From: Algoriphagus sp. NG3 | GTDB taxonomy: Bacteria; Bacteroidota; Bacteroidia; Cytophagales; Cyclobacteriaceae | DNA: 64,000 bases | Reading direction: 5' to 3' | NCBI RefSeq assembly: GCF_034119865.1 | Contig: NZ_CP139421.1 | Location: 4,380,501 to 4,444,500 of the forward strand | Shown: positions 1 through 64,000 of the stretch, piece after piece | Position numbering within the stretch: position 1 is the first letter of the stretch | How the letters are laid out: every line of letters begins with the position of its first letter | Position numbers and translations under genes: made by a program | The notes under the pieces: model-generated | What the model saw: the letters and a program-made list of their open reading frames with translations, nothing else | What the model was told of the DNA's origin: nothing | Database searches by the model: none

Positions 1-219
1 CCAATGGGAGACAACAAATACAGATTGCTTGTAAGCAACCTTGAGGCAAAGGACATTGAAGTATTGATCTATGATGGAGACAAATTGATCCACACTGAAA
101 AAATCGACAACCCACAGGGTCTTCACAAAATCTACTCCTTTAACAAGGTAAGTGAAGCGGGTATCAACTTCAAAGTAAAAACTGCTTCTGGTTTCGAGAG
201 CTACGTTACTAGCCTATAA
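1..219 (+). CDS. C-terminal part of an unidentified protein (5' end outside window)
   Basis: The reading frame is open from base 1 and ends at TAA 217-219. The first ATG is at base 4, but with no upstream sequence it cannot be taken as the true start. The visible 71 residues contain alternating beta-strand-like stretches (RLLVSNL, EVLIYDG, INFKVKTASG), which suggests a small beta-sandwich or Ig-like end of an exported or periplasmic protein. No family is recognised with confidence. A strong terminator follows 27 bases after the stop, so this is the last gene of its transcription unit. Confidence 0.6.
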   Translation, partial: PMGDNKYRLLVSNLEAKDIEVLIYDGDKLIHTEKIDNPQGLHKIYSFNKVSEAGINFKVKTASGFESYVTSL

Positions 220-246
220 GCTAAACCAACCATTGAAATTACCTGA

Positions 247-280
247 CCCCGCTTGAGCAATCAAGCGGGGTTTTGTTTTG
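247..280 (+). terminator. Rho-independent terminator
   Basis: A perfect 10 bp stem (CCCCGCTTGA with TCAAGCGGGG) closed by a GCAA tetraloop is followed by TTTTGTTTTG. It ends the partial gene at 1-219. Confidence 0.92.
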
Positions 281-321
281 AGTTTTTATCTATACGCTGC
301 CGGATAAAACTAACCCCAAAG

Positions 322-633
322 GGATCAGTCTGGAATCAGTCAAAAAAGTTGGAGGGTGATCAAAACGCTTTACTTTGTAACTGACTTTTGTTTGACCACA
401 TAGCCACCTTAGCCCTCATAGCTTTCCCAAAGATATTAGAATCTCCATCTGCAGGATTAACCCATAAATCACCGAACGTGCCGTTGGCACTTTTGGTCTA
501 TTCATTCAGATTTCCCAACCCTGAATTTCGCTTTGCTGCATTCAGGGCAGTTACCTGTGGTGCCTTTGGCACAAATACTCAAATCAACAAAACCTGCAAA
601 ATAGTTTTCCTTGCCAAAGGCACGGCCTGTAAA
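322..633 (+). repeat. Interspersed repeat, copy A
   Basis: The gap 281-829 contains no convincing gene. Bases 322-633 match the reverse complement of 41521-41821 over about 300 bp with scattered differences. The shared blocks run in the same order: GGATCAGTC, AAAAGTTGG, ACTTTTGTTTG, ATAGCCACC, a near-invariant block around CCTGAATTTCGCTTTGCTG (about 518-536), and GGCCTGTAAA at the end. Small hairpins are embedded at 478-490 (GTGCCGTTGGCAC), 560-572 (GTGCCTTTGGCAC) and 611-623. A 90-codon frame across it (388-660) has no protein-like features and is best read as repeat sequence. Confidence 0.8.
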
Positions 634-829
634 GTATTGGTATTGGTGATCAGGCCATAAAATGTAAGTCTAACACAAATACACCAAGCCATCCAACATC
701 AAAGCTTCAAAACTGGCACTATCATTCCTAAATCACTTAGATGAGCACTAAATTTCATTAAATAGTAGAAGTGGCTAAAATTTTCACTGCCTATTCAAGC
801 CCAGTTCTGAAGAGCCGGGTTTTTTATTT

Positions 830-837
830 TATCTTCG
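830..837 (+). promoter_or_regulatory. Bacteroidota-type -7 element, upp promoter
   Basis: TATCTTCG matches the TAnnTTTG -7 consensus in seven of eight positions and ends only four bases before the upp ATG. Initiation would fall on or next to the start codon, so the transcript may be leaderless. Confidence 0.55.
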
Positions 838-841
838 CAGC

Positions 842-1486
842 ATGTTTGTTCTATCCGAAACACCATCTATTGCAAACCGTTTTCTCAGGGAAATGAGAGA
901 TATCCATATTCAAAACGACCGGATGCGCTTTCGGAGGAATCTGGAACGGATAGGGGAAATTATGGCTTATGAAATTTCAAAATCCTTTGATTACGTATCA
1001 GAAGAAATAGAAACTCCCCTTGCCTCCACTTTTTCACTTAACCCCGCCTTGCACCCTGTGGTAATCTCGGTAATGAGGGCCTCACTTCCCTTTTACCAGG
1101 GGTTCTTAAACTATCTTGACCAGGCAGATAGTGGATTTATCGGGGCGTTTAGGGATGAGAGCAAAGTAGGAACTATATCAGTACAACTCGGATACCATGC
1201 CAGCCCAACAGTCGAGGGCAGGATTATCATTTTAGCTGACCCAATGCTCGCTACAGGAAAATCTCTCGTGGAGTCTATCCAAACAATCCTTTCTCAAGGA
1301 ACACCCAAGCACATCCACGTGGCTGCCATCATTGCTGCTCCAGAAGGCATTCAATACCTTAAGGACAATGTCAACTGCCCATACTCTTTATGGCTCGGAG
1401 CTATTGATGAGAAATTGAACCACCAATCTTATATCATTCCCGGATTAGGCGATGCAGGGGATCTTGCATTCGGCCCAAAATTATAA
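842..1486 (+). CDS. upp: Uracil phosphoribosyltransferase
   Basis: A cytosolic pyrimidine-salvage enzyme that converts uracil and PRPP into UMP and pyrophosphate. The 214 residues match the usual family length. The PRPP-binding loop is LADPMLATGKS at residues 131-141, and the uracil-binding C-terminal segment is GLGDAGD at 201-207. The N-terminal stretch SIANRFLREMRDIHIQN is typical of Bacteroidota Upp, which supports the ATG at 842 even though the promoter element lies almost on top of it. It is followed after 7 bases by a cation exchanger and a small membrane protein, probably co-transcribed; no functional link is obvious. Three other pyrimidine genes (pyrD, carB, cdd) are elsewhere in the window. 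Confidence 0.96.
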   Translation: MFVLSETPSIANRFLREMRDIHIQNDRMRFRRNLERIGEIMAYEISKSFDYVSEEIETPLASTFSLNPALHPVVISVMRASLPFYQGFLNYLDQADSGFIGAFRDESKVGTISVQLGYHASPTVEGRIIILADPMLATGKSLVESIQTILSQGTPKHIHVAAIIAAPEGIQYLKDNVNCPYSLWLGAIDEKLNHQSYIIPGLGDAGDLAFGPKL

Positions 1487-1493
1487 TCAATAC

Positions 1494-2432
1494 ATGCTTC
1501 CTTACCTTCTTTTAATACTTGGCTTGGCCATTCTTCTATATGGGGGAAAAATTCTTGTAGACGGCGCATCTGCGATGGCTGTCAAATTAGGAATGAGTGC
1601 AGGACTTATCGGTATGACAGTAGTCGCATTTGGGACCTCTGCACCTGAACTCTTAGTGAGCGTCAATGCAGCCTTAAAAGGCAATGCTGATATTTCTATT
1701 GGAAATGTAATCGGCTCCAATATCGCCAATATCGCCTTGGTTCTAGGTATAAGTGGGCTATTCTATCCTATTTTGATCAAAAGAAGCCACATCCGTTTCG
1801 ACTATGTAGCCACCTTATTGGTCACCATTCTTTTCTATGGGCTGAGTTACAATGGCCTTATTAGCTTATGGGAAGGAATATTACTTTTCAGTTTATTTAT
1901 TGCCTTTAATATCTATCTTTTCAAAAACCCTGAAGTCGAACTGGTAGATCCATCAGAAGTGGAAGAAGAAATCGAACAGGTCAAAAAACACTCTTGGTTC
2001 GTGGCTATTGCCTTATTTGTCGGTGGTGTTGCTGGCTTATATTTCGGATCTGAATTGCTTGTCAACAACGCGGTGATAATTTCCAGAGAATTTGGTGTGT
2101 CTGAACGGATTATCGGAGTTACCATAATTGCTATTGGCACAAGCCTACCAGAGCTTATCACTTCGATTATCGCCGCATTGGCAAAGAAAACCGACATGGC
2201 CCTTGGAAACATCCTGGGAAGCAACATCATGAACGTCCTTTCGATTATAGGCATCACTGCCATGATTAAGCCAATAGGCGTTTCGCAGGCATTTATTGAT
2301 TCGGATTTTATCTGGATGCTGGCTATTACTGTATTGCTTTTTCTGCTGATGAGATGGAAAATGAAAATCTACAGAGTAGAGGGAGCACTGCTCTTACTTA
2401 GCTACTTTGCCTACTTGTTCTTTCTGCTATGA
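1494..2432 (+). CDS. Calcium/sodium antiporter, CaCA family (YrbG-like)
   Basis: An inner-membrane cation/Ca2+ exchanger that probably extrudes Ca2+ against Na+ or K+. The two inverted alpha repeats that define the family are visible: GTSAPE at residues 47-52 with GNVIGSNIAN at 70-79, and GTSLPE at 215-220 with GNILGSNIMN about 20 residues later. An acidic cytoplasmic loop (EVEEEIEQ) separates the two halves. About ten hydrophobic segments are present and the length (312 aa) is normal. The frame extends upstream to an ATG at 1452 inside upp, but that adds a hydrophilic leader; the ATG at 1494 starts directly with the first membrane helix (MLPYLLLILGLAILLYGG). It overlaps the next gene by 4 bases, implying translational coupling. 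Confidence 0.93.
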   Translation: MLPYLLLILGLAILLYGGKILVDGASAMAVKLGMSAGLIGMTVVAFGTSAPELLVSVNAALKGNADISIGNVIGSNIANIALVLGISGLFYPILIKRSHIRFDYVATLLVTILFYGLSYNGLISLWEGILLFSLFIAFNIYLFKNPEVELVDPSEVEEEIEQVKKHSWFVAIALFVGGVAGLYFGSELLVNNAVIISREFGVSERIIGVTIIAIGTSLPELITSIIAALAKKTDMALGNILGSNIMNVLSIIGITAMIKPIGVSQAFIDSDFIWMLAITVLLFLLMRWKMKIYRVEGALLLLSYFAYLFFLL

Positions 2433-2890
2433 CAGAAAACATCATCACGCTACTGGGCATCTACTTATTGTCTGGATTCAAATTCATTGCCGGGCCTGTT
2501 ATGGGTTCGGCAGCAGGATATAGCGTGATTGAAAGCATATTGGTCACAGTTGCCGGCATGATGACAAGTGTGATTTTGTTCACGCTTATCGGCTCTAAGG
2601 CCAAAGCCCTATTTAAAAGCAACTTTCAACGAAAACCTAAGCCCGTATTTACCCGCAGGAACCGACATGTGGTACATATATGGCGTAACTTCGGTGAAAT
2701 AGGGATTGCTTTCTTTACCCCATTGGTACTCACTCCCATAGGAGGGACATTGATAATGGTGTCTTTTGGCGCAAAAAAAAGACACATTTACCTGCATATG
2801 CTTTGGAGCGCATGTTTATGGGCAACTATCTTCTGTTCCAGTATAGATCAGATTTTGGCTTTTCCGTGGCTCCATAATCTATTCATCTGA
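2429..2890 (+). CDS. Small integral membrane protein, function unknown
   Basis: A 153-aa protein with hydrophobic segments at about residues 5-25, 32-55, 92-112 and 122-145, and a basic cytoplasmic loop (KSNFQRKPKPVFTRRNRH) between the second and third. The glycine-rich first half (GPVMGSAAGYS) and the TPIGGT segment recall small exporter-like proteins, but I cannot assign a family. The ATGA overlap with the exchanger suggests one operon with upp and the exchanger. The 3' end overlaps the convergent serine dehydratase gene by 12 bases. Confidence 0.8.
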   Translation: MTENIITLLGIYLLSGFKFIAGPVMGSAAGYSVIESILVTVAGMMTSVILFTLIGSKAKALFKSNFQRKPKPVFTRRNRHVVHIWRNFGEIGIAFFTPLVLTPIGGTLIMVSFGAKKRHIYLHMLWSACLWATIFCSSIDQILAFPWLHNLFI

Positions 2891-3787
2891 GTTCTCATCA
2901 GGCAAGATCTCTATATCTTTGATCAGCACCCGCTCGGAAATTTCTTGCCCGGTCAAAGTAGCAGCCAATCCCCCCATCGCAGTTTCCTTGTACCTACTTT
3001 CCATAGAAGCCCCCACTTCTCCCATCGCCTCTACGCATTCGTCTACCGGGATCACTGCGCTGACATTTGCCAAAGCTATCTGGGCAGAACTGAAAGCAAT
3101 AGCCGCCGCACTGGCATTCCGCACCACACAGGGCACCTCCACCAACCCAGCTACCGGATCGCATATGAGGCCTAACATACATTGGATGGTCACCGCCACA
3201 GCATTGAAAATCTGATCTGTATTGCCCCCTAGACAATATACAATCGCTCCGGATGCCATGGCCGCAGCTGAGCCTGTCTCCGCCTGACATCCTCCTACCG
3301 CCCCAGCCAAGCTCGCCTTTTCTTCAATGATCAAAGCGATACCGGCTCCCACCAAAAGCCCCTCTACAATCTGCTCGTCGTTCAGGCTATGGATTTCCTG
3401 AAGCGTGACCAATGTACCAGGCAATATCCCACTAGCACCAGCTGTGGGGGCAGCCACTACACGTCCCATACAGGAATTAACCTCCTTGGCCGCAAGTGCG
3501 CGGGAAATTAACTTTTGAAATTCAGGAGAAAGCACAGACAAAGGATGATTGTACACTTTCTTTGCCCCATTGTTGATCATTCCTGAGCGAGAGGTCATTT
3601 CCTCCTCCAATCCGGTTTTCACGGCATCTTTCATCACGCCATAAGCCTGTAACAATCCAGCTTTTATGAGATCTGAAGAACCGTTTTTCTGGTCAGATTC
3701 ATACTCAATTACAGACTCAGGCAAAGTCATGTTTCTTTCTTCACAATAGCTTTTCCAGCCTTTGAAGGATTCAAATAAGTAACTCAT
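2879..3787 (-). CDS. sdaA: L-serine ammonia-lyase, iron-sulfur-dependent, alpha subunit
   Basis: Deaminates L-serine to pyruvate and ammonia with a 4Fe-4S cluster. The 302 residues cover only the alpha (catalytic) domain: PTAGASGILPG at 114-124, the cluster cysteines C167 (GGCQAETGSA), C209 (LICDPVAGLVEVPC) and C220. The beta domain with its GPSSSHT motif, fused in E. coli SdaA, is absent. The enzyme must therefore pair with a separately encoded beta subunit that is not in this window, or lack that domain. It is transcribed alone toward the exchanger operon, with its stop inside the last codons of the convergent membrane-protein gene. It fits with gcvP nearby as part of serine/glycine turnover, though the two are not adjacent. 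Confidence 0.93.
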   Translation of the reverse strand: MSYLFESFKGWKSYCEERNMTLPESVIEYESDQKNGSSDLIKAGLLQAYGVMKDAVKTGLEEEMTSRSGMINNGAKKVYNHPLSVLSPEFQKLISRALAAKEVNSCMGRVVAAPTAGASGILPGTLVTLQEIHSLNDEQIVEGLLVGAGIALIIEEKASLAGAVGGCQAETGSAAAMASGAIVYCLGGNTDQIFNAVAVTIQCMLGLICDPVAGLVEVPCVVRNASAAAIAFSSAQIALANVSAVIPVDECVEAMGEVGASMESRYKETAMGGLAATLTGQEISERVLIKDIEILPDENSDE

Positions 3788-3873
3788 AGTAGATGGGTTT
3801 ATATACTTTTATGCTTGCCCTCAATAATGCAGGCAAACTCAATTCCTTTGTTTTGGCGGCTTGAAAACGCCTG

Positions 3874-3889
3874 CCTGCCGGAAGGCAGG
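3874..3889. repeat. CCTGCC-GGAA-GGCAGG hairpin repeat
   Basis: A 6 bp perfect stem preceded by an extra CTG unit. A related hairpin (CCTGCTGGCAGG) lies at 48402-48413. Such CTGCC palindromes are frequent intergenic repeats in Bacteroidota. The rest of 3788-3992 shows no gene. Confidence 0.5.
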
Positions 3890-3992
3890 GGAGACCGAAG
3901 ACCGATGTATCCTCATTTTTAGAGTTCAACAAATCCTAGATCACTTTTGTCACCGCATCGCAGAAGGAAGTTTATTCAGGGCTAATATCTGC

Positions 3993-4397
3993 CTAGAAAT
4001 CAAAATTCAGTGTCTGCTTGATTCCAGGATCCAAGCTAAGGGCGACAGGACAAGTCTTGGCCGCATTTTTTAATTTTTTGATCATTGTCTCATCTTCTAC
4101 CGGATTTTCCCAGTGAAAATCAACAATTATTTCACTGATTTTTCTCGGAGATGACTGCATCACCTTGGTGACCTCCCAAGAAAGGCCGTCTAAAGATACA
4201 GCATCACGATTGGCCATAATGCCCATTATAGTCACCATACAGCTTCCCAGAGCACTCGCTACCAAATCGGTAGGCGAAAAAGCCTCCCCTTTGCCATTGT
4301 TATCGACAGGGGCATCGGTCAAGATTTTCACACCAGATTGAAGATGCTCAGAGGCAGTTCTCAAATTACCTAAATATGAACTTTTTATAGTGGGCAT
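3993..4397 (-). CDS. OsmC/Ohr family protein
   Basis: A thiol peroxidase-fold protein that probably detoxifies organic hydroperoxides. The two family cysteines are present at C53 (ALGSCM) and C116 (KTCPVALSL), both in their expected contexts. The 134-aa length is usual for the stand-alone OsmC-like (YhfA type) branch. The start (ATG 4397-4395) is supported by a TATTTTTG -7 element 39 bases upstream. The gene is divergent from the barrel protein at 4468, with about 70 bases between the two starts. Confidence 0.9.
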   Translation of the reverse strand: MPTIKSSYLGNLRTASEHLQSGVKILTDAPVDNNGKGEAFSPTDLVASALGSCMVTIMGIMANRDAVSLDGLSWEVTKVMQSSPRKISEIIVDFHWENPVEDETMIKKLKNAAKTCPVALSLDPGIKQTLNFDF

Positions 4398-4435
4398 AAA
4401 CTCTTATTTTTAAAATCAGTTAAATAACTATTACC

Positions 4436-4457
4436 CAAAAATAGGGCTATATTTTCG
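4436..4457. promoter_or_regulatory. Back-to-back -7 elements of divergent promoters
   Basis: On the minus strand TATTTTTG (4443-4436) precedes the OsmC gene. On the plus strand TATTTTCG (4450-4457) precedes the gene at 4468. Both fit the TAnnTTTG consensus, and only six bases separate them, so the two promoters probably compete for polymerase. Confidence 0.5.
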
Positions 4458-4467
4458 ACCAATTCGA

Positions 4468-5196
4468 ATGAACAAGCTGAAAATCATTTTACCTCTTCTT
4501 TTATTTTCCCTGGCGATAGATGCTATCGCCCAGCGAGAGGACATAGGAAACTATGAATATGACAAGGAATACATGTTTGGCATCAATAAGAATACCAACG
4601 GAGGGCTGATCGGTGGTTTTGTATTCAAGGCAGGAACGCGCATCGATGACAACCAGTTTAGTTTTTGGGCTTTAGAACTTTCCAACGTCAAAAACCCCAA
4701 GGAAGAGCGCTACCCTACTGTCTTGGGCAACAGCTATATTTTCGGTAAATCAAACTACCTCTATTCCATACGCCCTCAATATGGCAGAGAGATAATTCTT
4801 TTTAAGAAAGCTCCCAACCAAGGTGTGCAAGTTTCTGCTTTGGCCGCAGTCGGCCCTTCTTTTGGACTAATTGCTCCTTATTACATAGAATATGCCGTCA
4901 ATCGGGTAGAAACCGTCACCGAGCAATATGATGCCTCAAAACACCAGAGTAGATATAATATTATGGGAACCGGGCGGCTTTTTGAAGGTCTGGGGCAATC
5001 AGAATTTGCTTTTGGTGGAAATCTAAAAGCAGCGATAAACTTCGAATTCGGTGTTTTCCGCTCAAATGCCACCGGTTTGGAACTTGGATACATGCTGGAA
5101 GGTTTTACCAAAGAAATACCCCTGATCCCGACTACAGAAAACCGTCAGTTGTTCCAATCCGCGTACTTCACTTTTTTCTACGGGTTCAGACAGTAA
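4468..5196 (+). CDS. Putative outer-membrane beta-barrel protein
   Basis: A 242-aa exported protein. Residues 1-22 form a signal peptide (MNKLKIILPLLLFSLAIDAIAQ) with cleavage likely after AIAQ. The mature part has alternating hydrophobic/aromatic strands (GGLIGGFVFKAGTRI, QFSFWALELSNV, LYSIRPQYGREI, VQVSALAAVGPSFGLI) and ends in YFTFFYGFRQ, an aromatic-rich final strand like those of outer-membrane barrels. No specific family is recognised. Bacteroidota genomes carry many such small barrels of unknown role. It appears to be monocistronic, with its own -7 element, and lipA follows from a separate promoter. Confidence 0.75.
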   Translation: MNKLKIILPLLLFSLAIDAIAQREDIGNYEYDKEYMFGINKNTNGGLIGGFVFKAGTRIDDNQFSFWALELSNVKNPKEERYPTVLGNSYIFGKSNYLYSIRPQYGREIILFKKAPNQGVQVSALAAVGPSFGLIAPYYIEYAVNRVETVTEQYDASKHQSRYNIMGTGRLFEGLGQSEFAFGGNLKAAINFEFGVFRSNATGLELGYMLEGFTKEIPLIPTTENRQLFQSAYFTFFYGFRQ

Positions 5197-5202
5197 GTCA
5201 AC

Positions 5203-5233
5203 TTGGGTTTTGCCCCCTGCTGACGTACATTTG
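5203..5233 (+). promoter_or_regulatory. lipA promoter
   Basis: TTG at 5203-5205 and TACATTTG at 5226-5233, separated by 20 bases, fit the Bacteroidota sigma-ABfr pattern. The leader to the ATG at 5251 is about 12 bases. Confidence 0.65.
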
Positions 5234-5250
5234 CATCAAATCAGAAATCA

Positions 5251-6129
5251 ATGATCGAATTACCTGTAATTTCCGAAGAAGCTACCCGCCGCAAAAAGCC
5301 TGACTGGCTCAGAGTAAAACTTCCAGTAGGAAAAGAATATGCCAAAGTCCGTAAGCTGGTAGATGAACATAAGCTCCATACCATTTGCGAAAGTGGCAAC
5401 TGCCCGAATATGGGCGAATGCTGGGGGGCCGGTACAGCTACCTTTATGATTCTGGGAAATGTGTGTACCAGATCCTGTTCATTCTGTGCTGTAGCGACGG
5501 GGCGACCACCGGAGTATGACACCGACGAGCCGAGGAGAGTTGCTGAAGCCATCAAACTCATGGGAGTAAAGCATGCCGTATTGACCTCCGTCAACAGGGA
5601 TGAGCTAAAAGACAAAGGTGCTGAAATCTGGTATCAGACTGTGATTCAGACCAAGGAACTTTCGCCTAGCACCACCATAGAAACGCTGATTCCAGATGTG
5701 AAATCAAATTGGGATGCGCTATACAGAATGATCTCCGGAGGACAGGAGGTGGTTTCCCATAATATGGAAACGGTGGAAAGCCTGTACAGGAGAGTTCGCC
5801 CGCAGGCTAAATATGCCAGATCATTGGAACAGACAAAGTTGACCAAGGAGTTTGGTAAAAGAACCAAGACAGGAATCATGTTGGGTTTGGGAGAGAAAAA
5901 AGAAGAAGTTCTCAAAGCCATGGATGACTTGGTAGAGCATGGATGCGATATCCTTACCCTGGGACAATACCTCCAGCCCACCAAAATGCATATAGAAGTT
6001 GCAGAATTTATCCACCCTGATCTTTTCGCAGAATACCGGGAAGAGGGATTGGCAAGAGGGTTAAAATATGTGGAATCCGGGCCTTTGGTGCGATCCTCAT
6101 ACCATGCGGAAAGGCATGTAAATATCTAA
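5251..6129 (+). CDS. lipA: Lipoyl synthase
   Basis: A radical-SAM enzyme that inserts two sulfurs into protein-bound octanoyl groups to make lipoyl cofactors. The auxiliary 4Fe-4S cluster motif is C46-x4-C51-x5-C57 ([12 protein letters not shown]), the radical-SAM motif is C72-x3-C76-x2-C79 (CTRSCSFC), and the C-terminal RSSYHA (281-286) supplies the serine ligand of the auxiliary cluster. The 292-aa length is normal. Its product is needed by the glycine cleavage system H protein, so it belongs functionally with gcvP 600 bp downstream, although gcvP is on the other strand. A terminator follows directly. Confidence 0.97.
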
Positions 6130-6151
6130 TGATGAAAGCAATAAAAATACG

Positions 6152-6176
6152 GCACACTTTCGGGTGTGCTTTTTTT
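6152..6176 (+). terminator. lipA terminator
   Basis: GCACAC (6152-6157) pairs with GTGTGC (6164-6169) and is followed by a run of seven T. Confidence 0.85.
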
Positions 6177-6232
6177 ATATCAAAATTTTCAATAATTTGA
6201 TTCCTTAATTTTCACACTAAACTTTTAAACTA

Positions 6233-6544
6233 ATGGTAAAAATTGAAAAAATCGGAGTGTCCTCCGCTGCTAAGATCTACGGCTTGACGCTAGGTATTCT
6301 TGGCTTTGTAATCGGTATCTTTTATGCACTTTTAATCTCAACATTCTCTGGTTTTATGGGAGATGATCTTCCTATTTCTGGAGCTGGATTGGGTATTGGA
6401 ATGGCAATTGTCTTCCCAATTATGTATGGAATTATGGGCTTTATCATAGGAGCATTGGGCGCTGTCATCTATAATTTTGTAGCTTCAAAGATTGGGGGTC
6501 TGGAAATCCAGCTTTCAAAAGAGGATGAAATTCCGATGATGTGA
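6233..6544 (+). CDS. Small membrane protein with DUF3566-like look
   Basis: A 103-aa protein. A short amphipathic start (MVKIEKIGVSSAAKIYG) is followed by two long glycine-rich membrane segments at about residues 17-40 and 52-87, and a short acidic cytoplasmic tail. The order 'K-I-x5-SAAKIYG, helix, polar loop, helix' resembles the DUF3566 family of small transmembrane proteins seen in many bacteria, including Bacteroidota; no function is known. It lies between two terminators and is probably a single-gene unit. Confidence 0.7.
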   Translation: MVKIEKIGVSSAAKIYGLTLGILGFVIGIFYALLISTFSGFMGDDLPISGAGLGIGMAIVFPIMYGIMGFIIGALGAVIYNFVASKIGGLEIQLSKEDEIPMM

Positions 6545-6630
6545 ATTATTATGCTTGAATTAGCATAATAACAGTTGGGATAAAAAAGACTTCGAATTCG
6601 CTAAATCTGAATACGAACCTAACCCAATAA

Positions 6631-6673
6631 CCCTGCGGTCTCTGTGGATACTTTGTGAACTTTGCGGTTAAAA
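6631..6673 (+). repeat. Short repeat ending TTTGCGGTTAAAA
   Basis: One of five degenerate intergenic copies of a sequence built from CTCTGTGt/CTCCGTGt blocks followed by CTTTGCGGTTAAA (others at 35469-35510, 41241-41279, 41837-41862, 48074-48103). All five are on the same strand of the window. Confidence 0.65.
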
Positions 6674-6676
6674 GCA

Positions 6677-6703
6677 TATAAAAAAGGCTGCCAATCGGCA
6701 GCC
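6677..6703 (-). terminator. gcvP terminator
   Basis: GGCTGCC (6686-6692) pairs with GGCAGCC (6697-6703) across an AATC loop. Read on the minus strand it is followed by TTTTTTATAT. It lies 25 bases past the gcvP stop. Confidence 0.85.
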
Positions 6704-6727
6704 TTTCCCTTTTTGTTTTAAAGCCGA

Positions 6728-9616
6728 TTAAGCTTCTTCGCTGGCGTAATCTTCCACTGGAATACAGCTACAGATCAAATTTCTATCTCCAAAAGCAGAA
6801 TCAATTCTTCTTACACTTGGCCAGAATTTATTTGCTTTCACATATTCAAGAGGATAAACTGCTTTCTCTCTGGAATAAGGAAGATTCCAATCATCCGTCA
6901 AAACCATCATAGCTGTGTGCGGTGCATTTTTCAATACGTTTTCCACTTTGTCAGCTACGCCATCTTCGATTTCTTGGATCTCCGCACGTATAGAAAGTAG
7001 CGCATCGCAGAACTTATCCAATTCCGCCTTGGTCTCAGATTCAGTAGGCTCGATCATCAATGTACCTGCCACTGGAAAAGAAACTGTAGGTGCATGGTAT
7101 CCGTAGTCCATCAATCGCTTTGCGATATCTTCCACTTCCACACCTACTTCTTTGAAAGCTCTGCAATCCACGATCATCTCGTGAGCAGCTCTTCCTTGAG
7201 TTCCTGTATAAAGAATAGGGAAATGATCTTTCAATCTTTCCTTGATATAGTTCGCATTTAGGATTGCCTTCTTGGTAGCATTTGTCAATCCCTCTCCCCC
7301 CATCATAGCGATGTAAGCATAGGAAATAGGTAAAATACTCGCACTACCGTATGGAGCTGCCGAAATAGAAGAAACAGCTTGCTCTCCACCTGCTTTCACC
7401 ACTGGATTTCCTGGAAGAAATGGTGCCAAATGACTTGCAACGCAGATCGGGCCCATGCCAGGCCCCCCACCACCGTGAGGGATGCAGAATGTTTTGTGAA
7501 GATTCAGGTGACAAACGTCAGCCCCGATTCTCCCTGGGCTAGTCAAACCAACCTGAGCATTCATATTCGCTCCATCCATGTAAACCTGTCCACCATTCTC
7601 GTGAATGATTTCACAGATTTCCTGGATAGCCACCTCAAAAACACCATGTGTAGATGGGTAAGTCACCAAAAGTGCTGATAAATCATTGGAATGAGCTGTT
7701 GCTTTTGCTCTTAGATCATCGATATCGATATTCCCTTTTTCATCACATTTCACCAACACCACTTTCATTCCAGCCATAACAGCAGAAGCAGGGTTTGTAC
7801 CGTGAGCAGAAGTAGGGATCAAGGCTACATTTCTGTGGTGATCGCCTCTGCTTTGGTGATATGCTCGGATCACCATTAGTCCAGCAAACTCACCTTGCGC
7901 ACCGGAATTCGGCTGAAGAGAAGTGTCTGCGAAACCAGTAATCTCATTTAACCAGTGTCTCAAGTTTGCAAAAAGCTCTTGGTAACCAGCAGTCTGATCT
8001 GTAGGGGCAAATGGGTGCATCTGTCCAAACTCTGGCCAAGTCACGGGGATCATTTCCGCCGTAGCATTGAGTTTCATAGTACAAGACCCCAAAGAAATCA
8101 TGGAGTGAACCAATGACAAATCTTTGTTTTCCAGACGCTTGATGTAACGAAGCATCTCGTGCTCACTCTGGAAATCGTTGAATACAGGATGGGTCAAATA
8201 TTCCGACTTTCTCACTAACCCTTCTGGTAATTCCAATTCAATCTCAGAAGCCAAAGCAAAAAGATCTGGAGCTTCTACTCCTTTGGCTTTAGCGAAAACC
8301 TCTACTACTGAAGCAATGTCGGTCAATGTTTTAGCCTCATCAAAGGACAAGAAAACCGTATCGTAATCGTATCTGAAGTTCATTTTCGCAGAAAGTGCCA
8401 AAGACTGTATGGCATTTAGCGACTTAGACTCAATCTTTACTTTTATAGTATCGAAGTAATTTTCTGAAGGGACTTGGTAACCCAATTGTTCAAGTGCCTT
8501 TGCGGTGAGTTTCGCTAGACCATGGGTTCTAAGTGCAATATTTTTTAAGCCTTTTGGCCCATGATAGACTGCGTAGAAACTAGCCATCACTGCCAAAAGC
8601 ACCTGCGCTGTACAAATATTTGAAGTTGCTTTTTCTCTTTTAATATGTTGCTCACGTGTTTGCAAAGCCATTCTGTAGGCTTTGTTTCCTGCACGATCCT
8701 GAGAAACACCAATAATCCTACCTGGAATCTGACGCTTGTAAGCCTCTTTCGTAGCGAAGAAACCTGCATGCGGCCCGCCGTAGCCCATTGGTACACCAAA
8801 TCTCTGAGAAGAACCAACTACTACATCAGCCCCCATTTCACCTGGAGCAGTCAATAACGTCAGAGCCAAAAGATCAGCCGCAAAAGCTGTAGTTACATTG
8901 TTTTCCTTCGCAGCTGCCACAATTGCTGAATAATCACGTGCTTCACCATCGGCATCCGGATATTGGAATAAAACCCCGAATAGGTTCTCATCTGTCAAGT
9001 CCAGGGAATCAATTGAGCCAAAGACCAACTCGATTCCAACCGGTTCAGCTCTTGTGACCAAAACAGCTTTAGTCTGAGGGAATACTTTTTCATCGACAAA
9101 GAACTTTGTCGCATTCTTTTTTTCTCTCGGCTTTACAGCAAACAGCATGTTCATCGCTTCGGCAGCAGCGGTTCCCTCATCCAAGAGAGAAGCATTTGCC
9201 AGCTCCATACCTGTAAGCTCCATCACCACGGTCTGGAAATTGATCAAGGCTTCCAGTCTACCCTGGGCGATTTCCGCCTGGTACGGTGTATATGCCGTGT
9301 ACCATCCCGGGTTTTCAAGTACATTTCTCAAAATCACACCAGGAACCAGCGTGTCATAATACCCCAAGCCAATAAATGACTTGAACACTTTGTTTTTAGA
9401 AGCTAGCTTTTTAAAATCTTTCAAAAATTCCGACTCCAACTTTGCCGATGGCAGATCCAGCGGAGCATCCAATTGTATAGACTTCGGTACAGTTTGATTG
9501 ATTAATTCCTCTAAAGTTGATGCCCCGATTTTCTCCAGCATCGCTGTGATCTCTGCATCTGTCGGGCCGTTGTGTCTGCTCTCAAATTTGACAGCGTTAG
9601 AAAGATTGATCTTCAT
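6728..9616 (-). CDS. gcvP: Glycine dehydrogenase (decarboxylating), P-protein
   Basis: The pyridoxal-phosphate P-protein of the glycine cleavage system, which decarboxylates glycine and passes the aminomethyl group to the lipoylated H protein. The 962 residues match the single-chain (P1-P2 fused) form. The PLP lysine is K708 in [20 protein letters not shown]. Other conserved stretches are SRHNGP near the N-terminus and [12 protein letters not shown] mid-protein. The N-terminal half carries the pseudo-catalytic repeat. gcvT and gcvH are not adjacent, which is common in Bacteroidota. A TACCTTTG -7 element lies about 60 bases upstream of the start. I saw no glycine riboswitch in the leader. Confidence 0.97.
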
Positions 9617-9674
9617 ATAAGAACGTTAAGACGATAAACTATTTGGGTTTGAAATTGGCTGATTTTTCAAGCTG

Positions 9675-9682
9675 CAAAGGTA
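9675..9682 (-). promoter_or_regulatory. gcvP -7 element
   Basis: TACCTTTG on the minus strand, a perfect TAnnTTTG, would give a leader of roughly 50 bases. The remaining gap to the divergent gene at 9894 shows no other strong signal. Confidence 0.6.
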
Positions 9683-9893
9683 CAATATATTGAAAGATAA
9701 AGCTTTCATGAGCCCCATTATTTCCCTTGAGTTAAGTCAAAAATTACAAGCGGTTTATTGAAGGGTTAAAAAATTCTCTAGTTTAGCGCCAGAATATGTA
9801 AAAGATTTCATTCTGGACTAGCTGACCTCCACATGCAAGGAGATATAAAGAGCCAATTTCAATCTGAAATCAAAAAAACCTAACTATAAACTG

Positions 9894-11390
9894 ATGAACA
9901 AAAGTCTGTTATTGACGGGCGCAATGGCCATAGGTCTTGCTCTGCCGTCCTTGGCGCAGCAACCAGCCCAGGTGAAGTATGCCAACACAATCACGGTCGA
10001 GGACCTAAAAGAACGCCTCACCTACCTAGCTTCCGATGAGATGAAAGGTAGAGACACAGGTTCTGAGGAGCAAAAAGTAGCTGCAAACTATCTTGCTGAT
10101 TTCTACAAAAAAATCGGTCTTTCTGGGCCAGTTGAAGGAAGCTACCTTCAGCCGGTGGAGCTAGTAAGCGCCTCATTCAAGGAAGTTAGCCTGAAAGTAG
10201 GCAAGCAAAAACTAGAAAACAATGAGGATTTTGTCTTCATCGGTGATGGCGACATGAAAAAAGCCTCCAAAACAGATTTGGTATTCCTGGGCCTAGTCTC
10301 TGATGAAAACCTGGCTAAAGTTGACGTAAAAGGCAAGCTGGTAGGAATTTGGGCGGTAGGTGTGAGATCCAACGATCTATTGACCAAAGTAATGGATGCC
10401 GGAGCGGCGGGTATTGTGATAGTGACGATGGAAGGGCAGGCAAACTTTGACAGAGTAGCCGGGCGCTACCAAAGCCTTGCTGGGAAAGGAAGGGTAGGTT
10501 TTGCAAAACCGGCGGAGCAAAAACCTGTATTTATGGTAAGCTCCGACAAAATGGCTGAACTATTCGATACCCCGATGGAAGAGCTGAAAGAAGCCGCAAA
10601 ATCAAATCCCCAATCAATCAAATCCCAAAAAGCCTCTTATCAAATCCAAAAAGAAGTAAAAGAAATAGAAAGCTCCAATGTAATGGGGTATCTGGAAGGA
10701 AGCGATAAAAAAGATGAACTCATCGTCGTGTCTTCCCACTACGATCACATAGGAGTAAGTAGCACCGGAGAAGTATTCAACGGCGCAGATGATGACGGCT
10801 CCGGGACTGTCTCCGTTACAGAAATCGCTGAAGCGTTTGCTCTTGCAGCCAAAGACGGGGTAAAACCAAGGAGATCAATACTATTCCTCAATGTGACCGG
10901 AGAAGAAAAAGGGCTTTTGGGATCAGAATACTACTCTGATCACCCGATCTTTCCCTTAGAAAACACAGTTGCTAATTTCAACATTGACATGGTGGGAAGG
11001 ATTGACTACGAATATCAAGATGCGGAAAACACAGACTTCGTGTATGTAATTGGCTCGGAAATGCTTTCCACAGACTTGAAAAAAATCCTGGAATACAACA
11101 ACATCACCTACTCTGACCTGATCTTGGATTACAGATACGACGCTGAAGATGACCCAAACAGATTCTATTACAGATCAGATCATTACAATTTTGCTAAGCA
11201 TAACATCCCAGTTGCTTTCTTCTTCAATGGAGTACATGATGACTACCACCAAGTGACGGATACGGTGGACAAAATTGAGTTTCCGCTTATGGAAAAAAGA
11301 GCAAAGCTGATTTTCTATACAGTTTGGGATGTAGCCAACAGGGAGAACAGACTTCGCGTAGACGGGTCAAATAACAGAACTGAAAGATAA
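9894..11390 (+). CDS. Exported M28 family metallopeptidase with PA domain
   Basis: A secreted or periplasmic aminopeptidase-type zinc enzyme of 498 aa. The signal peptide is residues 1-21 (cleavage near SLAQ). A PA-like insertion follows at about 95-250. The peptidase core carries the co-catalytic zinc ligands: H282 in SSHYDH, D300 in GADDDGSG, E337/E338 in TGEEKG (E337 the likely general base), D365 in NIDMVGR and H452 in DDYHQVTDT. All five are present, so the enzyme should be active. Substrate preference cannot be read from sequence. It is divergent from gcvP and ends with a strong terminator. Confidence 0.92.
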   Translation: MNKSLLLTGAMAIGLALPSLAQQPAQVKYANTITVEDLKERLTYLASDEMKGRDTGSEEQKVAANYLADFYKKIGLSGPVEGSYLQPVELVSASFKEVSLKVGKQKLENNEDFVFIGDGDMKKASKTDLVFLGLVSDENLAKVDVKGKLVGIWAVGVRSNDLLTKVMDAGAAGIVIVTMEGQANFDRVAGRYQSLAGKGRVGFAKPAEQKPVFMVSSDKMAELFDTPMEELKEAAKSNPQSIKSQKASYQIQKEVKEIESSNVMGYLEGSDKKDELIVVSSHYDHIGVSSTGEVFNGADDDGSGTVSVTEIAEAFALAAKDGVKPRRSILFLNVTGEEKGLLGSEYYSDHPIFPLENTVANFNIDMVGRIDYEYQDAENTDFVYVIGSEMLSTDLKKILEYNNITYSDLILDYRYDAEDDPNRFYYRSDHYNFAKHNIPVAFFFNGVHDDYHQVTDTVDKIEFPLMEKRAKLIFYTVWDVANRENRLRVDGSNNRTER

Positions 11391-11417
11391 AAGCCCCAAC
11401 TTTTTTAAGCACATTAG

Positions 11418-11452
11418 AAGGCTATTGGAGAGATCCGGTAGCCTTTTCTTTG
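11418..11452 (+). terminator. Terminator after the M28 peptidase
   Basis: AAGGCTATTGGA pairs with TCCGGTAGCCTT (12 bp including two G-U) around a GAGA tetraloop, followed by TTCTTTG. Confidence 0.85.
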
Positions 11453-11524
11453 TCATAACTACTATGAAAGGAGCGAAATCCAGATTTCATCCGCGTTTAT
11501 CAATCTTCAAATTTTATAAAACGA

Positions 11525-11532
11525 TATCTTTG
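11525..11532 (+). promoter_or_regulatory. pyrD -7 element
   Basis: TATCTTTG matches TAnnTTTG exactly and lies 25 bases before the GTG start of pyrD. Confidence 0.65.
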
Positions 11533-11557
11533 CATCTCCAACGCAAACCAACAGCCC

Positions 11558-12598
11558 GTGTATAAATCTATACTCAAGCCGCTCTTTTTCCTTAAAAAGC
11601 CAGAAGACGCCCACCATTTTACCGTAAACCTGACCAAATTGACATTCAACATACCCTTGGTAGGCGCTCTGGTAAAATCAAATTTCAAGGTAGAGGATAA
11701 GCGATTAGAGCGGGAGGTTTTTGGTCTGAAATTCAAAAACCCGGTAGGATTAGCTGCCGGCTTTGACAAAGACGCCAAAGTCATTGATGAAATGGCAATG
11801 TTAGGTTTCGGCTTCATAGAAATAGGCACCCTGACGCCAAAACCACAGGAGGGGAATCCCAAACCCCGTCTTTTCAGACTTCCTGAGGACGAATCCCTGA
11901 TCAACCGAATGGGCTTCAACAACGGTGGCGTGGAAGAAGCTGTCAAGCGTTTGAAAACACGTCAATCCTCCGTTTTGGTAGGCGGAAACATCGGCAAAAA
12001 CAAAGTGACCCCAAATGAAAATGCCGTCGAAGATTATTTAATCTGCCTAGAAGCACTGCATGAGTATGTGGATTATTTTGTGGTGAATGTAAGTTCGCCC
12101 AATACCCCAAATCTTCGTGATCTTCAGGAAAAAGAACCCCTGACAAAATTACTTCAGGCAGTCAAAAACGCTAATGACCTTAAGAGCAAACCTAAACCTA
12201 TCCTGCTGAAAATCGCTCCTGATCTCACAAACGGGCAACTGGATGATATTATAGAAATCGTGCAGGACACAAAAATAGACGGAGTCATAGCGACCAACAC
12301 CACAATAGACCGTTCACAATTGAGCACTTCCGCAGCAACAGTAAAAGATATCGGTGCCGGAGGAGTAAGCGGAAAAGTATTGGGCAAAAGAAGCACTGAG
12401 GTAATCCGGTATCTATCTGAGAAGTCCAATAAAGCCTTTCCTATCATTGGGGTGGGAGGAATCTTTTCAGCAGAAGATGCCATAGAAAAACTAGAGGCAG
12501 GAGCTAGCCTGATTCAGGTTTACTCAGGCATGATTTATGAGGGACCTGGGCTGATCAAAAAGATTAACCAAGGACTATTGGCTTATTTTTCATCGTAA
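11558..12598 (+). CDS. pyrD: Dihydroorotate dehydrogenase (quinone), class 2
   Basis: The fourth step of de novo pyrimidine synthesis: oxidises dihydroorotate to orotate with FMN and passes electrons to the quinone pool at the inner membrane. The N-terminal amphipathic helices ([20 protein letters not shown]) typical of the membrane-bound class are present. The FMN and substrate motifs are [12 protein letters not shown] (61-72), RMGFNNGGV (117-125), the catalytic serine in SSPNTPNLR (from 179), TNTTIDR and [12 protein letters not shown]. The length of 346 aa is normal. The start is GTG, chosen because it gives the complete family N-terminus and sits behind a good -7 element; no in-frame ATG fits. 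ftsK follows 53 bases later. Confidence 0.96.
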
Positions 12599-12651
12599 TT
12601 TGTCAATCTAAAATCATTAATCTTAACTTAAATCGGATTTGAATCGAATAC

Positions 12652-15150
12652 ATGGCCACCAATTCACCTAGGACCAATACTTTTAGAAAAAAAGGAGAAC
12701 CCACCAAAAAGAAGGCAGCCGGCATTAAGGCTCCGAAGCTTTCTTTTGGAAAGATAAACACTGCCAAAATCAGCCTAACCCTAGGTATATTGTTGATGTC
12801 CACAGGGATGTTTCTCATTATCGCATTTATCAGTTACCTGCTCAATGGCCCTGCGGATCAGAGCTTGGTAATGAACAATCCAAATGCGGCCATACGGGAA
12901 ACTGCCAGGGAATCCACCAATTGGCTGGGATATGTCGGCGCACAGGCAAGCAATTGGCTGATATACCGATGGTTCGGAATTGCAGCTTTTTTGCTACCTC
13001 CATTTTTGTTCTTATTGGGATTCAAATGGGCTTTTAAGATCTCCTTGATCTCTCTTACGCGTTATACAGCCTTTGCCCTTTTCTTCACATTCTGGCTAGG
13101 CTTACTTACTGGCTATGTAGTGATTTTGATACAGGGATATTCCTATTGGAGCTTTCTTTCGGGTGGCTTCGGATATGAATTGGCCAAGCTCTCAGCAGAT
13201 TTCTTAAGTTGGGGCACCTTTATCCTCCTAGGGGGCTCCATGCTGATTTTCGTGATATTTTTCTTTGATATTGACAAGCTGGATTGGTTTAGCAGCAAAG
13301 CAACTGAAACAGATCTGGAAGATGATGAATCAGATGTAGCTCCTCAACCCCCTATTAAAAATCCTTTTAAAGACGAGCTGGAAATTGAAGAGGATGAAGA
13401 AATTGAAGACGACGGGAGCTCATGGACCATCAAAGACCAAGAAGGAAAAACTGCTGATCCCATAGACTTAAATCCGGTATCAAATACTCCTTCCAAGAAA
13501 GAGGAAATAGCTTTCGATATCCCCCAGCTGAATATCTTGGATCCTATAGTAGATCGGGAGGAAGAGAAAAAAATCGAAGAAAAAAACTTCTCTGTGGTGA
13601 AGGCAGCCGGAGAGGAAAAAACCGCCGAAGAAGTAGAGAATCTAGATGCCTATGACCCTACATTGGATCTGCCGCATTATAAATATCCTACGCTGGATCT
13701 ACTGAATGAATATGACGTTCAGAAAGTCACCGTTACCCGTCAGGAACTGGAGGATAATAAGAATAAGATTGTAGAGACACTCGAAAACTTCAAAATCGGC
13801 ATTCAAGAGATCAAAGCTACTATCGGGCCTACAGTCACCCTGTATGAGATAGTACCCGAACCAGGAGTGAAAATCTCTAAAATCAAGAATCTGGAAGATG
13901 ATATAGCCCTGAGCCTGGCCGCACTGGGAATACGGATTATTGCCCCTATCCCAGGCAAGGGAACCATAGGTATAGAAGTGCCTAACAAAAACCGAGAACT
14001 GGTCCCCGCACGGGCGGTACTGGGTACAGAAAAGTTTATGCGATCTGACAAGGATCTTCCTATAGCTTTGGGCAAAACTATTTCCAATGAGGTTTTTGTA
14101 GCGGATCTGGCAAAAATGCCTCACTTGCTTATGGCCGGTGCTACCGGGCAGGGTAAATCTGTGGGCTTGAATATGATCTTGGCCTCTTTGATTTACAAGA
14201 AGCACCCTTCTCAGTTGAAGTTTGTACTGGTAGATCCTAAGAAGGTAGAACTTACGCTATTCAATAAGATAGAAAGACATTTCCTTGCCAAACTCCCTGG
14301 CGCAGAAGAAGCAATAATCACCGATACCAAAAAGGTGATCTACACGCTGAATTCACTTTGTATCGAGATGGATAATCGATACAACTTGCTGAAAGATGCC
14401 GGAGCAAGAAATCTGAAAGAGTACAACGCAAAATTCATTGCACGCAAACTCAACCCTGACAAGGGGCATCATTTTATGCCATACATAGTTCTGGTGATTG
14501 ATGAGTTGGCGGATTTGATGATGACGGCAGGTAAGGAGATCGAAGGCCCTATAGCCCGACTTGCACAGCTAGCCCGAGCCATAGGTATCCACTTGGTAGT
14601 GGCTACCCAGCGGCCATCTGTAAATGTGATAACAGGTATTATCAAGGCAAATTTCCCTGCCAGATTATCGTTTCGAGTAACTTCCAAAATCGATAGCCGA
14701 ACCATCCTAGATGCCGGAGGGGCAGATCAATTGATAGGCATGGGAGACATGCTCCTGTCTCATGGATCAGAAGTGATCCGGATCCAATGTGCCTTCTTGG
14801 ACACTCCTGAGGTGGATGCTATCTGTGACTGGATAGGAGAGCAAAAAGGCTATTCCGACGCTTATTTACTCCCAGAATTTGAAGGGGAAGACGGTGACAA
14901 CTCCGCCAGTGACGTGGATTTTTCGGATTTAGACCCGCTTTTCAATGACGCGGCGAGATTACTTGTACTGCATCAGCAAGGAAGCACCTCCTTGATCCAG
15001 CGCAAACTAAAACTCGGCTATAACCGGGCTGGTAGAATCATTGATCAGCTGGAAGCGGCCGGTATTGTAGGTGCTTTTGAGGGGTCAAAAGCCAGGGAAG
15101 TGCTTATTCAGGATGAAGCCAGTTTGGAACGGTTATTGGAGAGCTTGTAA
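12652..15150 (+). CDS. ftsK: DNA translocase FtsK
   Basis: A septum-located DNA pump that clears chromosome ends and activates XerCD dimer resolution. The layout is: a basic N-terminus; four membrane segments at about residues 40-62, 97-130, 138-165 and 180-205; an acidic linker (225-330); a RecA-like motor with Walker A GATGQGKS (496-503) and Walker B VLVIDELADLM (D617); and a winged-helix gamma domain at about 760-832 (ARLLVLHQQGSTSLIQRKL) that would read KOPS-type signals. The 832 aa are typical of Bacteroidota FtsK, whose linker is shorter than in E. coli. A LolA-like gene follows after 32 bases and is probably co-transcribed. Confidence 0.96.
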   Translation: MATNSPRTNTFRKKGEPTKKKAAGIKAPKLSFGKINTAKISLTLGILLMSTGMFLIIAFISYLLNGPADQSLVMNNPNAAIRETARESTNWLGYVGAQASNWLIYRWFGIAAFLLPPFLFLLGFKWAFKISLISLTRYTAFALFFTFWLGLLTGYVVILIQGYSYWSFLSGGFGYELAKLSADFLSWGTFILLGGSMLIFVIFFFDIDKLDWFSSKATETDLEDDESDVAPQPPIKNPFKDELEIEEDEEIEDDGSSWTIKDQEGKTADPIDLNPVSNTPSKKEEIAFDIPQLNILDPIVDREEEKKIEEKNFSVVKAAGEEKTAEEVENLDAYDPTLDLPHYKYPTLDLLNEYDVQKVTVTRQELEDNKNKIVETLENFKIGIQEIKATIGPTVTLYEIVPEPGVKISKIKNLEDDIALSLAALGIRIIAPIPGKGTIGIEVPNKNRELVPARAVLGTEKFMRSDKDLPIALGKTISNEVFVADLAKMPHLLMAGATGQGKSVGLNMILASLIYKKHPSQLKFVLVDPKKVELTLFNKIERHFLAKLPGAEEAIITDTKKVIYTLNSLCIEMDNRYNLLKDAGARNLKEYNAKFIARKLNPDKGHHFMPYIVLVIDELADLMMTAGKEIEGPIARLAQLARAIGIHLVVATQRPSVNVITGIIKANFPARLSFRVTSKIDSRTILDAGGADQLIGMGDMLLSHGSEVIRIQCAFLDTPEVDAICDWIGEQKGYSDAYLLPEFEGEDGDNSASDVDFSDLDPLFNDAARLLVLHQQGSTSLIQRKLKLGYNRAGRIIDQLEAAGIVGAFEGSKAREVLIQDEASLERLLESL

Positions 15151-15182
15151 TAGCTGTTCAACAAGTTCAAACAGCCTAATTC

Positions 15183-15836
15183 ATGAAAAAAATCGCCCTA
15201 TTTTATACGTTTTTTCTTATTCTTTCCTGCTCTTTCCAAGCCACTGCCCAGAAGGATCCAAAAGCAAAAACTGTGTTGGATGCCATGAGCAAGAAATTCC
15301 AAGAAATGAATGGTTTCACTGCAAATTTCGACTTTACCTTTCAGGATGCATCAGGTACAAGTGACCGACAATCCGGTGAAATAGCGGTGAAAGGCGAAAA
15401 ATACCGTCTTAAACTCCCCGATCAGGAAATCTTCAATGATGGAAAGACAGTCTGGACTTTTATCCAATCTGATAATTACAAGGAAGTCACGATCAATGAT
15501 GCTTCACAAATGGAAGGAGAACTTACCCCTTCCAATATTTACAGGATCTATGAATCCGGCTACAGCTATAAGCTGATAGACGAAAGACAATTTCAAGGCA
15601 AAGCAGCTCAGGTAGTAGAACTACTGGCTGAAAAAAACAACGCACCCTTTGAGCAGGTGAAGCTGATGATAGACAAAAGCAACTCTAGCTTATTGGGATG
15701 GGAGATGTTTGACGGACAAGGTGGAGTGTTTTCTTACACCTTTCAAAACCTGAAACTTGACTCCTCTATTCCAGCCTCTCATTTCGTGTTTGACACCAAG
15801 CAATATCCAGGGATAGAGGTGATTGACTTGAGGTAG
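15183..15836 (+). CDS. lolA: LolA-like outer-membrane lipoprotein carrier
   Basis: A periplasmic carrier thought to move lipoproteins from the LolCDE exporter to the outer membrane. Signal peptide residues 1-22 (cleavage after ATAQ). The mature protein has the LolA signature arrangement: an N-terminal helix (KAKTVLDAMSKKFQEMNGFTANFDF), then successive beta strands (GEIAVKGEKYRLKLPDQEIFNDGKTVWTF) making a half-barrel. The 217-aa length fits. The position just behind ftsK is conserved in other bacteria (E. coli ftsK-lolA), which supports the assignment. Confidence 0.88.
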   Translation: MKKIALFYTFFLILSCSFQATAQKDPKAKTVLDAMSKKFQEMNGFTANFDFTFQDASGTSDRQSGEIAVKGEKYRLKLPDQEIFNDGKTVWTFIQSDNYKEVTINDASQMEGELTPSNIYRIYESGYSYKLIDERQFQGKAAQVVELLAEKNNAPFEQVKLMIDKSNSSLLGWEMFDGQGGVFSYTFQNLKLDSSIPASHFVFDTKQYPGIEVIDLR

Positions 15837-15953
15837 TTGAAAATATGGCAAACTCTATTTCTCCTCTTGGACCATGCAATGCATAGCTCAGTGATCCGGG
15901 ATTAATTGACGAGCATCTGATTGAGGAAATGAACTGTCTCAAAAAAAGCCTTT

Positions 15954-16820
15954 TCAGACGTTTTCCAGCGTTTCTATATCAAACTTCCTCATTTTCATAA
16001 AAGCCTGCACCACACGTTCTGATCGGGATGGATCACGCAACAGCTCAGGGAGAATTTCAGGTACTATCTGCCAGGAGACGCCAAACTTATCTTTCAGCCA
16101 TCCGCATTGGTCTTCTCGTCCGCCTTCTTTGAGTTTATCCCAGAAATAATCAATCTCATCCTGATTCCTGCATTCCACTACCAACGATAGCGCTTCATTA
16201 AAATCGAAATTATGAACCAAAGCACTGTCCATAGCGGCAAATAACGTACCACTCAATTCAAACTGCGCATGGTTGATTTTACCATCTTGACCATTCGCAT
16301 CGTCAGCTTCATACCTTGACACCAGGCGGATTTTGGACTCCCCAAAAATACCTGTGTAGAAATCAATTGCCTCTTCTGCTTTACCGAACTTGGTACCCGT
16401 AAACATCAATGCTGGAATAAATTTCTGATCCGAATACTCAGGCCTATCGATTGTAAGCTGCCAAGTAACTCCGAATTGATCTTGTACCCACCCATACTTA
16501 TTGCTCCAGGGATAGCTGTCGAGTGGCATCAGCGCCCTTCCATTTTCTGACAACCTATCCCAAACTACTTGTATTTCCATATCATCAGACAAGATGGTAT
16601 AAAAAGAAACTGCAGGAGTAAAACTGAATTTCGGCCCGCCATTCAGACACATAAACAACTGTCCTGAAGACCTGAAGGTGACCACTAAGGGATTCTCATC
16701 TACAATAGCTGAATCTGAGAAAACAGAACAATAGAACTTGGCTGCTTCCTTGGCATTGCCATCAAACCACAAACATGGAAATATTGGTTTGTTTAAGACT
16801 TTGTTATTTCTATTCTCCAT
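15954..16820 (-). CDS. Double VOC/PhnB-like domain protein
   Basis: Two tandem PhnB/3-demethylubiquinone-methyltransferase-like VOC domains. Domain 1 is at about residues 8-130 (FPCLWFDGNAKEAAKFYCSVF), domain 2 at 136-270 (IPALMFTGTKFGKAEEAIDFY). Both have the ending pattern W-(x)-KFGVSWQ or QFGVTWQL. The substrate is unknown; such proteins are often metal-binding or antibiotic/toxicant-modifying relatives. The start used is ATG at 16820-16818. An in-frame GTG at 16829 is possible but less likely. The start overlaps the stop of the upstream AHSA1 gene by 11 bases, so the two are translationally coupled. Confidence 0.85.
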   Translation of the reverse strand: MENRNNKVLNKPIFPCLWFDGNAKEAAKFYCSVFSDSAIVDENPLVVTFRSSGQLFMCLNGGPKFSFTPAVSFYTILSDDMEIQVVWDRLSENGRALMPLDSYPWSNKYGWVQDQFGVTWQLTIDRPEYSDQKFIPALMFTGTKFGKAEEAIDFYTGIFGESKIRLVSRYEADDANGQDGKINHAQFELSGTLFAAMDSALVHNFDFNEALSLVVECRNQDEIDYFWDKLKEGGREDQCGWLKDKFGVSWQIVPEILPELLRDPSRSERVVQAFMKMRKFDIETLENV

Positions 16821-17697
16821 CTCTCTCACAGATTTCTTTCAATTTATCCAATGCCTTTGGCCAGGCTTCTTTAAAATAATCATCAAATTCCATCGTAGAG
16901 TGCATATCTATCAATAGTAAAGTTGACTCTCCTTTTCCCTCAAAAGTGTATATCTCATGGGCTCCTTTCCATAGTTCCACTTCTTTGCCTTCGAAGATTT
17001 CAACCCCATCTCTAAGTTCTCCAAGATGCTCTACATCCACATACTTATTGGGGATCACCTTACGGACCTTACTCACTAGACCGTTTTGATTGCCCTCCTC
17101 TCCTTGTGACACAAACTTGATCTTGCTCCCTTCCTCCCAAGAACCAACATAAGTGGATCCTGGAGAAAACTCATCTGTCCATTCTTCATAGGTAGGCTTT
17201 TTAAGCATGGTTTCGAATACATGCTCTGGTGTGCCATGGATCAAAATCTCAAAATGTAAGCGCACCAAATTTGTCTCTGATTCAGCGTAGGTTTTAAAAT
17301 TGTCCAGAATAGCCTGCCATCCTTCTTTTTGTATTTCCACAGAATTTTCTGTCTCTGCATCAAAAATCTCAGTGATTTCCACACCAGCCGGCACTTCTTT
17401 GAAATGAACCTCCACTAATCGGCCATCTTCCAGTATGTAAGAGTAGAAAGATGGCTTTTGCACTTCCTGATAGACACCGCCGAAATCAAAGCCCACGCTC
17501 CCATCTTTCGCTTCCATTCTGAAGGTGAAGCTGCCTCCTGGCTGTAGGTCATTTTCTGCCTTGGACGTGTGCCAGTCTGTTGAGGCATTGTTCCAATTTT
17601 TGATATGTTCTGGTTGGGTGAAATATTCCCATACCGCTTCACTGGATGAATTGACAGTAGTTTGAACCGTAATTCTGGTTTTTTGAGTAGTTGTCAT
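16810..17697 (-). CDS. Tandem AHSA1/SRPBCC domain protein
   Basis: A 295-aa cytosolic protein made of two START-fold AHSA1-type domains. Domain 1 is at about residues 5-140 (TVNSSSEAVWEYFTQPEHIKNW); domain 2 is at about 146-290 (EILIHGTPEHVFETMLKKPTYEEW), which ends in the usual amphipathic helix. Single-domain versions are common; the in-frame duplication, next to a duplicated VOC protein, is unusual. The family binds small hydrophobic ligands; no substrate can be inferred. It forms an operon with the VOC gene, which begins before this gene ends. Confidence 0.85.
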   Translation of the reverse strand: MTTTQKTRITVQTTVNSSSEAVWEYFTQPEHIKNWNNASTDWHTSKAENDLQPGGSFTFRMEAKDGSVGFDFGGVYQEVQKPSFYSYILEDGRLVEVHFKEVPAGVEITEIFDAETENSVEIQKEGWQAILDNFKTYAESETNLVRLHFEILIHGTPEHVFETMLKKPTYEEWTDEFSPGSTYVGSWEEGSKIKFVSQGEEGNQNGLVSKVRKVIPNKYVDVEHLGELRDGVEIFEGKEVELWKGAHEIYTFEGKGESTLLLIDMHSTMEFDDYFKEAWPKALDKLKEICERDGE

Positions 17698-18648
17698 GGT
17701 TTTCTGATTTAGTTAAAAATTTTATATAACAAATTTACTTAGCAGCTCAATTACCTATCCTGTCCATTTATGACAAAATAATGGGCTGAATGCGACAGGA
17801 CTATATTCCCCAGTACCTTGATGGACCTATCAGAATTTCCCAACTCACTCGGCCCACGCTGAATTATTATAGTGCAGGGTGAAAATCAAAATACAAACAC
17901 ATAATATAATAGCTATCCCTATTCCTTAATTATCTGTTTTAGTCACCATCGCTGATACACACTAATGTTTCCCAGCAGCGAATCAATTTTTGACATAGCC
18001 GAGGGAATGCCACTCATCATGTAGAACTGGTGGGGCTAACCCCACTGTTAATATTGAACGACAAAAGGTATTCCGTATTTCCTGACTAGCTGTAGCATAT
18101 CACCACTTCTCTTCATCACCTGTGATACTGGCATAGGTGAGAAACATGAAACATGCCCGAACTACCAAAAAAACCAATAATACCCTGGATAAAAACACAA
18201 TAGGAAGCTGGTTCTGAAATAGCTTAAGTTAGTGTAGGTGCATTTCTTCCAAGCACTTTTAGGTTACTGAATGGCAAAAAACATTCTACACATTGGGGAT
18301 TCACAGATCTATTCCGGGAGCTTCATCCCAATATTCAGGAACAGGACGGATCGATGGTGACGGAAGAAAATGGTATGTGCTTCAGTGGCAGGGCTAATCA
18401 AAAAATCACAAGGCGGCTGACTCCTATTGCGTATAAGATTAATTGAGGGAATAGTATCATGTAAGCTTTCATTTTATCACTTTGAGCACAGCACTACACA
18501 CACGGCGACAATATTCTCATCTTCTAGAGGACACCTATCCACTTTAATTTAAAAATTCGGCACTATCCGCATTGAGGGTCAGCACTTTCTGATTTGCAGG
18601 TTTGGAAAATGTGGGATAACTTTAATAAACTTCCATATTATATCAAAA
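17698..18648. other. 950 bp stretch without a confident gene
   Basis: Frequent stops occur in all six frames, and no terminator-like hairpin or clear repeat was recognised. The only protein-like segment is a 44-codon frame at 18263-18397, listed separately. The region probably holds the promoters of the AHSA1 gene (minus) and of the sensor gene at 18649 (plus), plus decayed sequence. Confidence 0.5.
18263..18397 (+). pseudogene. Possible 3' remnant of a lost gene
   Basis: A frame that is open from a stop at 18260-18262 to TAA 18395-18397 encodes 44 residues ending in GRIDGDGRKWYVLQWQG. The Trp/Gly-rich, well-structured end looks like the C-terminus of a folded domain, but there is no start codon and no continuation upstream. 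I do not recognise the family. Confidence 0.25.
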
Positions 18649-21417
18649 ATGGAAATCTCATCAGTTTTCAGGGTTGCACTATTTTTTATGATGGTTTTTT
18701 CCACCCTAAACACTTATGCCCAGCTAGGCTCCGAAGATGAAACCCATTTTGAACAGCTTTTAGATCGTCGTAAGATGGATAGCGCTTTATGGTTAGCCCG
18801 GCATTTTCAAACCATCAACCCTACTGACCAACTCATTCAAGCGCAAGGACGATTGATGGAAGCGTATGTGCTCTATACGCGAAAAAGATTCACCGAGGCG
18901 CTGAGCATAGCAGACAGTCTTTTATTGAATGATATGGGGCATTCACCGGAATTGACCATGAAGTCCTTGCTGCTTCAGGCAAACATTGCCAATCTACGAA
19001 TGGAAAATGAATCTGCTATTGCCCTGTACTTGAAAATCGACAGTATGGCCCAGGCATCACAAACAGGCCAGTCCACCCAAGTCAAGGCCTTGACTAATCT
19101 GGGAATTTTGTCGATGGATATACAGGAAGCTAGCCTAGGGGAGAATCAGCATTCAGGCTCCCCATACTTCAGCAAAGCCTTGGAAATAACCCGAAAAACG
19201 GGAGACAGCCTGAGCTACTACGACTTGCTTACTCTTATCGCCAGCAGGGAATATGTAAAGGGTAAAATTGATCCCATCAGTAAGATTTATATAGATGCTA
19301 TCGAGTACTTCAAAAAGGAAGAGAATCACAAGCTTCTGCATTCCGCTTACTGGGGTCTTGCCAATGCTTATGAAAAGGAAGGGATGTTGCAAAAGGCTGA
19401 GAAGGTTTTTCTGGAAAATATCCAGTTCAATTGGGAGCAGGACTCCTTATCTAATTTCACAGCAAGAGCCTTTTGGATTTATGCCAGTTTTCTAAACCGA
19501 ACCCAACAACTCGACTTATCCATCCTAAACTATGAAAAGGCCAGGGATTTGTTTCAGAGAGAAGCAGAACCTGATATCGGCCCGCTGATAGGGACGACTT
19601 ATAATCTTGCCACGCTGTATCGGCAAACCGGAGCGTGGCAAAAAGCCTATGACTACTTGTATGAGGCCTGGGCCAAGAATGACTCGGTCAATCAGTTTTC
19701 AAACTTTGGGCGGATCGCAGAGCTGGAAAGAAAATACCAAACCGCTGAAAAGGAAGCACAGATCCAATCCCTACATCTGGCGGCTCAGCGAAGATCCAAT
19801 CAATTCCTCCTTCTTCTCCTCATTGTAGTATCGATCATCTCGGTGATAGGATTTTACCTGTATCGCCAAAAACAGAAAATCAAGATCGCCAAGAAAATCG
19901 CAGAATTGGATGAATTTAAAAATAGGTTTTTTGAAAATATTGCCCATGAACTGAGAGCCCCTATCAGCTTGATCAGCAGCCCTGTCCAGCTATTGGAAAC
20001 AGAAACGAAAGGACATCCGGAATTTCAATCAAAAATCCAGATGATCAAAAACCAAAACCAAAGACTGCTAGGGCTGGTTGATCAGATACTTTCCCTCCAA
20101 CGACTTGAGAATGCTGAAATCAAGGTGCTATTTAGGAGAGTAATCCTTGATGTAAGGATCATGGCTTGGGTAGAGCCTTTTGAAGTAAGCGCCAAAACCA
20201 AGAATATCCAATGGAAGAATGAATTTCAGATAGCTGATAAAAACGTCTGGATAGATGAAGATCTGTTCCAAAAAGGACTGGACAATCTTCTGGGCAATGC
20301 CCTCAAACACACGCCCAAAGGAGGGCAGATTTCTTTTCAAGTAAAGCATCAAGAGCATCTTCTGGAGATTCAGCTACGCAATAGCGCACCAAACTTGAAT
20401 AAAAAAGATCTACCACGTCTCTTTGACAGATACTACCAAAAATACAGAGATACTCCTGGGGCAGGGATTGGTCTTTCATTGGTCAAGCTGATCAATGATC
20501 GTCTCGGAGGAAAATTAAGAAGCGACCTAGAAGCCGGGGAGTTTGTACTCAGGTGGCAGATACGCACTGATCCTGAATATCTCAGGAAAATTGGCGTCTT
20601 GGTTCCAGATACTGATCCTTCTGATATTTCTCCACCCCATTTCCCTGAAGATGAGTCCAAACCCCTGGTTTTGATCGTGGAAGATCATCAGGAAAGCGCA
20701 ACTCTCCTGGCAAGTCTGGTCGGTCAGTACCACCGTATATCAGTAGCCTACACTGGGGAGCAAGCTTGGCAAAGCTGCCTAGCTGTAGTCCCTGATCTAG
20801 TACTCACAGACATACAACTACCAGACCTTTCGGGGCTGAAACTCTGCAACCGGATCAAAACCCACGAGATTCTCTCCCACATTCCTGTCATTTTACTCAC
20901 CGCATCTGGAACAGACACAGTCAAGCTCCAAGGAATCGAGTCCGGTGCTGATGTATGCATGACCAAGCCCTTTGTCCATGGGCATTTGCTTGGCGAAATC
21001 GACAAACTGATCGACCAACGTAATAAGCTGCGTGAAAGATACAGCAAAGAGGTAGTGCTCAAACCTCTCCATCTTGCCATTAACTCTGCAGAGGAGCGCT
21101 TTTTAGAAAAACTACAGTCTGTAGTCGAAGAGAACATGGAGAACCCGGAATTTGCTGCTTCCCGATTTGCAGAGGAAATGGGTTTGAGCAGGATGCAGCT
21201 GCACCGAAAACTCAAACATCTGACCGGACTGTCAGCGATGGAATTTTTAAAAGACCAGCGACTTAAAACCGCTTCTATGCTTTTGATGAGAGGCGATCTC
21301 AGTGTTTCTGAAGTAGCCTATGCCGTGGGGTTCAACGACCTTTCCCACTTTTCTAAAAGTTTCAAACATACCTATGGAGAAAATCCTAGTGAATACCTCC
21401 TGTCACAAAGCAAATAA
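18649..21417 (+). CDS. Hybrid two-component regulator: TPR - TM - histidine kinase - REC - AraC
   Basis: A one-protein two-component system of 922 aa. Order: signal peptide (1-25, ending TYAQ); periplasmic tetratricopeptide-like helices (30-375); a transmembrane helix at about 385-405 (FLLLLLIVVSIISVIGFYLY); HisKA with phosphoacceptor H433 (ENIAHELRAPISL); HATPase with N box DNLLGNALKHTPKGG and G2 box GAGIGLSLVKL; a receiver with D721 (VLTDIQLPD) and a conserved lysine in MTKPF; and a C-terminal AraC helix-turn-helix (MGLSRMQLHRKLKHLTGLSAMEF, SVSEVAYAVGFNDLSHFSKSFK). All catalytic residues are present. Unlike SusR-type hybrids the sensor is a TPR array rather than a beta-propeller. It probably controls nearby envelope genes, starting with the OmpA-like gene downstream. 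Confidence 0.94.
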   Translation: MEISSVFRVALFFMMVFSTLNTYAQLGSEDETHFEQLLDRRKMDSALWLARHFQTINPTDQLIQAQGRLMEAYVLYTRKRFTEALSIADSLLLNDMGHSPELTMKSLLLQANIANLRMENESAIALYLKIDSMAQASQTGQSTQVKALTNLGILSMDIQEASLGENQHSGSPYFSKALEITRKTGDSLSYYDLLTLIASREYVKGKIDPISKIYIDAIEYFKKEENHKLLHSAYWGLANAYEKEGMLQKAEKVFLENIQFNWEQDSLSNFTARAFWIYASFLNRTQQLDLSILNYEKARDLFQREAEPDIGPLIGTTYNLATLYRQTGAWQKAYDYLYEAWAKNDSVNQFSNFGRIAELERKYQTAEKEAQIQSLHLAAQRRSNQFLLLLLIVVSIISVIGFYLYRQKQKIKIAKKIAELDEFKNRFFENIAHELRAPISLISSPVQLLETETKGHPEFQSKIQMIKNQNQRLLGLVDQILSLQRLENAEIKVLFRRVILDVRIMAWVEPFEVSAKTKNIQWKNEFQIADKNVWIDEDLFQKGLDNLLGNALKHTPKGGQISFQVKHQEHLLEIQLRNSAPNLNKKDLPRLFDRYYQKYRDTPGAGIGLSLVKLINDRLGGKLRSDLEAGEFVLRWQIRTDPEYLRKIGVLVPDTDPSDISPPHFPEDESKPLVLIVEDHQESATLLASLVGQYHRISVAYTGEQAWQSCLAVVPDLVLTDIQLPDLSGLKLCNRIKTHEILSHIPVILLTASGTDTVKLQGIESGADVCMTKPFVHGHLLGEIDKLIDQRNKLRERYSKEVVLKPLHLAINSAEERFLEKLQSVVEENMENPEFAASRFAEEMGLSRMQLHRKLKHLTGLSAMEFLKDQRLKTASMLLMRGDLSVSEVAYAVGFNDLSHFSKSFKHTYGENPSEYLLSQSK

Positions 21418-21537
21418 ATCTCTCCATACAGCTTCCCAAGAGGCTTTTTTTAAGACTGTTACACCAGGCCAATAGCTTGTTACATCATTACAAAGCCTTT
21501 GGCTAAAGTGTGGGTAGGTTTGGATCGACACTAGAGT

Positions 21538-21693
21538 ATGAAGCGCCAGCCAAAAAAATTCGAAGCAAAAATCCCAAAGCTGGAGGGGGTACAAATCATT
21601 TTGAACATCAACGAACTGGAGCAAGGAAGCTACGAACTCGTCCTTCTCAACCGGGGGCTGGCAATCAAAAAAATTCGATTTGACAAAAAATAA
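21538..21693 (+). CDS. Possible 51-aa small protein or domain remnant
   Basis: An ATG at 21538 opens 51 codons ending at TAA 21691. The product is basic at both ends (MKRQPKKFEAKIPK and LAIKKIRFDKK) with a beta-hairpin-like core (VQIILNINELEQGSYELVLLNRG). The segment 'INELEQGSYELVLLNRGLAIKKIRF' style resembles the last strand pair of many Bacteroidota secreted proteins (L-x-x-G-x-Y-x-x-x-x-x-x-x-G-x-x-x-K-K-x-x-x), so it could be either a small gene or the tail of a decayed one. There is no stop-free extension upstream: TAG at 21532 is in frame. The opposite-strand frame across the same bases is less protein-like. Confidence 0.4.
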   Translation: MKRQPKKFEAKIPKLEGVQIILNINELEQGSYELVLLNRGLAIKKIRFDKK

Positions 21694-21704
21694 ACTCCAC
21701 AATC

Positions 21705-23012
21705 ATGAACACCACAACTTATTGCATATCAATTAAATACACATTCTTAGCAATTGCCTTGTTGGGCACTACGAGCCTAGGATTTAGTCAGTCCAAATTT
21801 CTTAAGGATTTAAGGAAAACCGCAGAAGAGTCGGCCAAAAGGGCAATGGATCGGAAAGTGGATGAAAAAGCCTCCCAAGTAACTGAAGATGCAGTGGATA
21901 TGATATTGGATGCTCCCAATATTTTCCGATCCAAACGAGGACAAATAAAAGACACTGAAGAAGGGAATGATAGTGATCTAAGCTCAGAGAACGACACTTC
22001 TGGTTCTTCCAGTGCAGTCACAGTAGCGGGACAGTTTATCCCCGACGGACAGGTGATGTACAAGGATCAATTTGAACGGGATGCCTTGGGCGATTTCCCC
22101 TCCAAATGGGAAACCAACTCAGGTGGGGAAGTAGTCACGGTGGATGACTTTAAGGCACTGCGGACTTCGGGAACTGGATACTACATCCCCAATCTTCCCA
22201 CAAGCCTGCCTGACAACTACGCAGTTGAATTTGATCTTTTCACCTATAATCTGGATTACAAAACCACCACTCCGCTCCGCTTCGCAATCCATCTGGTGGA
22301 TCAGCCTATAATCTCCAGAGCAAAAAAAGGCGCAAAAATAGAAATGCCTCTCTGGTACAAAGGTGCCTCCGACTATTTTCTGATCGAATCCTATGGTACA
22401 GCTTTAAAGTTCAACAATAAAATTCCCTATGACTATACGGACAAACTAAATGACTTAATCCATGTTACTCTAGTCAAAAATGGCAAAAGAGTCCGGCTTT
22501 TCCTGGATGAAATTAAAGTGTTGGACATCCCTACCCTGATCACTGAAGACATCGGCCAATACATTCAGTTTTATGTCCGTAGCGTGGATCTTCAGAAAGA
22601 CCTGGTCGTGGCAATTGCGAATCTTCAGATCACCGAGGAAGGCGAAGACCTCCGTGCCAGATTGCTTAAAAAAGAGGGATTCAGCACTACCGCAATTCTT
22701 TTCCATACCGCTTCAGATCAAATCCAGCCTTCCTCATTTAAATTCTTGAATGAACTGGGCAATATCCTCCAAGAAGACGGCTCTATCAACATTCAGATTA
22801 TCGGCCATACCGACAGCGATGGGGATCAAAACAGCAACCAAACTCTTTCAGAAAACAGAGCCAAGTCAGTCGCAGCTTACTTGAGTGAAAATTTTGGGGT
22901 TGAAATGGAAAGGCTGATGACGCTGGGCAAGGGTGAATCCGAACCGCTCAACAAAAACTCCAATGCTGCCGAAAAGGCCGCAAACAGAAGGGTTGAATTC
23001 AAAACGTTCTGA
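21705..23012 (+). CDS. OmpA family protein with central lectin-like domain
   Basis: A 435-aa exported protein. Signal peptide about residues 1-29 (ending LGFSQ). A charged helix (KFLKDLRKTAEESAKRAMDRK) and an acidic Ser-rich linker follow. A jelly-roll/LamG-like central domain spans about 110-310 (DQFERDALGDFPSKWE ... YAVEFDLFTYN). The C-terminal OmpA peptidoglycan-binding domain is at about 325-435, with NIQIIGHTDSDGD and NRRVEFKTF. It would anchor to peptidoglycan while presenting a domain in the periplasm or at the outer membrane. It lies directly behind the hybrid sensor gene and may be its target. Confidence 0.88.
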   Translation: MNTTTYCISIKYTFLAIALLGTTSLGFSQSKFLKDLRKTAEESAKRAMDRKVDEKASQVTEDAVDMILDAPNIFRSKRGQIKDTEEGNDSDLSSENDTSGSSSAVTVAGQFIPDGQVMYKDQFERDALGDFPSKWETNSGGEVVTVDDFKALRTSGTGYYIPNLPTSLPDNYAVEFDLFTYNLDYKTTTPLRFAIHLVDQPIISRAKKGAKIEMPLWYKGASDYFLIESYGTALKFNNKIPYDYTDKLNDLIHVTLVKNGKRVRLFLDEIKVLDIPTLITEDIGQYIQFYVRSVDLQKDLVVAIANLQITEEGEDLRARLLKKEGFSTTAILFHTASDQIQPSSFKFLNELGNILQEDGSINIQIIGHTDSDGDQNSNQTLSENRAKSVAAYLSENFGVEMERLMTLGKGESEPLNKNSNAAEKAANRRVEFKTF

Positions 23013-23147
23013 ATCCATACATTCCCCGTCCTCCCTTTTTTGGTATAGGGAAAGCATACCTGAAAGCTGCCCCCCTCCTTATCCCGCAGTTTTAAATAAC
23101 TATAAATCAAATAATACAAAAAGCACTAACACTAAACTTTCAAAAAC

Positions 23148-23831
23148 ATGAAATCTCCTCTGAAATTTTTAATAGCCGCATTAGTAATGTCTCCTCTGAT
23201 GGCGCAAGGCCAATTTGCCACAAAAAGCGCCCCGCAGGTTCGAAACACTCCTGCTTTGAAAACAAATGATCTGAAGCCAAATCTGGTACAGGCCAACAAA
23301 CTTCAGAAAATAGAGCAACCCAAAATCTTAAAAGAGAGCGATATCAGCAAATTCCCAATTATCACCTTCAGCCCTGAGGAACTGGAGCGAAGCCGTCAAA
23401 AATCCTGGGAAATCAGTCCCCGAAAACCTTTTGATACCGGAGTATCCATCATCCATTGGGGTACATTGACAGAGACCCAATTCCTTATGACACCGGTGAT
23501 CCGCTATGTAGTCAACACCCAATATAATTATCAAGCCTACAGCATGCGGGTATTGGCAAATCTTCAACAGGGGAAAGATTACAGGCTGGTACTGAATGTC
23601 GAACAGAAAAACTTTCCTCCCAACTCCACGGTAGGGTTCAAAATCGGAACAAGTGAATTCAGAATGGAATGGCCTAAAGACAGAAATGAAATTATCGTCT
23701 TATTCAACAATACATTCACAGGCCAACAGGTAATAGACATCACTCCGGTACAGGTCAGTGGACGGAGGGAAAGTATTGACTCCAAATTAGAATTCGCCAT
23801 CAAAAGTGTTCGCTTGGAAGAATTGAAATGA
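23148..23831 (+). CDS. Exported protein of unknown function
   Basis: A 227-aa protein with a signal peptide (1-22, cleavage near AQGQ). The segment from about 25-70 is Lys/Pro/Asn-rich and probably disordered. The remainder is predicted beta-rich (WGTLTETQFLMTPVIRYVV, YRLVLNVEQKNFPPNSTVGFKIG). No family is recognised. It follows the OmpA-like gene by 135 bases on the same strand. Its stop codon overlaps the first ATG of the next frame, but the next gene probably starts further down. Confidence 0.75.
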   Translation: MKSPLKFLIAALVMSPLMAQGQFATKSAPQVRNTPALKTNDLKPNLVQANKLQKIEQPKILKESDISKFPIITFSPEELERSRQKSWEISPRKPFDTGVSIIHWGTLTETQFLMTPVIRYVVNTQYNYQAYSMRVLANLQQGKDYRLVLNVEQKNFPPNSTVGFKIGTSEFRMEWPKDRNEIIVLFNNTFTGQQVIDITPVQVSGRRESIDSKLEFAIKSVRLEELK

Positions 23832-23928
23832 GCTTTAGCCAGATATTCTATGAGAAGCCGCTTAGTAAATCCCATCTATTTCTAGGAAGTTCACCTTACC
23901 ATGGAACAGGTGGCGACGATTTCTCCGC

Positions 23929-23962
23929 TGTAGGGAAGAGAACTGAAAAGAAATTCCCTACA
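23929..23962. repeat. 9 bp inverted repeat between two exported-protein genes
   Basis: TGTAGGGAA (23929-23937) pairs with TTCCCTACA (23954-23962) across 16 bases. It lies inside the N-terminal extension of the following frame, which argues that the extension is not coding. No T-run follows. Confidence 0.5.
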
Positions 23963-23992
23963 CAGACTCAATTTCACTTTGAATACCTAAAG

Positions 23993-25165
23993 ATGATAGC
24001 GATCCAGATATTTGTCACCGATTTCTTCGCGGATTACCGCCCGTTAAAAGCTTTTATTTTACTGTGTTTAATCTTTTTTGGTGGAGCTATAGCCTCCCAT
24101 GCCCAGCTTTTGGATCCGGAGCAGTTAGCTACTTACCTGCCAGGCAGTATCGGAAATTACGCCCCAAGTGTAAACTTCGTGGCTCCGGAATATGGTACTC
24201 CCCGTTCAGGCTTGGGGCAAGGTGAGTGTCATCCCACCAGAATTGCCACCGGGGAAAATTCCCATACCGACTCAAACGGACAATTGCTGAAGTGGACATA
24301 CGCCACCCATCACTACTCCACAGCCCAGTCCCAACGCTGCCGGGGGATTGTCAAAAGACTTCGGATCACCATTGAAGACCGTCTATATGATAGAGCGACA
24401 TCAGAATTCAGAAATGCGGATTCTTTCTATACTTCAACCAAAGAATCCGCTGAAGGACTCCAGAAATCCTTTTATCTGGATAAGAACATTAAAATAATAG
24501 CTTCGCAAAAGTTGGATCCTCAAAAAGGCAGCTGGGTCACAGCGTTGATTTATGATAGGTTTTTGATTTCACTGGAAAGCTTTGTCCTCACAGATGAGCC
24601 CACACATGGGATTCAGGCCGAGTCAGTAGATACACTGATAGATATGCTCACCTCTACGTCCCTGGATTTCCTTTTGGATGCCACCACCTATGTCCGTGGG
24701 GCTGAGTATGGAGATGTGTTCGATTCCCGCCAAAGGATAGACTCACTTTTCGTGGCTTCCTTGTCAGATCAGTTTGAGGGCTACAAGCATATCCAAACCA
24801 CCCGAATGATCGATGATTTGCTGAGAGGCATTATGCGTGATTATGCGGATGGATCCGGCAATGTTCTTCGGGTTTGGCTCTGGGATTTTCATGATGACCG
24901 GGAGGATCGGCTGATTTCCTTTATCCAGCTGGCCAAGCAGCGCCCCGAGGATTATCCAGATGGCAGGATGTACGAAGTTTCAGACCCATCAAACCAGTAT
25001 TTCGGAGTGTTCAGGGAGCCTTTTGGCTTTGAGCACTCTGAGGCTACGCTGATCGTCAATGAAAAATACGTGGTCAACATCATTCTGGAAAATTCAAGGG
25101 AACATCCCAATTGGAAAAACGCCGTCCACAATCTTGCGCAGACGCTGACTGTCAATCTGCCTTAG
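23993..25165 (+). CDS. Exported protein of unknown function
   Basis: A 390-aa protein when started at ATG 23993. That start gives a leader with basic/aromatic residues, a hydrophobic core and a cleavage site (RPLKAFILLCLIFFGGAIAS, then HAQ). The frame is open back to an ATG at 23828, but the extra 55 residues precede the signal peptide and include an inverted repeat. The mature protein has conserved-looking Cys residues (GQGECHPTR and SQRCRGI), an acidic middle and no recognisable domain; a helical Asp/Arg-rich stretch (IMRDYADGSGNVLRVWLWDF) is notable. It is the last gene of the run after the hybrid sensor. Confidence 0.72.
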   Translation: MIAIQIFVTDFFADYRPLKAFILLCLIFFGGAIASHAQLLDPEQLATYLPGSIGNYAPSVNFVAPEYGTPRSGLGQGECHPTRIATGENSHTDSNGQLLKWTYATHHYSTAQSQRCRGIVKRLRITIEDRLYDRATSEFRNADSFYTSTKESAEGLQKSFYLDKNIKIIASQKLDPQKGSWVTALIYDRFLISLESFVLTDEPTHGIQAESVDTLIDMLTSTSLDFLLDATTYVRGAEYGDVFDSRQRIDSLFVASLSDQFEGYKHIQTTRMIDDLLRGIMRDYADGSGNVLRVWLWDFHDDREDRLISFIQLAKQRPEDYPDGRMYEVSDPSNQYFGVFREPFGFEHSEATLIVNEKYVVNIILENSREHPNWKNAVHNLAQTLTVNLP

Positions 25166-25246
25166 CAGCAGCTGGATAAAGGATGCTCATTTTTATTATG
25201 AATTGGACAGTTGTGATATATGCACCCGACGAGCTGAATCCCGAAC

Positions 25247-25277
25247 ACAAAAAAAGGATACCATTTCTAGTATCCTT
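25247..25277 (-). terminator. Terminator of the tRNA-fMet unit
   Basis: AAGGATAC (25254-25261) pairs perfectly with GTATCCTT (25270-25277). On the minus strand it is followed by a run of T interrupted by one G. It lies 6 bases beyond the mature tRNA 3' end. Confidence 0.88.
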
Positions 25278-25282
25278 CGTAG

Positions 25283-25355
<73 letters not shown>

Positions 25356-25421
25356 ATATATTTTTAAAGCTTATCGCCTCTTTTTTCTTTGATTGAATTG
25401 CCCTTTCGGCTAATTGTGATA

Positions 25422-25452
25422 CAAAAGTAGGCCTTTATTTTTAAAATGCAAA
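25422..25452 (-). promoter_or_regulatory. tRNA-fMet promoter
   Basis: On the minus strand TTTG (25452-25449), exactly 19 bases, then TACTTTTG (25429-25422): a perfect match to the Bacteroidota vegetative promoter. The leader is about 60 bases. The rest of the 316 bp gap 25356-25671 shows only the era promoter. Confidence 0.85.
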
Positions 25453-25648
25453 CCAAAGCACAGAAAAAATATTCACTACCCAAGCCATTTTCCTCACTGA
25501 AAACAACCCAAAACCCGCATACTTCTACGCAAATAGCAAGCCTATCAGGGGTTTATACAGGAAGAAACCATGGAGATCACCCTGAAACAAAATGCCAAAT
25601 TTTATTTTGTCAAATCAGCCAAATCGTCCGGAGTATCTAAAAATCAAG

Positions 25649-25656
25649 TACCTTTG
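25649..25656 (+). promoter_or_regulatory. era-der -7 element
   Basis: TACCTTTG, an exact TAnnTTTG, ends 15 bases before the era ATG. A good -33 element is not evident. Confidence 0.6.
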
Positions 25657-25671
25657 TAAAAAATTTCTACA

Positions 25672-26565
25672 ATGGATACACAAAAACATCAGGCAGGCTT
25701 CGTCAACATCATAGGAAAACCAAATGTGGGCAAATCTACATTGATGAATATCCTTGTAGGTGAGCGACTTTCGATCATCACTTCCAAAGCACAAACCACC
25801 AGACACAGAATCATAGGACTCACCAATTCCGATCACTACCAGATCGTTTTCTCGGATACCCCAGGGATGCTAAAGCCTCAATATGAGCTTCAGAAGAATA
25901 TGATGAGCTTCGTAAATATTTCTTTGGAAGATGCAGACATCATACTTTTCGTGACTGACCTCTATGAAACTGACGCAGACATAGAGCATGTGATAGAGAA
26001 AATCAACGAATCAGGAGTTCCGGTTTTACTGATCATCAATAAGATAGATCTTGCCAAACCTGGACAACTGGAGGAAGTAACCACCTACTGGACTTCCCGG
26101 GTCAAATCCGAATTGGTAATACCGATTTCTGCAGGAGAAAAGTTTAATACTGAAAAGATCATGCAGGAGATTCTGGACAGACTCCCTGAGCATCCGGCTT
26201 TCTATGATAAAGCGGAACTTTCCGATCGTTCTGAGCGGTTCTTTGCCTCTGAGATCATCCGTGAAAAAATCTTTGAAAATTATAAAAAGGAAATCCCTTA
26301 TAGCTCTGAAGTCTCTATTGAGGATTTCAAAGTGAAGAAAAGCATAATCAGTGTGCGTGCCATCATCTATGTGGAACGTGACAGCCAAAAAGGAATCATT
26401 ATAGGCGACAAAGGCGCTGCATTGAAAAAAGTGGGGATACAAGCCCGTGAAGAACTGGAAAAGTTCTTCGGCAAGAAAGTCTTCCTGGAAACCTTCGTGA
26501 AGGTGGAGCAAGACTGGAGAAAAAATAAACTGAAACTGAAAAAATTTGGGTACGACCCAACCTAA
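25672..26565 (+). CDS. era: GTPase Era
   Basis: A small GTPase that binds the 3' end of 16S rRNA during 30S subunit assembly. The G domain has G1 GKPNVGKS (15-22), G3 DTPG (62-65) and G4 NKID (123-126). The C-terminal KH domain with GDKGAALKKVG (about 244-254) binds RNA. The 297 aa are normal. The second ribosome-assembly GTPase, der, starts 2 bases after its stop; this era-der order is typical of Bacteroidota. Confidence 0.97.
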   Translation: MDTQKHQAGFVNIIGKPNVGKSTLMNILVGERLSIITSKAQTTRHRIIGLTNSDHYQIVFSDTPGMLKPQYELQKNMMSFVNISLEDADIILFVTDLYETDADIEHVIEKINESGVPVLLIINKIDLAKPGQLEEVTTYWTSRVKSELVIPISAGEKFNTEKIMQEILDRLPEHPAFYDKAELSDRSERFFASEIIREKIFENYKKEIPYSSEVSIEDFKVKKSIISVRAIIYVERDSQKGIIIGDKGAALKKVGIQAREELEKFFGKKVFLETFVKVEQDWRKNKLKLKKFGYDPT

Positions 26566-26567
26566 AC

Positions 26568-27881
26568 ATGGCAAATATAGTAGCGATAGTTGGACGACCT
26601 AACGTAGGCAAATCCACACTTTTCAACCGACTGGTAGAAGAAAGAAAGGCGATTGAAGACAACATGAGTGGAGTGACCCGTGACCGTCATTATGGACATG
26701 CGCAGTGGACCGGCAAGTTCTTTTCTGTGATAGACACTGGAGGATATGTGACCGGTTCGGAAGACATGTATGAGGCAGAGATCCGCAAACAAGTAAAACT
26801 TGCCATAGAAGAGTCTGATGTGATTCTGTTTGTGGTGGATTGCCATACCGGACTTACCGATCTGGACAGCGAGTTTGCAAAAGAGCTTAGAGGCAGCAAA
26901 AAGCCTATTTATGTGGTCGCCAATAAGGCTGACAATCAAGAAAAAAGCTTCGCAGCGCATGAATTTTATGCTTTGGGCGTGAGCGATTTTGAGGTCTATC
27001 CTATAGCATCCGCAAGCGGGAGTGGGACAGGGGAGCTTCTCGACCAGATCATCACCCACTTCGAGGATGAAGGAGTGGAAGACCCGGATGCCGACACTCC
27101 TAAGATCTCCATTCTAGGAAGACCAAACGTAGGCAAATCCTCTTTCCTGAATGCATTGCTAGGCAAAGACCGCTCCATAGTGACAGATGAGGCAGGCACC
27201 ACCAGAGACTCTATACATACTAGGTATCAGCTTTACGGACAGGATTTTATCATCACAGATACTGCAGGGATCAGAAAGAAGTCCAAAGTGACTGATGACG
27301 TAGAATTCTATTCCGTGATGCGCTCTCTGCGTACCCTGGAAGAGTCTGATGTCATCATGATAATAGTAGATGCCACCAGAGGCCTTGAGTCACAGGACAT
27401 GAGTTTGATTTCCCTTGCCATCAAAAACAACAAGGGGGTCATGATCATGGTAAATAAATGGGACCTGATCGAAAAAGATCATAAAACCATGAATAAAATC
27501 AAGGATGACATGATGGAAAAGCTAGGTGAAAACAAATGGATCCCTATCATCTTTACCTCTGTGTTGGAAAAGCAGAGAATATTCCAAGCCATAGAACTGG
27601 CCGTGAAAGTGTATGAAAACAAGACTCGCCGAATCCCCACATCTAAATTAAATGATGTTATGCTAGCGGAAATCGAAAGATATCCTCCACCCGCATGGAA
27701 AGGCAAGTATATCAAGATAAAATACTCAACACAACTACCTACCAAGAATCCTGTATTTGCATTCTTCTGTAATTTACCACAGTATATTAAATCCCCATAT
27801 ACAAGATATTTGGAAAACCGACTTCGGGAAAACTTTGACTTCGAAGGGGTTCCGGTAAAAATAATTTACAAAAACAAATAA
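26568..27881 (+). CDS. der: Ribosome-assembly GTPase Der (EngA)
   Basis: A tandem-GTPase factor for 50S subunit maturation. Two G domains are seen: GRPNVGKS at 9-16 and at 184-191, each with its DTGG/DTAG and NKxD motifs (NKAD, NKWD). They are followed by a KH-like C-terminal domain (about 355-437) ending FEGVPVKIIYKNK. The length of 437 aa is normal. It is coupled to era. No clear terminator follows. Confidence 0.97.
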   Translation: MANIVAIVGRPNVGKSTLFNRLVEERKAIEDNMSGVTRDRHYGHAQWTGKFFSVIDTGGYVTGSEDMYEAEIRKQVKLAIEESDVILFVVDCHTGLTDLDSEFAKELRGSKKPIYVVANKADNQEKSFAAHEFYALGVSDFEVYPIASASGSGTGELLDQIITHFEDEGVEDPDADTPKISILGRPNVGKSSFLNALLGKDRSIVTDEAGTTRDSIHTRYQLYGQDFIITDTAGIRKKSKVTDDVEFYSVMRSLRTLEESDVIMIIVDATRGLESQDMSLISLAIKNNKGVMIMVNKWDLIEKDHKTMNKIKDDMMEKLGENKWIPIIFTSVLEKQRIFQAIELAVKVYENKTRRIPTSKLNDVMLAEIERYPPPAWKGKYIKIKYSTQLPTKNPVFAFFCNLPQYIKSPYTRYLENRLRENFDFEGVPVKIIYKNK

Positions 27882-27924
27882 AATATATTTAAACGGTCTA
27901 TTGTATTATTAATGAAAACTGTAA

Positions 27925-27932
27925 TACCTTTG
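27925..27932 (+). promoter_or_regulatory. -7 element of the small lipoprotein gene
   Basis: TACCTTTG (exact consensus), with TTG at 27901-27903, 21 bases upstream. The leader is about 20 bases. Confidence 0.6.
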
Positions 27933-27958
27933 CTAGGTAATTAAGAAAACCACAAAAA

Positions 27959-28159
27959 ATGAAAAAGGTATTTGCAATTTTCGCAATCGCTAGCATGTTC
28001 GCTGTAGCATCTTGCGGTAACAAAGAAGTAAAAGAAGAGACTGAAGAGACTATCGAGGTAGTTGAAGAGCCAGTTGTAGAGGAAGAAATCATCATCGAAG
28101 AGACTGATTCTACTGTAGTGGTAGAAGAGGTAGTAGAAGTTGTTGAGCCAGCTCAATAA
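27959..28159 (+). CDS. Small acidic lipoprotein
   Basis: A 66-aa protein with an N-terminal lipoprotein signal: KK, a hydrophobic core, and lipobox VASC (C19), then GN. The mature 48 residues are almost entirely Glu, Val, Ile and Thr (EETEETIEVVEEPVVEEE and similar runs), with no aromatic residues, giving a strongly negative, repetitive tail. Such a low-complexity acidic peptide on a membrane anchor might bind cations or act as a spacer, but no function is known. It has its own promoter and a strong terminator and is probably well expressed. Confidence 0.8.
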   Translation: MKKVFAIFAIASMFAVASCGNKEVKEETEETIEVVEEPVVEEEIIIEETDSTVVVEEVVEVVEPAQ

Positions 28160-28180
28160 TTCTTCCTTTCTAAATGTACT

Positions 28181-28210
28181 GAGTCCCGTATCTGCGGGAC
28201 TCTTTTTTTT
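28181..28210 (+). terminator. Terminator of the small lipoprotein gene
   Basis: GAGTCCCG pairs with CGGGACTC (8 bp, 6-base loop), followed by eight T. Confidence 0.92.
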
Positions 28211-28222
28211 GTATTTTTCGTA

Positions 28223-28846
28223 ATGAGCAATTCGGAGAAATTGAAAGGCATATTGGCACAAAAAATCCCAGCCGCCACTCTTGATTATGCAGTTCAGCTT
28301 TGGGAAAGAGAACCTTTCTCCTTTCAGATCACCGCTGCCCGCAAGTCTAAACTAGGAGATTTTCGATATCGGAGGGACAGGAAAATCCAGACGATTACAA
28401 TCAATTCGGATCTAAATCCCTACCAATTTCTCCTGACTTTCATTCATGAAGTAGCCCATCTCCACGCTTTTGTAAAGTATGGAATAGAAATCGCCCCTCA
28501 TGGAGCAGAATGGAAATCCACCTTTCAGCGGCTGATGAGTCCCTTGCTTACTGTAGATTTTTTCCCTGTGGACTTGCTCATTCCACTGCGGAAGCACATG
28601 CGCAACCCAAAAGCCAGTTCTTCATCGGATCTTTTTCTTATGAAGGAAATAAGCAAATATGACGACAAAACCATCAATCAGGAGATTGTTTTTCTATCAG
28701 ACATTAAGCCTGGAATCCGCTTTTTGCTGGGCGGAAGGGAGTTTGAGAAAGGAGAAACGCGTAGAACAAGAGTTCTATGCCAGGAGGTGAAAACCGGCAA
28801 AAAGTACCTGATTGCCCAATTAGCTAAAGTAGAACCGATCGATTAA
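28223..28846 (+). CDS. SprT-like zinc metalloprotease family protein
   Basis: A 207-aa SprT/Spartan-fold protein. The zinc motif is HEVAH (75-79) with a third ligand candidate H93 (APHGAEWK), which is the family arrangement. The C-terminal half has a beta-rich stretch (GIRFLLGGREFEKGETRRTRVLCQE) in place of a four-cysteine zinc ribbon. The likely role is protein quality control or DNA-protein crosslink repair, by analogy with Spartan only. The -7-like TATTTTTC (28212-28219) lies 3 bases before the ATG, so the transcript may be leaderless. Its stop overlaps the convergent scpB stop by 4 bases. Confidence 0.85.
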   Translation: MSNSEKLKGILAQKIPAATLDYAVQLWEREPFSFQITAARKSKLGDFRYRRDRKIQTITINSDLNPYQFLLTFIHEVAHLHAFVKYGIEIAPHGAEWKSTFQRLMSPLLTVDFFPVDLLIPLRKHMRNPKASSSSDLFLMKEISKYDDKTINQEIVFLSDIKPGIRFLLGGREFEKGETRRTRVLCQEVKTGKKYLIAQLAKVEPID

Positions 28847-29403
28847 TCCCTCTCCTCTCCTATCTGATTATCAGGCTGTGAAAAGTCCTTTGGTTGCGGA
28901 AGCTCGGAAAGGGAATTAATCCCAAAGTATTCCATGAATTTAGAGGAAGTACCATACAAAACCGGCCTGCCCAATCCCTCAGACTTACCTTTGATATCTA
29001 CCAGCTCTTTTTCCAACAATTTCTGGACCGAATAGTCGCTATTAACCCCTCTGATTTGCTCAATGTCTCCTTTGGTCACCGGCTGCTTGTAAGCAATAAT
29101 TGACAAAGTTTCCAACTGGGCAGTGGAGAGCCTTTTCTGTGACTGTTGGCGCAAAAGAATACTTATGGAGGCCTGATATGCCGGCTTGGTCAGAAACTGA
29201 TATCCTCCCCCAGAATGCTGGAGCTGAAATGAAAATTCTTCAGACTGGTACTTTTCACTGAGCCCATGGATAGCTTGGTCAATGTGGTCCATGGGGATTT
29301 CCGCCTCAAACATTTCTCCCAGGCACTTGACTATATCAGCCTTGGACAACGGCGAGGGGGCACAAAAGATCAATGCTTCAATATGCCTGTGAAGAAAATC
29401 CAA
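28843..29403 (-). CDS. scpB: Segregation and condensation protein B
   Basis: The winged-helix partner of ScpA and SMC in chromosome condensation. The 186 residues contain two winged-helix halves; the core signature is LSTAQLETLSIIAYKQPVTK (about 92-111), followed by IEQIRGVNSDYSVQKLLEK and GRPVLYGTSSKFMEYFG. The C-terminal tail is acidic and variable. scpA is not adjacent. The DksA-like gene lies just upstream (3 bases between), so the two are an operon transcribed leftward. Confidence 0.93.
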   Translation of the reverse strand: MDFLHRHIEALIFCAPSPLSKADIVKCLGEMFEAEIPMDHIDQAIHGLSEKYQSEEFSFQLQHSGGGYQFLTKPAYQASISILLRQQSQKRLSTAQLETLSIIAYKQPVTKGDIEQIRGVNSDYSVQKLLEKELVDIKGKSEGLGRPVLYGTSSKFMEYFGINSLSELPQPKDFSQPDNQIGEERD

Positions 29404-29406
29404 ACG

Positions 29407-29790
29407 CTATTTCTTTGCGAGTTTTGCCTCAATAGAATGCATGGTGTGAGGAACTGCCATCAATCGTTCCTTGGATATAAGTTTCCCAGAATCTACGCAT
29501 ACCCCATACGTCCCATTCTTAATACGTATCAAGGCATTTTCCAGATTATAGATAAATTTCTGCTGTCTTGCAGCCAATTGGTTTTGGCTCTCACGCTCCA
29601 AAGTATCGGCGCCGTCTTCAAGCAGCTTCGAGTTAGCAGAAGTGAAATCAGTTCCACTGTCATTTTTCTTGCTCAAAGATTCCTTCAGTGACAGCAATTC
29701 CTCCTTTGCACTCTTAAGCTTTTTGAGGATGATCACTTCGAATTCTTTTAATTCTTCCGCTGAATATGCGGTCTTTTCTTCCTTGCTCAT
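29407..29790 (-). CDS. TraR/DksA family protein with a reduced zinc finger
   Basis: A 127-aa protein: a coiled-coil hairpin (about residues 12-90) and a C-terminal zinc-finger-like tail (YGVCVDSGKLISKERLMAVP, then HTMHSIEAK). In classical DksA the finger is C-x2-C-x17-C-x2-C. Here only C98 remains, with Ser/Asp and His at the other positions, so zinc is probably not bound in the usual way. Such reduced fingers are common in Bacteroidota. It would insert into the RNA polymerase secondary channel and tune transcription, by family analogy. It is co-transcribed with scpB. Confidence 0.85.
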   Translation of the reverse strand: MSKEEKTAYSAEELKEFEVIILKKLKSAKEELLSLKESLSKKNDSGTDFTSANSKLLEDGADTLERESQNQLAARQQKFIYNLENALIRIKNGTYGVCVDSGKLISKERLMAVPHTMHSIEAKLAKK

Positions 29791-30120
29791 AGCCTACTAA
29801 TATTAAGTAATAGTATTGGGACGGTTGTTTTCAGAATTAGTTCCCTAAAATACGTTTACAACTTGGATTTCCAAGGAATTCAACATACCATATCGTAGGA
29901 ATAAATCCCAATCCCCGGCCCAAAGCCAGCATTTTATCTCAAAATTCATAGAGACAGGAATTACAATGAATACTTAACCAAAGAATATCCATATAGCAAA
30001 ATACTGATATTCAAACCACTAACATTCCCACTCAAAAGTCACTCTGTCAGACACAACAATTAAGCTAGTGGAATAGCCCGGATTGGAGAATTGTTTCTAA
30101 AAATTATTTGTCTTTAAAAT

Positions 30121-30144
30121 AAATAAAAAAACCGTCATGCGACG
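30121..30144 (-). terminator. Terminator of the 45-codon microgene
   Basis: CCGTC (30131-30135) pairs with GACGG (30140-30144) across ATGC. On the minus strand the hairpin is followed by TTTTTTTATT. It lies 23 bases after the stop of the microgene. Confidence 0.8.
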
Positions 30145-30167
30145 GCCTTCTCTTCTAGGATTATTTT

Positions 30168-30305
30168 TCTAAGCCGCATTTGCAACACGGGGGGATCTAC
30201 ATCAATACGATGCTTCATTGTTAAATACTGCATAACCTCCTTGAGGTCTTTGCCATTCTGAATATAAATGGACTTCAGGGCTTGGGTGATAAGGTCTTTT
30301 TCCAT
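30168..30305 (-). CDS. 45-aa conserved-looking microprotein
   Basis: An ATG at 30305-30303 opens a 45-codon frame ending in TAG 30170-30168: a helical N-terminal half (MEKDLITQALKSIYIQNG), then KDLKEVMQYLTMKHRIDVDP. The balanced amino-acid composition, predicted amphipathic helices and a well-formed terminator immediately downstream support a real gene. There is no recognised family and no neighbour on its strand within reach, so it is a single-gene unit. Confidence 0.6.
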
Positions 30306-30495
30306 ATTTCGTGGCGTTTATAGGATTAAGATACTATTTTCTGCCTTTCAAACACCCAATAGTCTATAAAAAAACAATTTATATTGGTGAAATGCCAGGG
30401 GTACCAAAGTCAAAATCCCCTGCTGCCCTACAACAGATAAAAAACTCTATGGAAACCCTTACGTGCTACGTACTATAATGGAATCTCCGGAACAA

Positions 30496-33015
30496 TCAAA
30501 GCCTTGTAGCCACCACTATCGTTTTTCTTACAATTATCTGCTCACCCGACAAATCATATAGCTCAACCATCAAGATATAATAGCCAGGCCTTACAATCTT
30601 ACCTTGGCTATCAGTACCTGTCCAGGTAAACAATCCAGAACTGCCCAATAATTCGTTTTGAGCCAGTACCTGTACCAGCTGACCTGTAGTCGTGTATATG
30701 CTAAAGTTACCGATCCATCCACTTTGATTTAGCTCATACCGGATTGCGGCAAAGGTGTTTCCATTGCTCCCTTCAGGATCAAACACCTCCGGCACTATCT
30801 GGATCAAATCAGCAGTAAACTCCCCGCTAACTACTTGTGAATTTTTTCTTCCTGGTGTCCCATATTCCTCTGTCGCAGAGGCAGAATGCCAGTTGGCAGG
30901 TGATGATGAAGGAGTCTCAGTAGAAAGCCGCTCAAGTGAGACGCCTTTTGGATTTCTCAATAGGGGATGATGCAGATCTTCTGAATAAGAAAACATATCT
31001 GCTACAGCAGCTGCTGAGTCCAATAAGACCACAGTGCCTCCGGAGATAGGATAACTCGGTAAGGAAGACATCCTTAGAAAGCTGCCTGATGCGGATTTCG
31101 GAAAATCCAGCTTCAATAAGTCCGTATCGGTAGTAATCGCCAAATAATCTTGCGGAGAGATCACTGATGAAAGCTCACTGAATTGCCTGATCTGGTTGAT
31201 TTCACCTGAATTATTCAAATTTGCTAATTTCCAATGTTTTAGTTCCAGATAATTATCTGTCACATTTTTCACTTCTACAAACTTCGGAGAACCCGTTTTA
31301 GGATTGGCTAAAAGCTCATTGATGACCACATCTCCCACTTGAGCCTGCACTGGCAGTACCAGCTCCCAAGGTTTTGATTGCGCAAGTACATTCCCATCGC
31401 AGTCTATTAAATCATGTATACTTAAATGATAAATGGTATTGGGGATAATACTTTCCGAGAACATGAGCTGGATCTGTTTGGAGTTGACCTGGGCTACAGA
31501 ATCAACCTCCAGAAATGGATCAAATGAAAATGCCTCTAAAAGACCATCTACAATAATCGGCTTTGAAAATGTAAGCATAAGACTTTGTGCAGAAGAGAAC
31601 TCCGCTGAGTTCAATATAGGAGGTACACTATCCACCGTCAGATCAAAAACTGAGTTCTTCCTCCCTGGTGTCCCTCGGGCAGGATCTTGAGATGGTTTCA
31701 GATTATCACTTTGGTCGCACGGATTATAAGGATTAGCGACCTCTAGGCTATAACCTCCCCCGGCAAACTCACTTCCTACCCAGCTACTTGTAGCATAGGA
31801 AAGCGCATCGATCAAATTCCCTTGATCGTCTTCAAGCATAAGGTGGTCCCCCGAATTCAGCAATGTCGGCCAACTAGACACAGGAAGCACCTCCCCATAT
31901 TCTTCGAAGAGTGAAGCTTGATTAGGTGGAGCCAAAATCAAATACTCACTCGGTAGAATCCATTTATCCAGCAAAACCACAGAGGATCTGGAATTGGAAT
32001 ACCCAACCCCACCCATGCGGACAGCGTACTCACCTGCATTAAAAACCTCCACATATTCAACATTTGGGAGATCAAGATCAGCTCTGGGGGCAGGCATTAT
32101 TTCATTAAGCACAAGCATCTTGGGAGGAATATATGTGGGATCAAAAAACTGAAATGAAATTAGTGTGTCGCGCAGAAAATTCCCTTCCAAATCAGGTATC
32201 TGGGAAATTGACAGGCTGAATTCTCTGCCGATTTCCAATCTCTCATCAAAGCTAAGATATACCAGAGAATCAGACTCCAGTTCCACATAAGAAGGTTCTA
32301 CCCCATCCAGCTTATAGCTAATTGCCAGCACTGAAAATACAGGATCCACAGCTTCGTCAAACTGGAGTTCTACTTGATTTTCATCAAAACCCCGAACATG
32401 ATCGACCTTGGGGGGAGTCCTATCCTCCTCAAATTCCCCAAACTCAAAATCATCCATCACCCATTTTGCGCAGCTACCTGAACCTGGGCCATAGCGAATC
32501 TCCAGTCGGAGAAAAACCGCCTCATTTTCATTCAGATTATCTGGCAAAACCAGTTCAAACACCCGGAACTCCTGATCCTCATTCGGGAATTCGAGATCCT
32601 CACCCAGCAGTACAGGCTCATTGTAACCTCCAGCTAGATCAGCCCCCCAACTGTAATAAACTTCCGCAGCCCTATTTCCAGAGCCATTTCTAACAGACCT
32701 GGCCAAAAAACGAACCTTGGGATCGTCAAAATCACCAAGAGAAAGTCTAACAAAAACTTCACCGTTAAAAGAAGAAATTGGCTGTACAGCCATAGCCCTG
32801 CTCCCATTTTTACCCAATCCATTTGCCTGGTAAATGCGGGAAGAGGTACTTCTTACTTCATTGGCATACCAGTTGGGCAAAAATTCATCCGGATAATTAA
32901 GGGCTGTAAATTCAGTTTCAAAATCCTGGGTCATGTTAACCTCAGACATACCGATTTCAGTCTGCGCCAAAACAGAAAAACAGAGCAATTGCCAAATAAA
33001 AAATAAGCCAACCAT
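30496..33015 (-). CDS. Secreted lamin-tail-domain protein with FlgD-like C-terminus
   Basis: An 839-aa exported multidomain protein. Signal peptide about 1-17 (LLCFSVLAQ). An N-terminal jelly-roll-like domain (30-195, with FLARSVRNGSGNRAAEVYYSW and KWVMDDFEFGEF) is followed by a bacterial Ig-like SbsA-type domain (200-295). Lamin-tail domain 1 starts at about 300 (LVLNEIMPAP) and runs to PARGTPGRKNS. A second Ig-like domain follows, then lamin-tail domain 2 from about 560 (VVINELLANPKTG) to YGTPGRKNS. The C-terminal 95 residues are an FlgD-type Ig fold (GLFTWTGTDSQGKIVRPGYYI) that often ends Bacteroidota surface proteins secreted by type IX. The function is probably surface adhesion or scaffold. 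It is transcribed alone. Confidence 0.85.
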   Translation of the reverse strand: MVGLFFIWQLLCFSVLAQTEIGMSEVNMTQDFETEFTALNYPDEFLPNWYANEVRSTSSRIYQANGLGKNGSRAMAVQPISSFNGEVFVRLSLGDFDDPKVRFLARSVRNGSGNRAAEVYYSWGADLAGGYNEPVLLGEDLEFPNEDQEFRVFELVLPDNLNENEAVFLRLEIRYGPGSGSCAKWVMDDFEFGEFEEDRTPPKVDHVRGFDENQVELQFDEAVDPVFSVLAISYKLDGVEPSYVELESDSLVYLSFDERLEIGREFSLSISQIPDLEGNFLRDTLISFQFFDPTYIPPKMLVLNEIMPAPRADLDLPNVEYVEVFNAGEYAVRMGGVGYSNSRSSVVLLDKWILPSEYLILAPPNQASLFEEYGEVLPVSSWPTLLNSGDHLMLEDDQGNLIDALSYATSSWVGSEFAGGGYSLEVANPYNPCDQSDNLKPSQDPARGTPGRKNSVFDLTVDSVPPILNSAEFSSAQSLMLTFSKPIIVDGLLEAFSFDPFLEVDSVAQVNSKQIQLMFSESIIPNTIYHLSIHDLIDCDGNVLAQSKPWELVLPVQAQVGDVVINELLANPKTGSPKFVEVKNVTDNYLELKHWKLANLNNSGEINQIRQFSELSSVISPQDYLAITTDTDLLKLDFPKSASGSFLRMSSLPSYPISGGTVVLLDSAAAVADMFSYSEDLHHPLLRNPKGVSLERLSTETPSSSPANWHSASATEEYGTPGRKNSQVVSGEFTADLIQIVPEVFDPEGSNGNTFAAIRYELNQSGWIGNFSIYTTTGQLVQVLAQNELLGSSGLFTWTGTDSQGKIVRPGYYILMVELYDLSGEQIIVRKTIVVATRL

Positions 33016-33146
33016 ACGCTAGTCAGATAAAAAGTCTTGACTAAATATAATTATCAAAATGATGTCAAACTATTCTTTCTGTTGATTTTTAGGTGATTTA
33101 GATTAAAATATTTCATTATCAGGCCTGAAAATGAATTGATAGCCCT

Positions 33147-33154
33147 TACTTTTG
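33147..33154 (+). promoter_or_regulatory. asd -7 element
   Basis: TACTTTTG (exact consensus) gives a leader of about 30 bases before the ATG at 33190. Confidence 0.6.
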
Positions 33155-33189
33155 TGCTTCAAAAATTTTCAACAACTACTTAAAATCTG

Positions 33190-34179
33190 ATGAAATTAGC
33201 AGTGGTAGGAGCTACCGGCTTGGTAGGCTCAGAAATCCTAGAGGTGCTCGCAGAGCACAATTTCCCTTTTGACGAACTTCTATTAGTCGCCAGCGAGCGA
33301 TCTGTGGGTAAACAGATCGAATACAAGGGTAAACCCTACACTGTTATCGGTCTTGCAGAAGCTGTTTCATTGAAACCTGAGGCAGCTATATTTTCAGCAG
33401 GCGGAAGCACCTCTACCGAGTGGGCTCCAAAATTCGCCGAGGTAGGCACTATAGTCATAGATAATTCCTCCGCATGGAGAATGGATCCCACCAAAAAACT
33501 GATTGTTCCTGAAATCAATGCTAAAGAATTGACCAAGGAAGATAAGATCATCGCAAATCCAAATTGCTCTACCATCCAGATGGTACTGGCCCTTGAGCCT
33601 TTGCGTGAGCGCTACGGCATCAAACGAATCGTAGTGTCCACTTATCAGTCTGTGACTGGTACAGGCAAAGCTGCAGTGGATCAGATGATGGCTGAGCGTG
33701 CCGGCGAAACGCCAGAAATGGTCTATCCGCACAAAATCGATATGAATGTACTTCCACATATCGATGTATTCCAGGATAATGGCTATACCAAAGAGGAAAT
33801 GAAGATGATCAAGGAAACCAAGAAAATCTTCAGTGACGATACGATTCAGGTAACTGCTACTACGGTAAGAATCCCTACCATGGGTGGTCACTCAGAGTCG
33901 GTAAATGTGGAGTTCAAAGAAGACTTTGATCTGGCAGAAGTCCGTGAATTGCTAGCTGCGGCTCCTGGTGTAATCGTACAGGATGACCCGGCCAATTTCA
34001 TCTATCCTATGCCGATCACAGCGCATAAAAAAGACGAGGTATTCGTAGGCCGTCTGAGAAGAGATGAATCCCAGGCAAATACGCTGAATATGTGGATAGT
34101 AGCAGATAACCTTCGAAAAGGCGCTGCTACCAACGCAGTGCAGATCGCTGAATATGCGCTCGCAAACGGTTTGATTTAA
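33190..34179 (+). CDS. asd: Aspartate-semialdehyde dehydrogenase
   Basis: NADPH-dependent reduction of aspartyl phosphate to aspartate semialdehyde, shared by lysine/diaminopimelate, threonine and methionine synthesis. Cofactor loop GATGLVGSE (7-15), catalytic cysteine C126 in NPNCSTIQ, the TYQSVTGTGK segment (151-160) and the catalytic-histidine segment IPTMGGHSESV (H234). The 329-aa length is normal. The stop codon TAA overlaps by one base the ATG of the methyltransferase gene downstream, so the two are coupled. Confidence 0.97.
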   Translation: MKLAVVGATGLVGSEILEVLAEHNFPFDELLLVASERSVGKQIEYKGKPYTVIGLAEAVSLKPEAAIFSAGGSTSTEWAPKFAEVGTIVIDNSSAWRMDPTKKLIVPEINAKELTKEDKIIANPNCSTIQMVLALEPLRERYGIKRIVVSTYQSVTGTGKAAVDQMMAERAGETPEMVYPHKIDMNVLPHIDVFQDNGYTKEEMKMIKETKKIFSDDTIQVTATTVRIPTMGGHSESVNVEFKEDFDLAEVRELLAAAPGVIVQDDPANFIYPMPITAHKKDEVFVGRLRRDESQANTLNMWIVADNLRKGAATNAVQIAEYALANGLI

Positions 34180-35363
34180 TGGATTTGACCCAATATCATC
34201 GGGCAGACTTCCAACAATTTGTGCAGGATCATCTTTCGGAAGATCCTGCACTTTTGCTTTTTAGGTATCAGGGCAAAACTGTTTTTGACCTGAAAGCAGC
34301 TGTGCAGCAGATTTCAGCCCGCCAGAAAGCTTCCAAAAAACTCCCTACATGGATTGCTAATCCACAATTGATTTTTCCAGCATCTATTTCCCTGGAACAA
34401 AGCTCATCTCAGCAAACCGCCGAATTCAAAGCAAGAGACAGATCAGGTAAACTCATGATTGACCTCACCGGTGGTTTTGGTGTGGACTCATTCTATCTGG
34501 CTAAAAATTTCGATCGAGCAATTTACTGTGAGCAGCAGGAGGACTTAGCTGAGATAGCAGAGCATAATTTTGAGATACTTGCCCCTTCTAAATTTACTGT
34601 TTTGAAAGGAGACGGACTGGAATTTTTAGCTAAGGCCGATCAACGCATTGACCTGCTCTATGCTGATCCCGCCAGAAGAGGAAAAGGCAACCAGAAGCTA
34701 TACAAACTCGAAGATTGTGAACCTGACGTGGTCAGTTCATGGGAACTGATGAAAAGCAAAGCCAACTCTATATTGCTGAAAGTATCCCCTATGCTCGACA
34801 TATCCCAGGCCATCTCAGAGCTTCCTGATATCCAAAAAGTACAGGTGATCTCTGTGAAAAACGAAGTGAAAGAATTGCTTTTGCACTGGAGCAAGGATTT
34901 ATCCCAGGTTAATTTAACGATAGAGGCAATTGATCTGGTCGGCAGTGAAAGCAGCTTTTCATTTAATCCAGACGAAGAGGAACTGACCAACCCGGTATTT
35001 GGGGAAGTAGCCAACTACTTGATTGAGCCACTTTCAGGGATCTTAAAAGCTGGCGCATTTAAGACTTTTGGAGCTCGGTACGGGCTAAAGAAACTAGATC
35101 CAAACAGCCATTTGTACACTTCTTCAGATGCTAAAATAGCTATACCCGCCAGGGTTTTCGAAGTCATTCAGGAAGTGCAGCCCAAGAAAACTGAAATCAA
35201 AAAGCTATTTCCTGCAGGAAAAGTAAATGTAATCACACGAAACTATGCCACTGGCTCAGATGAGCTCAAGAAAAAACTTGGAGTAAAAGACGGGGGAAAT
35301 GATTTTTTGATAGGCACAAAAACCCAAAGTGGTTTCAAGGTTTTCTGGTGTAGGTTGGCTTAG
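34179..35363 (+). CDS. Class I SAM-dependent methyltransferase, THUMP-like
   Basis: A 394-aa protein. The Rossmann core begins with LMIDLTGGFGVDSFYLAKNF (about 91-110, SAM-binding motif I) and has DPARRGKG at 163-170, the active-site-like motif of a conserved Bacteroidota methyltransferase group. A C-terminal THUMP-like region (about 300-394) probably binds RNA. The target is unknown; RNA is likely from the domain type. It is translationally coupled to asd, a link with no obvious metabolic reason. Confidence 0.85.
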   Translation: MDLTQYHRADFQQFVQDHLSEDPALLLFRYQGKTVFDLKAAVQQISARQKASKKLPTWIANPQLIFPASISLEQSSSQQTAEFKARDRSGKLMIDLTGGFGVDSFYLAKNFDRAIYCEQQEDLAEIAEHNFEILAPSKFTVLKGDGLEFLAKADQRIDLLYADPARRGKGNQKLYKLEDCEPDVVSSWELMKSKANSILLKVSPMLDISQAISELPDIQKVQVISVKNEVKELLLHWSKDLSQVNLTIEAIDLVGSESSFSFNPDEEELTNPVFGEVANYLIEPLSGILKAGAFKTFGARYGLKKLDPNSHLYTSSDAKIAIPARVFEVIQEVQPKKTEIKKLFPAGKVNVITRNYATGSDELKKKLGVKDGGNDFLIGTKTQSGFKVFWCRLA

Positions 35364-35440
35364 CTATAATAAAAACCTTGCAATAAGGATGTGAGATTAC
35401 AAAGCCTGAACAGCAACAATCGAAGTCCGTTGAAAGTCCG

Positions 35441-35510
35441 GCTTCTGGAGAAGCAGTAAAACTAATAACTGCGCTCTCAGTGTAATACTCCGTGATCTTT
35501 GCGGTAAAAA
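35441..35510 (+). repeat. Composite repeat: GCTTCTGGAGAAGC hairpin plus TTTGCGGT repeat
   Basis: The 14-base palindrome GCTTCTGGAGAAGC (35441-35454) recurs as GCTTCTGGAGAAG at 41349-41361. It is followed at 35469-35510 by a copy of the CTCCGTGat-CTTTGCGGT repeat family. Confidence 0.6.
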
Positions 35511-35524
35511 TAAAAAGTGAAGGA

Positions 35525-35782
35525 TTACTCCTTCACTTCTTCATAATCGACGTATTCTCCGCCTTTAATATCCTTGTTGATTTTTTCTTTTTGCCGTTGT
35601 GGCACGAAGTCCACCACTACCTCATCCTTGGGAGTAGAAGCATGCCGCTGGGCACGTTGCTCTTCCCTTGCTACTTCGTTTACATGCTGGGCAAATTTGG
35701 CCAACTTACTTCTAAGAAAATACCGGATCAGCTGGCCTAACAACCAGCCGACCCCAAGTACTATTACAAGAAATTTCCACAC
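35525..35782 (-). CDS. DUF4834 family protein
   Basis: An 85-aa protein. An N-terminal membrane helix (MWKFLVIVLGVGWLLGQLIRYFLRS, 1-25) is followed by a basic, then acidic soluble tail ending GGEYVDYEEVKE. This matches the DUF4834 pattern (one helix, polar tail with EYVDYEE), known only from Bacteroidota and of unknown function. It starts 23 bases after carB ends on the same strand, so it is probably the distal gene of that transcript. Confidence 0.82.
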   Translation of the reverse strand: MWKFLVIVLGVGWLLGQLIRYFLRSKLAKFAQHVNEVAREEQRAQRHASTPKDEVVVDFVPQRQKEKINKDIKGGEYVDYEEVKE

Positions 35783-35805
35783 AATACTTAAATGTTTTAT
35801 AGTTC

Positions 35806-38625
35806 TTATCTACTGAGATACAGATTTCTCTCTGCGTAGATTTTTAAGAAATAATCATCCATCAGGTCTTCGATAAAGTAAATCGCCTCACCGGTGGACT
35901 TCATTTCAGGTCCCAATTCTTTATTTACTTTCGGGAATTTATGGAAAGAGAAAACAGGCTCCTTGATAGCATAACCTTTCTTGTAAGGTTTGAATTCAAA
36001 ATCAGTTACTTTTTTCTCTCCCAACATCACCTTTACGGCATAATTAACATAAGGTTCTCTATAAGCCTTGCAAATAAAAGGCACGGTACGGGAAGCCCGC
36101 GGATTTGCCTCGATGATGTAAACCTTGTCGTTTTTGATCGCAAACTGTATGTTGATCAAACCTACCGTCCTAAGCGCAAGGGCGATTTTCTCAGTATAGG
36201 TTTCGATCTGGCGAATCACCAAATCCCCCAAGTTATATGGAGGAAGCACCGCATAAGAATCTCCTGAATGGATCCCTGCAGGCTCGATATGCTGCATGAT
36301 ACCGATGATATAGACATTCTCGCCGTCACAGATCGCATCAGCTTCTGCTTCAATAGCTCCTTCCAGGAAGTGATCCAGCAATATCTCATTGTTCGGGATA
36401 TCTCTCAATACATCCACTACATGCTGCTCCAGTTCCTTTTCGTTGATCACGATCTTCATGCCTTGGCCACCTAGTACGTAGCTTGGACGAACCAAAAGTG
36501 GGAAGCCGATTGTCTTACAAAGTTCTAGTGCTTCGTCAGTATTGTGGACTGTCCCAAATTCAGGATAAGGAACTTCCAAATCTTTCAAAAGAGAAGAGAA
36601 TCTTCCTCGGTCTTCTGCCAAATCAAGTGCTTCAAAGCTGGTTCCGATGATTTTGATACCGTATTTGTCCAACTTCTCAGCCAGCTTAAGCGCAGTTTGA
36701 CCACCTAGCTGCACGATCACACCCTCAGGCTGTTCGTGAAGGATGATTTCGTAGATATGCTCCCAGAATACAGGCTCGAAGTACAACTTATCGGCTATAT
36801 CAAAATCAGTAGAGACCGTCTCAGGATTACAGTTGATCATGATGGTCTCGTAGCCGCATTCTTTGGCTGCCAACACCCCATGTACACAGGAGTAATCAAA
36901 TTCAATTCCCTGACCTACACGGTTTGGCCCAGAGCCAAGTACCACTACCTTTTTACGGTCTGATTTTACCGACTCATTTTCCGATCCAAAGGAAGAATAG
37001 TAATAAGGGGTTTTTGCTTCAAATTCCGCAGCGCAGGTATCTACCAATTTATACACACGCTTAATGCCCATCTCCTTGTAGCGCTTGTCAAAAACTTCGC
37101 TTTCCAGGCAATCCAGCAAATGTGCAATCTGACGATCTGCATAGCCTTTCCGCTTAGCCAGATCCATCAGCTCCTGAGGGATAGTGTTAAGTTTATACTT
37201 ACCAATTTCTTTTTCCAGATGGATCAACTCTTCGATCTGCTTGAGAAACCACTTATCTATTTTGGTAAGATCCTGGATCGTACGGAAGGAAATCCCAAGC
37301 TTGAATGCGTCATAGATATGGAACAACCTGTTCCAGCTAGGATTTGCAAGGGAATACAAAATCTCATCCTGGTTGCGGAGTTCTTTGCCGTCTGCGCCAA
37401 GGCCGTTTCTTTTGATTTCAAGGGACTGGCAAGCTTTCTGAAGTGCTTCCTGAAAGTTCCTGCCGATTCCCATTACCTCACCCACTGACTTCATGGACAA
37501 GCCTAGTCTTCTGTCGGCTCCTTTGAACTTATCAAAGTTCCAGCGAGGCACTTTTACAATAACATAATCTATAGAAGGCTCAAAAAATGCTGAAGTCGTT
37601 CCAGTGATGGAGTTTTTAAGTTCATCAAGATTGTAGCCTATTGCCAGTTTGGCGGCAACTTTCGCGATTGGATAGCCAGTAGCTTTGGAGGCCAAAGCTG
37701 AGGACCGGGAAACACGTGGGTTGATCTCGATGCCTATGATTTCAGAATTGTCAGGACTTACAGAGAACTGCACGTTACAGCCACCTGCGAAATTCCCAAT
37801 GCTATTCATCATCGTGATCGCGAAGTTCCGCATGCGCTGATAGGTAGTATCAGGTAAGGTCATCGCCGGTGCTACTGTGATAGAATCACCCGTATGCACC
37901 CCCATAGGATCAAAATTCTCTATGGAACAGATCACGATCATGTTACCGATGTTATCACGCATTACCTCCAGCTCGTACTCTTTCCAGCCAAGGATACTTT
38001 GCTCGATCAACACTTCATGTACCGGAGAAGCCTGAAGTCCTGCGGAAAGTGCTTTTTCGAAATCTTCAGCAGTTTCCACAAATGCCCCACCTGCACCACC
38101 AAGCGTATAAGAAGCCCTGATAATCAAGGGGAACCCTATTTCCTGGGCAATTTCCTTTCCTTGTAGGAAAGAAGTCGCTGTAGCGCCTTTACAGACACCT
38201 ACGCCGATTTTTTCCATCAACGCCTTGAATTTTTCACGGTTCTCAGCGGTATCGATCGCATCTATATCCACACCGATCATTTTCACGCCATACTTATCCC
38301 AGACACCACCTTTATCGCAGTCTATGGCAAGATTCAAGGCTGTCTGACCGCCCATAGTAGGGAGAACAGCATCGATATCCGGATGGTCTTTGAGAATTTG
38401 TACGATGGATTTCTTTTCCAAAGGAAGCAAATAGACATTGTCGGCCGTGACAGGATCAGTCATAATAGTCGCCGGGTTCGAATTGATCAGCGTGACAATG
38501 ATCCCTTCTTCGCGAAGTGATCTGGCCGCCTGTGAGCCTGCGTAATCAAATTCGCAAGCTTGACCTATTACGATGGGACCTGAACCAATGATGAGAACGT
38601 GCTTTATACTGCTATCTTTAGGCAT
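35806..38625 (-). CDS. carB: Carbamoyl-phosphate synthase large subunit, short form without MGS domain
   Basis: Makes carbamoyl phosphate from bicarbonate, glutamine-derived ammonia and two ATP, for pyrimidine and arginine synthesis. The two homologous halves are complete: a carboxyphosphate ATP-grasp domain (about 128-330), an oligomerisation region (about 420-545), and a carbamate ATP-grasp domain (about 675-865), each with its GxGPxxIGQxxEFDY-type entry (GSGPIVIGQACEFDYAGSQA and GSGPNRVGQGIEFDYSC). The protein stops at residue 939 (NLYLSR). The roughly 130-residue MGS-like allosteric domain that binds UMP/ornithine in E. coli (1073 aa) is missing. This short form is common in Bacteroidota, so it is not a truncation. 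carA is not adjacent. Confidence 0.96.
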   Translation of the reverse strand: MPKDSSIKHVLIIGSGPIVIGQACEFDYAGSQAARSLREEGIIVTLINSNPATIMTDPVTADNVYLLPLEKKSIVQILKDHPDIDAVLPTMGGQTALNLAIDCDKGGVWDKYGVKMIGVDIDAIDTAENREKFKALMEKIGVGVCKGATATSFLQGKEIAQEIGFPLIIRASYTLGGAGGAFVETAEDFEKALSAGLQASPVHEVLIEQSILGWKEYELEVMRDNIGNMIVICSIENFDPMGVHTGDSITVAPAMTLPDTTYQRMRNFAITMMNSIGNFAGGCNVQFSVSPDNSEIIGIEINPRVSRSSALASKATGYPIAKVAAKLAIGYNLDELKNSITGTTSAFFEPSIDYVIVKVPRWNFDKFKGADRRLGLSMKSVGEVMGIGRNFQEALQKACQSLEIKRNGLGADGKELRNQDEILYSLANPSWNRLFHIYDAFKLGISFRTIQDLTKIDKWFLKQIEELIHLEKEIGKYKLNTIPQELMDLAKRKGYADRQIAHLLDCLESEVFDKRYKEMGIKRVYKLVDTCAAEFEAKTPYYYSSFGSENESVKSDRKKVVVLGSGPNRVGQGIEFDYSCVHGVLAAKECGYETIMINCNPETVSTDFDIADKLYFEPVFWEHIYEIILHEQPEGVIVQLGGQTALKLAEKLDKYGIKIIGTSFEALDLAEDRGRFSSLLKDLEVPYPEFGTVHNTDEALELCKTIGFPLLVRPSYVLGGQGMKIVINEKELEQHVVDVLRDIPNNEILLDHFLEGAIEAEADAICDGENVYIIGIMQHIEPAGIHSGDSYAVLPPYNLGDLVIRQIETYTEKIALALRTVGLINIQFAIKNDKVYIIEANPRASRTVPFICKAYREPYVNYAVKVMLGEKKVTDFEFKPYKKGYAIKEPVFSFHKFPKVNKELGPEMKSTGEAIYFIEDLMDDYFLKIYAERNLYLSR

Positions 38626-38672
38626 TAGAGAGGGAGATTGAAGAGAAAGTTTTACTTAAGTCCAAATTGGGG

Positions 38673-38680
38673 CAAAATTA
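38673..38680 (-). promoter_or_regulatory. carB -7 element
   Basis: TAATTTTG on the minus strand (exact TAnnTTTG), about 48 bases before the carB start. Confidence 0.55.
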
Positions 38681-38793
38681 GAAAAATATTCTGAAGGGGC
38701 ACTGTATAACTCAAAGAAATCAAAAGCGACACTTAAACTTCTGGTAATTTCTCAAGGGATTTATTTCGTTTTTGGCAAAGAATTGGGCGGTAA

Positions 38794-38811
38794 TTATTGG
38801 TAAACCAATAA
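38794..38811. promoter_or_regulatory. 18 bp palindromic operator upstream of kdgK-eda
   Basis: TTATTGGT-AA-ACCAATAA is a perfect 8+2+8 palindrome, 81 bases before the kdgK start. The TTGGTxxACCAA core equals that of GntR/FadR-family uronate regulators (UxuR/ExuR in enterobacteria), which suggests control by a uronate-responsive GntR protein not in this window. Confidence 0.72.
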
Positions 38812-38892
38812 ATGGCGTTTATTATTGTCTCATCATAAACACGAACAGAAATTTAATTTTTTGATAAATCCAAAATTGTAAACCTGCCTAAA

Positions 38893-39888
38893 ATGACTAA
38901 AAGAATAATCACCCTTGGCGAAATCATGCTCCGACTTTCCACTCCGGGACACGAACGCTTTATAAACACACAATCCTACGAAGTCAATTATGGTGGTGCT
39001 GAAGCAAATGTGGCCATCTCATTGGCACACTGGGGGCTATCCGCAGCACATGTGACAGCATTTCCTGAGCATGAAATCGGAAAAGCCGCAGTGAACCAAC
39101 TTAGGTTTGCGGGGGTGGAAACCTCTTTCATCCGCTATAACGAAGGAAGAATGGGCGTTTATTTCGTAGAAAACGGGGCAATGCAGCGTTCCTCTAAAAT
39201 CATCTATGACCGCTTTGATTCCGCATTTGCCCAGGTCAATGTTGAAGATTTTGATTGGGAAACAATATTTGAAGGCGCTGACTGGTTCCATTGGACGGGC
39301 ATCACCCCGGCGATTTCCCAATCCGCGGCCGACCTCTGCAAAGCAGCAGTCACAGCAGCCTCTAAACTTGGGGTAAAAATCAGTGCAGACATCAATTACA
39401 GAAGAAATCTCTGGCAATACGGAAAAGGCCCAATGGACATCATGCCTGAACTCATAGCCCCCTCCCACCTGATCATTGCCGGACTGACAGATTTTGAAAA
39501 CTGTATGGGAATCCAAGAAACTGACTACCTGCAGGCCTGCGAAAAAGCAAAAACAATGTGTCCTTCCTTAAACTATGTATCCACCACCCATCGGGATTCC
39601 ATCAGCGCTTCAGAAAACAACCTGAGTGGAGTATTGTGGAACGGGGAATTGCTGCTCGAATCGAAGACTTATGAGATGACACATATAGTGGACAGGATAG
39701 GAGGAGGAGACGCATATATGGCCGGGCTGATCTATGGACTGCTTACTTCTGATGATCAAAATGCCCTGGATTTTGCAGTGGCCGCCTCGGTCTTGAAACA
39801 CTCCATTCCCGGAGACGCAAACTTCGTCTCTGTAGATGAAGTCAATCAGCTGGTAGAAGGAAAAAATGTAGGTAAACTTTTACGATAA
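38893..39888 (+). CDS. kdgK: 2-keto-3-deoxygluconate kinase (PfkB family)
   Basis: Phosphorylates KDG to KDPG in hexuronate catabolism. A PfkB ribokinase-fold protein of 331 aa with an N-terminal substrate-binding GGAEANVAISLAHWG (33-47) and the anion-hole/catalytic base motif GGGD at 270-273 (D273). The assignment to KDG rather than another sugar rests on the gene partner: eda, whose substrate is KDPG, follows 15 bases later. The upstream TTGGTAAACCAA operator also fits. The intermediate enzymes that supply KDG (uxaC, uxuA/B, kduI/D) are not in the window. Confidence 0.88.
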   Translation: MTKRIITLGEIMLRLSTPGHERFINTQSYEVNYGGAEANVAISLAHWGLSAAHVTAFPEHEIGKAAVNQLRFAGVETSFIRYNEGRMGVYFVENGAMQRSSKIIYDRFDSAFAQVNVEDFDWETIFEGADWFHWTGITPAISQSAADLCKAAVTAASKLGVKISADINYRRNLWQYGKGPMDIMPELIAPSHLIIAGLTDFENCMGIQETDYLQACEKAKTMCPSLNYVSTTHRDSISASENNLSGVLWNGELLLESKTYEMTHIVDRIGGGDAYMAGLIYGLLTSDDQNALDFAVAASVLKHSIPGDANFVSVDEVNQLVEGKNVGKLLR

Positions 39889-39903
39889 AGATAAAAGATA
39901 AGT

Positions 39904-40560
39904 ATGAAATTTTCACAAAGTAACATGTTACAGGCCATGAGCGATACAGGAATGATTCCTGTGTTCAATCATGCAGATATAGAAGTGGCAAAAGGAGTTC
40001 TTGATGCATCCTATAAAGCTGGAATTCGGGTATTTGAATTCACCAACCGGGCGACGAACTCCCTAGAGGTGTTCAGAGAGCTTTGCACATACGCATCCAG
40101 GTATCCTGATATGGTAATGGGGATCGGCACCATCTTCACCGCCAAAGATGCGGATGCATTTATAGACGCAGGAGCCGATTTTATCGTTTCACCGGCTTTG
40201 ATCCCAGAACTGGCGGTTTTTTGCAATTCCAAAGAAGTATTCTGGATCCCGGGATGCGCGACTATGTCTGAGATTTTTCAGGCCAAAAAGCTTGGAGCAA
40301 CGTTGGTGAAAGCTTTCCCGGGCAACGTAGTAGGGTCGGCTTTTGTAGCAGCAGCCAAGTCTGTCTATTCTGAGCTTCACATCATGCCTACCGGTGGAGT
40401 GGAACCGACTAAAGAGAACCTAAAGGAATGGTTTGATGCGGGTGTGCATTGTGTGGGAATGGGATCCCAGCTATTCAAGAAAGACTGGATCAAAAATCAA
40501 CAGTTTGATTTGCTGGAGAATAAAATAGCGGATACGCTTCAACTAATTAAAAACCTGTAA
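39904..40560 (+). CDS. eda: KDPG / 4-hydroxy-2-oxoglutarate aldolase
   Basis: Cleaves KDPG to pyruvate and glyceraldehyde-3-phosphate by a class I Schiff-base mechanism. Residues: E45 and R49 in FEFTNRA, PGCATMSE (about 115-122), Schiff-base lysine K136 in LVKAFPG, and MPTGGVEPT near 161. The 218 aa match the family. With kdgK it makes the last two steps of uronate degradation, ending at a strong terminator 12 bases downstream. Confidence 0.94.
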   Translation: MKFSQSNMLQAMSDTGMIPVFNHADIEVAKGVLDASYKAGIRVFEFTNRATNSLEVFRELCTYASRYPDMVMGIGTIFTAKDADAFIDAGADFIVSPALIPELAVFCNSKEVFWIPGCATMSEIFQAKKLGATLVKAFPGNVVGSAFVAAAKSVYSELHIMPTGGVEPTKENLKEWFDAGVHCVGMGSQLFKKDWIKNQQFDLLENKIADTLQLIKNL

Positions 40561-40571
40561 GTGGGGTTTGG

Positions 40572-40620
40572 GTAAGTGGTAAGTTGTCGCAAACTGATAA
40601 ACTTACCATTTACTTATTTG
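40572..40620 (+). terminator. Terminator of kdgK-eda
   Basis: GTAAGTGGTAAGTT (40572-40585) pairs over 14 bp (one G-U) with AACTTACCATTTAC (40600-40613), followed by TTATTTG. Confidence 0.7.
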
Positions 40621-40636
40621 CTCATAGGTAAAATCA

Positions 40637-41140
40637 CTATCGAATAGGTGTGACCAATTCATAATATTGCTCCAGCATGGAGATTCCAAAATTCCTTGAT
40701 TTCATTTCGCTGATCTTACAGAACCCCATTCTTTCATACAGGCTAGCTGCCGCAGCTAGTCCTGAGGTAGTGTAGAGATAGGCTCCATCATAGTTGCGCT
40801 CAGTATAGAATTCCATCCATTCTTCCATCAGCCTGCTCCCTATCCCCCTGCCCCGGAATTCCTTAGCCAGAATAAAATACCGAAGCTGAGCCCGATTGGA
40901 AGGTCTGTGCATCAACAGAACAAAGCCTACCATCCTACCTTCGCTTTCCACCACCCACACCTTGTCTTTTTCAAGATCGTAAGCGCGGTAGAATTCCAGT
41001 AAGCTTTCCATCACATAGGCTTCAAAACCAAGCCCAAAATCATATTCTTCCGAATACACTTTACCATGCAAGGCAGCTACCTGCCCCAGATCACCTGGCT
41101 CAAGGGTATTTCGGATCAAAAATTCAACGGACTGTTGCAT
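40637..41140 (-). CDS. GNAT family N-acetyltransferase
   Basis: A 167-aa acetyltransferase-fold protein. The acetyl-CoA loop is FRGRGIGSRLMEEW (about 94-107), the Q/RxxGxG/A motif, and the C-terminal helix ends in ASLYERMGFCKI. The acceptor is unknown. It is convergent with eda, and repeat elements lie upstream. Confidence 0.85.
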   Translation of the reverse strand: MQQSVEFLIRNTLEPGDLGQVAALHGKVYSEEYDFGLGFEAYVMESLLEFYRAYDLEKDKVWVVESEGRMVGFVLLMHRPSNRAQLRYFILAKEFRGRGIGSRLMEEWMEFYTERNYDGAYLYTTSGLAAAASLYERMGFCKISEMKSRNFGISMLEQYYELVTPIR

Positions 41141-41240
41141 GGATTCAAAATAAGGAAAAATGGTGAAATCATGTTGTCCGATGAGATAAAAACTCTTTAG
41201 ACAAGTCCAGTCCAGCTTTTAGAAAAGCATGACAACTATG

Positions 41241-41361
41241 CTCTCTGCGTCAACCTCTGCGCTCACCGCGGTTAATAACAGAACCGCCTTATCAAAACAT
41301 TTATTAAGGTAACTTCCTCCAGAGGGATGAAAGTGCAAATTAAATACAGCTTCTGGAGAAG
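41241..41361 (+). repeat. TTTGCGGTT-type repeat and CTTCTGGAGAAG hairpin
   Basis: 41241-41279 (CTCTCTGCGTCAACCTCTGC, then GCTCACCGCGGTTAATAAC) is a degenerate copy of the family described at 6631. GCTTCTGGAGAAG at 41349-41361 is shared with 35441-35454. No gene is supported in 41141-41893. Confidence 0.55.
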
Positions 41362-41461
41362 TAGGATAACACAGGATTCTTTTCCTTGTGCACTGGGGCT
41401 ATACGCTTTATGGCCAACATATTTTACTGGGCTGATCACAAATCCCGTTACATTACTGATC

Positions 41462-41518
41462 GTGCCGTTGGCACTCTGAAAACATATCTGCTTCATTAAC
41501 CCAGAATTGTATTCTGGG
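41462..41518. repeat. Two small hairpins adjoining repeat copy B
   Basis: GTGCCGTTGGCAC (41462-41474), identical to the hairpin at 478-490, and CCCAGAAT-TGT-ATTCTGGG (41500-41518). They extend the repeat element beyond the segment shared with copy A. Confidence 0.6.
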
Positions 41519-41520
41519 CA

Positions 41521-41821
41521 TTTACAGGCCTTGCCTTTGGCAAGGAAAATCATATTGCCAGTTTCCGGTTGATTTGAGTGTTTGTGCCAAAGGCACAACA
41601 GGTAGCTGCCCTGAATGCAGCAAAGCGAAATTCAGGGTTGGGAAACCCTGATGAATCCCCCAAAAGTGCCAACGGCACGTTCGGTAAATTCTGGATTAAT
41701 CCTAGAGCTAGGGTTTCCTATATTTCTAGTAAGTACTATGAGAGCTAGGTGGCTATCTGGCCAAACAAAAGTTATTTGCATAGTCAAGCATTTTTATCCC
41801 CCCAACTTTTAAGACTGATCC
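41521..41821 (-). repeat. Interspersed repeat, copy B
   Basis: The reverse complement of this stretch matches 322-633 block by block, from GGATCAGTC to GGCCTGTAAA, with the CCTGAATTTCGCTTTGCTG core unchanged. It contains hairpins GTGCCAAAGGCAC (near 41585) and GTGCCAACGGCAC (near 41665). Frames through it look like translated repeat, not proteins. Confidence 0.8.
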
Positions 41822-41836
41822 GTACTCCCTCTTAAA

Positions 41837-41862
41837 CCTCCGTGTCCTTTGCGGTTAAACAA
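41837..41862 (+). repeat. Short repeat CCTCCGTGTCCTTTGCGGTT
   Basis: The best-preserved member of the five-copy family (see 6631-6673); it ends AAACAA and directly abuts the terminator of the gene at 41894. Confidence 0.7.
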
Positions 41863-41890
41863 AAAATAGCCGACCCAATCAGCCGGCTAT
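41857..41890 (-). terminator. Terminator of the UPF0158-like gene
   Basis: On the minus strand ATAGCCG (41890-41884) pairs with CGGCTAT (41872-41866), followed by TTTTTGTTT. It is three bases beyond the stop. Confidence 0.85.
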
Positions 41891-41893
41891 CCA

Positions 41894-42331
41894 TTAATCT
41901 TCGGTGTAGTTAAAACTATCCACCTGCTCTTTGATCCAGTCATAATATTTTTCCTTGCGGAATTCTACCCACTCGTTTTTATATTTAGAGTCTTCGATCA
42001 GAAACTTAAATGCGGTATTGGCTTTTGGTTTAGTCAGTGAGCTGACCAAATCCTCCGCCAGATTTCTTTCCTTGACCCGCCTGTCTATAAAGTCCTGCAT
42101 CATCTGATGCTCCTGAGCTGGCTCCATCTGGGTAAACTCCGCATAATTATCCGGATTCTCCTCGATCTCATCCAGTACATCCTCTTCAGCCTCTGTCAGA
42201 TCATAGTTATAATAATCCTCGTCATCCGGCATGTGATGGATTTTCTTCTTATCGATCTGATAGAAACAGATCATTCCTTTGAGTAATTGAGTGGAGATAA
42301 GGTCTATCTCCTTTTCGGTAAGGGAAAGCAT
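41894..42331 (-). CDS. UPF0158-like acidic protein
   Basis: A 145-aa soluble, acidic protein without cysteine pairs or signal peptide. The middle is rich in Asp/Glu/Tyr (DDEDYYNYDLTEAEEDVLDE), and the C-terminus has a W/Y/F-containing helix (EWVEFRKEKYYDWIKEQVDSF). The general plan resembles UPF0158, including the FxxxL...W-x-x-F/Y pattern, but this is a tentative match and the function is unknown. It is a single gene with its own terminator. Confidence 0.6.
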   Translation of the reverse strand: MLSLTEKEIDLISTQLLKGMICFYQIDKKKIHHMPDDEDYYNYDLTEAEEDVLDEIEENPDNYAEFTQMEPAQEHQMMQDFIDRRVKERNLAEDLVSSLTKPKANTAFKFLIEDSKYKNEWVEFRKEKYYDWIKEQVDSFNYTED

Positions 42332-42426
42332 TGGTGGTTTACAAAATTTTCAGAAAAATAGTGAAAGTCGAATTCTGATCAAATTCTATTATTAATTAAG
42401 CAATTGAAACGCCAATATACTGCGAT

Positions 42427-43074
42427 TTAATCACTTGAATCAAAAATTACTGAAAGCAATTTAAGATCTATTTCATGTCCCCCTGAAAAAGTCATTTTTT
42501 TCACCTCTTTTCCTATATTCCTGATCAATTCCTCCTGTATTTCAAGGCTTTCCCTGGTGATAAATTCATCCTGGTCTCCCAGTGTCAAGGTGATATCTGT
42601 TTGCAAAAATTTCTCGCGTGCATCCTCTAAGATCATATCCTGGGCAAATCCTCCTGCCCAAAGCACCAATTGATCCACCTTTCCCGCCCATCTACTTGCC
42701 CAGCGTGTGGCAGTAGCCGCACCTTGGGAAAATCCCAGCACATTGATTGTCGGGATTTCATCATACTGCGAAAGCAAATTTTCCATAAGCAGATCCAAAT
42801 ACGTATGATTGTTACGGATAGCGATCTCTCGCTCATGCCGGGTCATCCAGTTGGCTCCAACTCTTCCCGAGAAACCGGCCAAATAGTTATAATTAGTCCC
42901 CTCAGGAGCTACGAAAAGCCGATGGGAAGTATCAAACCCCTGAAATTTCCTGAGAAAAAATTCTGCCAATTGCCCATACCCATGCAGCAGCAGCCAGAGT
43001 TCTTTCTCTTCGAAAGTCGGCTCATGGGAGACTGAGTACTGTGCCTGATACTGAAAACTGATACTTTTCTTCAA
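42427..43074 (-). CDS. Alpha/beta hydrolase, phospholipase/carboxylesterase type
   Basis: A 215-aa cytosolic serine hydrolase. Nucleophile S116 in GFSQG, catalytic Asp in LGDQDEF (D167 or D169), and H200 in SGGHEID, all in order. The oxyanion-hole strand LWLLLHGYG is near residue 30. The length and GFSQG elbow match the YpfH/Est2-like carboxylesterase group. The natural substrate is unknown. It is downstream of cdd on the same strand, but a 192 bp gap with a repeat hairpin separates them. Confidence 0.87.
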   Translation of the reverse strand: MKKSISFQYQAQYSVSHEPTFEEKELWLLLHGYGQLAEFFLRKFQGFDTSHRLFVAPEGTNYNYLAGFSGRVGANWMTRHEREIAIRNNHTYLDLLMENLLSQYDEIPTINVLGFSQGAATATRWASRWAGKVDQLVLWAGGFAQDMILEDAREKFLQTDITLTLGDQDEFITRESLEIQEELIRNIGKEVKKMTFSGGHEIDLKLLSVIFDSSD

Positions 43075-43143
43075 AACTCTTTATAATTGTTAAGCAGATC
43101 CAAGTAAGTTCATGAAATCTGTTAATGAGGTTCAAATTGGTGC

Positions 43144-43178
43144 AAATCCCCCTTTCTAAATGGGGGCAAGGGGGATTT
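43144..43178. repeat. AAATCCCCC/GGGGGATTT inverted repeat
   Basis: A perfect 9 bp inverted repeat (43144-43152 with 43170-43178) with internal runs TGGGGGCAAG and a following run of T on the plus strand. Nearly identical elements are widespread intergenic repeats in many bacteria; it may also act as a terminator. Confidence 0.6.
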
Positions 43179-43266
43179 TTTCAGGCTAGCAACAGACATA
43201 ATTCTAATATGCGCTTTTATGCGGTACACATAATTAAAATGCTAATCCCTAAAACCCAACAAAATA

Positions 43267-43749
43267 CTAAGCGTTCAGATCGTCAAATTTGAAAGGTAAA
43301 AGCGTCTGGATTCCATGAAATCGAAGCACACTTCCATCGGGATTTTGAATAAGAATCGAAATAGGTTGGTTAAATCTCATTTCCACTTCATTGATTGTCT
43401 GCCGGCAAAGCCCGCAAGGCGAAACTCCCGCCCAGATCTCATCCCCTTTTCTTCGTGCAACTATTGCGATTTCCTTCACCGCAAGATCAGGGAAGTTGGC
43501 TCCCGCATAGCCAAGCACCAATCGCTCAGCACAAACCCCTACGGGGAAACTTACATTTTCCTGATTACTGGACTGTAGAATTTCACCCGATTCCAGCCTC
43601 ACAGCCGCTCCCACATGAAAGTCAGAATAGGGGGCATAAGCTTTTTCAGACACTTTCCTCGCCCGCATCATCAGCTGCTGCTCTTCCACAGCCAGTTCCT
43701 CCCACACCAATTCTTCAAACTCAGCTTCTATTTTTATTTTCTTACTCAT
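43267..43749 (-). CDS. cdd: Cytidine deaminase
   Basis: Deaminates cytidine and deoxycytidine in pyrimidine salvage. Zinc-site residues: C73 with proton-shuttle E75 in VCAERL, and C112 and C115 in SPCGLCRQ. The substrate strand FHVGAAV is at 44-50. The 160 aa and three-cysteine zinc site fit the small homotetrameric class. It works with upp, which is distant in the window. It is divergent from the gene at 43870 by 120 bases. Confidence 0.95.
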   Translation of the reverse strand: MSKKIKIEAEFEELVWEELAVEEQQLMMRARKVSEKAYAPYSDFHVGAAVRLESGEILQSSNQENVSFPVGVCAERLVLGYAGANFPDLAVKEIAIVARRKGDEIWAGVSPCGLCRQTINEVEMRFNQPISILIQNPDGSVLRFHGIQTLLPFKFDDLNA

Positions 43750-43869
43750 CTTTCTCTAATTGGAGTTTTCCTAACGGGTAAGGTAAAAAATTGTTCCCTT
43801 TAATATTCTCCCCACAATTTTTTCCCCTAAAATATATTCTCGATTTTAGACGGGGCAACTCTCTATCAC

Positions 43870-45201
43870 ATGCATACCATCCTGATTTTAGGCGGAGGAA
43901 AATCCGCCATTTTCCTGATCGATTTTCTGGCAAAAAGCTGCCAATCAAAAGACCGACGATTAATCTTGGCGGACATAGACCTGGATTCCGCAACCAAAAA
44001 ACTTAACAATCAGCCAAATACCCAAGCCCGTCAACTGGACATTGAGGATGCAAAGTCCCGGCAGTCACTTATCAGAGAATCCGATGTGGTGATCTCCATG
44101 CTTCCAGCCTTTATGCATCCCATCGTGGCAAAGGATTGTCTGCATTTCGGAGTCCATTTTTTCTCTGCTTCTTACGAATCTGGGGAAATGCGTGAAATGA
44201 AGTCGGAAATCGAAGCAAAAGGACTGCTTTTTCTGAATGAATGCGGATTGGATCCGGGAATAGATCACATGTCTGCCATGCAGATCATCAACTTGGCTAA
44301 GTCAAAAGGCGAAGAAATCCTCTCCTTCAAATCTTATTGCGGCGGACTTCTGGCGCCGGAGTCAGAGGATAATCCCTGGAAATACAAGTTCACCTGGAAT
44401 CCAAGAAACGTGGTGCTGGCAGGTCAGGGAACTTCCCGCTACATAGAAAATGGCGATTTGAAATTTGTCCCTTATCACCAGCTTTTCAACAGACTCCAAA
44501 CTATTCAATTTCCGGGGTTGGGAGATTTTGACGGCTATCCCAACCGTGATTCGCTTGGCTATAGACGGGTATATGGACTGGAGAAAATCGGAACCATGAT
44601 CCGAGGGACTTTAAGAAGATCAGGCTTCTGCAAAGCTTGGAACATCTTCGTACAACTTGGGATGTGTGATGATAGCTTCCAGATGAATCTTCCTGAAAAC
44701 ACTACACTGAGACAATTCCTAAATTCTTTTTTGCCTTACGACCCTGAACTTTCCGTAGAAGAAAAACTCGGAAATCTGATCCCTGATTTTGATTTCCCGA
44801 TATGGGAAAAAATCCAATGGTTAGGACTATTTGGAAATGACTTGCTCCCACACACAAAGGGCTCTCCAGCTTCCATTTTACAGGCAATTTTGGAGAAAAA
44901 CTGGAAGCTTTATCCAGAGGACAAGGACATGATCGTAATGCAGCACCTATTCGAAATCAACGGCCCAGACGGTGCCAAAGAAATCAGATCAAGCTTGGTT
45001 TGTGTCGGTGAAGATTCCACTTATACTGCCATGGCAAAAACAGTAGGGCTTCCGCTGGCAATTGCAGTGGACTTGTTTCTGGACGGAAAAATCAATCTCA
45101 CAGGTCTCCACATCCCTGTGCTTCCGGAGATTTATATTCCGTTGTTGGCGGAGCTGGAAAACCATGGAATCTTCTTTCGAGAAGAAGTACGGGTGGGTTA
45201 A
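43870..45201 (+). CDS. Saccharopine dehydrogenase-like oxidoreductase
   Basis: A 443-aa NAD(P)-dependent enzyme. The N-terminal Rossmann fold opens with ILILGGGKSA (4-13), followed by VVISMLPAFMHPIVAKDC and NECGLDPGIDHMSAMQII, which are signatures of the saccharopine dehydrogenase / Lys9 group. The C-terminal domain is the usual two-lobed substrate domain (AKTVGLPLAIAVDLFLDGKI). It could act in lysine metabolism or make a related imino-linked amino acid; the reaction is not provable from sequence. The stop overlaps that of convergent trmN6 by 4 bases. Confidence 0.88.
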   Translation: MHTILILGGGKSAIFLIDFLAKSCQSKDRRLILADIDLDSATKKLNNQPNTQARQLDIEDAKSRQSLIRESDVVISMLPAFMHPIVAKDCLHFGVHFFSASYESGEMREMKSEIEAKGLLFLNECGLDPGIDHMSAMQIINLAKSKGEEILSFKSYCGGLLAPESEDNPWKYKFTWNPRNVVLAGQGTSRYIENGDLKFVPYHQLFNRLQTIQFPGLGDFDGYPNRDSLGYRRVYGLEKIGTMIRGTLRRSGFCKAWNIFVQLGMCDDSFQMNLPENTTLRQFLNSFLPYDPELSVEEKLGNLIPDFDFPIWEKIQWLGLFGNDLLPHTKGSPASILQAILEKNWKLYPEDKDMIVMQHLFEINGPDGAKEIRSSLVCVGEDSTYTAMAKTVGLPLAIAVDLFLDGKINLTGLHIPVLPEIYIPLLAELENHGIFFREEVRVG

Positions 45202-45911
45202 GCTTTGAAACCAAGCAGAAAATCTGACACTAGACCGACATAAGTTTCATGAGGCGTCCCGTCTTCGTTTTTGATAAAAATGGCTGACGTTTCCAAGTCG
45301 TTCTGGCGTCTGGAAAAAGCACAAATTTCTCGTTGAATTCGTTTGCCTGGCTTGTCCTGAAGTGTGAATTTAGTTTCAGCAAATAACCCATGTTTCTCAG
45401 CTTCTTTCTGAAAATCCTGCATTTGCCTAGGGGGAAGAATCACCCAAAATTGCCCATCCTCCTTTAGCAGCTGAGCCACTTTCCCCAATAAATCGGCAAA
45501 GGAAAGCTCATCGGTATGCAAAGCCATATTGCGCTGCACATCAGATGATTTGAGATGATCAGGAAAATAGGGTGGATTGCTGACGATCAGATCATATTTC
45601 TTCTGAGGCTCAAATTCCTGGAATCTTCCCTCCCAAAGTTGCATGCGATGCGAAAAGGCATTTGACCGGAAATTGCCCAAAGCTTGGGAAGCAGCAGGAG
45701 GATCTATCTCCACTGCCTGGATTTTTGCTTCAGGAAACCGCTGGGCAAGCATCAACGCAATGACTCCCGTTCCCGTACCTACATCTAAAGTCTCCCGTGG
45801 TGAAGCAGCATCCGCCAAAGCTCCTAGCATCACAGCATCCGTGCTGATTTTCATCGCACAGTTTTCCTGATTGATCCGAAACTGTTGAAACTGGAACCAG
45901 GAATTGGCCAT
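45198..45911 (-). CDS. trmN6: tRNA1(Val) adenine-37 N6-methyltransferase
   Basis: Class I SAM methyltransferase of the YfiC/TrmN6 type, 237 aa. N-terminal signature FRINQENCAMKISTDAVMLG (11-30), SAM motif LDVGTGTGV (42-50), catalytic NPPY at 112-115 in IVSNPPYF, and a C-terminal YxxLVSDFLLGF. It modifies A37 of tRNA-Val. Its start codon overlaps the UPF0316 stop by 1 base, making a coupled two-gene operon. Confidence 0.92.
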   Translation of the reverse strand: MANSWFQFQQFRINQENCAMKISTDAVMLGALADAASPRETLDVGTGTGVIALMLAQRFPEAKIQAVEIDPPAASQALGNFRSNAFSHRMQLWEGRFQEFEPQKKYDLIVSNPPYFPDHLKSSDVQRNMALHTDELSFADLLGKVAQLLKEDGQFWVILPPRQMQDFQKEAEKHGLFAETKFTLQDKPGKRIQREICAFSRRQNDLETSAIFIKNEDGTPHETYVGLVSDFLLGFKA

Positions 45912-46513
45912 CAGGTACGAGCTTTACTAAAGAAACTCATATTGAAGCGTGGCTTATCGTCCATCACATTCAGATCGTCCTCAGACACCCGCTTCACACT
46001 CTCAATGGTATAGAATGCTTTCTCGTCTATGCTTTGCACTTTGTCCACAAACTCCTTCAAACTGTCTCTTTTCATCACGGTGAAAAGCAAATTCACCTTT
46101 CCAAACCGCCCTTCACCCCCAACATTCGTAAAGCGGAAATCCCGCTCCTTCATATATTCTATCAATTCAGGGAGAGGCTTTGGCGTAATCACCCGCACAA
46201 GTACTCTCCCAAGCGCCAATTTCTCCTCAAAATACATCCCCACGTAAGTCCCGGTACCAAATCCGCCCGCATAGGCCACATAAGAAAGGGGATTGTCGAT
46301 ATTTTGAAAAATCTGTCCGATGGCAAGAAGCCATATCAAGGCTTCAAAAAACCCTAAAAACGGAGCAATATTCTTTTTCCCATTCATCATAAACATGATT
46401 CTCAGGGTATTGATGGACACATCTCCCACTCGTGCACAGAAGATGAGCAGGGGCATGATCAGATAGTCGAATAATTGTTCTGAGACACCAAGGGTTTGAA
46501 GAAATTCTTGCAT
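45911..46513 (-). CDS. UPF0316 membrane protein (DUF5698 + DUF2179)
   Basis: A 200-aa protein. Three membrane helices (about 17-36, 48-68, 76-95) contain the family motif CARVGDVSINTLRIMFMMNGK (26-46 region). The C-terminal soluble DUF2179 domain is at about 110-185 (LVRVITPKPLPELIEYMKERDFRFTNVGGEG). Family members are thought to sense small molecules, but no function is proven. It is coupled to trmN6 downstream. Confidence 0.9.
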   Translation of the reverse strand: MQEFLQTLGVSEQLFDYLIMPLLIFCARVGDVSINTLRIMFMMNGKKNIAPFLGFFEALIWLLAIGQIFQNIDNPLSYVAYAGGFGTGTYVGMYFEEKLALGRVLVRVITPKPLPELIEYMKERDFRFTNVGGEGRFGKVNLLFTVMKRDSLKEFVDKVQSIDEKAFYTIESVKRVSEDDLNVMDDKPRFNMSFFSKART

Positions 46514-46581
46514 GGGAAAGGGATTCAGTTTGAAGCCGCAAAATTACACCCTATTCCCATGAGATCGAAATGATAGTGGAA

Positions 46582-47748
46582 TTAGATTTTGCGGTCACGT
46601 CCTGCAGACATCCCAAAGAAAGTGAACACCAGTGAAAAGAATAAAAGGAAGAAAATCAACACATTCCAATTATCAAAAAGATCCAGCGAAACACCAAAAA
46701 GCAGGGGCCCCAAAGCTGCCAGGTAATAACCGGAAGACTGTACCATGGCAGAGAGCTTGGCAGTAGTCTGATCCTCAGCCGTCCGCAATGCAATCAGCGT
46801 GTAGGCAATACTCAGACTCGACCCCATGCAAAGTCCCACGATCCCCAGACAGGCATAGGTAAGGAATTCATTTTCTATAAATAACCCAAGATACCCTAAC
46901 ACGTAGGCTATTCCCACGGCCAATACCACACCGCTCTGCTCCCTAAGCCTGATCAGTAAACCTGGGGCAAAATAAGATCCCAGTAGTGAAACCACCTGCA
47001 TCATCGAAGACACAAATCCCGCCTGAGCGGGAGTCCAGCCTCGGAAAATCAGCATATCTGGAAGCCATGTGACCATGGTGAAATACATTACAGACTGGCA
47101 GCCCATAAAAATCGTGATCTGCCAGGCAAGTTTGGATCTCCATACATTCTTTGCCGGATCAGTGACCTCATGTAGACTTGCCTTCGGACGCTGTAGTTGA
47201 GGAATCCATACGATCATCGCCAACACCATAAAAACCGCCCAAAAAGCCAAAGACCCACGCCAGCCAAAATCCCAATCCACCGCAATCGGCACACTCATTC
47301 CAACCGCAATTGCCGCAAAAAGCGACATCATCGTCGCCAACAATGCTGTCATCAATCCCAACTTCTCAGGCAACCTGACTTTGATCAGAGGAATCAGCAA
47401 CACATTCGCGATCACTATACCTATGCCGGTGAGTGCTGTACCTACTAGCATCAGCTCAATTCCTCCCAATACACGAAGGATCACCCCTGCGGTGAGAATG
47501 GCAACTCCCAAGAAGACCGCCCTTCCCATCCCCAGCCGCCCTCCTATCCCAGGAGCAAAAAGGGAAAAGGTAGCAAATGTCAATAAAGGAAGCGTGGTAA
47601 GAAATCCCGCCAGACCATTGGATAAACCCAAATCCTCCCGGATAAACGGAATCAATGGCCCCACCGACGCTATCGAAGTACGCAAATTGATCGAAACTAA
47701 AATAATCCCGGTGATAAGGAGAGATTGGGAGGAAAATGACTTGGTCAA
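46582..47748 (-). CDS. MFS transporter, CynX/NimT family
   Basis: A 388-aa transporter with 12 hydrophobic segments. The signature N-terminus is SINLRTSIASVGPLIPFIREDLG (19-41), and the loop after helix 2 is GGRLGMGR, both typical of the CynX (cyanate/2-nitroimidazole) branch. The substrate is uncertain, and no cyanase or partner gene is adjacent. It is transcribed leftward toward UPF0316, with 68 bases between. Confidence 0.9.
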   Translation of the reverse strand: MTKSFSSQSLLITGIILVSINLRTSIASVGPLIPFIREDLGLSNGLAGFLTTLPLLTFATFSLFAPGIGGRLGMGRAVFLGVAILTAGVILRVLGGIELMLVGTALTGIGIVIANVLLIPLIKVRLPEKLGLMTALLATMMSLFAAIAVGMSVPIAVDWDFGWRGSLAFWAVFMVLAMIVWIPQLQRPKASLHEVTDPAKNVWRSKLAWQITIFMGCQSVMYFTMVTWLPDMLIFRGWTPAQAGFVSSMMQVVSLLGSYFAPGLLIRLREQSGVVLAVGIAYVLGYLGLFIENEFLTYACLGIVGLCMGSSLSIAYTLIALRTAEDQTTAKLSAMVQSSGYYLAALGPLLFGVSLDLFDNWNVLIFFLLFFSLVFTFFGMSAGRDRKI

Positions 47749-47976
47749 AACAGCGGTGTAAAAATTAAATACTATGGGTGAATAGTAGCGACTGATTTAA
47801 GTGAGAAGCCCAGAGATCTGAATGTCTATAAGTTCTCAATTCAAACCGAAGGCATGTCACTTTAGTTCTGCTCAGCCCACCAAAACTAGGGAAATTTTAA
47901 GAGGAATTATCTCTCACGATAGGTCAAAAAATATTGTCTTCGCATTGTACTATCCAACTCTGGTTTCTATTCGCCC

Positions 47977-48031
47977 ATGTGAGTGTCTCACTCACATAGT
48001 AGTAGAATGTCGTGAGTGTGACATTCACGAC
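47977..48031. repeat. Two adjoining hairpins
   Basis: ATGTGAGTG-TCT-CACTCACAT (47977-47997) is a perfect 9 bp stem. AATGTC (48006-48011) pairs with GACATT (48020-48025), or alternatively GTCGTGA (48009-48015) with TCACGAC (48025-48031), so the second element could switch between two folds. Confidence 0.6.
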
Positions 48032-48073
48032 GGCCAAGAATACAAATCCCGATCAGACCTAAGCTATAGTATT

Positions 48074-48103
48074 GCGACCTCTCTGTGTCCTTGGCGGTTA
48101 AAA
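48074..48103 (+). repeat. CTCTGTGTCCTTGGCGGTTA repeat
   Basis: The fifth copy of the short family listed at 6631-6673, in the same orientation. Confidence 0.65.
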
Positions 48104-48152
48104 TAGCAGGATTTCGCTCTTTCAGAGCTCATGATGAATCAATCTATGTTTT

Positions 48153-48199
48153 AGCCCAGCCCTAGCGGACTGGGCTTTTATATGTCGGGCTTTCAGCCC
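48153..48199. repeat. AGCCCAG hairpin and GGGCTTTCAGCCC hairpin
   Basis: AGCCCAG (48153-48159) pairs with CTGGGCT (48170-48176), followed by TTTTA; this may serve as a terminator on the plus strand. GGGCT (48187-48191) pairs with AGCCC (48195-48199). Confidence 0.55.
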
Positions 48200-48266
48200 T
48201 TTGGTTGTTACAAAAAACCTTAGCCCATTAGCTGTTCTAGTTCTCACGACTTGGATCAAAGACATT

Positions 48267-48380
48267 GCAGTCTTCAGACTGCCTAGTTGGGACAACAAAA
48301 AGATAATCAAAACTCATAAACCACCGTATTCATGGATACCCCAAGCATCGTCTAACCAGTTTTTGCAGTCTGAAGACTGC
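48267..48380. repeat. BIME-like pair of inverted palindromes
   Basis: GCAGTCTTCAGACTGC (48267-48282) and GCAGTCTGAAGACTGC (48365-48380) are exact reverse complements of each other, and each is itself a 6 bp hairpin with a 4-base loop. They bound an 82 bp spacer. This is the architecture of a REP doublet or a short MITE. Confidence 0.65.
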
Positions 48381-48401
48381 ATTATAATGAGTCCAAGCCT
48401 G

Positions 48402-48515
48402 CCTGCTGGCAGGTTTGAAAACTTGAGCTAGCAGGAGATTCTACCAAAACCTTCGAGGTTCGAAAAACCTCAAATGCTCCCCCTTTCGCCGCGCCTCCCG
48501 TACAGCTGTCGGGAG
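48402..48515. repeat. Three hairpins near the S24 gene end
   Basis: CCTGC-TG-GCAGG (48402-48413); GAGGTT (48455-48460) with AACCTC (48466-48471); CTCCCG (48495-48500) with CGGGAG (48510-48515) around TACAGCTGT. The last lies 22 bases past the stop of the S24 gene and could act as a 3' stabiliser. Confidence 0.55.
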
Positions 48516-48536
48516 CGCCGCCGCAAGAGCCCCCCC

Positions 48537-49346
48537 TTACAACTCACCTTTCTGCATCAACCCCAACTTCCGATTAATCTCCGAGATCTCAATTCCGACC
48601 TGCTGAAGTGTCAATGGCTCCTGCGGAAACTCGTCACTCATATAATATTCAAATTTCCAGATCTCCCGAACCTCTTCCGCAGGAACGGTGTAAGGTGTGT
48701 AAACGGGATTTAGCGAGCGTAACAAAAAGTTTCTCTCCTCAGCCTGAAAACTCAGCATCTTAAAACTGACCCCCTCACTTGCCGTCACCACCACACAGGG
48801 AGTCTCTTTGGCAAGCCTCCACTCGGACAAATACGAGCCGATCACATAAGCCCCATCCGCAATGGGCAGCATGCTGTCTCCTTCGGTTTGGAACATGCGA
48901 TATTTTTTGTCTTTGGGCAGATTTGGTAGATTGAAAACAGGAAGCGTACTCAAATACTCCGGATCCCCAAAGCCCCCCAGGTAACCCGCTTTCGCCTTGA
49001 TCGGGACAAGCTCGATATTATCCTCATTACTTGAACTCACGGTGGTGGCCAGAATTCTGACTTTCGAGCCACTCAGAAAAACATCATTCCCAGCTTCCAG
49101 ATCACGGATTTTCAACTCACTCAGTTTGGACAAATCCACCCGCAGCAGCGTATCCACACTCATCCTGAAATAATCAGCACACAGCAACAAATCCTCAATC
49201 GCCGGCGACTTGCTATGCCCATTTTCATGCGAATTCAGCTTGGCCCGGCTCATGCCAAGATTTTCGGCCAACATGTCCTGACTCAATTTACGTCGCTTTC
49301 TGAGAAATTTCAGATTGGCCGCCCAGAAAAAGCTTTGACTTCTCAT
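48537..49346 (-). CDS. LexA-like self-cleaving repressor (XRE HTH + S24 peptidase)
   Basis: A 269-aa DNA-binding regulator. An XRE helix-turn-helix is at about 12-66 (LSQDMLAENLGMSRAKLNSH). The S24/LexA domain carries a scissile Ala120-Gly121 in KAKAGYL, nucleophile S158 in EGDSM and general base K196 in GVSFK. Spacings of 37-38 residues match those of LexA (A84-G85, S119, K156), so RecA-stimulated self-cleavage is plausible. It diverges from dinB-dnaE across 69 bases that contain a dyad over its own promoter, implying autoregulation and SOS-type induction of the polymerases. HTH type differs from true LexA (winged helix). No recA is in the window. Confidence 0.9.
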   Translation of the reverse strand: MRSQSFFWAANLKFLRKRRKLSQDMLAENLGMSRAKLNSHENGHSKSPAIEDLLLCADYFRMSVDTLLRVDLSKLSELKIRDLEAGNDVFLSGSKVRILATTVSSSNEDNIELVPIKAKAGYLGGFGDPEYLSTLPVFNLPNLPKDKKYRMFQTEGDSMLPIADGAYVIGSYLSEWRLAKETPCVVVTASEGVSFKMLSFQAEERNFLLRSLNPVYTPYTVPAEEVREIWKFEYYMSDEFPQEPLTLQQVGIEISEINRKLGLMQKGEL

Positions 49347-49354
49347 TTTTATTC

Positions 49355-49392
49355 GATAGAATTAATGACAACAAAATGATATTAATACTATC
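49355..49392. promoter_or_regulatory. Probable operator of the S24 repressor
   Basis: GATAGAATTAAT (49355-49366) and ATTAATACTATC (49381-49392) are inverted with 11 of 12 bases matching and 14 bases between. The dyad covers roughly +1 to +32 of the repressor transcript and lies 24 bases upstream of the dinB start. Confidence 0.72.
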
Positions 49393-49399
49393 AAATATA
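49392..49399 (-). promoter_or_regulatory. -7 element of the S24 repressor gene
   Basis: TATATTTG on the minus strand (exact TAnnTTTG). It touches the right arm of the dyad at 49392. Confidence 0.65.
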
Positions 49400-49415
49400 G
49401 GAAATAATCTGAGAA

Positions 49416-50564
49416 ATGGAAAGGCATATCGTGCATTTGGATCTGGACACATTCTTTGTGTCTGTGGAGCGGTTGAAAAACAGTGCCCTCAAAGACAAAC
49501 CTGTCATCATCGGCGGCAGTTCCGACCGGGGGGTGGTGGCTTCGTGCAGTTATGAAGCCAGGACATTCGGTGTGCATTCGGCCATGCCCATGAAGTTGGC
49601 ACGAAGGCTCTGCCCTTCGGCATTTTACATCAAAGGAGATCATGATAGCTATAGTCAGCAGTCACGTCTGGTGACCGAAGTAATCCAGGAGCAGGTACCG
49701 GTAATGGAGAAAGCATCCATTGATGAGTTTTACATCGATATGACAGGGATGGATCGGTTTTTTGGTTGTGAAAAATTCACCAAAGAATTACGAAAAAAAA
49801 TCGTCCAAGAGTCCGGACTGCCCATTTCCTGCGCTTTGGCAGTGAACAAACTCGTATCCAAAGTCGCCACGCATGATGCCAAACCCAACGGACAAACCAC
49901 CATCCCTTTTGGTAAAGAGAAACCTTATCTCGCACCACTTCCCATCCGGAGAATGCCGGGAATAGGTGAAAAGACCTCCACATTATTAGAGCGGATGGGT
50001 GTGGAAAACATCCGCTTGCTCAGTGAAATCCCACCCCGAATGATGCAAAACCTCTTGGGAAAATGGGGAATCGACCTTTCCCGAAAAGCCAACGGAATCG
50101 ACGAGTCGCCCGTCATCCCTTACACGGAGCAGAAAAGTATCGGCACCGAAAACACCTTTGAATCGGACACCATCGACATGGCTTTTCTGAACAGTCAATT
50201 GGTACGGATGACAGAGAAAGTCGGTTTTGAACTGCGCCAAAAGCAGAAGCTCTGCGGCTGCATCACGGTGAAGCTTCGCTATGCCAATTTCGACACGGTC
50301 AGCCGTCAGTGCATTATCTCCTACACCAGCTCGGACGAGGTCTTGCTCCAGCGGGCCAAGGAACTCTTTGCCAAACTCTATGAAAAGAGAATGCTCGTGC
50401 GCCTGATCGGTGTGAAAGTCAGTCATCTCGTTCAGGGACATCAACAGATCGATCTTTTCCAAGATACTGAAGAGGGAGTGAGTCTATACCAAGCCATCGA
50501 CTGGATCAAAAACCGCTACGGCGAAAAAAGCCTGACCCGAGCCATCACCCTAACCCGCACCTAA
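49416..50564 (+). CDS. dinB: Y-family DNA polymerase IV
   Basis: A 382-aa translesion polymerase. Catalytic carboxylates: D9 in HLDLDTFF and D103/E104 in KASIDEFYID; steric-gate aromatic F13. Thumb HhH motif MPGIGEKTS near 175. Little-finger domain about 240-345. The clamp-binding peptide QIDLF is at 344-348. All catalytic residues are kept, so this is an active Pol IV and not an ImuB-type inactive relative. It is directly followed (1 base) by dnaE, and faces the S24 repressor, making a polymerase cassette. Expression is probably released when the repressor is cleaved. Confidence 0.93.
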   Translation: MERHIVHLDLDTFFVSVERLKNSALKDKPVIIGGSSDRGVVASCSYEARTFGVHSAMPMKLARRLCPSAFYIKGDHDSYSQQSRLVTEVIQEQVPVMEKASIDEFYIDMTGMDRFFGCEKFTKELRKKIVQESGLPISCALAVNKLVSKVATHDAKPNGQTTIPFGKEKPYLAPLPIRRMPGIGEKTSTLLERMGVENIRLLSEIPPRMMQNLLGKWGIDLSRKANGIDESPVIPYTEQKSIGTENTFESDTIDMAFLNSQLVRMTEKVGFELRQKQKLCGCITVKLRYANFDTVSRQCIISYTSSDEVLLQRAKELFAKLYEKRMLVRLIGVKVSHLVQGHQQIDLFQDTEEGVSLYQAIDWIKNRYGEKSLTRAITLTRT

Positions 50565-50565
50565 G

Positions 50566-53532
50566 ATGTTTATCAATTGTAAAACCTGGTTTAGCTACCG
50601 CTACGGCACCTTCAGCACCGAAAAACTCGTGGATGCCGCAGCCGAGCGCGGACTATCGTCCCTTGGTCTCACCAATATCAACAGCACGGCGGATATGTGG
50701 GATTTCGTGGACTTCTGTAGGACAAAAAAAATCAAGCCCATCGTCGGATCGGAAATCCGAAATGAGGATAAGTTTAGCTATTTGCTTTTGGCAAAAAACG
50801 ATACTGGCCTACTCCAAATCAATCGATTTTTATCTCAGCATTTACAAGCAGAAATGGCTTTCCCAGAGCGTCCTGACTGTTTATCGGAGGTATTGATTAT
50901 TTATTCTTTTGGGAGTTTTGCTGCGCAAAGTCTAAAAGAAAATGAATTCATAGGAGTATTGGCAAGCGAACTGAATCGTATCAAAAAGCAGGACGTAGAA
51001 GCCTTTCCCAAGAAATGGATAATCCGGCATCCGGTGACTTTTCAGGACAAAACTGCTTTCAACATCCATCGCCTGCTTCGAGCCATAGGCAAGAATACCC
51101 TGATCAGTAAATTGGGGGAGAAGGACTTTGCTTCGCCAGATGAAATGTTCGTGTCAGAAGCTACGCTGATGAGTGCTTTCCGAAATTTTCCCGGCATGAT
51201 CAGCAACACGCTACAGCTTATAGACTCCTGCGAAATAAAGACCGAACTCCATACCGACAAAAATAAAAAGCACTACAGTGCCAGCGGGGAAGACGACAGG
51301 ATTTTGCTGGAAAAGCTCGCCATAGAAGGCTTCCAGTACCGCTATGGCAACAATCCCATCGCCAAAGCCCGGGTGATCAAAGAACTGAAAATCATCAATG
51401 ACCTGAATTTCAACGCCTATTTCCTGATCGTCTGGGACGTGATCCGCTACGCACAAAACCGTGGTTTTTACTACGTCGGCAGGGGAAGTGGCGCCAATTC
51501 CATTATCGCATATTGCCTGAAAATCACCGATGTGGACCCGATCAAACTCGACTTGTATTTCGAGCGATTTCTCAATCCACACCGGACTTCCCCGCCGGAT
51601 TTTGATATTGATTTCTCCTGGAAAGACCGGGATGAAGTCATCGATTACATTTTCAAACGCTACGGCAAAGACCATGTTTCACTGCTGGGAATGTACAGCA
51701 CCTTTCAGCGGAGAGCCGTGATCCGTGAGTTGGGAAAGGTTTTTGGCCTGCCAAAAGAAGAAATCGACCAACTCGTCCGAGGCAAGGATCAGCCGATGAA
51801 TGAGGATAAAATCCAACGTACCATTCTGAAATACGGTCAGCTGCTGGAGAATTTCCCGAATCACCTTTCCATCCATCCTGGCGGGATGCTGATCTCCGAG
51901 AATCCAATCTATCAATACACCGTCAATGAACTGCCTCCAAAGGGATTTTGCACGGCACAGATTGACATGTTTTTGGCAGAGAAAATCGGGCTCTTCAAGC
52001 TTGACATTCTCAGCCAGCGCGGATTAGGGCATATCAAGGAAGCTATTCGACTGGTGAAGGAAAATCGGGGAATCGACATCGATATTCATCGGGTGGAGCA
52101 GTTCATGGCTGACCCCAAAGTTGCCGCCCAGATTCGCAAAGCGGATACTATCGGCTGCTTTTACATCGAAAGTTCCGCGATGCGTCAACTCCTCACCAAA
52201 CTCAAATGTGACGATTACCTCACGCTGGTGGCGGCGAGTTCCATTATCCGTCCGGGTGTGGCACAGTCGGGTATGATGAAGCAGTACATTGAACGCTTTC
52301 ATGACCCTGAGAAGATCGTCTACCTCCACCCCAAAATGAAGGAGCTTCTGGAGGAAACCTACGGTGTGATGGTCTATCAGGAAGATGTGATCAAAGTGGC
52401 CCATCACTTTGCGGGATTGGATATGGGTGAAGCGGATATTCTACGCCGGGCCATGTCCGGCAAGTATAGATCACACAATCGCTTTAATGAAATCAGGGAA
52501 AATTACTTCAAAAACTGCAAGGAGTTAGGCCATGAAGAAACGGTCAGCGCAGAAGTATGGCGGCAGATGGAATCCTTCGGTGGTTATTCATTTTCCAAGG
52601 CACATTCGGCTTCTTTTGCGGTAGAAAGCTATCAAAGCCTTTACCTGAAGACCTATTTCCCCATGGAATTTATGGTGGCAGTGATCAATAATTTCGGGGG
52701 TTTTTATGCCACGGAATTCTATTTCCACGAACTCAAGCGCACCGGAGCGAAGGTAAATCCCCCATGTGTCAACCGCAGTGAATATCTGACCAATATCAGA
52801 GGGGAGGAGGTTTTTGTAGGCTTGATCCATGTGCAACAGCTGGAAAAGAAACTCTGTGACTTGATTCTGGAGGAAAGGAAAACCAACGGGAATTACCTGA
52901 GTTTGGAGGACTTTATTGAGCGCACCTATGCCGGGCCAGAGCAATTGAACATTTTGATTAGTGTAGGTGCTTTTGGATTTACAGGTTTGGGAAAAAAGAA
53001 ACTGCTTTGGAAAGCCAACTTTGCCCAAAAGCATCTGGCAGCCATTCCGGACTCCCCGGCGCTTTTCAAAGAACCTCCCATGGACTTTACACTACCGGAT
53101 TTCCCGGATTACCCGCTGGAAGATGCGCTGGACGAGATCAATGTGCTGGGTTTTGCCCTGACGGATATGTTTCGTCTTTGTGCCCATGACGGTAAAGGAA
53201 CGGTGCTCGCAGCCCAACTCCCTCAGTTGTTGGGAAAAAATGTGGAAATGATCGGCCAGCTTGTCACCACCAAAGACGTGCGCACGGTCAATCGGGAACA
53301 CATGGCATTTGGAACCTTTCTCGATGCCAACGGTGACTGGCTGGACACAGTCCATTTCCCCAATTCTCTGAAGCGATTCCCTTTTCAAGGCAAAGGGTTT
53401 TATAAAATCCGGGGCAAGGTCGTGGAGGATTTCGGGACGTTTGCCATCGACGCACACGGCATGTGGAAGGTCGGGTTGAAGGATAAGAAGGAGGTGGAGC
53501 CGATCTCAGTGTTTTCTACTCTATCTGTATAA
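50566..53532 (+). CDS. dnaE: Short C-family DNA polymerase III alpha-like (DnaE-type) with degenerate PHP
   Basis: A 988-aa DNA polymerase alpha relative. The palm aspartates are D347/D349 in PDFDIDF and D480 in FKLDILS. The fingers, tandem HhH (about 760-830) and an OB-like segment near the end are visible. The PHP domain (about 1-210) has lost the usual His-x-His entry: it reads NCKTWFSYRYG where FVHLHTEYS is expected, and LTNINSTADMW in place of LTDH. It should thus lack metal-dependent proofreading. Shorter than replicative DnaE (about 1160 aa). Being directly behind dinB and under the S24 control region, it is likely a damage-inducible error-prone polymerase, comparable to DnaE2 of imuA-imuB-dnaE2 cassettes, though imuA is absent. 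Confidence 0.9.
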   Translation: MFINCKTWFSYRYGTFSTEKLVDAAAERGLSSLGLTNINSTADMWDFVDFCRTKKIKPIVGSEIRNEDKFSYLLLAKNDTGLLQINRFLSQHLQAEMAFPERPDCLSEVLIIYSFGSFAAQSLKENEFIGVLASELNRIKKQDVEAFPKKWIIRHPVTFQDKTAFNIHRLLRAIGKNTLISKLGEKDFASPDEMFVSEATLMSAFRNFPGMISNTLQLIDSCEIKTELHTDKNKKHYSASGEDDRILLEKLAIEGFQYRYGNNPIAKARVIKELKIINDLNFNAYFLIVWDVIRYAQNRGFYYVGRGSGANSIIAYCLKITDVDPIKLDLYFERFLNPHRTSPPDFDIDFSWKDRDEVIDYIFKRYGKDHVSLLGMYSTFQRRAVIRELGKVFGLPKEEIDQLVRGKDQPMNEDKIQRTILKYGQLLENFPNHLSIHPGGMLISENPIYQYTVNELPPKGFCTAQIDMFLAEKIGLFKLDILSQRGLGHIKEAIRLVKENRGIDIDIHRVEQFMADPKVAAQIRKADTIGCFYIESSAMRQLLTKLKCDDYLTLVAASSIIRPGVAQSGMMKQYIERFHDPEKIVYLHPKMKELLEETYGVMVYQEDVIKVAHHFAGLDMGEADILRRAMSGKYRSHNRFNEIRENYFKNCKELGHEETVSAEVWRQMESFGGYSFSKAHSASFAVESYQSLYLKTYFPMEFMVAVINNFGGFYATEFYFHELKRTGAKVNPPCVNRSEYLTNIRGEEVFVGLIHVQQLEKKLCDLILEERKTNGNYLSLEDFIERTYAGPEQLNILISVGAFGFTGLGKKKLLWKANFAQKHLAAIPDSPALFKEPPMDFTLPDFPDYPLEDALDEINVLGFALTDMFRLCAHDGKGTVLAAQLPQLLGKNVEMIGQLVTTKDVRTVNREHMAFGTFLDANGDWLDTVHFPNSLKRFPFQGKGFYKIRGKVVEDFGTFAIDAHGMWKVGLKDKKEVEPISVFSTLSV

Positions 53533-53558
53533 AACGAACAACTTAAATTATAAGAACA

Positions 53559-53624
53559 ATGAAACTCAATACCTATGGATATTTCCTGGTCATCTCACCA
53601 AATAAGAGTATAAGATGGTTATGA
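53559..53624 (+). pseudogene. Possible 21-codon 5' remnant of a truncated gene
   Basis: A frame MKLNTYGYFLVISPNKSIRW starts 26 bases after dnaE and stops after 21 codons. The YFLVISP start resembles the first strand of 2'-5' RNA ligase/LigT-like proteins of Bacteroidota, truncated here. The AT-rich GHKL/DUF4325 pair begins just beyond, so this may mark an insertion point. The short length makes this tentative. Confidence 0.3.
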
Positions 53625-53719
53625 AGTAAATCAGCGATCAAAAACCTAACTTTTGAAATTAGAATTAACGATTATTGCACTGACTCACTTAACTTCCTCC
53701 AACAGTATTCAGTCTAAAA

Positions 53720-54673
53720 ATGCCTCATCAAATCTCTGTCCTAATTGATTTTAATCACATCTCATCACAGCATGATTTACTTGAAGCATTTACACAACTA
53801 AACCATTTAAAGCCAGGAGATGAATTAGAATTGCAAATTGACCTCAATGGCACTGGCTTTATTTACCCCGATCTACTATTGCTTCTTGTAGCTCGGATTG
53901 AATGCCTAAAAAGAAATGATATAAAAGTAATTTGTTCTATGGTTAATTTTAATCCCAATTCGGATAGAGCTAATTATGCCAGTAGGATTAATTTTTTTGA
54001 AATTATTGGGATTGAACTTGAAGAGGATTTTACAAGACGAGATAGGCAAGGTAGATTTATCGAGATATCAAAGTTCAATGAGACAAATATCAACACCGTA
54101 TTTGCAGAAATAATGCGAATCCTGATTGTGAACGGTGTGAATGAAGATATGCTAACAGTTCTGAATTTTTGTTTATATGAAGTTCTTGACAACACGCTTA
54201 ACCACTCTAGCCCGGAATTCAGATATGGGGCTGGTACAGGATTTGTTGTTGTCCAATTCTTCCCAAGATCGCAAGAAATTAGAATTATCATTGCAGACAC
54301 AGGTCAAGGAATCCATGCTGCTTTGACTGGACATCCAAAATCAAGATTTATTGACCTTTCCGAACCAGAAGCCGTTACTAGATGTATAGAAAGAGGAGTT
54401 ACCAATAGCCTAGGATTAGGTTTTGGCCTTTGGGCTACATCAGAAATGATGAGTAAAAATAAAGGAGACTTTATAATCTATTCAGGAGGTTCATGCCTTC
54501 GTAATGGAACGTTATATGAAACACCTCACTGGAGAGGCACAATAAATTACCTGAGAATCAACACGAATATCTCCGTTAATTATAAAGAAATATTTGGAGA
54601 AGATTCTGATCAACTCGATATGTTTCAGGAGTTTAAAGAATCTCAGTTTGGCAATCTTGAGAACCTTTGGTAA
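53720..54673 (+). CDS. GHKL ATPase with STAS-like N-terminus
   Basis: A 317-aa soluble protein. Residues 1-110 have an alternating beta/alpha pattern (ELELQIDLNGTGFIYPDLLLLL, KVICSMVNFNP) like STAS/anti-sigma-antagonist folds. The C-terminal HATPase has an N box with E154/N158 (LYEVLDNTLNH), a G1 box DTGQG at 193-197 and a G2 box GLGFGL at 232-237. No HisKA or receiver is present, so it is more like an anti-sigma kinase (SpoIIAB/RsbW-like) than a sensor. It is followed after 25 bases by a DUF4325 STAS-like gene. The base composition is markedly more AT-rich than the preceding dnaE, indicating recent transfer. Confidence 0.8.
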   Translation: MPHQISVLIDFNHISSQHDLLEAFTQLNHLKPGDELELQIDLNGTGFIYPDLLLLLVARIECLKRNDIKVICSMVNFNPNSDRANYASRINFFEIIGIELEEDFTRRDRQGRFIEISKFNETNINTVFAEIMRILIVNGVNEDMLTVLNFCLYEVLDNTLNHSSPEFRYGAGTGFVVVQFFPRSQEIRIIIADTGQGIHAALTGHPKSRFIDLSEPEAVTRCIERGVTNSLGLGFGLWATSEMMSKNKGDFIIYSGGSCLRNGTLYETPHWRGTINYLRINTNISVNYKEIFGEDSDQLDMFQEFKESQFGNLENLW

Positions 54674-54698
54674 ATTTGAAAATCCTTTAGAACGGAAA

Positions 54699-54998
54699 AT
54701 GACACAGACTATCTTATTTAATAGCTTTTCTAACAGCCTTGGAACAAGAGTTCTAGGGCAAGAAATCCGTGTGCAAATAGAATCATTTCTTGAATCAAAC
54801 GATTTTGTAATTTTTGATTTTAAAGGAGTTGAGTTTATTTCCCATAGTTTTTCGGATGAATGCTTTGGTAAGTTACTTTTGAAACTCCCCTTTCCAGAAC
54901 TGAAATCTAAGTCCACATTCGTCAACGCAAGTGAGTTGGTCAAAAAGACGATTGCTTTAGCGATTAATGATCGTCTAAAAGCAAGTTTAGCTTACTGA
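54699..54998 (+). CDS. DUF4325 STAS-like protein
   Basis: A 99-aa protein started at ATG 54699. A longer frame runs back to 54594 inside the previous gene, but those residues are its +2 shadow. The signature is DFKGVEFISHSFSDECFGKL (40-59), the DUF4325 motif, in a STAS-like fold. Such proteins occur next to or fused with GHKL ATPases. By analogy to SpoIIAA/SpoIIAB the ATPase may phosphorylate or bind it, but no target sigma factor or effector is visible here. A terminator follows. Confidence 0.82.
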   Translation: MTQTILFNSFSNSLGTRVLGQEIRVQIESFLESNDFVIFDFKGVEFISHSFSDECFGKLLLKLPFPELKSKSTFVNASELVKKTIALAINDRLKASLAY

Positions 54999-55024
54999 AA
55001 AATTGGAATATCATTAAATAGAAC

Positions 55025-55056
55025 AACCGAAGCGTCATACACTTCGGTTTTTTTAT
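55025..55056 (+). terminator. Terminator of the GHKL/DUF4325 pair
   Basis: AACCGAAG (55025-55032) pairs with CTTCGGTT (55042-55049), followed by TTTTTT. Confidence 0.88.
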
Positions 55057-55137
55057 AAACTCATATTTTATTGCTTAATGAAATAGAGGCATTGACCATA
55101 AAAAACCTCTGCTAAACCTCTAATTTACTCTCAGAAG

Positions 55138-56547
55138 TCACTCCACCTGCCCCTTAATCCACTCCAAAATCACCTCCATCGCTTTTGGTGAAAAAGTCTG
55201 CTCTATCTCTTCGTATTCACTTGGCGCACCTGTTTCTGCTTCTTGGAATAGGTGGTTCAGCCCCGGCAATTCCATCGTGGTCACGTTTGTGTTTCCTCCT
55301 TTTGCCAAACCAGCCTTGATCGCTTCCAGGTTCTCTTTCGGCGGAACTTGCAGGTCTTTTTCTCCATTTAGTGCCAATACGGGACAGCTCACTTTTTCCA
55401 AAGCCGGAGCAGGATCGTACCTGATGAAATACTGCATCCCTGGGCTGCTCAATTCTTTCATCTTAGCCATCTGATCGTTGACAAATTTATCTTCAGTCAA
55501 GCCACTAGGTAGATTGGCGGGAGGAATATTGCGAAATGCCTGAGCCATGTAATTTATCATCTCTCCCTTCATCTCTTCTGTCCCCTGATCTTTGAGGACG
55601 ATATCGAAGATACCTCTGTTAAGTATCGCACTTTCTTCCAACTGAGTAGGGCCTATTCCAGCAGCTTTTCCAATCAATTCCTGCTGGGCAAGAAGTAGCT
55701 TATCTCCCCTGATTCCAGTACCTGCGAGCAGCACGATAAAGTCAATATCTTGGGAATTCCCTGCTACCATAGGTGCTATAATCCCTCCCTCGCTGTGCCC
55801 AATCAGGCCAATTTTACTTTTGTCTATCTCCGGGCGTGATTGCAAATACTGCACAGCCGAAGCTACATCTGCGGCAAAATCAACCAGGGTTGCCGAACTG
55901 AAATCTCCTGTGGAAGCCGCAGTTCCACGATCATCAAAACGTAAAACTGCAATGCCATTTCTGGTCAAATAATCAGACAGAACCAAAAAAGGTTTGTGCC
56001 CCATCAGTTCCTCATCACGGTTTTGTGGGCCGCTTCCGGAGATCAGAACCACAGCCGGGTAGATTCCCTCTTGCTCTGGCATCGTGAGTGTACCGGCCAG
56101 CAATATTTCCGCCTGCTTATTTTCAAATATCACATCTTCCGAACGATAAGGAAAAGGTTTTTTAGGTTCCTGAGGCCGATTAGCCTCTACTTCTTTTATT
56201 TCCTCTCTGGACAGATTCATTGGAAAAGATTTTCCTGCTTGGGTAAACGTACCGGTAATCAGCTTCCCATCACCTAGCGTGCCTTCGTAGGTGATACTGG
56301 CATTGGTAATCGAAATTTTCAGGACATTATTTTCGAAGTGTGTCGAAGTCACAGGAATTCCAAAAGCCCCCTGATTCGGGCTGTCCATAGTGGCAGTATA
56401 GCCACTCTCAGTCTGTGTCACATTGAATACCAGCGGTAGATGTACACCCTGGATTTTCAGCGCTCCATGCCACTGTCCGGTGATGTCTTGACCGAAAGAT
56501 GAAACTACAAAAATGCAAGTAATGAGAACTAGTGAGAGAACTTTCAT
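55138..56547 (-). CDS. Exported alpha/beta hydrolase
   Basis: A 469-aa exported hydrolase. Signal peptide about 1-19 (cleavage near SSFG-Q). Residues 25-110 form a beta-barrel-like domain that precedes this branch (GQWHGALKIQGVHLPLVFNV). The hydrolase core has nucleophile GHSEGG, acid in LNGEKDLQVP and histidine in GLNHLF. Oxyanion-hole motif ISGSGPQNRDE is typical of secreted prolyl-oligopeptidase-like or dienelactone hydrolases. The substrate is unknown, most likely a peptide or ester from the environment. Single gene. Confidence 0.88.
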   Translation of the reverse strand: MKVLSLVLITCIFVVSSFGQDITGQWHGALKIQGVHLPLVFNVTQTESGYTATMDSPNQGAFGIPVTSTHFENNVLKISITNASITYEGTLGDGKLITGTFTQAGKSFPMNLSREEIKEVEANRPQEPKKPFPYRSEDVIFENKQAEILLAGTLTMPEQEGIYPAVVLISGSGPQNRDEELMGHKPFLVLSDYLTRNGIAVLRFDDRGTAASTGDFSSATLVDFAADVASAVQYLQSRPEIDKSKIGLIGHSEGGIIAPMVAGNSQDIDFIVLLAGTGIRGDKLLLAQQELIGKAAGIGPTQLEESAILNRGIFDIVLKDQGTEEMKGEMINYMAQAFRNIPPANLPSGLTEDKFVNDQMAKMKELSSPGMQYFIRYDPAPALEKVSCPVLALNGEKDLQVPPKENLEAIKAGLAKGGNTNVTTMELPGLNHLFQEAETGAPSEYEEIEQTFSPKAMEVILEWIKGQVE

Positions 56548-56655
56548 ATAAAACGGATCAACTGAAACTTTAACAATAGATAAATAAAACTAAAAAATTG
56601 CCAAAACGCACTCATGCACAACTCATTTTTAGAGGGCACTCCCTAAAAACTACAT

Positions 56656-57492
56656 TCATTCATCGCCTAGTTTTCTTAGCGTTTCATTAGCCAAAAGTGA
56701 CTTCATCTGCATTATAGCTACTTTATTCAATTGTACTAATCTGTCTTTTTGTGATAGACCCTGTTCTATCAATAAAGCATTTATACTCTCCATGTTACTC
56801 AATACCACCAATTGCTCAATCGAAGCTTCATCGCGCATGTTTCCCTTCTTTTCTCCTTCCGAACCAACAGAAGAATCCTCTTTCCACTGCTTTGCAGTTT
56901 TTCCAAAAAGTGCCACATTCAACAAATCCGCCTCATTTGCATAAATGAAATTGATTTGAGATTTAGAAATGAGTTTCGGCACAATGTTCTCTTTGATTGC
57001 GTCTGTATGGATCTTATAATTAATCTTGGAAAGGGTTCTTTGAATATCCCATTCAAGATTTAAACGATTACTCTCTTCTTCTTTAAGCCTTTTGAACTCT
57101 TTGATCAAATAGATTTTAAACTCGGCACTAATCCACATACCAAATTCAAAAGCGATATCCGAATGCGCATAAGTGCCTCCATATCGTCCAGCTTTTGCTT
57201 TTAATCCAATGGCATTTGTTTTTAAAACCCAATCTTTCACGCTTAGCTTATAACTATTTAACCCAGCTTGACTTTTAATTATGGCGAATTCGCCATAATT
57301 AAAATCTGGATTGTAAACGGACTCCCAAATCCCTAAAAACTCAACTGTATTCCTATTTCTTAGCCAATCTGAAATAAAGAAATCCCCTTCCTTCGATTTA
57401 AGCATATCCGTTAGAGAAATGTAATCTAACCCTACCTCATTTAGTATGGTTATGACATTCCCTTTTACTTCTATTGTTTTCTTTTTTGACAT
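56656..57492 (-). CDS. KilA-N domain protein
   Basis: A 278-aa protein with a KilA-N DNA-binding domain in the first 140 residues (YISLTDMLKSKEGDFFISDWLRNRNTVEFLGIWES and GRYGGTYAHSDIAFEFGMWIS). The C-terminal part is a helical, charged region with a small GSEGEKKG linker. KilA-N proteins are common in phages and large DNA viruses, but solo copies of this length (about 270-280 aa) occur on Bacteroidota chromosomes. There are no neighbouring phage genes. The gene is AT-rich relative to the hydrolase next to it. The role is unknown, perhaps as a repressor or antirepressor. Confidence 0.85.
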   Translation of the reverse strand: MSKKKTIEVKGNVITILNEVGLDYISLTDMLKSKEGDFFISDWLRNRNTVEFLGIWESVYNPDFNYGEFAIIKSQAGLNSYKLSVKDWVLKTNAIGLKAKAGRYGGTYAHSDIAFEFGMWISAEFKIYLIKEFKRLKEEESNRLNLEWDIQRTLSKINYKIHTDAIKENIVPKLISKSQINFIYANEADLLNVALFGKTAKQWKEDSSVGSEGEKKGNMRDEASIEQLVVLSNMESINALLIEQGLSQKDRLVQLNKVAIMQMKSLLANETLRKLGDE

Positions 57493-57533
57493 ATCTATTA
57501 GTATAAATATACCAAACTCGAGATATTTAAAAG

Positions 57534-57559
57534 CTAGACAGGTTTTAAATTATGTCTAG
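57534..57559. promoter_or_regulatory. Inverted repeat between the KilA-N and symporter genes
   Basis: CTAGACA (57534-57540) and TGTCTAG (57553-57559) are perfect inverted repeats 12 bases apart, 42 bases upstream of the KilA-N start. It could be an operator for KilA-N autoregulation. Confidence 0.4.
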
Positions 57560-57613
57560 TTGTCCTTATTAACATTTGATTTTGAAAGTTTTTAACACAA
57601 AACATTCCCCAAC

Positions 57614-57654
57614 TTATCCTTCGAATAAGAATAGTATTGGAAGGATAATTTTTT
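57614..57654 (+). promoter_or_regulatory. 9 bp hairpin with T-run upstream of the inositol genes
   Basis: TTATCCTTC (57614-57622) pairs with GAAGGATAA (57640-57648), followed by TTTTTTG. It has terminator shape but no plus-strand gene precedes it. A weak TTG-N20-TATTTTCC promoter follows (57656-57686), so it may be an insulator, attenuator or operator. Confidence 0.4.
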
Positions 57655-57726
57655 GTTGCCTCAGCAATTCTATTTCCCTATTTTCCCAGAATACAATTCC
57701 GACATACCCACTTAACCCAAAATAAA

Positions 57727-59331
57727 TTGCTTACACTTTTCAGTTTCTTGGCTTTCACGGGCTTCGTAGCAAGCTACTCCACGTGGATGCTACGCAAACA
57801 AAATCTTCAGACCCAAGACGGTTATTTTCTAGGCGGCCGCAGCCTCACGGGAGTGGTCATTGCCGGCTCCATGCTGCTTACCAATATTTCCACCGAGCAT
57901 CTGGTGGGGATGAATGGTTCGGCTTATAAAAACGGGGCAATTATTATCGCCTGGGAAGTAACTTCCGCAATTGCGTTGGTGATCGGCGCGCTGTATTTTA
58001 TCCCAAAGTATTTGAGAATGGGATTGACTACCATTCCCGAGTTTTTGGAGAAAAGATTCGATAAAATGACCCAGGCGCTGATTTCACTCCTGCTGATTAT
58101 CTCTTTTGTGGTGACACTGTTGCCAATTGTACTCTACACAGGAGCGATTAATATTGAATCGATTTTTGGCATTTCGGAGACTCTCGGAATCTCGCAAACA
58201 GAAGGAATTTGGCTCACCGTGGTTGTGGTGGGAGTGATCGGTGCTGTTTACGCGATTTTTGGAGGCTTGAAAATGGTGGCTTACACAGATACTATTAATG
58301 GTTTCGGGTTGCTTATCGCGGGGTTGTTGGTTCCTGTTTTTGCGCTTTGGGATATAGGGGATGGAAGTATAATTGAGGGGCTTGCCAAAGTGTTTGATAA
58401 TGCTCCTGAGAAATTTAATGTAATCAGCAAGGAACCTTCAATTGGCCCGGGATCCAGAGATTCTATTCTGCCTTTTGAAATATTGTTTACCGGACTGATT
58501 ATCAACCAACTGTATTTCTGGACTATGCATCAGTCCATCGTACAGCGGGCGCTTGGAGCGGTGAGCCTCAAGGAAGCGCAGAAAGGCTTATTGTTCACGG
58601 GGATTTTAAAAATCCTGATCCCACTGGTCATCGTTCTGCCGGGAATTATAGGGTTCTATTATTTCGGAGATACCCTATTCAATGCCCAGGACAGTGTCTA
58701 TCCGGAACTGGTCAAGCGGGTACTCCCTCCTTGGATGACAGGCTTCTTTGTAGCAGTGATTATGGGCGCTATTTTGAGCACCTTTAATAGTGCATTGAAC
58801 AGCGCAGCGACCATTTTCAGTTTGGATATTTTCAAGGTTTATATCAACAAAGCCGCCAAGGAGGGTCAGCTTGTTCGAATCGGAAAATGGGTCTCGGCTA
58901 TTTTGGCTGTAGTATCTATAGTAGTTGCCCCTTTTGTGGCCAATGCTCCTGCCGGACTTTACCAGCTTTTGCAGCAGCTGAATGGAATTTTCTTTATCCC
59001 GATGGCAACGGTAATTATTGCCGGATTCTTTTTCCCAAGGGTTTCTTCTGCAGGGGCAAAAGCAGGGTTGGTCTTTGGCCTGGGATTTTACATTCTGGTG
59101 GACCTGATACTGAAAGTGAATATTCATTTTGTGCACATCTGGGGCATAGAATTTATTCTAAATCTAATCGTGATGCATCTCGTATCAATAAAATATCCGG
59201 TTACCGTCCCATTTGTAATGGCAGATTCAGGTAAGTTGAGCATCATTCCCTGGAAACATGCCAAAACTTTGGGCTGGATTTTGATTGCAATCACAGTTAT
59301 TATTTATGTAATTTTAGGTACAATCGCTTAA
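57727..59331 (+). CDS. Sodium/solute symporter (SSS), probable myo-inositol transporter
   Basis: A 534-aa inner-membrane Na+-coupled transporter of the SLC5/SSS family with about 14 helices. Family features: YFLGGRSLTGVVIAGSMLLTNIS (helix 1 unwinding region), IPEFLEKRF, and VIMGAILSTFNSALNSAATIF in the Na2 site region. The substrate myo-inositol is inferred from the next gene, inositol oxygenase, 4 bases downstream. The start is TTG at 57727; no in-frame ATG or GTG gives the first helix, and the upstream frame has no better start. The TTG start may keep expression low. Confidence 0.88.
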   Translation: MLTLFSFLAFTGFVASYSTWMLRKQNLQTQDGYFLGGRSLTGVVIAGSMLLTNISTEHLVGMNGSAYKNGAIIIAWEVTSAIALVIGALYFIPKYLRMGLTTIPEFLEKRFDKMTQALISLLLIISFVVTLLPIVLYTGAINIESIFGISETLGISQTEGIWLTVVVVGVIGAVYAIFGGLKMVAYTDTINGFGLLIAGLLVPVFALWDIGDGSIIEGLAKVFDNAPEKFNVISKEPSIGPGSRDSILPFEILFTGLIINQLYFWTMHQSIVQRALGAVSLKEAQKGLLFTGILKILIPLVIVLPGIIGFYYFGDTLFNAQDSVYPELVKRVLPPWMTGFFVAVIMGAILSTFNSALNSAATIFSLDIFKVYINKAAKEGQLVRIGKWVSAILAVVSIVVAPFVANAPAGLYQLLQQLNGIFFIPMATVIIAGFFFPRVSSAGAKAGLVFGLGFYILVDLILKVNIHFVHIWGIEFILNLIVMHLVSIKYPVTVPFVMADSGKLSIIPWKHAKTLGWILIAITVIIYVILGTIA

Positions 59332-59335
59332 TACT

Positions 59336-60154
59336 ATGGAAACTACAGAAAAGGAATTCAGGAATTACGATCACGTGGACGTGAAAGCTGCCGTAAAGGA
59401 GCACTATCGTAAAATGCGCATGTATCAGACTTATGATTATGTACAGCGGATGAAATCCAAGTATCTCAAATTTGACAAGCCGATGAATCTCTGGGATGCG
59501 ATGGAAAAGCTCAATGCACTGATCGATGTAAGTGATCCGGATCTTGATTTACCAAATGTGCAGCATTTGATCCAGTCTGCGGAAGCCCTGCGGAGTGACA
59601 ATCGTCCTGATTGGATGCAGCTTGTAGGTTTGATCCATGACCTCGGCAAGGTCATGTATTTATTTGGAAGCGATGAAGACGGAACGAGTCAAGCAGAGCA
59701 ATGGGGACTCGTGGGAGATGTATTTGTAGTTGGCGCAAAATTGCCTGACACCTGCGTCTATCCTGAGTTCAATGAGCTAAATCCGGACATGAATGATCCC
59801 CGCTACAATACGGAATTGGGAATTTACGAAAAGGGCTGCGGTCTGGATAACCTTCAGCTGGCCTGGGGACATGATGAGTATTTCTACCAAGTATTGAGAA
59901 ACCACGAGGAAAACACAATCCCTGAAGCCGGAATGGTGATGGTGCGCTATCATTCTTTTTATCCTTGGCACAATGGCGGAAGTTATTCACAGTTTGAAGC
60001 TCCGCAGGATGCACAATACAAAGAATGGATTCTCGACTTCAATCGATACGATCTATATACCAAATCTCCAAAGCTCTATGATTTGGAAGACGTAAAGGAT
60101 TATTACCTGCCGATTGCCGAGAAATATCTGGGGAAAGGGCCTATTTACTGGTAA
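59336..60154 (+). CDS. Inositol oxygenase (MIOX)
   Basis: Opens myo-inositol with O2 to give D-glucuronate, using a diiron site in an HD-domain fold. All six iron ligands known from the mammalian enzyme are present: H77 (NVQH), H101/D102 (LIHDLGK), H179 (WGHDEY), H206 (VRYHSFYPWH) and D239 (FNRYDLYTK). The 272-aa length is usual. MIOX is best known from eukaryotes, but bacterial copies occur in some Bacteroidota and others. With the symporter it forms an uptake-plus-oxidation pair, and kdgK-eda at 38.9-40.6 kb supply the last steps of glucuronate use. Confidence 0.94.
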   Translation: METTEKEFRNYDHVDVKAAVKEHYRKMRMYQTYDYVQRMKSKYLKFDKPMNLWDAMEKLNALIDVSDPDLDLPNVQHLIQSAEALRSDNRPDWMQLVGLIHDLGKVMYLFGSDEDGTSQAEQWGLVGDVFVVGAKLPDTCVYPEFNELNPDMNDPRYNTELGIYEKGCGLDNLQLAWGHDEYFYQVLRNHEENTIPEAGMVMVRYHSFYPWHNGGSYSQFEAPQDAQYKEWILDFNRYDLYTKSPKLYDLEDVKDYYLPIAEKYLGKGPIYW

Positions 60155-60161
60155 CCCTACA

Positions 60162-60854
60162 TTATTCAAACACAGCCACTGCGCGGACTGGAGAGCCTGT
60201 TCCTCCTTTGATTTTCAAAGGAAGTCCTATAAACCGAAATCTTCCTCTATCGATTAAAAGATGGAGGTTGATTAGATTTTCGTAATGGGTAAATCCCATC
60301 TCTCCACAGATTTGATGCACTGCTTGGTTGGTCAGCTTGGGAATGCCGGGAGACATTGTCTCCACTCCAAAGGCGGAAATCTTCTGTTCACCGAGCCATT
60401 GGGCAGCCTCGACTGTGAGCCCGGGACCTTTGTTCCAATTATCTGTGCCAAAATATTTCCGATAATGATCAGTGCAGAGTAAAACAGTATCTCCCTGAAG
60501 AATAGACAATCCGGCGATTTGGATTGCCTGCTGAATATCCTCCACGGTAATTAATTCCTGCAATCCCTTATGGGTTAAATCAAGACAAATGCCTTCCGTA
60601 TAGAACATGGAAAGCGGCATTAGATCTATTGTCTGCGCAGCAAATTCTTTCCCCATGTGATTGAGCCCATCGACATGGGTCCCCGTGTGCTCACTCATCT
60701 CGAGCTTGAGTGCACTTGGGGTATGGGTTTGGGGATTTAATTCCTTTGCCCATTGCTCATGCGTTGCGTGGACACTGATTTTGACAGGAGCCATACTATA
60801 GTGCATAGGCATACCCTCGTATATTTCCTGTGAGAGGTCAATGATTTCCGGCAT
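60162..60854 (-). CDS. Cyclase family protein (kynurenine formamidase-like)
   Basis: A 230-aa metal-dependent hydrolase of the 'cyclase' (PF04199) family. The metal-binding motif is HTGTHVDGLNH at 56-66, complete. The N-terminal LSQEIYEGMPMH and the long central helices fit the family, whose members include KynB and polyketide cyclase relatives. KynB-type formamidase activity is possible, but without other tryptophan-degradation genes nearby the substrate stays open. It converges on MIOX with only 7 bases between. Confidence 0.88.
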   Translation of the reverse strand: MPEIIDLSQEIYEGMPMHYSMAPVKISVHATHEQWAKELNPQTHTPSALKLEMSEHTGTHVDGLNHMGKEFAAQTIDLMPLSMFYTEGICLDLTHKGLQELITVEDIQQAIQIAGLSILQGDTVLLCTDHYRKYFGTDNWNKGPGLTVEAAQWLGEQKISAFGVETMSPGIPKLTNQAVHQICGEMGFTHYENLINLHLLIDRGRFRFIGLPLKIKGGTGSPVRAVAVFE

Positions 60855-61267
60855 AAAAAATTATTTCTTCAATAAAAAGAAAAGCAGCCTTAAAGGTTCC
60901 CTTATCCCAATCAATTCATAATTCTAACTCTTTGATCTAGACAATTCGAGTCTAAGAGTATCGAACAATTCTAAGGTTGTTTGAGCCGAAAAGAATTTTG
61001 CAAAATTAAAAGAGTGAGAAACGGCAGAAAGAATGCAATACAACTGATTTGACAAAAAATACCCCAAAAAGATAAAAATGAAATATTAAAATCGGAGAAA
61101 TAGATAATGGTAAAACTTAAACCACATAGGACTTCTTAATCGAAGAAGAATAATTTGTTCAAAATCAATGAGTAATATGTAGTCATGACTGGGGGATTTG
61201 CTGATACCAAACTAATTCTGAATCTTGGAGTTAGATTTATATAGAGATAAACCCAAATTCAAACACA
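60855..61267. other. 413 bp divergent intergenic region
   Basis: AT-rich, no frame of note. The only promoter-like element is TAATTTTG on the minus strand (61008-61001) ahead of the cyclase gene. No hairpin followed by a T-run was found. Confidence 0.5.
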
Positions 61268-62407
61268 ATGGACTTTAATCAAAATGAAAATCAACGGATG
61301 ATCGCCCAGATGATCCGGGATTTTGGAGCCAAGGAGATCACTCCATTCCGGAAGGACTGGGACGACAGGCAGTTCTTCCCCGTGGAGTTATTCAAGAAAC
61401 TTGGCGAACTCGGATTGATGGGCGTTTTGATCCCTACCCAATACGGAGGCTCTGGCTTCGGGTATCTGGAATATGTGACTGCTATTGTGGAGCTTTCTAA
61501 GCTTGATCCCTCAGTCGGCCTTTCTATGGCCGCCCACAACTCCCTTTGCTCAGGTCATATCATGGCTTTTGGCTCTGAGGAGCAAAAGCAAAAATACCTT
61601 CCCAAATTAGCTACATGCAAATGGCTTGGTGCTTGGGGACTAACCGAGCCAAACACAGGTTCAGATTCCGGAAACATGCGCACCGTCGCAAAAAAAGAAG
61701 GTGAATATTGGATCATCAACGGGGCAAAGAATTTCATCACCCACGGTGTATCAGGAGATGTAGCTGTCGTCATCGCAAGAACCGGTGAGATCGGGGATTC
61801 ACATGGAATGACCGCATTTATAGTAGAACGTGGTACACCCGGTTTTGAAGGCGGAAGAAAAGAAGATAAACTAGGAATGCGCGCTTCCGAGACCGCAGAG
61901 ATGATCTTTACCGACTGCAAAATTCACGAAAGTCAGGTCATAGGCGAGGTTGGCAACGGTTTTATCCAATCTATGAAGGTGCTCGATGGCGGTAGAATTT
62001 CTATTGCGGCACTAGGGCAGGGAATTGCCGAGGGAGCTTTGGAAGCATCCATCCAATATTCAAAAGAACGACATCAGTTCAACAAACCTATCAGTTCATT
62101 TCAGGGAATTTCATTCAAATTGGCAGATATGGCCACCCAGGTGGAAGCTTCAAGATTACTCATATTTAAGGCGGCAGATCTCAAAAACCGTGGAGAAAAG
62201 GTTACGCTAGCCGGTGCCCAGGCGAAATATTATTCTTCAGAAGTCGCTGTTTCCGTATCAAATGAGGCAGTTCAGATCTTTGGGGGCTATGGCTTCACCA
62301 AGGATTATCCGGTGGAAAAATTCTACAGAGACTCCAAGCTGTGTACGATCGGCGAAGGAACTTCAGAGATACAAAAGATAGTAATTGCGAGAGAGGTATT
62401 GAAGTAA
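61268..62407 (+). CDS. Acyl-CoA dehydrogenase
   Basis: A FAD-dependent enzyme, 379 aa, that desaturates acyl-CoA at the alpha-beta position. The three-domain layout is complete: N-terminal helices (1-120), a central beta domain with WGLTEPNTGSDSG (about 128-141) and a C-terminal helical bundle. The catalytic base is E363 in CTIGEGTSEIQK. The chain-length preference cannot be set from sequence; the sequence is closest in form to short/branched-chain members. It is a single-gene unit and no etf or thiolase genes are adjacent. Confidence 0.94.
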   Translation: MDFNQNENQRMIAQMIRDFGAKEITPFRKDWDDRQFFPVELFKKLGELGLMGVLIPTQYGGSGFGYLEYVTAIVELSKLDPSVGLSMAAHNSLCSGHIMAFGSEEQKQKYLPKLATCKWLGAWGLTEPNTGSDSGNMRTVAKKEGEYWIINGAKNFITHGVSGDVAVVIARTGEIGDSHGMTAFIVERGTPGFEGGRKEDKLGMRASETAEMIFTDCKIHESQVIGEVGNGFIQSMKVLDGGRISIAALGQGIAEGALEASIQYSKERHQFNKPISSFQGISFKLADMATQVEASRLLIFKAADLKNRGEKVTLAGAQAKYYSSEVAVSVSNEAVQIFGGYGFTKDYPVEKFYRDSKLCTIGEGTSEIQKIVIAREVLK

Positions 62408-62472
62408 ATTCCAAAAGATTAACCGTAATGATCTCAGTTTGTCTATTTCTTTTGGTTTACTGTCCTGAAGAC

Positions 62473-62520
62473 CGATACTTCGACTTCGCTCAGTACAAGT
62501 GACGAGTGACCGAAGTAGCC
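62473..62520 (+). repeat. ACTTCGACTTCGCTCAGTAC repeat with CGAAGT hairpin
   Basis: Contains ACTTCG (62477-62482) facing CGAAGT (62511-62516). The sequence 'cttcgacttcgctcagtac' is typical of a very widespread Bacteroidota intergenic repeat. It lies between the acyl-CoA dehydrogenase gene and the ATPase terminator. Confidence 0.6.
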
Positions 62521-62613
62521 TCAATGCTATTTTTGACCAAATTATATAATGCTTTGATCGGTTTACAGGTAAAATAGCAGGCATAGATAAATTTCACATA
62601 CTAAAAAATGACA

Positions 62614-62648
62614 AAAGCCTGGAATCTTTAGTGATTTCAGGCTTTTTT
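62614..62648. terminator. Bidirectional terminator at the ATPase 3' end
   Basis: AAAGCCTGGAATC (62614-62626) pairs with GATTTCAGGCTTT (62633-62645) over 13 bp, with TTTTTT on the plus strand and TTTTGTCATTTTTT on the minus strand. The TGA of the ATPase gene (62639-62637) lies inside the stem. Confidence 0.85.
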
Positions 62649-63785
62649 ATAAGGATATACATTAAGCCATTCCCAAAAATTATCACGATGTATCACTCTT
62701 GGTGTTTCAGAAGTATAAGTCTCTTGGAATGTTTTGGGGATTTTAAGTTTTGCGTTTGGGTTCCACTTAAATTCAAATGGGTAAAGTTTCCCGTCAATTT
62801 CCTCTAGGTAATCGATTTCTTGACCCCGGGTAGTGCGCCAAAAATACGTTTGCCCATAGAAGCCATTATATACCAATAGCTTTCGTCGCTCCGAGATTAA
62901 ATAATTTTCCCACAATGCCCCAATATCATTTCTCGCTGGAATTGGGGCATAATTACCAATGATTGCATTCCTAATACCATTGTCAAGAAAATATATTTTC
63001 CTACTGGAACTGATTTCGGATCGAAGATTCCTTGAAAATGGATTTAGCTTTTCAATTATAAATGCTTTTTCCAATAGATCAATATAATTTGACACAGTCA
63101 CTTTGTCCGCTTGGACAGTTCTACTTAATTCACTATAGCTTACTTCAGAGCCTACTTGCCAAGCCAATGCTTGTAATATTTTATTTAAAAGTTCAGGTTT
63201 TCTGATCCCTTGAAAATTCAGTAAATCCTTATACAAGTAACTCGTTGCAAGGTTGGTTAACACTGGAATTTCATTGCCTTTTTGCGTCACAACCTCTGGA
63301 TAAGCACCATAAACCAAATAAGTCTCCAAACTGCTTAACGCCTCAGGCATTCCTAAAGAACTGCTAATTTCCATCCAGCTTAATGGGTACATTTTATACT
63401 CCCATTTTCTTCCCGTAAGCGGTTCATTAATTGTGCTGGAAAGCTCCAAGGCAGATGATCCTGTTACAATCAATTGTAAATCCGTAAAGTTATCAACGAT
63501 CAATTTTAAGGTGAGACCTATTGTGGGAATACGTTGTGCTTCATCTAGCACCACGACTTTGTTTTGTCCTAAATAAGACCTGAGAAAAGAAATACTGGGT
63601 TCAGCAAGGGAACTTTGAACTCTGCCTTCATCCCCATTGAGATAGAGGAAGTTTGACGAGATACTTTCTGCCAATTTTTTTACAAGAGTAGTTTTTCCTA
63701 CTTGCCTTGGGCCAAGCAACAAAATAGCCTTATTGAAGTCTATTTTTGCTTGAAGCGTATTAAATAAAGTACGAGATACATGCAT
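62637..63785 (-). CDS. AAA ATPase with C-terminal DUF4143
   Basis: A 382-aa protein of the 'ATP-binding, DUF4143' group. Walker A GPRQVGKTT (25-33), Walker B KVVVLDEAQR (76-85), sensor-like TGSSALEL near 109, then DUF4143 (about 200-350) with a winged-helix-like part (SYSELSRTVQADKVTVSNYIDLLEK) and a nuclease-like motif EIDYLEEIDGKLYPFEFK (D-xn-E-x-K) near 330-347. The function is unknown; these are numerous in Bacteroidota and archaea and have been suspected of roles in genome defence or conflict. The promoter lies in a 54 bp palindrome directly upstream, so expression is probably tightly repressed. The gene is AT-rich, consistent with transfer. Confidence 0.88.
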   Translation of the reverse strand: MHVSRTLFNTLQAKIDFNKAILLLGPRQVGKTTLVKKLAESISSNFLYLNGDEGRVQSSLAEPSISFLRSYLGQNKVVVLDEAQRIPTIGLTLKLIVDNFTDLQLIVTGSSALELSSTINEPLTGRKWEYKMYPLSWMEISSSLGMPEALSSLETYLVYGAYPEVVTQKGNEIPVLTNLATSYLYKDLLNFQGIRKPELLNKILQALAWQVGSEVSYSELSRTVQADKVTVSNYIDLLEKAFIIEKLNPFSRNLRSEISSSRKIYFLDNGIRNAIIGNYAPIPARNDIGALWENYLISERRKLLVYNGFYGQTYFWRTTRGQEIDYLEEIDGKLYPFEFKWNPNAKLKIPKTFQETYTSETPRVIHRDNFWEWLNVYPYKKA

Positions 63786-63786
63786 A

Positions 63787-63840
63787 TTCGGTGATCGTAA
63801 TCACCAAATATACGTATATTCAGTGATTACGATCACCGAA
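63787..63840. promoter_or_regulatory. 54 bp near-perfect palindrome containing the ATPase promoter
   Basis: TTCGGTGATCGTAATCAC (63787-63804) and GTGATTACGATCACCGAA (63823-63840) are perfect 18 bp inverted repeats. The 18-base centre contains the palindrome AATATACGTATATT, and on the minus strand TATATTTG (63812-63805) is an exact -7 element. Each arm is itself GTGAT-4-ATCAC. The ATG of the ATPase begins 1 base beyond the arm. Confidence 0.85.
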
Positions 63841-64000
63841 CTTACTAAAATAAAGGGCTCATATTGAATCTAGCTTCTTAAAAAGATTGTCGGGATTCTG
63901 AGGAGTCAGTTAGCCCCCCCTTTTTAACCCAGACTATGCATTAGGGTTCGTAACTAGGGTTCAAACTGCCAGAAAATCAGTCACCTTGAAGATCGAGTCG
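63841..64000. other. Window end, no gene seen
   Basis: No supported frame, promoter or hairpin. A TAGGGTTC octamer occurs twice (around 63941 and 63953). Confidence 0.5.

Follow-up and report, generated by a model that had tools for sequence, protein, structure and literature searches.

A Divergent Repressor-dinB-dnaE Cassette

Within the 64,000-nucleotide stretch of Algoriphagus sp. NG3 DNA analyzed here (the window), a repressor gene (48537..49346, reverse strand) lies divergent from two polymerase genes on the forward strand, dinB (49416..50564), encoding a Y-family polymerase, and, starting one base past its end (50564 to 50566), a dnaE-type gene for a C-family polymerase of 988 amino acids (50566..53532), as had been described from the sequence. 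The repressor consists of an XRE-type helix-turn-helix (HTH) and an S24 domain and belongs to the non-canonical LexA family. The phage-type HTH profile PF01381 matches its N terminus at 35.2 bits against a cut-off of 23, the winged-helix profile PF01726 is absent there, HTH_3 standing in its place, and fold comparison relates the HTH to those of P22 c2 and SinR, in agreement with the earlier assignment of the controller as XRE-HTH rather than winged-helix. The S24 domain, which scores below the Pfam cut-off for Peptidase_S24, carries the full LexA self-cleavage set claimed for it, namely an Ala-Gly bond (A120-G121), presumed to be the scissile bond, and a Ser-Lys dyad (S158/K196). A120, S158 and K196 are conserved in the family alignment, and in one clade Ala-Ser takes the place of the presumed scissile Ala-Gly. 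Predicted viral CI repressors resemble the window repressor in fold, and it is because of this match in fold that we regard it as kin to phage repressors; no near phage relative stands behind the kinship, 2 of 50,697 phage records matching at 1e-5, over about half the length of the repressor. A profile search of PDB sequences with the repressor returned HTH domains only.

DinB retains its catalytic residues and carries the motif QIDLF at residues 344-348 (50445..50459, forward strand), which we take to be of the β-clamp type. Its C-terminal tail (residues 356-375; 50481..50540, forward strand) resembles the N terminus of the genome's own RecA: no other part of DinB matches that sequence better without gaps, and 41 of 2000 tail shuffles reach the score. 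The preliminary description thus holds in placing an intact Pol IV-type DinB with a clamp motif opposite the repressor, where ImuB would be, and no dead ImuB is present. As for the label "short dnaE", the protein is in keeping with the DnaE found alongside PolY2 in Bacteroidetes, but falls below the NCBIfam cut-off for error-prone DnaE2 (NF004225; 499.2 bits versus 939), a profile on which the DnaE2 of an imu cassette from a relative scores 1368.5 bits. Many bacteria carry imuA-imuB-dnaE2 mutasome cassettes under LexA. Like these, the cassette joins a Y-family protein to a second DnaE in one unit, here predicted to be inducible; unlike these, it lacks ImuA, its Y-polymerase is intact and its DnaE lies under the DnaE2 cut-off.

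Tandem Operators at a Fixed Spacing

The intergenic region shared by the divergent genes holds two putative 15-bp operators 23 bp apart. In O2 (49378..49392; GATATTAATACTATC), four of five dyad positions pair. O1 (49355..49369; GATAGAATTAATGAC) is degenerate, with two of five positions pairing, and is assigned by a position and spacing common to relatives; its counterpart in a second cassette of this genome (cassette B, below) reads GATACAATTAATGGC. A putative −7 box of the repressor promoter (49392..49399, reverse strand; CAAATATA, the reverse of TATATTTG) follows TAnnTTTG, presumably the Bacteroidota −7 consensus, and its last base overlaps O2. The element CAAANNTA is conserved 3′ of O2 in 25 of 43 intergenic regions and in six of six further loci. 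For dinB, the search for a conserved rightward −7 box gave nothing convincing (best offset 9/28, one mismatch allowed).

Under a strict dyad test, the 23-bp spacing occurs in 18 of the 43 intergenic regions versus a shuffle mean of 0.85; the degenerate pair of the window itself fails this test and fits a looser pattern. Spacings of 10 and 17 also exceed shuffles (10/43 and 9/43) and are far less specific than 23. The full pattern of tandem operators and −7 box is found in 25 of the 43, which include near-copies (shuffle mean 0.095, maximum 1 of 200), and in 6/6 loci facing other genes, none of which was used in deriving it. Judged by these sequences, what recurs in Bacteroidota is the 23-bp spacing, whereas the letters of the dyads change. 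The promoter of the window repressor has the dyad-N5-dyad layout with letters other than those published, the exact published motifs being absent, and repressors with GCTAA-N5-TTAGC-type sites (L058-L060) branch outside its clade in the tree.

Genome-Wide Searches for Other Controllers, Targets and Partners

Peptidase_S24 matches in the genome are limited to three XRE-type repressors, and the single LexA_DNA_bind match is a 358-amino-acid frame without an S24 match. We therefore reject control by a canonical LexA, consistent with the earlier view of the cassette. The ImuA profile NF033429 matches the recA locus alone, and an ImuA protein (from L133) used as query gave no match in the genome, in a search run without a positive control genome; these searches, which found no imuA in the genome, agree with its proposed absence from the cassette, and on them ImuA is rejected. 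PF00817 matches three times, twice at the DinBs of the cassettes and once at a further DinB.

An operator scan of the genome gave 27 matches versus 19 for the control, close pairs occurring only in the two cassettes, and a longer operator pattern gave 288 versus 294. With no excess in either scan, we reject the idea that this operator governs a wider regulon. In the promoter of the third repressor (L003), the 270 bp inspected show neither a clear tandem operator nor a site of the form CTAA-N5-TTAG.

A Second Cassette and Repressor Relatives

Cassette B is 75% identical to the cassette in the window (A) and adjoins conjugation genes, and the likeness between the two stops at the cassette borders. 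Both have complete open frames, invariant catalytic residues, the one-base gap between dinB and dnaE and the operator layout in the promoter, and the recognition helices of their repressors are nearly identical. Of the 71 nearest DinB loci with flanking sequence, 26 keep the gene order repressor-dinB-dnaE, which the preliminary description suggested looking for in other genomes. The operator layout is shared by close relatives of the repressor that face other genes, namely imuA-imuB-dnaE2 (six loci), a lone dnaE, or, in 14 loci, a CarH-like regulator with carotenoid genes (13 "facing merR" in the tree and L135, each confirmed individually). A repressor facing the CarH-like gene, with tandem sites of its own, occurs in Dyadobacter.

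Relation to Known Systems

In 2021, Sanchez-Osuna et al. showed that the non-canonical LexA of Bacteroidetes is a repressor of the XRE-S24 type (PMC8565304). Members bind dyad-N5-dyad sites, and mitomycin C induces them together with dinB-type targets; dinB-dnaE under such repressors was established by EMSA and mitomycin C induction, and in Elizabethkingia anophelis an error-prone polymerase gene lies opposite a repressor of this type (PMC8565304). The cassette agrees with this family in the XRE-type HTH and S24 domain with the Ala/Ser/Lys set, in dyad-N5-dyad operators within the repressor's own promoter and in a dinB-dnaE operon as target, whereas it differs in its dyad letters (not those of GGA-N5-TCC, CTAA-N5-TTAG or TTAC-N5-GTAA), in the pairing of operators at a fixed 23 bp and in that no wider regulon is seen (PMC8565304). 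Algoriphagus, Cyclobacteriaceae and the terms plasmid, conjugative and carotenoid are unmentioned in the main text of that paper.

In 2019, Timinskas and Venclovas described an active Y-polymerase paired with DnaE2 in the absence of ImuA (PMC6511836), in passages that report RecA-like tails on Y-family polymerases and give Cellulophaga algicola and Beliella baltica as representatives of the putative PolY2 and DnaE2 mutasome. Compared with those passages, the cassette is alike in having an active Y-polymerase with a RecA-like tail followed by dnaE, and neither ImuA nor ImuB-C; an XRE-S24 repressor and mobility are untreated in them. The HdiR, UmuDAb and FddR circuits join an S24 repressor to a small damage regulon around error-prone polymerases or divergent genes, but in other lineages and with other operators, that of FddR being GTG-N11-CAC (PMC8565304; PMC13148647). 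The novelty implied for the cassette is therefore not upheld, since PMC8565304 and PMC6511836 already describe such units; what is new here is the layout of the DNA switch, the second copy next to gene-transfer genes and the repressor relatives that guard other gene sets.

Proposed Mechanism and Alternatives

The cassette is, in our judgment, most likely a self-regulated, damage-inducible translesion unit like those known from Bacteroidetes. From the gene order, residues, folds and conserved operator architecture we infer repression, cleavage, induction, complex formation and mutagenesis as follows. In the undamaged cell, repressor dimers would bind both intergenic operators and thereby cover the promoter of the repressor gene itself, whose −7 box O2 abuts, and presumably that of dinB-dnaE as well. 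RecA-ssDNA filaments would then stimulate self-cleavage of the repressor at A120-G121 via S158/K196, the vacated operators would free both promoters, and DinB and the DnaE-type polymerase would be produced together. DinB would be held on the clamp by QIDLF and probably on RecA by its RecA-N-terminus-like tail, and may pass lesions to DnaE or share them with it, as ImuB does for DnaE2. The two polymerases probably copy damaged DNA at the cost of mutations.

That DinB and DnaE are instead independent polymerases sharing a promoter, with no mutasome, seems somewhat unlikely: dnaE is absent downstream in 21 of the 71 nearest DinB loci and both polymerases look active, yet the one-base gap is kept in both copies and the DinB tail is RecA-like, as in the mutasomes of PMC6511836. 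A passenger role, with the cassette decaying or selfish and its polymerases of little use to the host, is rather improbable. Both copies are complete here, with invariant catalytic residues and the operator layout in both promoters, although the existence of two copies, one of them adjoining conjugation genes with homology ending at its borders, would suit a passenger, as would the patchy occurrence within the genus (a repressor at least 77% identical in 4 of the 12 genomes examined) and the state of Lunatibacter salilacus, in which the repressor gene is lost and the dnaE frame interrupted.

The repressor could also answer another signal or an antirepressor rather than RecA-dependent self-cleavage, which would place the cassette outside the DNA-damage response. 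The 14 loci with carotenoid genes, for which light or oxidative stress would be an obvious signal, and the clade with Ala-Ser at the presumed scissile bond fit such a reading, but S158, K196 and A120 are conserved family-wide and those members of the family that have been characterised do respond to mitomycin C (PMC8565304), and we consider it improbable.

Wider Implications of the Proposed Repressor-Operator Switch

To our knowledge, the SOS response was long thought to be absent from Bacteroidota. Our wider, tentative reading, somewhat short of an even chance, is that a phage-derived repressor and its tandem operators form a portable switch, shared among Bacteroidota before dinB-dnaE, imuA-imuB-dnaE2, dnaE or CarH-like/carotenoid sets, that may move with its polymerases on conjugative elements, the whole forming a compact unit of 5 kb, with copies in the same cell cross-regulating each other. 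Searches of the open-licence literature gave no match on a Bacteroidota SOS response with dinB and a LexA-like repressor, nothing beyond one review on ICEs with dinB and dnaE in Bacteroidetes, nothing tying carotenoid genes, LexA and CarH there, nothing relevant on LexA in Dyadobacter and no fitting account of fixed LexA operator spacing. A fixed operator layout with drifting letters offers a simple finder for such switches in any genome and a view of how LexA-type sites change. The occurrence of one repressor clade before dinB-dnaE, imuAB-dnaE2 and carotenoid genes would make target capture by a phage-type repressor directly testable. Where cassettes adjoin conjugation genes or lie on plasmids, inducible mutagenesis would therefore itself be transmissible. 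Among the cassette loci checked, TraG, ArdC and RadC are found at copy B only. Weak SRAP matches were seen in five other cassette loci.

A predicted tandem operator between the repressor and the genes it faces

The 69 bp between the repressor gene (48537-49346, minus strand) and dinB (49416-50564, plus strand) were compared across 43 divergent repressor-dinB intergenic regions. A strict test asked for two 15-bp sites, each a 5-N5-5 dyad, of which one had to be perfect and the other could have at most one mismatch. Pairs spaced 23 bp apart were found in 18 of the 43; 100 dinucleotide shuffles gave a mean of 0.85, and never more than 6 for any spacing. Spacings of 10 and 17 bp likewise exceeded the shuffles (10/43 and 9/43), and many of these loci carry overlapping AT-rich palindromes. 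The dyad letters vary by group (GATTA-N5-TAATC, GTTTA-N5-TAAAC, GCTAA-N5-TTAGC and GCTAC-N5-GTAGC). The lambda OR sites are likewise 23-24 bp apart.

The counterparts in the window are the predicted sites O1 (GATAGAATTAATGAC, 49355-49369) and O2 (GATATTAATACTATC, 49378-49392), 23 bp apart. Their dyads pair at 2/5 and 4/5 positions, respectively, and the pair fails the strict test; it is tied to the general pattern by its position and spacing, which agree, by the corresponding sites of copy B, the second cassette of this genome (GATACAATTAATGGC and GTTATTAATTGTATC), and of Lunatibacter salilacus (GATACAATTAGAGTC and GACACTAATTGTATC), and thirdly by CAAANNTA, which comes right after O2. The copy B and L. 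salilacus sites suggest that the dyad of the window's group is GATAC-N5-GTATC. Read in reverse, CAAANNTA fits TAnnTTTG, the −7 consensus of Bacteroidota promoters, which would place O2 over the repressor gene's own transcription start.

The pattern G-N13-C, 7-9 bp, G-N13-C, AAANNTA occurs in 25 of the 43 intergenic regions (a few with 24 bp), 19 of them not near-copies of the window's, compared with a mean of 0.095 and a maximum of 1 in 200 shuffles. Since the pattern was derived from these 43 regions, other loci provide the fair check: it is present at 6/6 loci where the repressor faces other genes. At carotenoid-type loci, the best site pair is at 23 bp in 11/13, with 18-19 of 20 half-site letters shared.

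Different cargo within one repressor clade

In a 69-row repressor tree (a quick method, with some long branches and eleven near-duplicates excluded), the window's repressor lies within a 19-row branch (SH-aLRT 97) whose members face merR/carotenoid genes (8), imuAB-dnaE2 (5), dinB (5) or dnaE (1); at L139 the repressor faces dnaE alone. Six imu loci (L133/L020, L134, L136, L137, L138 and L140/L025) have repressor, imuA and imuB in divergent layout, with 71-73 bp between match starts. ImuA matches at E 3e-21, yet under its NCBIfam cut-off, ImuB is a weak IMS match, and DnaE2 is far over cut-off; L136 lies, judged by position, on a Dyadobacter chenhuakuii plasmid. At 14 loci (L135:2543-8573 and the 13 loci L021-L024, L026-L033 and L036), the repressor faces a MerR gene and, after it, one for phytoene desaturase, and the tandem operator layout is that of the repressor-dinB loci. 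L135 is the one locus examined in full: its MerR protein carries a B12-binding domain and has a CarH match below cut-off, and CrtI is over cut-off. LexA-like XRE-S24 repressors facing CarH-like genes raise the possibility that carotenoid protection is tied to DNA damage.

A different repressor clade (L038-L045, L068, L078, L087, L103 and kin, in Algoriphagus-type genomes) faces dinB, in most cases with no dnaE; its sites are of the GTTTA-N5-TAAAC type, and Ala-Ser replaces Ala-Gly at the presumed cleavage bond. In L. salilacus (L047:4900-9083), the operators and dinB are kept, only the opening codons of the repressor gene are left, and the reading frame of dnaE is broken; decay, a cassette without regulation and an assembly error are all possible explanations.

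A second cassette beside conjugation genes

The window belongs to a single 5.89-Mb contig. Besides the window's own repressor, the genome encodes two more of the family, one 77-78% identical to it and the other ~36%. These three are the genome's only Peptidase_S24 matches. The one LexA_DNA_bind match, a 358-aa frame, has no S24 match, and this model also matches in 14/14 control genomes, archaea among them, and is therefore not specific. The genome has a single RecA, three Y-family genes (two cassette DinBs and an ordinary DinB, 31% identical) and three DnaE genes, two of them within cassettes; genome searches found no ImuA. The third repressor (L003 / L005:8961-10807) is solitary, without a recognisable tandem operator, and the start of the adjoining gene appears TIR-like by eye.

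Copy B (L004), headed by the 77% repressor, is complete; its genes are ordered as in the window's cassette, and dinB and dnaE are again separated by 1 base. The two copies align at 75.1% over 4946 columns (window 48563 to 53491), outside which the 19.9-kb copy B region has no match to the window. SRAP, ArdC, RadC and TraG genes adjoin copy B, as do TraJ, TraM and DUF4138 genes of Bacteroides conjugative transposon type. Cross-regulation between the two cassettes is likely, as the recognition helices differ at only two positions (SRAKLNSHE, TRAKLNAHE). About 15 kb left of copy B, L126:265-5810 holds, by eye, apparent CRISPR-Cas genes and an array.

Distribution

Among named organisms, Algoriphagus yeomjeoni has the closest relative of the cassette (DinB 94%). 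In two relatives, G265 and G247 (by alignment, A. yeomjeoni), the cassette occupies the window's site; in G232 the flanks do not match the window on either side. Among 291 genomes of the order, 223 have some family member at 1e-10, and four have the repressor at ≥77% identity, all of the same genus (12 genomes examined). Plasmid records matched the DinB query six times (one a remote actinobacterial replicon) and the DnaE query seven times. Repressor, dinB and dnaE are present on a mobilizable Chryseobacterium plasmid and on conjugative Emticicia pEMTOL01, there adjoined by SRAP and ArdA; Adhaeribacter and Persicobacter plasmids carry dinB-dnaE, with no repressor detectable within the stretch inspected. 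The repressors on plasmids share only 30-35% identity with the window's and fall in another clade. L105, from a MAG titled Rickettsiales, has a dinB of Bacteroidota type and, close by, a DnaE gene; it is probably a misplaced contig.

Proposed mechanism and relation to known systems

Paired repressor dimers would hold the cassette off, RecA-stimulated self-cleavage would relieve repression, and DinB and DnaE (50566-53532, plus strand) would then be made together, as suggested by cassette anatomy and by the behaviour of this repressor family (PMC8565304). DinB may act as organiser through its clamp motif and a C-terminal tail whose best alignment with the RecA N-terminus falls in the same register in 8/8 relatives compared. 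As 41 of 2000 shuffles of the tail equal its score, the apparent likeness alone is modest evidence, but a RecA-N-terminus motif is reported for this polymerase type in PMC6511836.

The unit itself is not new, having been described in 2019 (PMC6511836) and 2021 (PMC8565304). In the open literature we found no description of paired operators at a fixed 23 bp, the GATAC-type dyad, a second copy beside conjugation genes or a cargo change within one repressor clade, parts of which supplements or subscription papers may hold. For another genus, PMC13148647 likewise argues that evolution added modules to a phage repressor after its capture.

Downstream of the window's cassette, 53720-54998 holds two overlapping genes, one for an ATPase-like product (a HATPase_c match below cut-off) and the other for a STAS-like one (DUF4325). 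A gene 3 kb beyond the cassette (56656-57492) encodes a protein with a KilA-N domain, which is frequent among phages.
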